Of a stretch of DNA of 33,784 nucleotides, positions 1 to 33,784 are shown in pieces. The notes beneath the pieces were generated by a model that did no database searches, was not told the DNA's origin, and was given only the letters and a program-made list of their open reading frames with translations. The DNA lies in NCBI GenBank assembly GCA_903900775.1, contig CAIUOD010000017.1:1-33784 (forward strand), read 5' to 3'. Each line of letters begins with the position of its first letter. The first letter of the stretch is position 1. The translations under genes and the position numbers were made by a program. The DNA comes from Candidatus Adlerbacteria bacterium. GTDB lineage: Bacteria > Patescibacteriota > Minisyncoccia > Phycocordibacterales > SBAW01.

Positions 1-1
1 C

Positions 2-949
2 GACCAATTAAATGATTTTTCAAAATCGGCGAAGAAAATCCCGGCCATTGTCGAATTTGTTGATATTGCGGGCCTCGTGCGCGGCGCGGCCGAAGGCGAG
101 GGTTTAGGCAATGCCTTCCTCTCGCATATCCGCGAGGTGGACGCCATCGCGCAGGTGGTGCGGATTTTTGACGACCCCAACATCATCCATGTCGAAGGCA
201 TCGTCGATCCGGTGCGCGATATCGAAACTATTAATCTAGAGCTTGCGCTTGCGGATTTTCAGACAGTCGAGAAAAGGCTTGGCTCGCTCGAGCGCGAGGT
301 GCGTGCCGGTAAGAAAGAATCATTAGTTGAAAATGCGGCCGCACAAAAAGCCCAACAGCTTTTGAAAGAAGGTTTGGCCGCGCGCGAGGGCAGCTATACA
401 GCCGAAGAGTTAAAAGCGCTCAAAGGTTTGCACTTGCTCACGATGAAGCCGGTGCTCTATGTGCTCAACAAACTTTCGGGTGGCCATAACTTTGACGAGA
501 TGAGCGACGAGCGCTGGCATCGACTCCTCGATTTCTTCGAAAAATCTGGCAGCTCATATGTGTTGGTAGATGCCAATATCGAGAGCGAACTGCGCGAACT
601 GCCCGAAGAAGACAAACAATCCTTCCGGCAGGAGTATGGCGCTATGGACGGTGGCTTGAGCGAGCTCATCACCGCGAGCTATGCGCTCCTTAATCTCATC
701 AGCTTCTTTACTACCGGTACCGACGAGAGCCGTGCGTGGACTATTGAGAAGGGCTCGGCCGCGCCCGAGGCGGGCGCGGCTATCCACACCGACTTTCGCG
801 ATAAATTTATCCGCGCCGAGGTTATCAATTGGCAAAAATTGCTCGATGCGGGCTCTCATGCCTCCGCAAAGGAAAAGGGTCTCGTGCGCACTGAAGGGAA
901 GACGTACGTTGTCGAAGACGGCGATGTGATAGAATTTTTGCATAGTTAG
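2..949 (+). CDS. ychF: Ribosome-binding ATPase/GTPase YchF (5' truncated by window edge)
   Basis: YchF is an Obg-family P-loop NTPase that binds ribosomes and prefers ATP. The frame is open from base 2, so the GTG at 77 in the ORF track is internal; the Walker A (G1) region lies off the window. Visible are the G3 motif DIAGLV, directly followed by the [11 protein letters not shown] switch segment typical of YchF, then [11 protein letters not shown], a helical coiled-coil insert, the G4-position YVLNKL, and a C-terminal TGS-like domain ending [22 protein letters not shown] and VEDGDVIEF. The 3' end is complete with a TAG stop. The gene is followed 24 nt later by an unrelated membrane protein. 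Family assignment is secure; only the N-terminus is missing. Confidence 0.95.
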
Positions 950-973
950 ATTACTCGCTTAATTTTCTCAATT

Positions 974-1939
974 ATGGAGAAGGCAAAAACAACGCCGAAG
1001 GATTTCTTTCTCTGGGCGGGGGCCATGGTCGCTTTTTATTGGAGTGTTGTTGCGCTGGTCTCGCTCATCTTTAGCTACCTCGACAATGTTTTTCCCGATA
1101 CGGCGCTCATGTACTATAGCGACCCGTATCAAGGCGGTATCAGCTACGAGATGGCCTCGCTCATCATTCTCTTCCCGCTCTTCCTCGTGCTCTTTTGGTT
1201 GATTCACCGCGACATCAGGCAGGACCCGACGCGCCGCGAGGTATGGGTGCGCCGCTGGGCGCTCATGCTGACGCTTTTTGTCGCCGGGTTTGCGATGGTG
1301 GTCGACCTCATCGTCCTACTCAACACGTTCTTGAGTGGTGAGATGCTCGGGGTGCGCTTCTTGCTCAAAGTGCTAGTCGTGCTTCTGGTTTCGTCCGCGG
1401 TGTTTATGCACTTCATCGCCGACATGTGGGGCTACTGGCAGCTGTATGCCGGGCGAGCCGCCCGCGTCGGCTGGGCCGCCGGTGTGTTGGTTGTTATTAC
1501 TATCGCGGCTGGCTTTATCATCGTCGGCACGCCGTGGCAGGCGCGCCAATATCGCCTCGACGAGCAGAGAGTTTCTGATCTTCAACAAATCCAATCCGAA
1601 ATTGTGAATTATTGGCAAGGCAAGCAAGTCCTGCCCACCTCGCTCGGCGCGCTCAATGATTCGATATCCGGCTTCTATGTGCCGGTAGATCCGCAGACAA
1701 AGCAATCCTATACCTACAGCACAAGCGGCAAAACATCCTTCAAACTTTGCGCGGATTTCAACGCCACGAGCCAGGGGAGCGGAGCGCAGGGCATGTATAC
1801 ACAGCCGGTCATGGCTGTTCCCGCGAGCGGTGTGGCGACTTCTAAAGGTCAGGTGGTCAGCACGAGCTGGCAGCACGGCGCAGGGGAGATGTGCTTTGTC
1901 CGCACAATTGACCCACAGCTCTACCCGCCAACTAAATAA
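974..1939 (+). CDS. DUF5671-type multi-pass membrane protein with pilin-like C-terminal domain
   Basis: This 321-aa protein has about five hydrophobic segments in the first ~190 residues (roughly 13-36, 60-78, 92-115, 123-147, 164-187). They are arranged like the DUF5671 membrane domain that recurs in Parcubacteria. The soluble tail begins with a helix (QRVSDLQQIQSEIVNYW) followed by LPTSLGALNDS and VPVDPQTKQSYTYS, which resembles the globular part of type IV pilins and GspG-like pseudopilins (the DP...Y.Y pattern). The combination suggests an envelope protein whose periplasmic domain was borrowed from a pseudopilin. Function is unknown. The gene lies between ychF and leuS and shows no SD. 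DUF5671 is recognised by pattern, not by search. Confidence 0.72.
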   Translation: MEKAKTTPKDFFLWAGAMVAFYWSVVALVSLIFSYLDNVFPDTALMYYSDPYQGGISYEMASLIILFPLFLVLFWLIHRDIRQDPTRREVWVRRWALMLTLFVAGFAMVVDLIVLLNTFLSGEMLGVRFLLKVLVVLLVSSAVFMHFIADMWGYWQLYAGRAARVGWAAGVLVVITIAAGFIIVGTPWQARQYRLDEQRVSDLQQIQSEIVNYWQGKQVLPTSLGALNDSISGFYVPVDPQTKQSYTYSTSGKTSFKLCADFNATSQGSGAQGMYTQPVMAVPASGVATSKGQVVSTSWQHGAGEMCFVRTIDPQLYPPTK

Positions 1940-1968
1940 CACTAAACCGTTTTCTTTTGCTCGATTCG

Positions 1969-1977
1969 TGCTATTGT
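1969..1977 (+). promoter_or_regulatory. Extended -10 promoter of leuS (near-leaderless)
   Basis: TG-C-TATTGT is an extended -10 element ending 7 nt before the leuS ATG. That spacing puts the likely transcription start at or next to the start codon. No SD is present. Confidence 0.5.
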
Positions 1978-1984
1978 GTGATGC

Positions 1985-4900
1985 ATGAGTGAGCGTTATG
2001 ACCACAAAGCCATCGAGAAAAAGTGGCAGCAGCGTTGGCAAGAGTCGCAGATTTTTCGTGCACAAGAAGACCTGCCCGCCGGCAAGGCAGGCGCTTCAAA
2101 ACCCAAAACCTACGTGCTCGATATGTTCCCGTACCCTTCGGGCGAAGGACTCCATGTCGGCCATCCCAAAGGCTACATTGCGACCGATATCTACGCGCGC
2201 TTCAAGCGCATGCAGGGCCACTCGGTTTTACACCCAATGGGATGGGACGCCTTCGGTTTGCCTGCCGAAAATTATGCGATAAAAAATAAAATCCACCCGG
2301 CCGTGGCGGTCGAGAAGAATATCGCGAATTTTAAAGACCAGCTTGCGCATATCGGTTTCGACTATGACTGGAGCCGCGAGATAAAAACGACCGATCCGGC
2401 GTTCTATAAGTGGACGCAGTGGATATTTTTGCAGCTCTATAAAAAAGGTTTGGCATTTCAAAGCGACGAGCCGATCAACTGGTGTCCTTCGTGCAAAACG
2501 GGCCTGGCGAACGAAGATTTGAATGGCAATGTATGCGAACGTTGCGACACGGTTGTTGAGAAAAAGCGGTTGCCGCAGTGGGTGCTCAAAATCACCGACT
2601 ATGCCGACCGGATGCTCCACGATTTGGACCACTTGCAGTGGCCCGAACACATCAAAGAGGCCCAGCGCAACTGGATCGGCCGGTCAGAGGGTGCCGAGAT
2701 CGAGTTTATCGTGCCGCGCTTTAAAGAAATTCTGCTTGCCAGCAGCAATGAAAGCAAGCGCGCGCGCGCCGAAAAATTATTTAAAGCATCGGGCCTCGAT
2801 ATAAAAGTACATACGCCAAAATCACTTGGCCTGACTGAAATCGAAGCGGACGAGAACGGCACCCTGGCTGAAAATGCCGAAGCTAAGGCGCGCGCCTATT
2901 CAGGAAAGACAAGCCTGCCCGTGCTGGCAATTGATACCGGTTTTGCGATAGAGGGAGAGGATCTTGATCTCGCACGTCCCAAACGAAATGCTCTTGGCGG
3001 TATTGATGAGAACTCTTTATCTCAAGATGAGGTGGGTGAAAAAATGCTCAAGTTCTATCAGGGTATTGCAAAAAAACATGGCGGTAGGGTCCTTGCACAT
3101 TGGATTGATGCGCTCGCGCTCGTTTTGCCTGACGGTTCGGTAGAACGGGCAGAAGATTCCCGCGAAGTCATTCTTACTGACATTGTCCACGGCGAATTCG
3201 ACAAATTTTTCCCTGTTCGCTCTCTCTACATTTCAAAAACGACTGGTAAGCCAGTAAAAGAAGAAACACCCGAAGAAGAAATTAAAGAGCTTGAACCAAT
3301 GGCTTGGGCGCAAAATGAACTAGTAAGCCGGCCGATAAAAGTTTTCACCACGCGGCCGGACACTTTGTTTGGCGCGAGCTATATGGTGTTGGCGCCGGAG
3401 CATCCGTTCATCCCCGCGATGAAAGCGAGCATCGAAAATTGGGACGAAGTAATTGCCTACATCAGCGAAGCGTCTGCTAAAACCGAAATAGATCGCACCA
3501 AAGAAGGCAAAGAAAAGACAGGCGTCGAGTTGAGGGGGCTCAAAGCCATCAATCCGGCAAACAAAGAACAAATCCCGCTCTACGTTGCCGACTATGTGCT
3601 CGGCGGCTATGGCACCGGGGCCATCATGGCCGTGCCCGCCCACGACGAGCGCGACTTTGCTTTTGCCAAAAAATTTAATTTGCCGGTAAAGAAAGTAATC
3701 GACCAAACGAAATATCTCATTTTTGATTTTGACGGCGTGATTGGTGACACCCTCGAGAACGCCCTTCTTGCCAAGGTAAGAATGGGGTTTTGCCGGGATA
3801 GAGAGGATGCCTATCAAGAAATGCTTACTTATGCGAACAAAAAACCAGTACACATACGCAACCACACGCTCTCGCCTGAAGAATTGCAAAAAGAATACGA
3901 CTGGACAAGCCGTTTCGGCGAAGAGATGCGCAAACAAAAAATAAAACTATTTGATGGTTTTATAACCGAAATACGTAAACTTCGAAATACGAAGATTGCT
4001 GTTGTCTCAAGCGGTTCAAATCTTTATGTCAGGTCGGCTGTCGAGCAGGGGAAGCTCAGCCCGACCCATGTTTTGTGTTTTGAAGACAATCATTCAAAAG
4101 AAGAAAAAATTGAGCGCATCTGTAAAGATTGGGGTGTTTCTGTCAAAGACGTATATTATTTCACAGATACTAAAGCTGACGTTTTTGAACTGGAAAACTT
4201 TTTAAGCAAAGAGCGCATTTTCGGCTGTTCGTGGGGGTTTTTGGGTAAAGAAGCGCTCGAGTCAGTGCTCCCCAAAGAGCAGGTGCTAGAAAACTTCTCG
4301 GACATTCACCGAGTGTTTGAAAACTTGCACACAGATGCGGGTATGCTCGTGGAGTCAGGCTCTTTTGACGGCCTAAATTCTGAAGACGCGAAGAAAAAGA
4401 TCACCGAGTTTGTGGGTGGGAAGATGGCAACGACCTACAAGCTCAAAGATTGGGTTTTTAGTCGCCAACGCTACTGGGGCGAGCCGATACCGATCATCCA
4501 TTGCCCGGCGCATGGCGCGGTTGCCGTGCCCGAGGATCAACTGCCCGTGCTTTTGCCCGAGGTGGAGTTTTATGAGCCTTCCGGCACGGGAGAGTCGCCG
4601 CTGGCAAACATCACCGAGTGGGTGAACACCACCTGCCCCACCTGCGGCGGCCCCGCCAAGCGAGAGACCAACACCATGCCACAGTGGGCGGGCTCGTCGT
4701 GGTACTACCTGCGCTTCATGGACCCGCGCAACGACGCTGCTTTGGTTGGCAAAGATAAAGAAAAATATTGGGCGCCGGTGGATGTCTATGTCGGCGGCGA
4801 TCATGCGGTAAGGCACCTCATCTATGCGCGCTTTTGGCACAAATTCCTCTATGACATCGGCGTGGTCAGCACGGTCGAGCCGTTTGCGCGCCTCGAATTC

Positions 4901-5602
4901 CTCGGATTTATTTTGGCCGAGGATGGCAAGAAGATGAGCAAGCGCCTTGGGAATGTTATCAACCCGACCGAAGTGGTGGCCAACTATGGCGCGGATTCCT
5001 TCCGCATATACGAGATGTTCATGGGGCCGTTCGAGAATACCGTCGCGTGGAATACGGCTTCGATTGCGGGCACGACCCGTTTTATCGAGCGCGTATGGCG
5101 GCTCGCAGGAGAGCCTTTGAGCGAGCAACCGGCGACAGTAGAGCTCGAGGCAATACTTCATCAGACTGCGAAAAAAGTCGGCGAAGATATCGAGGCGTTT
5201 AAATTTAATACCGCGGTCGCGCAGATGATGACATGCCTCAACGCGATGGAGAAAGCGGAGGGGATTCGAGCAGGGCAGTGGAAGGCTTTCATCCGCCTGC
5301 TCGCGCCCTTCGCGCCGCACGTCGCAGAAGAGTTGTGGGAGCGGTTGGGCGAGCCGTATTCGGTGCATCAGGCGGCGTGGCCACAATTTGATGAATCTAA
5401 AATATCGTCCGGCACTATAAAGGTCGCTGTCCAAGTAAATGGCAAAGTGCGCGGCTCGATAGAGCTTGCCCAAGGCGACACCGAAGGAGAGGCTTTAGCG
5501 AAGGCTCGTGGCGCGCCCGGGGTGGCCAAGTGGCTGGTCGAAGGCCGCGAGGTTAAAGCGCTCTATGTGCCTGGTAAAATTATAAGTTTCGTGGTTCAAT
5601 GA
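1985..5602 (+). CDS. leuS: Leucyl-tRNA synthetase with two enzyme domains inserted in its CP1 editing region
   Basis: The protein charges tRNA-Leu with leucine. It has 1205 aa against about 800-880 for ordinary bacterial LeuRS. LeuRS landmarks run in order: HIGH-type motif GLHVGH (55-60), zinc knuckle CPSC...CERC (167-187), IGRSEGAEIEF (231-241), editing-domain TTRPDT (455-460) and GTGAIMAVPAHDERD (544-557), W.FSRQRYWGEPIP (823-835), a second CPTC cluster (884-887), SSWYYLRFMDP (904-913), KMSKR (983-987), and the C-terminal VQVNGKVRG and YVPGKI. Two foreign blocks interrupt the editing region at ~247-440 (HAM1/RdgB-like) and ~576-783 (HAD-like). Without them about 800 aa remain. There is also a short PAGKAG insert (31-36) made by a palindromic repeat. 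The frame is open throughout and synthetase motifs resume cleanly after each insert, so this is not a frameshift or assembly join by appearance. LeuRS identity is certain; activity of the inserts is inferred. Confidence 0.97.
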   Translation: MSERYDHKAIEKKWQQRWQESQIFRAQEDLPAGKAGASKPKTYVLDMFPYPSGEGLHVGHPKGYIATDIYARFKRMQGHSVLHPMGWDAFGLPAENYAIKNKIHPAVAVEKNIANFKDQLAHIGFDYDWSREIKTTDPAFYKWTQWIFLQLYKKGLAFQSDEPINWCPSCKTGLANEDLNGNVCERCDTVVEKKRLPQWVLKITDYADRMLHDLDHLQWPEHIKEAQRNWIGRSEGAEIEFIVPRFKEILLASSNESKRARAEKLFKASGLDIKVHTPKSLGLTEIEADENGTLAENAEAKARAYSGKTSLPVLAIDTGFAIEGEDLDLARPKRNALGGIDENSLSQDEVGEKMLKFYQGIAKKHGGRVLAHWIDALALVLPDGSVERAEDSREVILTDIVHGEFDKFFPVRSLYISKTTGKPVKEETPEEEIKELEPMAWAQNELVSRPIKVFTTRPDTLFGASYMVLAPEHPFIPAMKASIENWDEVIAYISEASAKTEIDRTKEGKEKTGVELRGLKAINPANKEQIPLYVADYVLGGYGTGAIMAVPAHDERDFAFAKKFNLPVKKVIDQTKYLIFDFDGVIGDTLENALLAKVRMGFCRDREDAYQEMLTYANKKPVHIRNHTLSPEELQKEYDWTSRFGEEMRKQKIKLFDGFITEIRKLRNTKIAVVSSGSNLYVRSAVEQGKLSPTHVLCFEDNHSKEEKIERICKDWGVSVKDVYYFTDTKADVFELENFLSKERIFGCSWGFLGKEALESVLPKEQVLENFSDIHRVFENLHTDAGMLVESGSFDGLNSEDAKKKITEFVGGKMATTYKLKDWVFSRQRYWGEPIPIIHCPAHGAVAVPEDQLPVLLPEVEFYEPSGTGESPLANITEWVNTTCPTCGGPAKRETNTMPQWAGSSWYYLRFMDPRNDAALVGKDKEKYWAPVDVYVGGDHAVRHLIYARFWHKFLYDIGVVSTVEPFARLEFLGFILAEDGKKMSKRLGNVINPTEVVANYGADSFRIYEMFMGPFENTVAWNTASIAGTTRFIERVWRLAGEPLSEQPATVELEAILHQTAKKVGEDIEAFKFNTAVAQMMTCLNAMEKAEGIRAGQWKAFIRLLAPFAPHVAEELWERLGEPYSVHQAAWPQFDESKISSGTIKVAVQVNGKVRGSIELAQGDTEGEALAKARGAPGVAKWLVEGREVKALYVPGKIISFVVQ
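2071..2091. repeat. Short palindromic repeat inserted in frame in leuS
   Basis: CCTGCC-N9-GGCAGG forms a hairpin and encodes the extra residues LPAGKAG in the N-terminal linker before the catalytic YVLDMFPYPSG block. A close copy sits near the 3' end of mnmA (11962-11977). Inference: a small dispersed palindromic element tolerated inside genes. Confidence 0.6.
2723..3304 (+). other. Inserted HAM1/RdgB-like NTP pyrophosphatase domain within LeuRS
   Basis: LeuRS residues ~247-440 read as a full-length (~190 aa) member of the Ham1/RdgB (ITPase) fold. The block starts ILLASSNESKRARAEKLF, matching the N-terminal nucleotide-binding (T/S)xNxxK motif. It continues LAENAEAKARAYS, matching the family's eNA..KA helix, then VLAIDTGFAIEG, corresponding to the catalytic D(D/T)SGL loop with the second Asp kept. 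A region like the PGxxSAR segment (ARPKRNALGG) and a strand-rich C-terminal half follow. Family members hydrolyse dITP/XTP to the monophosphate and pyrophosphate. The insertion point is the turn between EIEFIV and RPIKVFTTRPDT at the entry of the editing domain. The EETPEEEIKELE stretch looks like an exit linker. Divergent C-terminal motifs mean activity is uncertain. Confidence 0.8.
3710..4333 (+). other. Inserted HAD-superfamily hydrolase domain within LeuRS
   Basis: LeuRS residues ~576-783 show HAD signatures in order: motif I YLIFDFDGVIGDT with both Asp present, a helical cap region, motif II IAVVSSGSN, a lysine in EEKIERI at the motif III position, and motif IV YYFTDTKADVFELE. The ~208 aa length is that of a complete HAD phosphatase. 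It replaces the loop between NLPVKKVI and GMLVESGSFDGLNSEDA of the editing domain. Base composition differs from the surroundings: 4081-4140 is about 35% GC by hand count against about 67% for 4681-4740 in the LeuRS core. This fits a later acquisition. Substrate is unknown. Confidence 0.82.
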
Positions 5603-5627
5603 GGTATATGCGTTTTGGGGACAGCAC

Positions 5628-5658
5628 TTGACCTTAAAAGTTAGCCATGATATATAAT
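5628..5658 (+). promoter_or_regulatory. Promoter of the sigma4/HARE-HTH gene
   Basis: TTGACC (5628-5633) is followed after 17 nt by TATATA, overlapping TATAAT (5653-5658). The ATG is 14 nt downstream and there is no SD. Confidence 0.6.
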
Positions 5659-5672
5659 AACACACCAATCAT

Positions 5673-6716
5673 ATGGTAGAAACAAGCGAAAAAATGGCCC
5701 TCAAGCCCAAAGTGATAGTAAAGAAGCTCCTAAGCTCTTTGCCCGAGCGCTCCCGCAACGTGCTGGAGAGCCGTTTTGGCTTGGCCGCTAATACCGAAAA
5801 GGTGACTTTAGAGGCCATCGGCGACCGCTATGGCATCACCCGCGAGCGTGTTCGTCAGATTGAAAATCACGCCTTGGCGGGGGTTAAAAAGTCGCCTGCT
5901 TTTGTCGAGGCGGAGGCCGCTTTTTCCGAGCTCGAGCGTATCATCGGCTCTTTGGGTGGTGTCGTATGCGAAAACGATTTGCTCGAGTTCATGTCCAAAG
6001 ACAAATCGATGCAGAACCACCTCTATTTTTTACTCGTCTTAGGCGACCCGTTTAAATATCGCAAAGAAGACGATGAGCTCAACCGTTGCTGGTATGTGGA
6101 CACCGAGTTAGCCGACAAAATCGGTGATGCACTCAAGCGTCTCTATGGTGGCCTCTCCGACGAAGACATCATCCCCGAAGGCGAGATGATCGACCGTTTT
6201 CTTAAAGAGCTCGAGACGGTAAATGATGAGCATCGCAATAGCGAGGTCTTGCGTCGTTGGCTCTCTATCTCTAAGACCATCGGCAAAAACCCGCTTGGTG
6301 AGTGGGGCCCGGCTTCTTCGCCAAATATCAAGACCAAAGGCGTGCGCGACTATGCCTACTTGGCAGTCAAGAAGCACGGCTCGCCGCTCCACTTCCGCGA
6401 GGTTGCCGCGATGATTGGCAAGCTTTTCAACCGTTCGGCCCATATCGCGACGACCCACAACGAACTCATCAAAGACGATCGCTTTGTGCTCGTTGGCCGC
6501 GGGATGTACGCGCTCAAAGAGTGGGGCTACACCGAGGGCGTCGTGCGCGATGTCATCCGCCAAGTATTGCAGGAGAATGGCCCGCTGCCCAAAGATCAAA
6601 TTATCGAGAAGGTGCTCAAAGAGCGGCACGTGAAGCCCGGCACGATCGCGGTCAATCTCCAAAACCAAAAATACTTTAAACGCTCCAAAGACGGTAAGTT
6701 TTCGGTAGTCAAATAA
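5673..6716 (+). CDS. Sigma-70 region 4 / HARE-HTH domain regulator
   Basis: This 347-aa DNA-binding protein has sigma-factor region 4 at its N-terminus: LPERSRNVLESRFGL, then TLEAIGDRYGITRERVRQIENHAL, the helix-turn-helix that reads -35 boxes (residues ~22-75). No sigma region 2 is present, so it is not a complete sigma factor. The middle is acidic and helical. A HARE-HTH-like winged helix follows (RDYAYLAVKKHGSPLHFREVA...FVLVGRGMYALKEWG, ~225-285), as in RNA polymerase delta subunit, then a second winged-helix segment to the end. It probably binds RNA polymerase or promoters. An alternative in-frame start is the ATG 21 nt downstream (MALKPK). It ends 2 nt from a convergent minus-strand gene. 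Confidence 0.82.
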   Translation: MVETSEKMALKPKVIVKKLLSSLPERSRNVLESRFGLAANTEKVTLEAIGDRYGITRERVRQIENHALAGVKKSPAFVEAEAAFSELERIIGSLGGVVCENDLLEFMSKDKSMQNHLYFLLVLGDPFKYRKEDDELNRCWYVDTELADKIGDALKRLYGGLSDEDIIPEGEMIDRFLKELETVNDEHRNSEVLRRWLSISKTIGKNPLGEWGPASSPNIKTKGVRDYAYLAVKKHGSPLHFREVAAMIGKLFNRSAHIATTHNELIKDDRFVLVGRGMYALKEWGYTEGVVRDVIRQVLQENGPLPKDQIIEKVLKERHVKPGTIAVNLQNQKYFKRSKDGKFSVVK

Positions 6717-6718
6717 GC

Positions 6719-7069
6719 CTACGCTTTAGCAGGGAAGATAGCGCGCCACAGCTGGCAGAATAGCCAGATAAAGCCCAGCGCCGCCGCGAATGCGGCGGCG
6801 CTGTTGAGAGTGCCAACGCCAAACCAGCTAACGACAAGACGAAGAAGCTCCCACATACAGAACGTATACGCCATCAAGACGACTCCCCACGTGGCACGGG
6901 TTCGGAATTTATCCATATGTTCGTCGTGGCCATTGAGCGCCAAGGCGTAGCCGAAACCCGAGAGGAAGCCGCGTAAAAAGATAATGAAGCCAATAGCTGT
7001 ACAGAAGGCAAAGAGGTAGCCGATATAATACAGCGGGTCGGCAAAGAAGGTTGAGTAGAAAGCAGTCAT
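6719..7069 (-). CDS. Small multi-pass membrane protein, function unknown
   Basis: The 116-aa protein has about three hydrophobic segments (roughly 14-36, 60-82, 86-111) separated by a short charged loop (NGHDEHMDKFRTR). No recognisable family or catalytic motif. The gene is convergent with the sigma4/HARE-HTH gene (2 nt apart) and divergent from the DUF8128-like gene, sharing a 36-nt promoter region with it. A perfect 11-bp hairpin lies inside the coding sequence over the SAAAFAAALG segment. Membrane location is clear; the role is not. Confidence 0.7.
   Translation of the reverse strand: MTAFYSTFFADPLYYIGYLFAFCTAIGFIIFLRGFLSGFGYALALNGHDEHMDKFRTRATWGVVLMAYTFCMWELLRLVVSWFGVGTLNSAAAFAAALGFIWLFCQLWRAIFPAKA
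6777..6802. repeat. Perfect 11-bp inverted repeat with GAAT loop
   Basis: AGCGCCGCCGC-GAAT-GCGGCGGCGCT. It lies about 60 nt past the stop of the + strand regulator gene and inside the minus-strand ORF. No T-tract follows on either strand, so it is not a canonical terminator, although it may stall or protect transcripts. Confidence 0.7.
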
Positions 7070-7081
7070 ACCAGTAGTAAA

Positions 7082-7096
7082 AGTATACTATATACT
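7082..7096. promoter_or_regulatory. Symmetrical divergent promoter
   Basis: AGTATACT (7082-7089) is self-complementary and gives a TATACT -10 box on both strands. On the minus strand the gap to the ATG at 7069 is 12 nt. On the plus strand a second TATACT (7091-7096) ends 9 nt before the ATG at 7106. Neither gene shows an SD. Confidence 0.6.
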
Positions 7097-7105
7097 TATA
7101 CCCAT

Positions 7106-8479
7106 ATGCTTCTGCACGACCAGGCAAAGAAGGTATACGAGTTTCTAGACGGATGGCAGTTCGAATTGATGTTCGTATCGCCGCTAGCTCTTTTTGTATT
7201 GTTTATTGTGGCGGTTGTCGCCGACCCGGGGGCGGTGTCGGGTGCGTTAAGCGCTACGATAGCTATCTCTCCCGTTTGGATACCGTTTTTCTTGGGCTCG
7301 TTTCTCCTGACTTCGTGGGTACTATACGCACGGTTCCAATTTTGGTTCAGGCAAGAATATGTACTGCTTCATATTCAACTCCCGCCCGAAGTTGAAAAGT
7401 CGCCTTTGGCGATGGAAGCATTTTTCATCGGTCTGTGGAATATTGGCGGAGAGACCACCTTTATCGACCGTGTTATACGAGGACAGTTTCGACCGGTGTG
7501 GTCACTCGAAATAGCGAGTACCGAAGGGCAGCTGGGTTTTTATTTGCACATGCGCAAGGGGTGGCGGCAAATAACCGAGGCGCGACTCTACGGGCAATTC
7601 CCCGAGGCAAAAATCACCGAAGTTGATGACTATGCCGCCAAAATTCCCTTCAATATCGAGGACTACGCCACCTCCGGCTCCGAATATGGTAAAAGCGGAT
7701 CGGTGCCACAAGCGCTCCCGATTAAAACCTATGTGGCTTACGGGCTTGATAAAAACCCAGATGAAGAGCTCAAGGTCGACCCCATCACGAACATCTTGGA
7801 GCTGTTGGCCCAGGTTGGCAAAGATGAGCATTTTTGGATGCAGATCATCTGCCGTGGACGCAAGCAGGATGAGTGGTACGGCTTTTATCTCAAGGAGAAT
7901 AAGTTCATTAAGCCAGCGCGGGAATATTTAGAGAAGCTAGTGAAGAGCGCAGCCGAACGGGCGAAAAGTTTCGCCGGAGGTGAAGCGGACGCCGCCAAAC
8001 AAGCGGCGTCGCGCGGGTTCATGCTTCTGTCGGAGGGCGAGCGTCGGCGTGTCGACGCTATCGAGCGCAGCATGACCAAGCTCATATTCGAGTGCGGCAT
8101 CCGTGTGGTATATATCGCCAAGGCCGAAAAATTTTCTGGCATCCACATCGGCGCCATGGTGCGCTTCTTCGACAGCGTTCGCGGGCAGGATGAGTATAAT
8201 TCGATCGGGCTGACCGATCGCGGCAACATACGCTTCGACTATCCGTGGCAAGATTTTATGAATATCCGCAGGAATACTGAATCGCGGCACCTCTATCATC
8301 GCTACAAAGACCGGGCCTATTTCTTTGTGCCGTACGACCAAGTGCCGATATTCCTCAATACCGAAGAGCTGGCAACCTTGTGGCACTTCCCGAGCTCGGT
8401 TATCAAAACACCCGGCCTCAATCGCATACCGTCGCGCGTTGCCGACGCTCCGGCTAATCTCCCGACTCTGCCGTCGTAA
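7106..8479 (+). CDS. DUF8128-like conserved CPR membrane protein
   Basis: This 457-aa protein has two N-terminal transmembrane segments (about 20-39 and 53-73) and a large cytoplasmic domain. The FYLHMRKGWRQITEARLYGQFPEAKI region and the closing NTEELATLWHFP, then ANLPTLPS, match proteins of Patescibacteria that sit next to, or are fused to, VirD4/TraG-like or HerA-like coupling ATPases. No ATPase Walker motif is in this protein. An internal hairpin (7988-8010) falls in the low-complexity GEADAAKQAAS loop. mltG starts 1 nt after the stop, so the two are probably co-transcribed, which hints at an envelope-spanning machine that needs local peptidoglycan cleavage. The role in secretion or conjugation is inference. 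Confidence 0.65.
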   Translation: MLLHDQAKKVYEFLDGWQFELMFVSPLALFVLFIVAVVADPGAVSGALSATIAISPVWIPFFLGSFLLTSWVLYARFQFWFRQEYVLLHIQLPPEVEKSPLAMEAFFIGLWNIGGETTFIDRVIRGQFRPVWSLEIASTEGQLGFYLHMRKGWRQITEARLYGQFPEAKITEVDDYAAKIPFNIEDYATSGSEYGKSGSVPQALPIKTYVAYGLDKNPDEELKVDPITNILELLAQVGKDEHFWMQIICRGRKQDEWYGFYLKENKFIKPAREYLEKLVKSAAERAKSFAGGEADAAKQAASRGFMLLSEGERRRVDAIERSMTKLIFECGIRVVYIAKAEKFSGIHIGAMVRFFDSVRGQDEYNSIGLTDRGNIRFDYPWQDFMNIRRNTESRHLYHRYKDRAYFFVPYDQVPIFLNTEELATLWHFPSSVIKTPGLNRIPSRVADAPANLPTLPS

Positions 8480-8480
8480 T

Positions 8481-9491
8481 ATGGATGTAAAGCAGCAATT
8501 TCAAGACGCTCATGCGTGGGCCGGAGAGGTGCGGATGTATGATCGGATTTTGCCGGGGGCTTTTTTAGGCGGCATTCTTCTTTTTTTGATTTACTTTGTG
8601 ACGCTCGGTGCGCCGACGAATTTCCCCAGCGGCACACTCATCAAAATTTCCCAAGGCGAAACGGTGGCACAGGCCGCAGAACTTCTTAAATCAAAAAATC
8701 TCATCCGCTCGACAACCATATTCGAAGGCATTTTACGCCTACGCTATGGCACGAGCGCCAATGTCGTCCCCGGAGAGTATTTCTTCCCGGGGCCGCAGGG
8801 GCTCATAACGGTGGCGCGCCGCTTGGCGAATGGCGACTACGAGCTAGTGCCCATGCGCGTCACGGTGCCCGAAGGTGCCAACACGCGGCAGATGGGTGAT
8901 CTCTTTAACGACAAAATCCCCGGCTTCGATGAGCAGGATTTCTTAACAAAATCAGCAAGCAAAGAGGGTTATCTTTTCCCCGACACGTACTTCTTTCTCC
9001 CCGGCGAGAGCGCCGACGATGTTATCCAGACAATGGAGAGTAATTTTACCAATCAATTAGGCGACCCAACGGTGCAAAAACAGGTCGTCGCCTTTGGCAA
9101 ACCCTTGAGCGACATCATCACGATGGCCTCTATTCTCGAGAAAGAAGGCGCGACCACCAAAGATCGCCGTATCATTTCGGGCATCTTGTGGAAGCGCATT
9201 TCGCTCGGCATGCCGCTCCAGGTTGATGCGGTCTTCCCCTACATCATCGACAAAAATTCGCTGCAGCTGACCAAGACCGATCTTAAAACCAAGTCGCCCT
9301 ACAACACGTATACCAACAAAGGCTTGCCACCCGGGCCGATTGCGAGCCCCAGCCTCGACTCCATCCTGGCCGCGGTTAACCCAACCAAATCAAATTACCT
9401 CTACTATCTCTCCGACATGCATAGCCAGATGCACTACAGCGCGACCTATGCAGGCCAGCTGGCAAACCAGCGAAAATATTTGGGCAGTTGA
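8481..9491 (+). CDS. mltG: Endolytic murein transglycosylase MltG
   Basis: MltG is a membrane-anchored lytic transglycosylase that cuts nascent glycan strands and ends their polymerisation. The start is the ATG 1 nt after the upstream stop; the ORF-track start at 8325 overlaps the previous gene and is rejected. The protein is 336 aa with one transmembrane segment (~28-50), a LysM-like subdomain (LIKISQGETVAQAAELLKSK), then the YceG domain with EGYLFPDTYFF, the catalytic MASILEKEGA (Glu220/Glu222 region) and YNTYTNKGLPPGPIASP. Length and motif order are standard. Its stop codon overlaps the -35 box of the next gene. Confidence 0.93.
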   Translation: MDVKQQFQDAHAWAGEVRMYDRILPGAFLGGILLFLIYFVTLGAPTNFPSGTLIKISQGETVAQAAELLKSKNLIRSTTIFEGILRLRYGTSANVVPGEYFFPGPQGLITVARRLANGDYELVPMRVTVPEGANTRQMGDLFNDKIPGFDEQDFLTKSASKEGYLFPDTYFFLPGESADDVIQTMESNFTNQLGDPTVQKQVVAFGKPLSDIITMASILEKEGATTKDRRIISGILWKRISLGMPLQVDAVFPYIIDKNSLQLTKTDLKTKSPYNTYTNKGLPPGPIASPSLDSILAAVNPTKSNYLYYLSDMHSQMHYSATYAGQLANQRKYLGS

Positions 9492-9516
9492 CGAACGATT
9501 TTCTAAGGGGTATTTT
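9488..9516 (+). promoter_or_regulatory. Promoter of the small TM protein gene
   Basis: TTGACG (9488-9493, overlapping the mltG stop), 17-nt spacer, TATTTT (9511-9516). The sequence GTATTTTAGCGCTTG at 9510-9524 recurs exactly at 10609-10623. An SD (CAGGAG) precedes the ATG. Confidence 0.65.
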
Positions 9517-9543
9517 AGCGCTTGAACAGCAGGAGACGTTACC

Positions 9544-9879
9544 ATGTCGGTAACTGTTATCGTTCTTCTCATCATCGTTCCCGTGTTCACCGTTGTGGTT
9601 CGCATGACGCTGAGAAGGTGGGCCGCCGATGAGGCTGTAGTCATACTCTCCAACCTCATCAAATACGAAGGGCTGATTAACATCTTCGAGCGTTACGGCA
9701 ATATTTGGGCCGTCGCCCACGAAAAAGGGCGTGTGATACACTACAAGATTTCGCGAAAAGGATGGCCGTCTTCTTGCACTATCCCTGAGCGGTGGGGAGA
9801 GCTTAAGCGGCTACCTTACAGGCAGATTTACGACGGGGTCACGTGTTTGCCTCGAGTCAAGGCAAGAGTAGGAGATTAG
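9544..9879 (+). CDS. Small single-pass membrane protein, unknown
   Basis: A 111-aa protein with an N-terminal hydrophobic anchor (about 4-21) followed by a basic cytoplasmic part (RMTLRRWAADEA) and a domain containing two Trp-rich patches (NIWAVAH, GWPSSCTIPERWGE). No family recognised. Unlike its neighbours it has a clear SD (CAGGAG, about 9 nt before the ATG), a consensus-like promoter and its own terminator, so it is a monocistronic unit. The coding call rests on these signals and on the complete ORF, not on homology. Confidence 0.55.
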   Translation: MSVTVIVLLIIVPVFTVVVRMTLRRWAADEAVVILSNLIKYEGLINIFERYGNIWAVAHEKGRVIHYKISRKGWPSSCTIPERWGELKRLPYRQIYDGVTCLPRVKARVGD

Positions 9880-9928
9880 GTTGGCGTTAAACTATCACTC
9901 AATGACCGCTGCCTCGGCGGGACAAGGA

Positions 9929-9969
9929 AGCTAACCCCTGTCTCGTGCGAGGGGCGGCTTTTCTTTTTT
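9929..9969 (+). terminator. Rho-independent terminator
   Basis: AGC-taa-CCCCT / AGGGG-cg-GCT stem with a 10-nt loop, followed by TTTTCTTTTTT. It lies about 50 nt after the stop of the small membrane protein gene. Confidence 0.7.
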
Positions 9970-10021
9970 GATGTTTTTGGAGTTAAAAATTAGAGGACAG
10001 GCACAAGAAAGCCCCCTATGA

Positions 10022-10027
10022 TATAAT
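10022..10027 (+). promoter_or_regulatory. -10 box of hicBA
   Basis: TATAAT, 12 nt before the hicB start codon. No convincing -35 or SD. Confidence 0.55.
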
Positions 10028-10039
10028 ACGAATATTCTT

Positions 10040-10342
10040 ATGAATACACCTAAAAAAGGCAAATTCAGACATATTGTTTTCAAAGATGGCGACACGTGGT
10101 ACGCGGTAGCCCTTGAGTTTAATATCGTTGAAGCGAGTGACGACCCAAAGCTTGCTTTTATGAACCTTCTTCAAGCAGTCGGCGGCTATGTTAAGTCTAT
10201 TGGTAAGATAAAAGGCGTTCGATTTGGAGCGTTGAACCAAAAAGCAGACCCGGAATATGAAAAACTCTGGACGAATCTAAATTCTCCCAAGCCGGTTAGA
10301 TCGCCGTATCAAATCGACATGTATGGTGTCTCTTCCGTCTAA
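10040..10342 (+). CDS. hicB: HicB-like antitoxin
   Basis: The 100-aa protein starts with a HicB-like beta-alpha fold (RHIVFKDGDTWYAVALEFNIVEASDDPKLAFMNLLQAV; quoted in pieces in the track), which in this family binds and blocks HicA. The tail is charged and helical; I see no clear ribbon-helix-helix or HTH DNA-binding domain. It lies 6 nt upstream of hicA, antitoxin first, with a TATAAT box close upstream, so the pair is probably one transcript. The pairing with a well-marked HicA raises confidence. Confidence 0.72.
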   Translation: MNTPKKGKFRHIVFKDGDTWYAVALEFNIVEASDDPKLAFMNLLQAVGGYVKSIGKIKGVRFGALNQKADPEYEKLWTNLNSPKPVRSPYQIDMYGVSSV

Positions 10343-10348
10343 TACTCA

Positions 10349-10576
10349 ATGCCGCGAGGTTTATTCAACTGGACATTCGATGAGGTTGTAGAGGTTCTTA
10401 AAGAACGCGGGTTTCGGCTTAACTATACTAACGGGAGTCACTATTACTATATAAAACATGTTGGTGGAGAATTGAAGAATGTTTGTGTCCCATTTCATGG
10501 CAAGAAAGTAATTAAGCCCAGAACTTTAAAGGGAATCATTCTGCAGTCCGGTATCCCGATGAGCGAGTGGCTTTAG
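10349..10576 (+). CDS. hicA: HicA-like mRNA interferase toxin
   Basis: The 75-aa protein has the double-stranded-RNA-binding-like HicA fold. FDEVVEVLKERGFRL leads to NGSHYYYIKH, containing the conserved catalytic His of the GSHxxY motif, then CVPFHGKKVIKPRTLKGIILQSGIPMSEWL, the family's P.H....i..gtL..Il...g. pattern (each piece read in frame). HicA cleaves mRNA when free of HicB. All key residues are present, so the toxin looks intact. The gene is slightly AT-rich compared with the GC-rich core genes around it. Confidence 0.85.
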   Translation: MPRGLFNWTFDEVVEVLKERGFRLNYTNGSHYYYIKHVGGELKNVCVPFHGKKVIKPRTLKGIILQSGIPMSEWL

Positions 10577-10586
10577 ATTTTTAAAT

Positions 10587-10615
10587 TTGACAGAATTCTA
10601 ACCGAGCTGTATTTT
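10587..10615 (+). promoter_or_regulatory. Consensus promoter of a small orphan gene
   Basis: Perfect -35 TTGACA (10587-10592), 17-nt spacer, TATTTT (10610-10615). It is within the shared 15-mer GTATTTTAGCGCTTG. Confidence 0.68.
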
Positions 10616-10671
10616 AGCGCTTGCGCAACATAGTCCTTTGGCAGTGTTCAAGGGGCATAACGAGGAAAGAG

Positions 10672-10860
10672 ATGGGCATGACGACCGACTCCAAGCACTT
10701 CCCGCTCATAAATGCGGAAAAGGCTCTCCGCGCATTCGACGCCTTTGTTTTGCCCAGCGTCAGGGCGGCAATCGCTGGGGGAGATGTCGATGGCTGCCAC
10801 TTCCACGTGACGGTCCTCCGGCCGGGCGTACCCTACAAGGAAATAGACGAAAGCGTATAA
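10672..10860 (+). CDS. Small orphan protein, unknown
   Basis: A 62-aa product starting MGMTTDSKHF is preferred over the ORF-track start at 10621, because GAGGAAAGAG lies directly upstream of this ATG and the promoter would place 10621 at the transcription start. A second ATG lies 6 nt further in. The product has a helical centre (AEKALRAFDAFVLPSVRAA) and a CHFHV patch that could bind metal, but I recognise no family. Expression signals (perfect -35, 17-nt spacing, SD) are the best support. It ends 7 nt before mnmA. Confidence 0.45.
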   Translation: MGMTTDSKHFPLINAEKALRAFDAFVLPSVRAAIAGGDVDGCHFHVTVLRPGVPYKEIDESV

Positions 10861-10867
10861 CAAATAC

Positions 10868-12019
10868 ATGTCGGTGTTGCGGAAAAATAAGGGCAAGGTT
10901 TTTGTCGGCCTCTCGGGCGGGGTGGACTCGGCTGTGTCTGCGGCGCTACTCCAAAAACAAGGCTATGACGTCACCGGTGTTTTTATTCGCATCACCGTGC
11001 CGGGCTACCCCTGCACCGCCGGTGCCGACAGATTAGAGGCTATGCGCGTGGCGGCGCATCTGCGGATCCCATTTTTTGAGCTCGATTTATCCAAAGAATA
11101 TGCTCGAGACGTTTTTCAAGCTTCAATCAGGGGCTTTGGGGCGGGGGAGACGCCCAACCCCGACGCTTTGTGCAATCGCCAAATCAAATTCGGCGCGTTT
11201 TATCGCTTTGCCAAAGCGAACGGCGCGGATTTTATTGCCACCGGGCATTATGCAAAGCTCACGGCAACCGAACCTCTTAAAGCGAGTGTAAGACTTGGCC
11301 TAGCGGCCCGGAGCGCACGAGCGGGAGAGGTTCGGTTGTTAGTAGGCGCAGACTCCGAAAAAGACCAGTCCTATTTTCTTTGGGCGGTGCCACAGGAGGT
11401 GCTCGCGCAAACTATTTTCCCGGTCGGTGGCATGCATAAGGTGCAGGTGCGCGCGCTGGCAAAAAAGTTTAAATTGCCCAACGCGGGCCGCAAAGATAGT
11501 CAGGGTTTATGTTTTTTAGGCCCCATTTCTATTGATGAAATGCTTAAGCAAGAGTTGCGGCCGGAGCCAGGCGATGTGCTTTCAGAAGATGGCGAAATCA
11601 TAGGCCACCATGAGGGTGCCGAGCTCTATACGCTTGGCCAGCGGCACGGTTTTGAGACTTCGGCGCGCGGCGCCGACTCTAGCCCGCTGTATGTCATCGC
11701 CAAGAATATTGCGGCAAACACTATCACGGTCTCGCCAAATAAATATCCGCGCAATGCGGCAAAAACTAAAATTATTTTGCGAGACGAAAATTGGATAGGT
11801 CAAAAAGTCGAAGGCAAGGTGCAGGCGCGATTTCGTTATCGACAAAAACTTATACCCGCAACTATTTCTTTCTCGAACGGTCGTGCCGAAGTGGAACTCC
11901 AAGAGCCGCATTATGTGCCGGTGGGCCAATCCCTGGTGCTCTATGTCGGTGAGCAGGCCAGCCTGCCGGAAGGCAGGTGCCTCGGTGGCGGCAGTGTTGA
12001 TAAATCTGTCCTTGCCTAG
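10868..12019 (+). CDS. mnmA: tRNA-specific 2-thiouridylase MnmA with repeat-derived insertions
   Basis: MnmA puts the 2-thio group on U34 of Glu, Gln and Lys tRNAs. The 383-aa protein shows the PP-loop SGGVDS (16-21), GETPNPDALCNRQIKF with the catalytic Cys102, FIATGHYAK, KDQSYFLW, the second Cys215 in GLCFLG, and the C-terminal beta-barrel ending LGGGSVDK. Two in-frame insertions are visible. Residues ~135-154 (EPLKASVRLGLAARSARAGE) separate ATGHYAKL from LLVGADSEKDQ and come from a 74-bp element bounded by 13-bp inverted repeats. ASLPEGR near the C-terminus comes from a CCTGCC/GGCAGG palindrome. Both are in surface loops, so activity is probably kept. Starts at ATG 10868 with a TATAAC-like box just upstream. 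Confidence 0.94.
   Translation: MSVLRKNKGKVFVGLSGGVDSAVSAALLQKQGYDVTGVFIRITVPGYPCTAGADRLEAMRVAAHLRIPFFELDLSKEYARDVFQASIRGFGAGETPNPDALCNRQIKFGAFYRFAKANGADFIATGHYAKLTATEPLKASVRLGLAARSARAGEVRLLVGADSEKDQSYFLWAVPQEVLAQTIFPVGGMHKVQVRALAKKFKLPNAGRKDSQGLCFLGPISIDEMLKQELRPEPGDVLSEDGEIIGHHEGAELYTLGQRHGFETSARGADSSPLYVIAKNIAANTITVSPNKYPRNAAKTKIILRDENWIGQKVEGKVQARFRYRQKLIPATISFSNGRAEVELQEPHYVPVGQSLVLYVGEQASLPEGRCLGGGSVDKSVLA
11265..11338. repeat. 74-bp element with perfect 13-bp terminal inverted repeats, inside mnmA
   Basis: CAACCGAACCTCT at 11265-11277 and its exact reverse complement AGAGGTTCGGTTG at 11326-11338 bound a 48-bp core containing GGCC-TAGC-GGCC. It adds about 20 codons without breaking the frame. 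It resembles a MITE-like or Rickettsia-palindromic-element-like insertion. Confidence 0.75.
11962..11977. repeat. Short palindromic repeat inserted in frame in mnmA
   Basis: CCTGCC-GGAA-GGCAGG hairpin. It encodes LPEGR between YVGEQ and CLGGG, where normal MnmA runs straight on. Same arms as the element at 2071-2091 in leuS. Confidence 0.6.
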
Positions 12020-12029
12020 ATAATAAACG

Positions 12030-12035
12030 TATACT
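12030..12035 (+). promoter_or_regulatory. -10 box, leaderless gene
   Basis: TATACT ending 6 nt before a GTG start codon. No SD. Confidence 0.55.
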
Positions 12036-12041
12036 GAGGTT

Positions 12042-12485
12042 GTGGAAAAAGAACGGAGCGCCATCTTGCTGGTCCTTATGCTTTTGCTCATATGCCTGGG
12101 TTGGTTGAGTGTTTCGTTTTATCAGATACCGCCCGCGCAGAGGGTGGCGACAGTTGTTGCCGCGCCCACACCTGACACCACTTTTGTGCCCCCGGGGCAC
12201 ATCACTATCTACAACTCTTCGGCTAGTGGCCAAGAGACGTACAACGGCTCTCTCGACGTGCCCGCGTGCGACACGCTTGGTACCACTCTCTCTACCACCT
12301 GGGATAATCCTATCCATGTGTCCATCGCCCTCGATGTACTGTCCTATCCCGCGTGCACTACGGTGGGGACGACCACCAGCCCATTTTCTTTTTCGGTAAC
12401 AAAAGGCACGGCGACTACCACACCTGTTTTGGGCGGCGTGACGATAAATGATAAACCAGTTACGCTAACGCTTATTGAACGCTGA
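12042..12485 (+). CDS. Membrane-anchored extracytoplasmic protein, unknown
   Basis: A 147-aa protein starting at GTG, chosen because a TATACT box sits 6 nt upstream. The N-terminus MEKERSAILLVLMLLLICLGWLSVSFY gives one hydrophobic anchor (about 8-26). The rest is Thr/Ser-rich and beta-strand-like with two cysteines (PACDTLG, PACTTVG) in repeated contexts, which could form a disulfide outside the cell. No family recognised. The nuclease gene starts 1 nt after its stop. Confidence 0.6.
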   Translation: MEKERSAILLVLMLLLICLGWLSVSFYQIPPAQRVATVVAAPTPDTTFVPPGHITIYNSSASGQETYNGSLDVPACDTLGTTLSTTWDNPIHVSIALDVLSYPACTTVGTTTSPFSFSVTKGTATTTPVLGGVTINDKPVTLTLIER

Positions 12486-12486
12486 T

Positions 12487-13329
12487 ATGGCTATACAGGT
12501 TGCCAAAGCGGATGGCGTGCGCGAGCCGTTTGATCCGGGGAAACTCCGCGGCTCGTTGAGCCGTGCGGGCGCCGCGCCCGAGGCCGCCGAATCGATAGCT
12601 AAAGACATCGAAGGTAAACTTTATGATGGCATCCCGACGCATGAGATTTATGCCGCGGCTTTTAAAGAATTGCGTGATCATCGGCGGCACGCCGCCGCGC
12701 GCTACTCGCTCAAGCGCGCCGTGGTCGAGTTCGGCCCCTCGGGTTTTCCTTTTGAGCAATATTTAGGGAAGCTTTTCAAGGCTGAAGGTTTTCTAGATAT
12801 CGCGGTCGATCAGATAATCCAGGGCGCGTGCGTTGAGCACGAAGTCGATGTCGTCTATCGCGATGGCGACAAACATTTTTATACCGAAGCGAAATTCCAC
12901 AACACGCTCGGCTTCAAAACCGATCTCAAAACCGTGCTCTATGTTAAAGCGCGCATTGATGACATTCGTGATGCCGCGAACGCTAAGGGTGCAAAAGGGG
13001 AGACCTGCGGTCTAGTCGTCACGAACACCAAATTCACCTCGATGGCTATCGCCTACGCGAGCTGTAAAGGTCTCGAGCTCTTGAGCTGGGATTACCCCGA
13101 GCAGCACACCCTGCACGAACGTATAGAGCAGATGAAGCTCTACCCGGTGACGGCGCTCACTAGTTTGTCGCAACATGAAAAAACGGCCCTGCTAAGCCAA
13201 AAAATAGTCTTGTGTAAGGACGTTTTAGACGACACGCGCGCTTTAGCCGCGGCGGGTATCCAAGGTGCTCGTGCCGAAAAGGTATTGGCCGAAGCCGGGG
13301 CATTGTGCATCCCCGAGGGTAAGATATAA
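12487..13329 (+). CDS. ATP-cone / Mrr-like PD-(D/E)XK nuclease fusion
   Basis: The first ~90 residues form an ATP-cone (AKADGVREPFDPGKLRGSL, then the GIPTHEIYAAAFKEL and AAARYSLKRAV helices), the nucleotide-sensing module of ribonucleotide reductases and NrdR. It is followed by FGPSGFPFEQYLGKLF and a restriction-endonuclease core: EHEVDVVYRDGDKHFYTEAK, with the catalytic Asp and the ExK pair. The C-terminal GLVVTNTKFTSMAIAYA and LLSWDYP are typical of Mrr-like folds. The end (IQGARAEKVLAEAG) resembles a helix-hairpin-helix tail. The ATG 12487 is preferred to the TTG 12475. A DNA-processing role gated by nucleotide level is inference; the domain pair is a recurrent one in bacteria and archaea as far as I recall. 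Confidence 0.8.
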   Translation: MAIQVAKADGVREPFDPGKLRGSLSRAGAAPEAAESIAKDIEGKLYDGIPTHEIYAAAFKELRDHRRHAAARYSLKRAVVEFGPSGFPFEQYLGKLFKAEGFLDIAVDQIIQGACVEHEVDVVYRDGDKHFYTEAKFHNTLGFKTDLKTVLYVKARIDDIRDAANAKGAKGETCGLVVTNTKFTSMAIAYASCKGLELLSWDYPEQHTLHERIEQMKLYPVTALTSLSQHEKTALLSQKIVLCKDVLDDTRALAAAGIQGARAEKVLAEAGALCIPEGKI

Positions 13330-13330
13330 T
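13325..13330 (+). promoter_or_regulatory. -10 box overlapping the nuclease stop codon
   Basis: TATAAT covers the TAA stop of the upstream gene. The ATG is 29 nt downstream, without an SD. Confidence 0.5.
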
Positions 13331-13359
13331 CGTTGCATTATTTCAATAGTAATAGTTAT

Positions 13360-14037
13360 ATGGCAGATAATAATCAGAACGGTCAGAACGCGCAGCAAAA
13401 CAACCGGCCTCCTATGACCAGCAATATGAACAATCGTCCGGCAGTTCAGCCGCCCGTGAACACCGGTAGTTCTGCGTGGTGGGTTGTGGGCGGCGTCATC
13501 ATCGTCGTAGCGCTCATCGCGTGGGCTTTTGTCGCCGCGCGCCGCGCAGATAAAACGGGAAATGAGGCAGTTGAGACCGCGACCACTACGAGCACCATAA
13601 ACGACGAGAACGCGAGTGTAACGCCAAGCACGGTTACCCCGGCGGTAAACACCACAACGGCGGTAGCTTCTGCTAATGTGCTCCCGAGCACGGTTCCGGT
13701 TGGCATGAGTGCCGACGCGAGCCAGCTCACGGTACCAACGCCGCAGGCGGCCGGTTCTCAAGTAGAAGTATCCAATATGGTGGCTACGGTGCCGACCTGG
13801 GTGGTCATTTACGAAAACAATAATGGCAAGGCGGGGAATGCCTTGGGTGCCGCACTCTTCCTCCCCGGCCACACGAGCAGCCAGGTAGAGCTCTTGCGCA
13901 ATACGGTTGCTGGCCAGACCTATCTCGTGAGCGAAGCCCAGGACACCGACGGCACGCACGTCTTCTCGCTCAAAGGTGACGCGCCAGTGCTCGATCAAAA
14001 CAACAGCCAGATCTGGGTGCAGTTTCAGGCAAATTAG
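13360..14037 (+). CDS. Membrane-anchored protein with DUF7282-like exposed domain
   Basis: The start is ATG 13360 (MADNNQNGQN); the TTG at 13333 in the track is less likely. The 225-aa protein has a disordered Asn/Gln/Pro-rich N-terminus, one transmembrane helix (SAWWVVGGVIIVVALIAWAF, ~38-57), a Thr/Ser/Val-rich linker typical of surface stalks, and a C-terminal beta domain (TWVVIYENNNGKAGNALG, LFLPGHTSSQVEL, DTDGTHVF) resembling DUF7282 (a cupredoxin-like fold). The topology suggests exposure outside the membrane. Function is unknown. A strong hairpin follows 27 nt after the stop. Confidence 0.62.
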   Translation: MADNNQNGQNAQQNNRPPMTSNMNNRPAVQPPVNTGSSAWWVVGGVIIVVALIAWAFVAARRADKTGNEAVETATTTSTINDENASVTPSTVTPAVNTTTAVASANVLPSTVPVGMSADASQLTVPTPQAAGSQVEVSNMVATVPTWVVIYENNNGKAGNALGAALFLPGHTSSQVELLRNTVAGQTYLVSEAQDTDGTHVFSLKGDAPVLDQNNSQIWVQFQAN

Positions 14038-14063
14038 TAGAGACACTTAAAGCAGGTTAGAAT

Positions 14064-14094
14064 AAACGGCGTCCGCCCTAGGCGGACGCCGTTT
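14064..14094 (+). terminator. Perfect 14-bp hairpin abutting the next start codon
   Basis: AAACGGCGTCCGCC-CTA-GGCGGACGCCGTTT. It probably ends the upstream transcript, but the stem stops only 3 nt before the ATG at 14098 and has just a short GTTTG tract. It may instead act on translation initiation of the downstream gene. Confidence 0.6.
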
Positions 14095-14097
14095 GCC

Positions 14098-14916
14098 ATG
14101 AGCCAATACTACAAACCCCACCGAAAAACTGACTGGAATTATAATGGGCCGCGTTTCCGCCTCTCTCGCTCAAAGATCGCGCTCTTTATCGAATGCCCGC
14201 GCTGTTTTTATATCGACAATAAGCTGGGTGTCGCGCGGCCGCCGGGCTTCCCCTTCAATCTCAACAGCGCGGTCGACGCGCTCTTCAAAAAAGAGTTCGA
14301 CGTGCATCGCGCGGCTGGCTCCAAACACCCAATCATGGAGCGATACGGGGTAGATGCCGTGCCGTTTCAGCACCCAGACATCGACGAGTGGCGCGAAAAT
14401 TTTAAAGGCATAGCAATCGCACACGCGCCGACTGGTTTGACGGTCTGCGGAGCCGTTGACGATGTCTGGGTCAACCCAAAAGGCGAGCTTATCGTTGTCG
14501 ATTACAAATCGACCAGCAAAGATGCAAAAATAGAGACCCTCGACGAGCCGTGGCATGACGGCTATAAGCGTCAGATGGAAATCTATCAGTGGCTCCTGCG
14601 TCAAAAAGGCTTCACGGTTTCTGACATCGGCTACTTTGTCTATGCCAACGCAAGCAAAGATCGTGCTGGCTTCGACGGCAAGCTCGAATTTGAGGTAACG
14701 CTCATCTCATACACGGGTGCCACCAATTGGGTCGAGCCGACCCTCGCAAGCCTCAAGGCCTGTCTCGATGCCGGCAAACTCCCTGATTCTTCATCCGACT
14801 GCGACTATTGTGTATATCGCGAGGCGGTAGATGAGGTGTTGATCAAACCGGCTGCGGTGAGTAAAAAAGAGAAACAATATGAGGCACCAACCCCAAGTTC
14901 TGACCAGCTTTTCTAA
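14098..14916 (+). CDS. Cas4/RecB-like PD-(D/E)XK nuclease with four-Cys Fe-S motif
   Basis: This 272-aa protein has the layout of AddB/Cas4-type iron-sulfur nucleases. An N-terminal pair Cys33/Cys36 (IECPRCFY) and a C-terminal pair Cys235/Cys238 (DCDYCVY) frame the nuclease core VCGAVDDVWVNPKGELIVVDYKS (Asp121/122, Asp135, Lys137), followed by the QMEIYQWLLRQKG helix (motif QxxxY). These enzymes degrade or resect DNA ends, 5'-3' in Cas4. No CRISPR or cas genes are in the window, and the next two genes are an MGMT-like protein (overlapping by 38 nt) and ung, so a general repair role is more likely. The start codon lies 3 nt after a 14-bp hairpin. Confidence 0.82.
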   Translation: MSQYYKPHRKTDWNYNGPRFRLSRSKIALFIECPRCFYIDNKLGVARPPGFPFNLNSAVDALFKKEFDVHRAAGSKHPIMERYGVDAVPFQHPDIDEWRENFKGIAIAHAPTGLTVCGAVDDVWVNPKGELIVVDYKSTSKDAKIETLDEPWHDGYKRQMEIYQWLLRQKGFTVSDIGYFVYANASKDRAGFDGKLEFEVTLISYTGATNWVEPTLASLKACLDAGKLPDSSSDCDYCVYREAVDEVLIKPAAVSKKEKQYEAPTPSSDQLF

Positions 14917-15154
14917 AAAAGTGTACGCCGTGGTGGCTAAAATCCCCAAAGGCAAGACGCTGACCTATGGTGAGGTCGCGAAGCGCGCAGGCGCTCCAAA
15001 CGCGGCGCGTGCGGTCGGCACCGCACTCTCTAAAAATTTCGATCCCAAAATCCCGTGCCACCGTGTCGTACGCAAAGACGGCGGCATGGGCGGCTACAAT
15101 CGCGGTGGCAGCCGTAAAAAATTGGGACTTTTACAGAAGGAGGGTGCATTATAA
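14879..15154 (+). CDS. MGMT-family alkyltransferase / ATL-like DNA-repair protein
   Basis: A 91-aa protein consisting only of the DNA-binding and active-site domain of O6-alkylguanine-DNA alkyltransferases: VYAVVAKIPKGKTLTYGEVA (winged helix), NAARAVGTAL with the arginine finger, and IPCHRVVRKDG with the acceptor Cys, then GGYNRGG and KLGLLQKEG. The N-terminal domain of Ada/Ogt is missing. Because the PCHRV cysteine is retained it could transfer alkyl groups, unlike ATL proteins in which it is replaced. It overlaps the nuclease gene by 38 nt; a GTG at 14921 is a possible but less likely start because it would cut the first helix. Confidence 0.85.
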   Translation: MRHQPQVLTSFSKKVYAVVAKIPKGKTLTYGEVAKRAGAPNAARAVGTALSKNFDPKIPCHRVVRKDGGMGGYNRGGSRKKLGLLQKEGAL

Positions 15155-15161
15155 GAGCACT

Positions 15162-15836
15162 ATGGACGTCAAAATAGATCCGTCTTGGAGGAAAGTTTTA
15201 GAGGATGAGTTCGATAAAGATTATTTCAAAACGCTGGCCGAATTTGTTCGTGGCGAATATCAACACGCCATCGTCTATCCACAACCAAAGGATGTCTTTC
15301 GCGCATTCGATCAGTGCCCGTTTGATAACGTCCGGGTAGTTATTTTGGGCCAAGATCCGTATCATGGGCCAGGTCAAGCAAATGGACTGTGCTTTGCGGT
15401 GGGGGAAGGTGTGCCGCTCCCGCCTTCTTTGCAAAATATTTTTAAAGAAATTAAAAGCGATATAGGTTCGCAAGGCGAAGCCATAGCGAAGTCGGGCAAT
15501 TTAGAGCGTTGGGCCAAACAGGGTGTGCTCTTGCTTAACGCGACCTTAACGGTACGCGCGCGCGAAGCCGGCTCGCACCAGTCGCGCGGTTGGGAAGAAT
15601 TTACCGACGCGGCCATTCGCGTGCTTTCTGAAAAGCGCGAAAACTTAGTCTTTATTTTATGGGGCAATTATGCCAAAGCCAAAGGTGTACACATCGATCG
15701 TTCGAAGCATTTAGTGATCGAATCGGCTCACCCGTCGCCCTTCTCGGCCTATAACGGTTTCTTTGGCAGTAAACCCTTCAGCAAAACGAACACCTATTTG
15801 TCTGCAAACGGTCTCCAACCGATAGAATGGCTCTGA
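15162..15836 (+). CDS. ung: Uracil-DNA glycosylase
   Basis: Family 1 UDG removes uracil from DNA and starts base-excision repair. The 224-aa product carries the water-activating motif GQDPYHGPGQA (catalytic Asp65), the uracil-stacking GLCFAV, WAKQGVLLLNATLTV, LVFILWGNYAK, and the catalytic HPSPFSA loop. ATG 15162 is chosen over the ORF-track start at 14967, which lies inside the previous gene. AAGGAGGG is found about 20 nt upstream, at the end of the MGMT-like gene. It follows the MGMT-like gene by 7 nt and completes a repair cluster. Confidence 0.96.
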   Translation: MDVKIDPSWRKVLEDEFDKDYFKTLAEFVRGEYQHAIVYPQPKDVFRAFDQCPFDNVRVVILGQDPYHGPGQANGLCFAVGEGVPLPPSLQNIFKEIKSDIGSQGEAIAKSGNLERWAKQGVLLLNATLTVRAREAGSHQSRGWEEFTDAAIRVLSEKRENLVFILWGNYAKAKGVHIDRSKHLVIESAHPSPFSAYNGFFGSKPFSKTNTYLSANGLQPIEWL

Positions 15837-15838
15837 TA

Positions 15839-15847
15839 TGCTATAGT
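15839..15847 (+). promoter_or_regulatory. Extended -10 promoter of the M3 peptidase gene
   Basis: TG-C-TATAGT beginning 3 nt after the ung stop and ending 10 nt before the ATG at 15858. Confidence 0.55.
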
Positions 15848-15857
15848 GCTAAAACCT

Positions 15858-17621
15858 ATGAAAATAAAGACGAAATGGGAGCTTGATAAACTTTTTTATA
15901 AGGGGCTTGGTGACCAGCGCCTTATGCGCGACGCCACATCCGGAGACAAGATGATCTCTGCGTTTGCAAAAAAATTGCAGGCAGATAAGCGCTGGCTCAA
16001 AGATCCGAAAGTCTTGGCTCATGTGCTCGGCGAGTATGAAGCGCTTTCGCTCACGGCTTCGCCCGCGCCCCTGATGTATCCCTATTATCGAAAGGAGCTC
16101 GACGCGCAGGACAAAAAAGCTGAGGCGCTACAAAACACACTCGACGAGCGGTTCACCAAGCGCGGCAACGAGTTGATCTTTTTTGAATTGGAGCTCGCGA
16201 AAATTCCGCTCACGGCGCAGAAAAAATTCTTGGCCGCAAAAGAATTGGGGGAGTTTCACTATTGGCTCACACAGTTATTTGAAACAGCCAAGCACAATCT
16301 TTCCGAAGCTGAAGAAAAAATCCTTTCACTTCTTTCGGATGTCTCCGGTGGGCGCTGGGTCCAGATGACCGAGAATCTCCTGAACACGCGCACGGTTTTA
16401 TGGGAGGGGAGTGCCGTGCCGCTTAACCGCGCGCAGGTTTTGCTCACCACTTTGCCTACTCCCAAGCGCCGCGCGCTCCACCAAACCATCCTTAAAGAGC
16501 TCAAAGAACTTTCAGCTATGGCCGAGAGCGAGCTCAACGCGATAGTGACGCGCAAAAAAATCTTGGATGAGTTGCGCGGTTTCAAAGAGCCCTTCGATGC
16601 GACCATCCTCGGTTACGAGAACGACCGTGCGAGTGTCTTGGCGCTCACGGCCGCGGTGACGAAGCGCTTCGATATCGCGAGGCGCTTTTATAACGTGAAG
16701 ACGAAGATGTTGGGAGAGAAATTTCTCACCTATGCCGACCGCGCCGCGCCCGCAGGTAAACTGGATAAAAAAATATCGTTCGACGAGGCGGCGCAGATTG
16801 TCCACGACACCTTTGCCAAGCTCAAACCTCGCTATGCTGAAATTTTTGACCGCCTGCTCGCGGAAGGTCAGGTGGATATTTATCCCAAAGCGGGTAAAAA
16901 CGGCGGCGCGTATTGCTCGGGCATGGTCGGCCAGCCGACACTCGTCTTGCTGAACCATGTTGAGAATGCGCACTCGCTACTAACGCTCGCACACGAGATG
17001 GGCCACGCTATCCACACCGAGCAAAGCAAAGTACAGCGCCCGATGTATCAGAGTTATTCAACGGTAACTGCCGAGACAGCCAGCACCTTCTTTGAGCGCG
17101 CCGCGTTCGAGGCGCTGGTCGGCAAACTCTCGGCTAAAGAAAAATTGCTCGCTTTGCACGACAAGGTGCAGGACGATATTTCGACCGTCTTTCGCCAGAT
17201 CGCATGCTTCAATTTCGAAGTCGAATTACATCGCGAAATCCGCAAAACGGGGCTTTTACCGAAGGAAGGAATTGCCGCGCTGATGAACAAACACATGGGT
17301 GCCTATCTCGGCCCCGCCGTGAAGCTCACGCCGGAGGACGGATACTTTTTCGTCGCGTGGAGCCATGTGAGGCGGTTCTTCTATGTGTATTCCTACGCCT
17401 ACGGCCAGCTCACCTCGCGCGCGCTGTGGGAGCGAGTCAAAAAAGATCCGAAATTCATCGACGTGATAGATAAAAACTTTCTGCAGGCGGGCGGCACCGC
17501 GAGTGTTGAGACGATATTCAAAAACTGCGGCCTCGATCTCAAAAAGCCGGCAGTCTTTCTCGAAGGACTCAAAAGCATCGAACGCGATGTTGTCGAATTA
17601 GAAAAAGCAGTGGGGAAATAA
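15858..17621 (+). CDS. M3-family oligoendopeptidase (PepF-like)
   Basis: A zinc metallopeptidase that degrades short peptides in the cytoplasm. The 587-aa protein has the M3 signature AHEMGHAIHTEQ with the HExxH zinc site at His379-His383, and the third ligand region TVTAETASTFFERAAFEAL. Upstream are GGAYCSG and LVLLNHVENAH, downstream YFFVAWSHVRRFFYVYSYAYGQLTSRALW, all characteristic of PepF-type enzymes. ATG 15858 is chosen because a TATAGT box lies 10 nt upstream; GTG 15846 would overlap that box. Length is normal for the family. Confidence 0.9.
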   Translation: MKIKTKWELDKLFYKGLGDQRLMRDATSGDKMISAFAKKLQADKRWLKDPKVLAHVLGEYEALSLTASPAPLMYPYYRKELDAQDKKAEALQNTLDERFTKRGNELIFFELELAKIPLTAQKKFLAAKELGEFHYWLTQLFETAKHNLSEAEEKILSLLSDVSGGRWVQMTENLLNTRTVLWEGSAVPLNRAQVLLTTLPTPKRRALHQTILKELKELSAMAESELNAIVTRKKILDELRGFKEPFDATILGYENDRASVLALTAAVTKRFDIARRFYNVKTKMLGEKFLTYADRAAPAGKLDKKISFDEAAQIVHDTFAKLKPRYAEIFDRLLAEGQVDIYPKAGKNGGAYCSGMVGQPTLVLLNHVENAHSLLTLAHEMGHAIHTEQSKVQRPMYQSYSTVTAETASTFFERAAFEALVGKLSAKEKLLALHDKVQDDISTVFRQIACFNFEVELHREIRKTGLLPKEGIAALMNKHMGAYLGPAVKLTPEDGYFFVAWSHVRRFFYVYSYAYGQLTSRALWERVKKDPKFIDVIDKNFLQAGGTASVETIFKNCGLDLKKPAVFLEGLKSIERDVVELEKAVGK

Positions 17622-17665
17622 ATCGGCTCTTTTCTTTTGGCACAAATAACGATACTCTTTCTCAC

Positions 17666-19570
17666 ATGACGCTCAACGAAATCCGTTCGCGCTATCTGGC
17701 ATTTTTTGAGGCACGCGGGCACGTGGTCATCCCGAGCTCTCCCTTGGTGCCGCAAAACGACCCGACGACGCTCTTCACCGGCTCGGGCATGCAGCCCTTG
17801 GTGCCGTATCTCTTGGGTAAAAATCATCCCGAAGGCACGCGCCTGGTCGACTCGCAAAAATGCTTCCGCTCCGGCGATATCGAGGAGGTCGGGGACAATC
17901 GCCACACGACTTTTTTTGAGATGTTCGGCAATTGGTCGCTCGGTGATTATTTTAAACAGGAGCAACTGCCGTGGTTTTTTGAATTCTTGACCGAAGAATT
18001 AGAGATTGACCCAAAGCGCCTTTACGTGACAGTCTTCGCTGGCGAACCGAAGTATGACATACCAAAAGATGACGAATCGGTCGCGATTTGGCAAACATTG
18101 TTTAGCAAACACGACATCGAAGCAGTTGCTGCCGAGATTGGTTCAGAAGCAAATGGATACCAGCGAGGCATGAAGCCCGGCGAGCGGATATTTTATTACG
18201 ATGCCAAGAAGAATTGGTGGAGCCGGTCGGGCACGCCCGAGCACATGCCAGCAGGAGAGCCGGGCGGGCCAGATTCAGAAGTATTTTTTGAATTCCCGGA
18301 GATTAAACATGACCCTAGGTGGGGCGAACATTGTCACCCCAACTGCGACTGCGGACATTTTGTCGAAATCGGCAATTCGGTCTTTATGCAGTATTTGAAA
18401 AAAGAAGACGGCACCTTTGGTCTCTTACCGAAACAGAATGTGGATTTTGGCGGGAGCCTCGAGCGCATAAACATGGCCGTGAGCGACAGTTCAGACGTGT
18501 TCACCATCAACCATGAGCCGATACTGCAGCTCATCGAACAGCTTTCGCATAAAACATATACCTCCAACAACTCGGCAGAGACGCGTGCATTCCGCATTAT
18601 TGCCGACCACATGAAAGGTGCCACCTTCCTCATCGCGAGCGGCGTGATGCCCTCGAATTCTGATAGAGGATACTTTGTGCGACGGCTGATACGCCGGAGC
18701 ATTATGCAGGCGGACAAACTGGGTATCTCTGAAAACTCTTTTTCTAAAGTTGTCGAGCCAATCGCGAAGATGTATGCAGAGCAATATCCTGATGTTCTCG
18801 CGCAGGCGGATTCAATAGCGCAGACGATCGAACAAGAGGAGACTCGCTTCAGACAAACCCTTTCCAGAGGCATCAAAGAGCTGGCTCGTTTCGCTGGCCA
18901 AGATAAGCTCTCTGCGCAGGACGCTTTTCAACTCTTCACGACCTACGGCTTCCCGTTGGAATTGATTATCGAAGAGGCCGGCGAGAAGGGCATTAAGCAG
19001 ATTGATATCGAAGGATTTAAGGAGTTACTGAAAGGCCACCAGGAACTTTCTCGCGCAGGAAGTGAGCAAAAATTCAAAGGCGGTTTGGCTGATGCGTCAC
19101 AGGAGACGACGCGTCTGCATACCGCACACCATCTTTTGCTCAAAGCGCTCCAGATGGTTTTGGGGCCAAGCGTCAAGCAACGCGGCAGTAACATCACGGG
19201 GGAGCGCCTGCGGATCGATTTCTCTTTTGGGCAGAAGATGACACCTGAGCAACTGGCCGAAGTGGAGCGTATCGTGAACGAAATAATCGAAGAGGATTTG
19301 CCGGTCATCCACAGCGAGATGGATAAAGAAGAGGCCGAGAAGCTCGGCGCCGAGCATGAGTTTGGCGCCAAGTATCCCGAACGCGTTTCTATCTACTCGG
19401 TTGGCCCTAAGGGCGCGACCCCCGAAAATCCGCAAATAGAAAAAGCCTTTTCGCTGGAATTCTGCGGCGGCCCGCATGTCGAGCACACCGGCGAACTTGG
19501 CCATTTTAAAATCGCAAAAGAAGAAGCAACCTCCGCCGGCATCCGCCGCATCCGGGCAGTGCTTGAGTAG
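17666..19570 (+). CDS. alaS: Alanyl-tRNA synthetase, reduced form lacking C-Ala and the beta-barrel
   Basis: AlaRS charges tRNA-Ala and clears Ser/Gly mischarging. The catalytic part is intact: RSRYLAFFEARGHVVIPSS, LFTGSGMQPLVPYL, RHTTFFEMFGNWSLGDYFK, FVEIGNSVFMQY, GGSLERINM, and tRNA-recognition helices with GYFVRRLIRRS. The editing domain keeps its zinc site: HTAHH (His485/His489) and CGGPH (Cys600/His604). At 634 aa the protein is about 240 aa shorter than E. coli AlaRS. The sequence jumps from EQKFKGGLADASQ directly into the editing domain, so the beta-barrel linker (with the FYAESGGQVGD motif) is absent, and it stops after AGIRRIRAVLE, so the C-Ala dimerisation/tRNA-elbow domain is absent. 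Weak GATACT box 9 nt upstream. Confidence 0.96.
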   Translation: MTLNEIRSRYLAFFEARGHVVIPSSPLVPQNDPTTLFTGSGMQPLVPYLLGKNHPEGTRLVDSQKCFRSGDIEEVGDNRHTTFFEMFGNWSLGDYFKQEQLPWFFEFLTEELEIDPKRLYVTVFAGEPKYDIPKDDESVAIWQTLFSKHDIEAVAAEIGSEANGYQRGMKPGERIFYYDAKKNWWSRSGTPEHMPAGEPGGPDSEVFFEFPEIKHDPRWGEHCHPNCDCGHFVEIGNSVFMQYLKKEDGTFGLLPKQNVDFGGSLERINMAVSDSSDVFTINHEPILQLIEQLSHKTYTSNNSAETRAFRIIADHMKGATFLIASGVMPSNSDRGYFVRRLIRRSIMQADKLGISENSFSKVVEPIAKMYAEQYPDVLAQADSIAQTIEQEETRFRQTLSRGIKELARFAGQDKLSAQDAFQLFTTYGFPLELIIEEAGEKGIKQIDIEGFKELLKGHQELSRAGSEQKFKGGLADASQETTRLHTAHHLLLKALQMVLGPSVKQRGSNITGERLRIDFSFGQKMTPEQLAEVERIVNEIIEEDLPVIHSEMDKEEAEKLGAEHEFGAKYPERVSIYSVGPKGATPENPQIEKAFSLEFCGGPHVEHTGELGHFKIAKEEATSAGIRRIRAVLE

Positions 19571-19574
19571 GGTA

Positions 19575-19580
19575 TATACT
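19575..19580 (+). promoter_or_regulatory. -10 box, leaderless gene
   Basis: TATACT ending 6 nt before the ATG at 19587. It begins 4 nt after the alaS stop. Confidence 0.58.
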
Positions 19581-19586
19581 GTTCTC

Positions 19587-20564
19587 ATGTCTGCGCTCTT
19601 CACTAAGAGCAAAAAAGGCGCCGAGGAAACGGTGCTCGTTGTTGATATTGAAAGCGGTAGTGTCGCCGCGGCATTGGTGGCGCTCTCGCCCGGCGAGCCG
19701 CCAAAACTTTTTGCCGAACATCGCGTGATGCTCCCCATGGCTAAATCTATCGATGCGGCAGTGCTCGCCAAACAGATTGAAAAAGCCGCGCGCGCGGCGA
19801 TCTCGGTGCCCTCTCTTTTTGCCGCGCGCCTGCGCAATGCACCCGGCGCCAAGCTCAAAACTAAAAATATGGGAGCAGTTACGCGCGCTTCAATCTTTTT
19901 TGCGCCGCCGTGGGTGGCGCTTGAGGCGCGGCATGGCGTGCTTGCCTGGTCGCGCGAGGACAGTCTAGCTTCGTCATTGCGTCAAGAAATTGACGCCGCT
20001 TTTGGTTCAATCCCCATTTCTGAATATGCTTTTGGCGAAGCGGCGGCTGGCACGCTCGCTTCACTCTTCGAACAGCCAGACGAAGTCCTGTTGTGCACCA
20101 TAACCGGCGAAATGGCCGAGCTCTTACGACTTTATAAAGGCGCGCCCCAAGGCCACGCGACTATCCCTGGCGGCTCGCGCTTGCTTTTGCGCACCCTTGG
20201 CACCCATGCGGGGTTGAGCACTCATGAAGCGCACTCCGCGCTCGCACTGTCTTTGCAAAGAGAACCTAGCTACCTGCGCGAGCCGCTCGCGGCATCAGCA
20301 CTCCACTTTTGCAGACAATTCGGCTCGGCCGCCGGTGCGATGGGCGCCGCAGGGCCGGTGCACGAGATTCTCATTCTTGCGCCCGAGCCCACGGGGGAGT
20401 GGTTTGCTCAAGCATTATCGCGCGCGCCGCTCTCTTCGCCCTTCGATAGCGAGAGCCGCGTTCGGGCCCTCCACACCCACCATCTTGCCCCGCATATCGC
20501 CTCGCACACGAGCAAACCCGACCTCACGCTCATGGTCGAAGGCATCTTTATGAGCGCGCTTTAA
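19587..20564 (+). CDS. Actin-fold-like (PilM/FtsA-type?) conserved CPR protein
   Basis: The start is ATG 19587, placed by the TATACT box 6 nt upstream; the track start at 19476 lies inside alaS. The 325-aa product begins ETVLVVDIESGSVAAALVAL, a strand-turn-strand that looks like phosphate-1 of actin/PilM-type ATPases. Later segments (ASIFFAPPWVALEARH, EVLLCTITGEMAELL, VHEILILAPEPTGEWF) are compatible with the second half of such a fold. No signal peptide or membrane segment. It sits immediately upstream of a membrane-anchored baseplate-J-like protein. The fold assignment is tentative; without it this is a conserved hypothetical. Confidence 0.5.
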   Translation: MSALFTKSKKGAEETVLVVDIESGSVAAALVALSPGEPPKLFAEHRVMLPMAKSIDAAVLAKQIEKAARAAISVPSLFAARLRNAPGAKLKTKNMGAVTRASIFFAPPWVALEARHGVLAWSREDSLASSLRQEIDAAFGSIPISEYAFGEAAAGTLASLFEQPDEVLLCTITGEMAELLRLYKGAPQGHATIPGGSRLLLRTLGTHAGLSTHEAHSALALSLQREPSYLREPLAASALHFCRQFGSAAGAMGAAGPVHEILILAPEPTGEWFAQALSRAPLSSPFDSESRVRALHTHHLAPHIASHTSKPDLTLMVEGIFMSAL

Positions 20565-20571
20565 GCGGGTG

Positions 20572-20577
20572 TATACT
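20572..20577 (+). promoter_or_regulatory. -10 box, leaderless gene
   Basis: TATACT, 7 nt before the ATG at 20585. Confidence 0.58.
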
Positions 20578-20584
20578 AGGTTTT

Positions 20585-21817
20585 ATGCAAGACATGACCC
20601 CACCCCACAGCTCTATTCGCGATATTCCCGTCTCTCCTAATCACCGCCACGTGCCCCCGCCCGATGAGCGCCCGCGATCGCGCTCCCCACGCCGTGGATG
20701 GTGGAAATGGGTCGCCGCCGTTGTCGTTGTGTGTGCGGTCGCCGGGCTTTTGCTCTCGACTATATTCCAAGGCGCAACCGTAACGCTCTATCCTAAGACG
20801 CAGAACGTCACCGGCCCGATTTCTTTGTCACTTTCTCCCAACTCGGGCGCGGGAGATGGATATCAAGTAGTGACCGTCCGTGCTTCGGCAACGACGACTG
20901 CTCCCGCTTCGGGGAGCAAGCAGGTCTCCGACGAAGCGACCGGCATCATCACCATTTATAACGGCTACAATACTTCTAATCAGGTGCTGGTGGCTAACAC
21001 GCGCTTCGCGGCCCCCGATGGGAAAATTTATCGCATTCACAGCCAGGTGACGGTGCCAGGGGCTACCGCACAGGCGGGCGGCACGCTCACGCCGGGCTCG
21101 GTGACCGCTTCGGTCTATGCCGACAAGCCAGGCGCCGACTATAACCGTGCCGATCCGACCACCTTTACCATACCGGGCTTCAAAGGGACGCCACGCTATG
21201 CCACATTTTCGGCTAAATCGCAGGGTGCGATAAACGGCGGCTTGGTGGGAACGGCGCCTGCTGTCTCGGCCACCGATTTGAGCGCCGCACAAGCGACTTT
21301 GAAGAGCCAGCTCGATGCCTCGCTGGCATCCCAAATGGCCGCGAATGTGCCGACAGGGTTTTTGGCGATTAGCGGGTCACTCGCGGCCACGTACGACAAT
21401 GTCTCGCAAACCGGCAGTGGTGCCACCGCACAGCTTGCCGAGAGTGCCTCGGCGACCGAAGCACTCGTCCGCGTGAGCGACTTAGCCGCCGCGGTGGCAG
21501 CACAATCAGTGCAGGGCTACAACAACGAAGCCATCGCTTTTGCCGACCCAACAAAAGTGACAGTCAGCTCTTCGGGCTCCGGCGCCTTGGGGCCTTTGCC
21601 GGTTACGATTGGCGGTTCGCTTAATCTGGTGTGGCAATTCGATTCTGGGGCTATAAAGCAGGCTTTGGCGGGTAAAAGCCGGTCGTCCTTCGAGCAAATC
21701 ATCGCCGGCTTCGAGCCTGCCGTGAGCTCGGCAAAAGCGACCATTCGACCGCTTTGGAAGGCGACCTTCCCCGAAAATCCTGACCAAATCACCATCACCA
21801 TATCTTCAGGCGAGTAA
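20585..21817 (+). CDS. Membrane-anchored baseplate J/gp47-like protein
   Basis: The 410-aa protein has a Pro/Arg-rich cytoplasmic N-terminus (~1-40), one transmembrane helix (WVAAVVVVCAVAGLLLSTIF, ~42-62), and a large beta-rich exterior domain. The stretch GIITIYNGYNTSNQVLVANTRF followed by DGKIYRIHSQVTVPGAT and KPGADYN is the pattern of baseplate-J-like proteins widespread in CPR genomes; it echoes the contact region of phage baseplate J proteins. No other tail or baseplate genes are nearby. It probably forms an envelope or surface assembly with the upstream actin-fold-like protein. The phage link is by sequence pattern only. Confidence 0.68.
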   Translation: MQDMTPPHSSIRDIPVSPNHRHVPPPDERPRSRSPRRGWWKWVAAVVVVCAVAGLLLSTIFQGATVTLYPKTQNVTGPISLSLSPNSGAGDGYQVVTVRASATTTAPASGSKQVSDEATGIITIYNGYNTSNQVLVANTRFAAPDGKIYRIHSQVTVPGATAQAGGTLTPGSVTASVYADKPGADYNRADPTTFTIPGFKGTPRYATFSAKSQGAINGGLVGTAPAVSATDLSAAQATLKSQLDASLASQMAANVPTGFLAISGSLAATYDNVSQTGSGATAQLAESASATEALVRVSDLAAAVAAQSVQGYNNEAIAFADPTKVTVSSSGSGALGPLPVTIGGSLNLVWQFDSGAIKQALAGKSRSSFEQIIAGFEPAVSSAKATIRPLWKATFPENPDQITITISSGE

Positions 21818-21833
21818 TATGCAGGCCCTATTG

Positions 21834-21862
21834 TTGACGGATAATCGCATTTTTGCTAAGAT
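21834..21862 (+). promoter_or_regulatory. Promoter of the infA-rpoA ribosomal operon
   Basis: TTGACG (21834-21839), 17-nt spacer ending in TGC, TAAGAT (21857-21862). The ATG of infA is 18 nt downstream with no SD. Confidence 0.68.
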
Positions 21863-21880
21863 TGCATTCGTCCCCGTTTG

Positions 21881-22090
21881 ATGAAAGACACGACACCAGA
21901 AGTCCAGGGTACCGTCGAAGAGGCGATCCCGAATACGTTGTTCCGCGTCTCTCTCCCCGAGGGAGAAGTGGTATTGGCATATCTAGCGGGCAAGATGCGG
22001 CTCCACCACATCAAAGTGCTCGTTGGGGACAAAGTACTCGTGCGGCTCGACCCGTACGGCGGTAAGGCTCGAATCACTCGGCGACTCTAA
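21881..22090 (+). CDS. infA: Translation initiation factor IF-1
   Basis: The 69-aa product is a single S1/OB-fold domain: [21 protein letters not shown], then [21 protein letters not shown], ending [15 protein letters not shown]-1 occupies the A site of the 30S subunit during initiation. ATG 21881 is used; the track's TTG at 21878 adds one residue and is unnecessary. It is the first gene of the ribosomal cluster, with rpmJ 2 nt downstream, a conserved order. Confidence 0.96.
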
Positions 22091-22092
22091 TA

Positions 22093-22206
22093 ATGAAAGT
22101 ACAGGCTTCAGTCAAACCACGTTGCATCAAATGCAAGATCTTGCGCCGCAAAGGCCGGGTGTATGTGGTGTGCGAGAACCCTCGCCACAAACAGCGCCAA
22201 GGCTAA
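22093..22206 (+). CDS. rpmJ: Ribosomal protein L36 (too short for the ORF track)
   Basis: The 37-aa reading frame [20 protein letters not shown]... keeps the zinc-ribbon ligands CIKC, the later Cys in VVCENPRHK, and His. It lies in its classical place between infA (2 nt gap) and rpsM (9 nt gap). The protein is a component of the 50S subunit. Confidence 0.95.
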
Positions 22207-22215
22207 CCCAACCAT

Positions 22216-22593
22216 ATGAGAATTTCAGGTATTACTATTCCCAATAAACGACTTTCATACGCGCTCACCGCGCTCTATGGCATAGGTATGCCGCGCGCGC
22301 AGAGCATCTGCAAGAAGGCGGGTGTCGATGCGACCAAGCGCGCCGACACGCTCACCGCCGATGAAGAGAGCGCCATCCGCACCGCACTCGAGGGCCTCAA
22401 AATCGAGGGTGATCTCAAACGCGAAGTATCAGGAAACATTAAGCGCCTCAAAGACATTGGTTCGTATCGCGGCACTCGCCACAGCAAACGCCTCCCGTCT
22501 CGCGGACAGCGGACCAAGACCAATTCTCGCACCGTCAGGGGCAACGTGCGCAAGACGATGGGCTCCGGTCGGCGTAAAGTTGAGAAAACCTAG
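22216..22593 (+). CDS. rpsM: Ribosomal protein S13
   Basis: The 125-aa protein has the S13 N-terminus MRISGITIPNKRLSYALTAL, YGIGMPRA, and the helix-hairpin-helix IKRLKDIGSYRGTRHSKRLP leading to the basic tail RGQRTKTNSRTVRG. It contacts the head of the 30S subunit and the P-site tRNA. The tail is slightly longer than usual (ends GSGRRKVEKT). Confidence 0.97.
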   Translation: MRISGITIPNKRLSYALTALYGIGMPRAQSICKKAGVDATKRADTLTADEESAIRTALEGLKIEGDLKREVSGNIKRLKDIGSYRGTRHSKRLPSRGQRTKTNSRTVRGNVRKTMGSGRRKVEKT

Positions 22594-22605
22594 TCCCTGT
22601 GCTAT

Positions 22606-22611
22606 TATAAT
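22606..22611 (+). promoter_or_regulatory. Internal -10 box before rpsK
   Basis: TATAAT, 11 nt before the rpsK ATG. It suggests an internal start site within the ribosomal operon. Confidence 0.5.
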
Positions 22612-22622
22612 CAGACACACCT

Positions 22623-23051
22623 ATGGGTAAGAAAAGAATAGTCAAAAAAGGAGGGGAGGAGGGGGCCGGTGGCCGCGGGTCCTCGGCGCGCGCTAACAAG
22701 CGCAAGCTCGATGTTGGGGTACTCCGCGTCGAAGCGACCTACAACAATACCAAAGTCTGCCTCACCGATGAGAAGGGCGGCGTCGTCGCCTGGTCGTCGA
22801 GTGGCTCGCTCGGTTTCTCGGGCGCTAAAAAGGGTACCCCGTTTGCCGCGGCCAAGGTAGGCGAGCTTCTGGGCGACCGCGCAACGGCAATGGGCATGAA
22901 GGAGGTCTCGGTGGTCGTCTCCGGGGTTGGTTCCGGCCGCGAATCCTCGATCCGCGCATTCTCGACCAAAGGCATCCATATTACCGGTATTAAAGACGTG
23001 ACGCCGGTGCCGCACAACGGCCCGCGCCCGCCAAAGCCGCGCCGCGTATAA
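22623..23051 (+). CDS. rpsK: Ribosomal protein S11
   Basis: The 142-aa protein carries RVEATYNNTKVCLTDEKGGV, SSGSLGFSGAKKGTPFAA, VVVSGVGSGRESSIRAF and the invariant C-terminal ITGIKDVTPVPHNGPRPPKPRRV pattern. It forms part of the 30S platform. The N-terminal extension is Gly/Lys-rich (KKGGEEGAGGRGSS), a little longer than in most bacteria. Confidence 0.97.
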   Translation: MGKKRIVKKGGEEGAGGRGSSARANKRKLDVGVLRVEATYNNTKVCLTDEKGGVVAWSSSGSLGFSGAKKGTPFAAAKVGELLGDRATAMGMKEVSVVVSGVGSGRESSIRAFSTKGIHITGIKDVTPVPHNGPRPPKPRRV

Positions 23052-23078
23052 CCCCACTTTCGCAATCATAAAAATCAT

Positions 23079-23690
23079 ATGCTTCTCGGACCAAAATATA
23101 AAATCTGCAAACGTCTCGGCGCCTCGGTATTTGAAAAATGCCAGACCAAGAAATTCCAGCTCGCCGAAGCGCGTGCTCCTCGCCGTACCCGCCCGAAGCG
23201 CGGCGGTGGTGGCGACTACGGCGCCCAGTTGCTCGAGAAGCAGAAGGCTCGTCTCACCTACGGCATGGGCGAGACGCAATTTGCGCGCTACGTACACGAG
23301 GCGATGGAACAGCATCGCGTCCCGAGCTCTGAAAACCTTCTCTCGCGCCTCGAGTCGCGCCTCGACAACACGGTCTACCGCGCTGGTTTTGTCAGCACCC
23401 GTCGCGCCGCGCGCCAGATGGTTTCGCACGGCCACATTTTTGTTAACGGTCGCCGCATGAACATTCCTTCGCACTGTGTGAAAGAAGGCGACGTGGTTAG
23501 TGTCCGTCCCGAGAGCCGCGAGAGCGCGCTCTTTACCGGCCGCAGCGAGGCGGCCCTTGAGACGAAGACCCCGGTGTGGCTCAAAAGCGAAGACGGCGGT
23601 TTTGCCGTCGCCGTCGCCTCCGCGCCTGGTGTCGGACAAAGTGAAGCGCCGTTTAGTGCGCCGATCATTATCCAATTCTATAGCCGTTAA
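23079..23690 (+). CDS. rpsD: Ribosomal protein S4
   Basis: The 203-aa protein has the LLGPKYKICKRLG N-terminus, the QLLEKQKARLTYGMGETQFARY core, and the S4 RNA-binding domain (LESRLDNTVYRAGF, ARQMVSHGHIFVNGRR). S4 nucleates 30S assembly and in many bacteria represses this operon. The N-terminal zinc-knuckle cysteines of some S4 proteins are not present in full (Cys residues only in KICKRLG and KCQTKK). Confidence 0.97.
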   Translation: MLLGPKYKICKRLGASVFEKCQTKKFQLAEARAPRRTRPKRGGGGDYGAQLLEKQKARLTYGMGETQFARYVHEAMEQHRVPSSENLLSRLESRLDNTVYRAGFVSTRRAARQMVSHGHIFVNGRRMNIPSHCVKEGDVVSVRPESRESALFTGRSEAALETKTPVWLKSEDGGFAVAVASAPGVGQSEAPFSAPIIIQFYSR

Positions 23691-23717
23691 TAATTTTATT
23701 CGCCCTAGTCAATTATC

Positions 23718-24668
23718 ATGATTGAATATTCTATAACTTTGCCGAGCAAGCCGCGCATTGTTTCCGAAGAGGAAAGTGCGGGAGTCTACGAAATAGACGG
23801 GCTCTATCCCGGCTATGGCCACACGCTCGGGAATTCCTTGCGCCGGATTATTCTCTCATCGCTCCCGGGAGCGGCTATTACTTCGGTTAAGATCGAAGGC
23901 GTCGAGCATGAATTTTCTACCATCGACGGCTTGCGCGAGGATGTCATCACGCTCTTGCTCAATTTGAAAAAACTCCGTTTTGAACTAGTCACCAGCGAGC
24001 CGCAAGTGGTGTCGCTCTCGGTCAAAGGCCCGATGAAGGTCTCGGGCGCCGATTTGAATTTGCCCGGCCAGGTCCGCCTCCTGAACTCCAACTCGTATTT
24101 GTGCGAATTGACCCAGAAGAACAGCGCGCTCAATTTAGAACTCCGTGTCGAGCGCGGTTTGGGTTATGTCCCGCGCGAGGCGCTCAAAAAAGACCGCGCC
24201 GAGATAGGGGAGATCCCGGTGGATGCCATTTTCTCGCCTATTCGCCGCGTGAACTATGAGGTAGAGAATATGCGCGTCGGCGATCGGACGGATTTCAACC
24301 GCCTGCGTATCACTATCGAGACCGACGGCACGCTCTCGCCGCGCGCGGCACTCGAGCAGTCGGTAGAGGTCATGATCACCCAACTCAAAGCCATCATCGG
24401 TTTTAGAGAAGAGGAGATCGTGAGCGCCTCTAGCACAGCACCCGAGCCCCTAGCGGCCGAAACCTCGACCGATGTCATGAAGACCCGCATCGAGGATCTC
24501 GAGCTCTCTGCACGCGCGGTCTCGGCGCTTGAGCGTGCTGGCATCCGCACCATCGGCGGCCTCGCACGCAAAAAAGAAACCGATTTAACGGATATCGAAG
24601 GCCTCGGCCCCAAAGCTATCCAGGAGATTAAACGCGCTTTGGCGAACTTCGGCATCGTCCTTAAATAA
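23718..24668 (+). CDS. rpoA: RNA polymerase subunit alpha
   Basis: The 316-aa protein has an N-terminal dimerisation domain with YPGYGHTLGNSLRRIILSSLPG and VKIEGVEHEFSTIDGLREDV, then VNYEVENMRVG. The C-terminal domain that binds UP elements and activators follows a linker of Thr/Ala/Ser and reads LELSARAVSALERAGIRTIGGLA...LTDIEGLGPKAIQEIKRAL. Standard length and position between rpsD and rplQ. Confidence 0.98.
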   Translation: MIEYSITLPSKPRIVSEEESAGVYEIDGLYPGYGHTLGNSLRRIILSSLPGAAITSVKIEGVEHEFSTIDGLREDVITLLLNLKKLRFELVTSEPQVVSLSVKGPMKVSGADLNLPGQVRLLNSNSYLCELTQKNSALNLELRVERGLGYVPREALKKDRAEIGEIPVDAIFSPIRRVNYEVENMRVGDRTDFNRLRITIETDGTLSPRAALEQSVEVMITQLKAIIGFREEEIVSASSTAPEPLAAETSTDVMKTRIEDLELSARAVSALERAGIRTIGGLARKKETDLTDIEGLGPKAIQEIKRALANFGIVLK

Positions 24669-24673
24669 TAATC

Positions 24674-25021
24674 ATGCGTCACCACAACTCCAACCGAAAA
24701 TTTGGCAGACCAACCGACCAACGCCGGGCGTTGCTTAAATCGCTCGCGCGTTCTCTCGTGAAGACCGGCCATGTGAAAACGACCGAAGCGCGCGCTAAAG
24801 AAATCCGCCCCCTGGTTGAGAAGCTCGTGACTCGCGGCAAAACCGACACCGTGTCCAACCGCCGACTCTTGGTAGCCCGCTTGGGCGACGAGGCAACGGT
24901 CGGAGCACTTATCAAAAAGGCGTCCGGCTACAAAGGGCGCGCGGGCGGCTACCTGCGCATCACCAAGCTCGAAGCGCGCAAGGGAGATGGCTCGCCGATG
25001 GCCGTTATTGAATTCGTATAA
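24674..25021 (+). CDS. rplQ: Ribosomal protein L17
   Basis: The 115-aa protein begins MRHHNSNRKFGRPTDQRRAL, with LKSLARSLVKTGHVKTTEARAKEIRP and a C-terminal YLRITKLEARKGDGSPMAVIEFV pattern. It follows rpoA by 5 nt, as in most bacteria. The start ATG is supported by the invariant MRH N-terminus. Confidence 0.97.
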   Translation: MRHHNSNRKFGRPTDQRRALLKSLARSLVKTGHVKTTEARAKEIRPLVEKLVTRGKTDTVSNRRLLVARLGDEATVGALIKKASGYKGRAGGYLRITKLEARKGDGSPMAVIEFV

Positions 25022-25026
25022 CCGTT

Positions 25027-25371
25027 ATGATTACCATTGATGCAAAAGATAAGACTCTCGGGCGCGTAGCCAGCGCGGCGGCTAAGGCACTGCTCGGCAA
25101 ACGCTCGGCCGACTTCGCCAAGAACGTCGTCGCCCAAGATGGTGTGACCATCGAGAATGCCTCCAAAGTGAAGCTCTCGGGCAACAACAAAGCGCGTGAC
25201 ATGAAATATGTCCGCTACTCGGGCTACCCGGGCGGGCAGAAAATCGAAAGTTATGCTATGCTCACCGCGCGCCGCGGGGGTAAAGAGGCGATCCGCCGCG
25301 CCGTCTTGGGGATGCTCCCGAAGAATCGCTTGCAGAAGCCGCGTATCAAACTGCTCACCATCAACGACTAA
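25027..25371 (+). CDS. rplM: Ribosomal protein L13, shortened at both ends
   Basis: The 114-aa protein keeps the L13 core: ITIDAKDKTLGRVASAAAKAL, VTIENASKVKLSG, YVRYSGYPGGQK, and AVLGMLPKNRL. Compared with the usual ~142 aa it lacks the N-terminal tail before the W.(V/I)DA strand and the C-terminal HPHxAQxP tail. This trimming is in keeping with the reduced ribosomes reported for CPR bacteria. It lies 5 nt after rplQ and 11 nt before rpsI. Confidence 0.95.
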   Translation: MITIDAKDKTLGRVASAAAKALLGKRSADFAKNVVAQDGVTIENASKVKLSGNNKARDMKYVRYSGYPGGQKIESYAMLTARRGGKEAIRRAVLGMLPKNRLQKPRIKLLTIND

Positions 25372-25382
25372 ATATAATTTCT

Positions 25383-25823
25383 ATGGCTACGACTACTACC
25401 AAAACAGTAAAAGAGACTGCTGCGAAGAGCGGGGAGCGCTACCTGCAAGCCACTGGCCGCCGCAAGACGGCTATCGCCCGCGCGCGTCTCACCCCCTCGC
25501 CCCGCACCTCGGTTTTTGTTAATGATAAAGAGCTCAACGAATATTTCCCGACCGAGACGCTCCGCACGACTGCGCTTGAGCCGTTTTTGAAGGTCTCGCT
25601 CCCGACGCAATTTGCGGTCCGCATTATCGTCCGCGGCGGCGGTATTGCCGGCCAGGCCGTCGCGGTGCGCCACGCTATCACGCGCGCCTTGGTTGAATAC
25701 GACAAAGAATTGCGCGTCGTGCTCAAGAAAGAAGGATTCCTCAAGCGCGACCAGCGCGCCAAAGAACGCCGCAAGGCCGGCTTCGTCAAAGCCCGCAAGC
25801 GCAAGCAGTGGAGTAAACGCTAA
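25383..25823 (+). CDS. rpsI: Ribosomal protein S9
   Basis: The 146-aa protein has [42 protein letters not shown] and the basic C-terminus [19 protein letters not shown] whose last Arg reaches the P-site tRNA (normally KR at the end, as here). It is the last gene of the ribosomal cluster and is followed directly by a strong terminator. Confidence 0.97.
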
Positions 25824-25831
25824 TTACAAAA

Positions 25832-25863
25832 AGAAAATTCCCGCGAAAGCGGGATTTTCTTTT
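25832..25863 (+). terminator. Rho-independent terminator of the ribosomal operon
   Basis: AGAAAAT-TCCCGC-GAAA-GCGGGA-TTTTCTTTT, a 6-bp GC stem with a GAAA tetraloop and an A/T-rich base with a one-base bulge. The T-tract follows directly. The CCCGCGAAAGCGGG core is a palindrome I associate with Parcubacteria intergenic repeats. Confidence 0.85.
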
Positions 25864-25876
25864 GACCAAAAATTTA

Positions 25877-25906
25877 TAGACAACAGGGCTAATTTTATGC
25901 TATTTT
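25877..25906 (+). promoter_or_regulatory. Promoter of the ClpX-type zinc-finger gene
   Basis: TAGACA (25877-25882), 18-nt spacer ending TGC, TATTTT (25901-25906, extended -10). The SD AGAGGAG lies 8 nt before the ATG. Confidence 0.52.
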
Positions 25907-25938
25907 GGGGGTCGCAATGTTCCAGAGGAGTGCCGAAA

Positions 25939-26382
25939 ATGGGAAGAAACACCCTGTTCTGCTCGTTCTGCGGCAAGTCGCAGCACGAGGTCCGCAAGCT
26001 CATCGCCGGCCCGACCGTCTTCATCTGCAATGAATGCATCGTGCTCTGTGGCGACATCATAAACGAACAGCCCCGTACAGCCGGAGTTCTAGCTATTGAT
26101 TTGCTCAATGCCCTCAAGCCGGCAGATGGCGAGTCGGCGTTGAGTTGGCTGATGAACCTTCGGATTACGTTGGGGGCGATGGCGGAAGAGCACGTCAGTC
26201 CTGGAGTTGCAAGGCTTCGGGCCGCAATCACCGAGGCCACTGGGCGGCTCGCCGAAATCAAAGCCCGCCTCGATACAGAGATCGACGTCGAGACGAGACA
26301 CATCGCCGATATGGAGGCCGAGCTCAGTTCGTTGGTCCCCCCGGCGATCCCTCGGCTCGGAGATGCTCTCAAAACCACGTAG
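25939..26382 (+). CDS. Stand-alone ClpX-type C4 zinc-finger protein with coiled coil
   Basis: The 147-aa product starts [18 protein letters not shown] and continues [13 protein letters not shown]. These are the four cysteines and spacing of the ClpX N-terminal zinc-binding domain (residues ~7-42). No AAA+ ATPase follows. Instead there is a helical segment and a likely coiled coil ([21 protein letters not shown]). In ClpX this domain dimerises and docks substrates and adaptors such as SspB, so this protein could be an adaptor or decoy; that is inference. ATG 25939 is set by the SD AGAGGAG; the track start at 25612 lies inside rpsI. It has its own promoter and terminator and precedes grpE-dnaK. 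Confidence 0.8.
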
Positions 26383-26407
26383 CCGGGACGATCGGCAACA
26401 GCAAGAG

Positions 26408-26444
26408 AGGCGGCACATTACTACGTGCCGCCTTTGCTATTTTT
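26408..26444 (+). terminator. Rho-independent terminator
   Basis: AGGCGGCAC-ATTACTAC-GTGCCGCCT, a perfect 9-bp stem, then TTGCTATTTTT. It ends the zinc-finger gene. The T-tract overlaps the -35 box of grpE. Confidence 0.87.
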
Positions 26445-26470
26445 GACCAATCTCGTTTTTTGTGTAAAAT
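26443..26470 (+). promoter_or_regulatory. Promoter of grpE-dnaK
   Basis: TTGACC (26443-26448), 16-nt spacer, TAAAAT (26465-26470), 10 nt before the grpE ATG. No CIRCE repeat (TTAGCACTC-N9-GAGTGCTAA) is present. Confidence 0.6.
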
Positions 26471-26480
26471 AGAGAGAATT

Positions 26481-27011
26481 ATGAGTGACGAAGAAGAGTT
26501 TGTGCCTGAAGATGAGGCAGAGGAGGGGCCTGGCCTCGTTAAAAAATTACGGGAGAAATTAAAAAAAGCAGTCGAAGAAAAGCAAGAATATTTAGAGGGT
26601 TGGCAGAGGGCCCGCGCCGACTTCGCCAACTATAAGCGGGAGGAGGCCGGCCTGCACACCGACAAAGAGGCGCGCATTAAAGCGAATCTGGTTGAAGAAA
26701 TACTGCCACTCTTGGATTCGCTCGATGCCGCGCTCAAGTCACCCTCATTCGAGAAAGCTAATACTGAATTGAAGAAGGGCATCGCGTGCATTTATCAGCA
26801 GTTTTTGAACGTTCTCAAGCGCATCGGGGTTGAGCCGATAGGAGAAGTGGGCCAGCCGTTCGACCCGTATAAGCACGAGGCCTTGAACGAAGAGGTAGTT
26901 GAAGTGGAAAAGTTAAATCACACTATTGTTGCCGTGCATCGCTCGGGATATACTCTTGGCGACAGGGTGGTCCGGCCGGCGCAGGTGTCGGTCGGCGCGT
27001 ATAAAAAATAA
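26481..27011 (+). CDS. grpE: Nucleotide exchange factor GrpE
   Basis: GrpE releases ADP from DnaK. The 176-aa product has an acidic N-terminus, a long coiled coil (VKKLREKLKKAVEEKQEYLEGWQRARADFANYKR) and the beta-wing domain with GVEPIGEVGQPFDPYKHEAL and GYTLGDRVVRPAQVSVG (the family signature). ATG 26481 is set by the TAAAAT box 10 nt upstream; the track's 26145 start runs through the previous gene. dnaK follows by 25 nt. hrcA and dnaJ are not adjacent. Confidence 0.95.
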   Translation: MSDEEEFVPEDEAEEGPGLVKKLREKLKKAVEEKQEYLEGWQRARADFANYKREEAGLHTDKEARIKANLVEEILPLLDSLDAALKSPSFEKANTELKKGIACIYQQFLNVLKRIGVEPIGEVGQPFDPYKHEALNEEVVEVEKLNHTIVAVHRSGYTLGDRVVRPAQVSVGAYKK

Positions 27012-27036
27012 CGTTATTAAGTAATTATATAAAGCT

Positions 27037-28947
<1,911 letters not shown>

Positions 28948-28964
28948 GGTCTATTCATAACGAT

Positions 28965-29546
28965 ATGAGCAAACGGGTCTTTATAGCCCACGGCTGGGAC
29001 GGCACTCCTGATGAGGGTTGGTTCCCTTGGCTCAAAAAAGAACTCGAATCAAGGGGATTTGAAGTTCACATACCGCAATTGCCTGACACGGCAAATCCAC
29101 GAATCTATAACTGGATCCCCGCACTCGCCGAGGCGATCGTTTCTCCCGACGAGCAAACCTACCTCGTGGGGCACAGCATGGGTTGCCAGGCCGTTGCACG
29201 GTATCTTGAGACCTTGCCTGACGGAATAAAAGTCGGGGGAGTTGTCTTTGTCGCTGGCTTTTTTAAACATCTATCCGGCTTGGGAGATAGTCCTGATGAA
29301 AAAGAAACAGATAAACATTGGCTCGGAGCGCCGCTTGATTTTGAAAAGGTAAAATCACACCTGCTCAAAAGCATTGCGCTTTTCTCCGACGACGACCCGT
29401 GGGTTCCGCTCGATAATCAAGACGACTTCAGAGACAAGCTCGGTTCAGAAATAATCATAGAGCACGCGATGGGACATTTTACTGAAGGAAACGGCGTCAA
29501 AGAACTCCCGATTGTGCTCCAAAAAATTCTGGAGATGTCACAATGA
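28965..29546 (+). CDS. RBBP9/YdeN-family alpha/beta hydrolase
   Basis: The 193-aa protein starts KRVFIAHGWDGTPDEGWFPWLKKEL, the oxyanion-side HG.(G/D)...WfpWL pattern of the RBBP9/YdeN serine-hydrolase family. The nucleophile elbow is GHSMGCQAVARYL, the Asp sits in SDDDPWVPL, and the His in HAMGHF, so the Ser-Asp-His triad is complete. Substrates in this family are poorly known. It is the first gene of a five-gene cassette; its TGA overlaps the next ATG (ATGA), indicating translational coupling. Confidence 0.88.
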   Translation: MSKRVFIAHGWDGTPDEGWFPWLKKELESRGFEVHIPQLPDTANPRIYNWIPALAEAIVSPDEQTYLVGHSMGCQAVARYLETLPDGIKVGGVVFVAGFFKHLSGLGDSPDEKETDKHWLGAPLDFEKVKSHLLKSIALFSDDDPWVPLDNQDDFRDKLGSEIIIEHAMGHFTEGNGVKELPIVLQKILEMSQ

Positions 29547-30136
29547 CCAAATATCTCTTGAATTCTGGCGGCACTAAACATGATCCCGAATTGGCGCGGA
29601 AGTTTTTTGCCGCAATGGCTGAAGGGTTAAATAGTCCCCGCGTATTGATATGCTGTTTTGCGCAACCTCGCGAAGATTGGGAAGGCAAGTTTATAGAAGA
29701 CACCGCCTCTTTGCCCGATTTATTTCCTGATGGAATACGTCCGACTTTCGAATTGGCTTTTCCTGCAAGCTTCGAGCAACAAATTAAAAATTCGGATGCT
29801 GTTTTTATCCACGGCGGGGACGACCACCTCTTGCAATACTGGTTAAAGAAATTTGATATACCGAAAATTTGGGACGAGAAGGTGGTGGCTACCAGCTCTG
29901 CAAGCTCACATGCTCTCGTAAAACATTTTTGGACCTGCGACTGGCGACAGTGCATGGAAGGGCTCGGCATTTTGCCGATAAAGTTCCTGGCGCATTATCA
30001 ATCGGCGTATGGAGTCGACGATTCGCGCGGCCCAGTTGATTGGGAGAAGGGGTACAAAGAGTTAGAGGCACACGGGGACACATCTTTACCAATTTACGCG
30101 CTTCATGAGGGCGAGTTTGTTGCTTTTGAAAAGTAA
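29543..30136 (+). CDS. Peptidase S51-like (PepE fold) protein with atypical nucleophile motif
   Basis: The 197-aa protein begins YLLNSGGTKHDPE and has VFIHGGDDHLLQYWL, which corresponds to the GGGNT/Q loop of S51 peptidases (dipeptidase E, cyanophycinase). The nucleophile turn reads VVATSSASSHALVKHF (Ser119 in T-S-S-A-S) where the family has G-x-S-A-G, so the flanking glycines are lost. The LHEGEFVAF end fits the family's last strand. It overlaps the upstream hydrolase by 4 nt, and the HD gene begins 1 nt after its stop. Hydrolysis of Asp-X or acyl-amino-acid bonds is possible but not shown. Confidence 0.65.
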   Translation: MTKYLLNSGGTKHDPELARKFFAAMAEGLNSPRVLICCFAQPREDWEGKFIEDTASLPDLFPDGIRPTFELAFPASFEQQIKNSDAVFIHGGDDHLLQYWLKKFDIPKIWDEKVVATSSASSHALVKHFWTCDWRQCMEGLGILPIKFLAHYQSAYGVDDSRGPVDWEKGYKELEAHGDTSLPIYALHEGEFVAFEK

Positions 30137-30137
30137 T

Positions 30138-30794
30138 ATGGAAGAAATATTCAGATCCATCGACAATGCCGTTGTGGGGATGTTTAGTTCGGAATCAAGC
30201 GGGCATGATATCAATCATCTCCGAAGAGTATTCAATATTGCGCTACACATTCAAAAAATTGAAGGCGGCGACGGATTGGTGATTGGGGCATCCGCTCTAC
30301 TGCATGACGTCCATAGACTGATGGTGAAAGAAATGGGGGCGTTTTGCTCACCCCGTGATTCGCTCGACAAAGTTGCCCAGATAATCGGCCGAACGCTCTT
30401 GCCCGACGATAAGTTAAAAAGTGTTTTGCATTGTATTGAATATCACGAAGAATACGGTTTTTCCGATGTAGGGAAAACGGTAAGCGATATCGAAACGTTA
30501 ATCCTTCAAGATGCTGACAACTTAGACGCCATGGGAGCGATCGGCATTGGTAGAACATTTAGCTTCGGCGGAGCGCATGGGCTCCCCATGTGGATCCTGG
30601 GTAAGCCTTTCGATCGAGACACCTTCGACGAAACGGCCGCGGACCCCTCGACCATACATCACTTCTATAGCAAACTATTGAAACTCAAAGACAATATGAA
30701 TACCGCCACTGGGAAGAAAATGGCTCAAGAGCGCCATCTGTTTATGGGAAATTTTCTTAAACAATTCTTTGCAGAATGGAATGGCGAGGTATAG
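30138..30794 (+). CDS. HD-domain phosphohydrolase
   Basis: The 218-aa protein has the metal-binding HD pattern: SGHDINHLRRVFNIAL (first His), ASALLHDVHRL (the HD pair), and LILQDADNLDAMGAIGIGRTF (distal Asp, as in the YpgQ/YedJ-like nucleotidases). Such enzymes remove phosphate from nucleotides or related small molecules. ATG 30138 is chosen because it is 1 nt after the upstream stop; the track start 30105 overlaps that gene. Part of the five-gene cassette, with the ASCH gene starting 9 nt downstream. Confidence 0.85.
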   Translation: MEEIFRSIDNAVVGMFSSESSGHDINHLRRVFNIALHIQKIEGGDGLVIGASALLHDVHRLMVKEMGAFCSPRDSLDKVAQIIGRTLLPDDKLKSVLHCIEYHEEYGFSDVGKTVSDIETLILQDADNLDAMGAIGIGRTFSFGGAHGLPMWILGKPFDRDTFDETAADPSTIHHFYSKLLKLKDNMNTATGKKMAQERHLFMGNFLKQFFAEWNGEV

Positions 30795-30803
30795 TAGCAA
30801 GAT

Positions 30804-31064
30804 ATGAAAATCGAAAAGAAGATCTGGCCGGCATACTTCGACAAAATAATGTCGGGGGAGAAGACCTTTGAGCTTCGTCTCGCAGACTGGGAATGCAATC
30901 CTGGCGACACGCTCCTCTTGCGTGAATGGGATCCAGAGACCAAACAATACACAGGGCGAGAAATCGAAAAGACAGTAACCTACGTGCTCAAGACAAAAGA
31001 TGTAACCTTGTTTCCCAAGGAAGACGTCGAGAAATACGGTTACCAAATCATCTCGATTAAATAA
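30804..31064 (+). CDS. ASCH/DUF3850-like RNA-binding domain protein
   Basis: The 86-aa protein is one PUA-like ASCH/DUF3850 domain: IWPAYFDKIMSGEKTFELRLADWECNPGDTLLLREWDP (read in pieces: SGEKTFELRL and GDTLLLREW are the diagnostic parts), followed by YTGREIEKTVTYVL. ASCH domains bind RNA or modified nucleosides, and some are N4-acetylcytidine amidohydrolases; the Lys-Thr-Glu trio (GEKTFELR) needed for that activity is present in this type of motif. It stands 3 nt before the methyltransferase gene. Confidence 0.8.
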   Translation: MKIEKKIWPAYFDKIMSGEKTFELRLADWECNPGDTLLLREWDPETKQYTGREIEKTVTYVLKTKDVTLFPKEDVEKYGYQIISIK

Positions 31065-31067
31065 GCC

Positions 31068-31676
31068 ATGGACCTCAAAGAAACGTACAACAAAATAGCG
31101 GAGGATTGGCATAAGGATCACTCAGCCGATAGTTGGTGGGTCGAGGGTACAGAATATCTGCTTTCGCTTTTGCCTGCCCACACCACCATCCTCGACATTG
31201 GCTGCGGTTCTGGAGTTAAATCTGCTTATCTCGCGGGCAAAGGGTTTGTGGTCACCGGCGGAGATTTTTCAGAAAAAATGGTAGAGATTGCTCGGCGCGA
31301 AGTGCCGGGCGTGATTTTTGAAGTCCTCGATTTTTACAACCTCGACACCTGGCCTCAATCCTACGACTGTGTGTTTGCCCAAGCAGCGCTTCTCCATATC
31401 CCCAAAAAAGATATTCCAGCGATTCTAGAAAATCTTAAACATGTACTCAAAAAAGATGGGCTGCTGTACTTAGCGGTTAAAGAGTTGCGGCCTAACGCCC
31501 GTGACGAAGAAATGAAAACAGAAAATGATTATGGGTATGAATACCAGCGTTTCTTTAGCTACTTCACCGTCCCAGAACTCACCTCATTTCTTGAGCATGC
31601 CGGCCTAACTATTGTCCATGAAAGTGTGACTCCTTCAAACAATACGAATTGGATCCAAATAATTGCTAGAAAGTAA
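31068..31676 (+). CDS. Class I SAM-dependent methyltransferase
   Basis: The 202-aa protein has motif I ILDIGCGSGVKSAYLAGKG, the acidic strand-2 end (TGGDFSEKMVEIAR), motif II-like YDCVFAQAALLHIP, and LKHVLKKDGLLYLAVKEL. This is a complete Rossmann methyltransferase of the UbiE/COQ5-like type. Substrate cannot be read from sequence. It is the last gene of the cassette and ends before a hairpin that serves mainly the opposing gene. Confidence 0.88.
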   Translation: MDLKETYNKIAEDWHKDHSADSWWVEGTEYLLSLLPAHTTILDIGCGSGVKSAYLAGKGFVVTGGDFSEKMVEIARREVPGVIFEVLDFYNLDTWPQSYDCVFAQAALLHIPKKDIPAILENLKHVLKKDGLLYLAVKELRPNARDEEMKTENDYGYEYQRFFSYFTVPELTSFLEHAGLTIVHESVTPSNNTNWIQIIARK

Positions 31677-31680
31677 CAAC

Positions 31681-31720
31681 CGAAAATAAAGAAGGCCCGG
31701 ACAGTATGTCGTCCGGGACC
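31681..31720 (-). terminator. Rho-independent terminator for the minus-strand orphan gene
   Basis: On the minus strand GG-T-CCCGGAC / GTCCGGGCC, with an 8-nt loop and one bulge, is followed by TTCTTTATTTT. On the plus strand no T-tract follows. Confidence 0.78.
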
Positions 31721-31739
31721 CTCATCAACCCTCACACCA

Positions 31740-32060
31740 TTAATCGCCAGGTGGCGGCAACTCGCGGTAGCGCCCCTTCAGACTGCGGTCGGCCCACTCT
31801 AATCCACAAGATCCCGCCACCAACTTAGCGGGGGCAGCGCCTTTTCTCGTGAGAGCAGGATTGCCCTGCGTCATAGAGGCGAGACCCTTCTCGAAAGCGG
31901 CGATGTATTCGTCGAAAGGCTCACCGTTGACCGTCAGAACATCTGCGGGAAGGGGTTCACCATCCGGAAGACCAATCGCACCGCCCTTTGACCAGGCTTC
32001 CGCGAACGTAACCGTAGCCATCGATCCAGCATCGTTTGCGGTATTTGGTCTACCGCGCAT
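31740..32060 (-). CDS. Small orphan protein, unknown
   Basis: A 106-aa product starting MRGRPNTANDAGSM is preferred to the TTG start at 32132, because GCGAGGTG lies 5-6 nt upstream of this ATG and the promoter sits between the two. The sequence is Ala/Gly/Pro-rich (EAWSKGGAIGLPDGEPLPADVLTVNGEPF, then NPALTRKGAAPAKLVAG and a Trp in LEWADRS). No family recognised. It has its own promoter and terminator and is the only gene in the last 25 kb on this strand. Confidence 0.5.
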   Translation of the reverse strand: MRGRPNTANDAGSMATVTFAEAWSKGGAIGLPDGEPLPADVLTVNGEPFDEYIAAFEKGLASMTQGNPALTRKGAAPAKLVAGSCGLEWADRSLKGRYRELPPPGD

Positions 32061-32094
32061 TTTGCACCTCGCCTGCTTGTTTGCGCCAAACCCA

Positions 32095-32123
32095 AACTTA
32101 ACACTCAAGACACTTTTAGTCAA
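32095..32123 (-). promoter_or_regulatory. Promoter of the minus-strand orphan gene
   Basis: On the minus strand TTGACT (32123-32118), 17-nt spacer, TAAGTT (32100-32095). About 34 nt of leader with an SD before the ATG at 32060. Confidence 0.6.
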
Positions 32124-32174
32124 ATTGGCCAAATTATGTGAAAATCGCCATATAGTGCGGATATTTAGTTTTTG

Positions 32175-32183
32175 TGTTATAAT
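32175..32183 (+). promoter_or_regulatory. Extended -10 promoter of the ABC exporter
   Basis: TG-T-TATAAT, a perfect extended -10, ending 8 nt before the ATG at 32192. No SD. Confidence 0.65.
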
Positions 32184-32191
32184 TGTATTTC

Positions 32192-33574
32192 ATGCCTGAA
32201 GAAAAGAAGAAAACGGGTTTGGGTGGCGTTGTTGCGACCTATTGGCGGTATACCAAACGGTATCCCGGCCTTTTGAGCGTGATGATAGGCGGCACCATTT
32301 TGCTCCAGGTCGCCAACCTGGTAGCGCCTCTTTACCTGCGCAATCTCTTCAACACGTTGGTTGCCAAAGCGCCCAGCCCCGAGATTATTCACCCTCTCGT
32401 CGCAATCCTCCTCATTATCGCGGCTATGTGGTTCCTCGATTGGCTCTCGAGGCGCTTCCAGGGCTACGCCAACACCCACATCGAGGCGCGCATCATGAGC
32501 GACCTACAAGCCGACGCGTTCGAGTATCTGCTCGGGCATTCGCACAATTTTTTCATCTCCAATTTCGCGGGCTCCTTAACCCACAAAGTTAAGCAGTACG
32601 GCCGGGCGTTCGAGGTGGTGTTCGACAGCGTCGTCCTGCAATTCTTCCCAACCCTGCTCTTCGTCGTGGGTGCGGTGGTCGTGCTCTTCTTGCGCAATCA
32701 TACTTTGGGTATCGCCCTCGGTCTATGGTCAATTGGTTTTGTCTGGTTTCAGCTCTGGGTGGCAAAAATCCGCCAACCGGTACGCCGCGTTCGCGCCGAG
32801 ATGGACACTAAAGTGACTGGCTCCTTGGCTGATGCTATCGGCAATCAATCTGCCATTGCGCTCTTTTCGGGCAGTCGCTACGAACAGAACATATTTAAGA
32901 AAGTCATCGGGGAATGGCACGCAGCCACCATCCGTCTGTGGCATACCGATGAGTGGATATGGGCAGGCATTGGGCTTTTTATCATCGGCATCCAGGCCGG
33001 GCTCTTGTATGGTGCGGTCATTTTTTGGAGCCGAGGGCTTTTAACCATTGGCGACTTCGTGCTCATCCAGGCCTATCTCATCAACACCTTCGATCGTTTG
33101 GTCGGCATTAATCGCGAGTTGCGCATGTTCTATGGCTCTATGGCCGAAGCAAGCGAGATGCTTGAAATATTGCAGATGCCGCACGAGATTGCGGATGTTA
33201 CCCATGCAAAAAATTTAGCGATACAAAATGGCACGGTTGTCTTCGACGATGTCAATTTTAGTTTCAGCAAAGACCGGCCGGTGCTCACCAACTTTAATCT
33301 CACTATCCAAGGCGGTGAGAAGATTGCCCTCGTCGGACCCTCGGGCGCGGGCAAATCAACCATCACCAAGTTGCTTTTGCGCCTCCATGATTTGCCCCAG
33401 GCCGCGCGCGGCCGGATACTCATCGACGGGCAAAATATTGCCGAAGTGGCGCAGGATTCTCTGCGCGATGCGGTAGCGTTCGTCCCGCAGGAGCCGGTGC
33501 TCTTCCATCGGACGCTCCTGGAGAACATTCGCTACGGCCGGCGCAATGCCTCTGATAGTAAGTTCAACAAGTAA
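32192..33574 (+). pseudogene. ABC exporter (fused permease-ATPase) truncated by an IS30-family insertion
   Basis: The N-terminal half is a type IV ABC exporter membrane domain with about six helices (for example VMIGGTILLQVANLVAPLYL, LFVVGAVVVLFL, GLFIIGIQAGLLYGAVIFW). The ATPase domain has VVFDDVNFSF, Walker A VGPSGAGKST, and the Q-loop region AVAFVPQEPVLF followed by LLENIRYGRRNASD. At that point the homology stops. The frame runs 6 codons into IS sequence (SKFNK-stop). The LSGGQ signature, Walker B and H-loop are missing, so the product of this allele should not hydrolyse ATP. The remaining half may lie beyond the IS, outside the window. The start is the ATG 9 nt inside the ORF-track start. 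Confidence 0.88.
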
Positions 33575-33784
33575 GTGCAACACCGAGTAATCTAGAAGGG
33601 TGATGCAATACAAGCATTTTTCAGTAGAAGAACGGGAGAATAAACAGCACGGGCATTGGGAGAAAAGGTCGGTCAGAGCCATTGCACAGGAGCTTGGCAG
33701 GAGCCCCGCCTCGGTGTCGAGAGAACTCCGGAGGAACTATCCGCCGGAGCGGAAGGTCTACACCTCTCGCCTAGCACACGAGCG
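33557..33784 (+). mobile_element. IS30-family insertion sequence, left end (runs off window)
   Basis: The element begins about where the ABC transporter homology ends. Its end carries two directly adjacent 13-bp repeats, AGTAAGTTCAACA and AGTAAGTGCAACA (33557-33569, 33570-33582), followed by a 20-nt leader and the transposase gene. The exact terminal base and target duplication cannot be set without the other end. Confidence 0.8.
33603..33784 (+). CDS. IS30-family transposase, N-terminal part (truncated by window edge)
   Basis: This frame is absent from the ORF track because it is open to the window end. It translates as MQYKHFSVEERENKQHGHWEK, then SVRAIAQELGRSPASVSRELRRN, ending at YTSRLAHER. 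This is the N-terminal helix-turn-helix of IS30 transposases (the hLt..ER..I, IA..LgRs.sTIsRElkRN pattern), which binds the element's ends; the DDE catalytic domain lies beyond base 33784. A GTG directly before the ATG is an alternative start. Confidence 0.88.
   Translation, partial: MQYKHFSVEERENKQHGHWEKRSVRAIAQELGRSPASVSRELRRNYPPERKVYTSRLAHE

Follow-up and report, generated by a model that had tools for sequence, protein, structure and literature searches.

FtsN of the divisome and PilN of the type IV pilus platform, both bitopic, bind the IA-IC cleft of the actin-like proteins FtsA and PilM via short cytoplasmic tails (PMC7613929). A related arrangement is that of GspL in type II secretion, where an actin-like cytoplasmic domain is fused to one transmembrane helix and an exterior. 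The gene pair described here, from a bacterium of the candidate phyla radiation (CPR), forms a genuine, conserved module of two proteins, for which no function has been described, and is kin to the known actin-plus-bitopic pairs. Neither Pfam nor NCBIfam names the module, and no description was found in the literature searched, where no paper joined 'candidate phyla radiation' with 'baseplate J'. The pair goes unmentioned in the accessible sections of two papers, one on Tn-seq in S. epibionticum (PMC10633639) and the other on the TM7x pilus (PMC12206443). It may be among the 106 CPR-enriched families of Meheust et al. 2019, which that report, in its accessible part, describes as mostly unannotated and in many cases membrane-bound (PMC6744442).

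Position, promoters and conservation of the gene pair

The window that we analysed is a whole contig of 33784 bp from a 0.76-Mb genome, whose close relatives are mostly Candidatus Adlerbacteria, with some Nomurabacteria or other Parcubacteria. It carries the gene for the actin-like protein P0001 (325 aa; 19587..20564, + strand) followed by that for the bitopic membrane protein P0002 (410 aa; 20585..21817, + strand), and both ORFs lie exactly where an earlier, sequence-only reading of this DNA had placed them. The former was assigned to the FtsA/PilM superfamily by its AlphaFold2 (AF2) fold, Foldseek, alignments and its own clade in a tree; the latter was recognised as a bitopic membrane protein from its sequence, its relatives and its AF2 model. 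The pair is flanked upstream by alaS (17666..19570, +; Pfam and synteny), a conserved neighbour, and downstream by infA-rpmJ-rpsM-rpsK-rpsD-rpoA. This cluster starts with the infA-type ORF (21880..22092, +), which served as a query and was found at the same place in L216 and L218, and its conserved stretch of rpsM, rpsK, rpsD and rpoA (22216..24668, +) was recognised by synteny and by Pfam matches for S13, S4 and rpoA. The remaining window genes scanned were mostly housekeeping genes (Pfam) with no phage tail genes among them, as the sequence-only reading had also noted. No division or wall genes were seen adjoining the pair (Pfam, synteny) and no pilus genes beside P0001, whose neighbours are alaS and ribosomal genes. 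Elsewhere in the window, a leucyl-tRNA synthetase-like ORF of 1205 aa (1985-5602) contains, amid synthetase parts, a HAD hydrolase domain (578-733) and a Ham1-like stretch (249-323; both Pfam).

Each gene had been proposed to have its own leaderless promoter. Indeed, the -10 element TATACT precedes the ATG by 6 nt in the actin-like gene (19575..19580, +) and by 7 nt in the bitopic gene (20572..20577, +). Among relatives, TANNNT stands 5-8 nt before the ATG of 69/86 actin genes and of 39/83 bitopic genes, compared with a background of 6.7% of all ATGs in the DNA of the same loci, and Shine-Dalgarno-like sites occur at 1/86 and 1/83 of these starts, respectively. By these sequence signals, both genes look leaderless.

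The sequence-only reading had staked its proposal on an actin-like fold of the upstream protein and on conservation of the pair, including its order in CPR genomes, and both were found. Within the window's family, relatives of P0001 are present in 40/41 genomes and relatives of P0002 in 39/41. Across the 118 genomes of the order the numbers are 98 and 112, and at least five of the order genomes without an actin match hold a diverged actin in the slot. In 32 loci from named relatives, the actin and bitopic genes are adjacent. For the phylum, we relied on 60 loci of the bitopic family that were hand-picked from the better matches and thus do not sample the phylum without bias. The actin lies immediately upstream, in the same orientation, in 37 of them (within 160 nt in 33 cases), and the rest comprise 11 loci of a second clade, 2 fusions and 10 loci without a recognised actin. 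Same-strand adjacency applies to all 37 sampled loci in which both genes were recognised, and distant CPR classes again show the order alaS-actin-bitopic. The overall phylum matches of the actin profile (319/380, where FtsA and PilM can cross-match) and of the bitopic profile (355/380, which include an actin-less clade) were left out as pair counts. Ten of the 49 loci of the first clade (type I, see below) lack a recognised actin, and in L248 and L263 no gene separates alaS from the bitopic gene. In L243, L245, L246, L247 and L257, the actin slot is occupied by ORFs of 314-430 aa (376-430 aa in the first four) that the actin profile did not recognise and that are perhaps strongly diverged actins; alaS near these ORFs is represented by only a fragment in L243 and was not seen in L245.

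Ribosomal-protein neighbourhoods are stable, and such a neighbourhood might keep two core genes adjacent without any functional link, a reading with which the separate leaderless promoters would agree. We consider chance neighbourhood very improbable, given that the pair also stays adjacent in loci where ribosomal genes went unrecognised, that one CPR family has fused the two proteins and that the actin is restricted to the clade with a cytoplasmic part (both discussed below). The distance correlation of the pair was the highest of 21 gene pairs, even though only just so (partial 0.49, compared with 0.47 for S4-rpoA), and is only suggestive of a link.

The actin-like protein beside FtsA and PilM

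P0001 had no match in single-sequence Pfam and NCBIfam searches, and the family was therefore reached via profiles and fold. When its AF2 model, built with 37 family members (pLDDT 92.3, pTM 0.91), was compared with the PDB using Foldseek, the best match was PilM (5eox, E 3e-15), then FtsA (1.7e-11), followed by ParM and further members of the actin superfamily. By sequence, a profile built from 48 relatives across the order likewise matched PilM (3jc8, E 6e-7) and FtsA (1e4f, 1.8e-4) in the PDB. The model confidently predicts an actin-like fold of the FtsA/PilM superfamily for P0001, as had been supposed from the sequence.

The window's genus carries a reduced version of this protein. Relatives in other genera and families are about 400 aa long, compared with about 310-350 aa in the window's genus, and P0001 lacks positions 114-189 of the A3 profile, about 75 aa, which the order relatives of about 400 aa retain in the alignment. 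From known FtsA anatomy, we take these positions to be the place of subdomain 1C. The presence of 1C in place of 1B is a trait of the FtsA/PilM superfamily that P0001 does not display. The nucleotide site is altered as well. Distant-class members carry the canonical motifs DIGTEFVK and IFIDIGGGTTD; P0001 has kept D20 of the phosphate-1 motif, and TITGEMAE replaces its phosphate-2 motif. All aligned members of the window's genus share the first aspartate, and none has the phosphate-2 aspartate. Since both the 1C region and this aspartate are missing, the actin of the window's genus is probably nucleotide-dead as judged from the alignment, and nucleotide binding appears doubtful for P0001, though not for the whole family.

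The sequence-only reading had suggested a possible PilM-type partner, of which the actin fold and the relation to PilM (and FtsA) hold, but not the identity with PilM. Distant relatives match the FtsA model TIGR01174 with E-values down to 4e-31; the best relative scanned reached 108 bits, below the curated cut-off of 175.85 bits, and P0001 itself had no match. The same relatives are PilM-like at about 1e-9, with at most 37 bits against the cut-off of 133 bits for TIGR01175, and some exceed the 27-bit cut-off of PF11104 (PilM), for which P0001 again had no match. In a quick tree of 81 proteins, in which some branches are long, the new family (35 proteins), FtsA (29) and PilM (15) each fell on one side of a branch, with SH-aLRT values of 99, 99 and 100, respectively. 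P0001 as a PilM is ruled out by these separate clades (99 and 100) together with the cut-offs. Moreover, FtsA was found at another place in 38/38 CPR genomes checked, above the cut-off in 36, and the source genome has its own FtsA on contig C37 and its best PilM_2 match on contig C27. The new family is a third FtsA/PilM-type actin in CPR, with a dedicated bitopic partner.

Alternatively, the actin could be an FtsA paralogue and the bitopic protein its FtsN-like partner, acting as divisome or elongation accessories in wall synthesis or constriction and not as part of a filament machine. The two systems share their superfamily; the distant members are closest to FtsA by sequence, even though they stay below its cut-off, hhalign aligned the new family with FtsA at E 3e-34 compared with 1e-28 for PilM, and the basic cytoplasmic tail of the partner recalls FtsN (PMC7613929). 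We nonetheless judge this reading unlikely. The same genomes hold a separate, canonical FtsA, the predicted structure of P0001 is nearer to PilM, division and wall genes do not adjoin the pair, and no wall-binding domain was matched by Pfam in the bitopic exterior.

Tail, exterior, clades and fusion of the bitopic protein

P0002 starts with a cytoplasmic tail (residues 1-36; 20585..20692, +) for which alignments A2 and A4 show the motif MQDM..(R)SIR(N/D)IPV and an Arg-rich stretch; in much of the order, the motif takes the form (Q)D(I/V/M)-PP..(K/R)RSIR(N/D/R)IP(V/L). This tail is the putative docking site for the actin. It is followed by a single transmembrane helix (residues 37-60; 20693..20764, +), recognised as a helix in the AF2 model (pLDDT 87.6, pTM 0.68) and by its hydrophobic sequence, and by an exterior that is mostly beta, in agreement with the single-pass topology proposed earlier. 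Residues 118-204 (20936..21196, +) correspond to a beta-barrel of the GlxA/baseplate-J type. PF21110 (GlxA barrel) matches this region at E 1.7e-5, just below the cut-off, and was matched in 32/34 relatives, while Foldseek retrieved GlxA at 1e-7 over about 140-150 columns and baseplate proteins at 1e-5 to 1e-3. Baseplate_J (PF04865) had no match in P0002 and was found in 3/34 relatives at E <= 0.1. The description of the exterior as phage-baseplate-like is therefore accurate for one shared barrel domain, yet P0002 is not a baseplate protein: it is anchored by a transmembrane helix, and TM-scores against GlxA and baseplate structures are about 0.2 over the whole protein. It further differs from phage baseplate J/gp47 in having no other tail genes around it and no relatives found in viral contigs by a narrow peptide-pattern scan. 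A phage origin of the bitopic protein is likewise unsupported, with P0002 lacking a PHROG match and some relatives showing weak baseplate matches.

The same exterior had led to the proposal of a surface or host-contact apparatus, in which an adhesin or contact device would be anchored by the actin inside the cell. The large, beta-rich exterior on a bitopic anchor, the barrel common to phage baseplate proteins and the spread of the pair among bacteria presumed to live on other cells are all consistent with such a role. Host-specific adhesins are, however, usually more variable than the bitopic protein, whose sequences in the genus share 42-56% identity, a fairly good degree of conservation. Together with the occurrence of the shared barrel in an enzyme, GlxA, and the position of the genes within a core translation cluster, this makes a host-contact device improbable in our view.

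A tree of 88 bitopic proteins separated type I (59) from type II (29) with an SH-aLRT of 100. Type I proteins have a cytoplasmic tail or an extra N-terminal domain and mostly an alaS context, whereas type II proteins have almost no cytoplasmic part. No actin was seen beside type II in the loci examined. The actin thus occurs only beside type I, the clade with an intracellular part available for binding. The extra N-terminal domain of about 100 aa ('YLESDEEITSVIDKI...ALVIPRGGNLAQSIVNLKLLKK') precedes the linker and transmembrane helix in L258, L285, L303 and the majority of type I proteins from distant classes, and had no Pfam match in the two that were scanned (L258, L285).

Type II genes are located between dnaE and thrS, or after genes for a PilB/GspE-type ATPase and a polytopic membrane protein. 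The latter arrangement was seen in several CPR families (L275, L305, L306, L379, L380, L382, L383, L384, L387). The polytopic protein has no Pfam match, and thrS often adjoins. Type II proteins, the ATPase and the polytopic protein may together belong to a pilus- or secretion-like machine not described so far, and this neighbourhood is the only hint that the bitopic family belongs to a pilus/secretion-type platform. Near the type II locus of L306, an ORF (L306:1752-3083) carries a Cas_csx3 domain (E 2e-15).

A search with a 764-aa protein matched 37/41 genomes of one CPR family, mostly with one ORF of about 720-830 aa, in which an N-terminal domain is followed by a transmembrane helix and the bitopic exterior. 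A first comparison of the N-terminal domain with the order-level profile gave an hhalign Prob of 5.6; the question was settled using broader alignments with FtsA and PilM as controls. In a single comparison, the domain aligned with the new actin family over its whole length (Prob 98.2, E 3e-14), compared with Prob 12.4 and 4.4 for CPR FtsA and PilM alignments, respectively. In the hhalign alignment, it lacks the 1C region and the nucleotide motifs. The fusion is the strongest indirect evidence, from sequence comparison, that both proteins work jointly. It resembles GspL in having an actin-like cytoplasmic domain fused to one transmembrane helix and an exterior, and differs from it in the GlxA/baseplate-J barrel of that exterior and in the loss of the nucleotide motifs.

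A putative envelope module of CPR bacteria

Given the adjacency, the clade restriction and the fusion, we are highly confident that the two proteins act together. That they do so in a PilM-PilN-like manner, as an envelope scaffold, is a reading we favour slightly. Both genes would then form one envelope module of CPR bacteria, in which the cytoplasmic third-family actin binds the intracellular portion of its bitopic partner, so that the large beta-rich exterior is clustered or positioned outside the membrane. PilM and PilN in the type IV pilus platform would serve as the model, as would FtsA holding FtsN in the divisome, and the machine would be pilus- or secretion-platform-like rather than divisome-like. 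The module takes different forms among lineages. Distant CPR classes combine an actin that has its nucleotide motifs with a partner that bears an added N-terminal domain, and within the window's order the partner has a short tail that is conserved. The actin of the window's genus is probably a nucleotide-independent adaptor, and one CPR family joins both proteins in a GspL-like arrangement.

The comparison with PilM-PilN has clear limits. Both systems pair a cytoplasmic actin-fold protein with a bitopic partner that carries a short conserved cytoplasmic tail, and PilM is the best structural match of P0001. The new actin, however, forms a clade apart from CPR PilM, no pilus genes were seen alongside it, and the exterior of its partner has a GlxA/baseplate-J barrel. 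Because 1C is missing, the cleft known from PilN and FtsN binding is impossible in its usual form in the window's genus. The link to pili is drawn solely from type II, the sister clade, and there only from some lineages. In addition, some type I loci without a recognised actin (L254, L293) have retained the DI-PP portion of the tail motif, which suggests that the partner can work alone and that the motif may serve something else.

Cultivated and genetically tractable Patescibacteria are described in the Tn-seq study (PMC10633639), and the module would be open to testing in them if a strain carries the pair. A bolder reading, which we regard as a long shot, is that much of CPR has its own actin-based envelope machine, in which a third FtsA/PilM-type actin, ATP-driven in most classes, organises a barrel-bearing surface protein for host-cell contact. 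CPR bacteria have few genes to spare, and conservation of the pair across much of this gene-poor group suggests a core envelope function. Beside the actin-bitopic pairs of pili and division, the module would be a third case, and one with a natural fusion.
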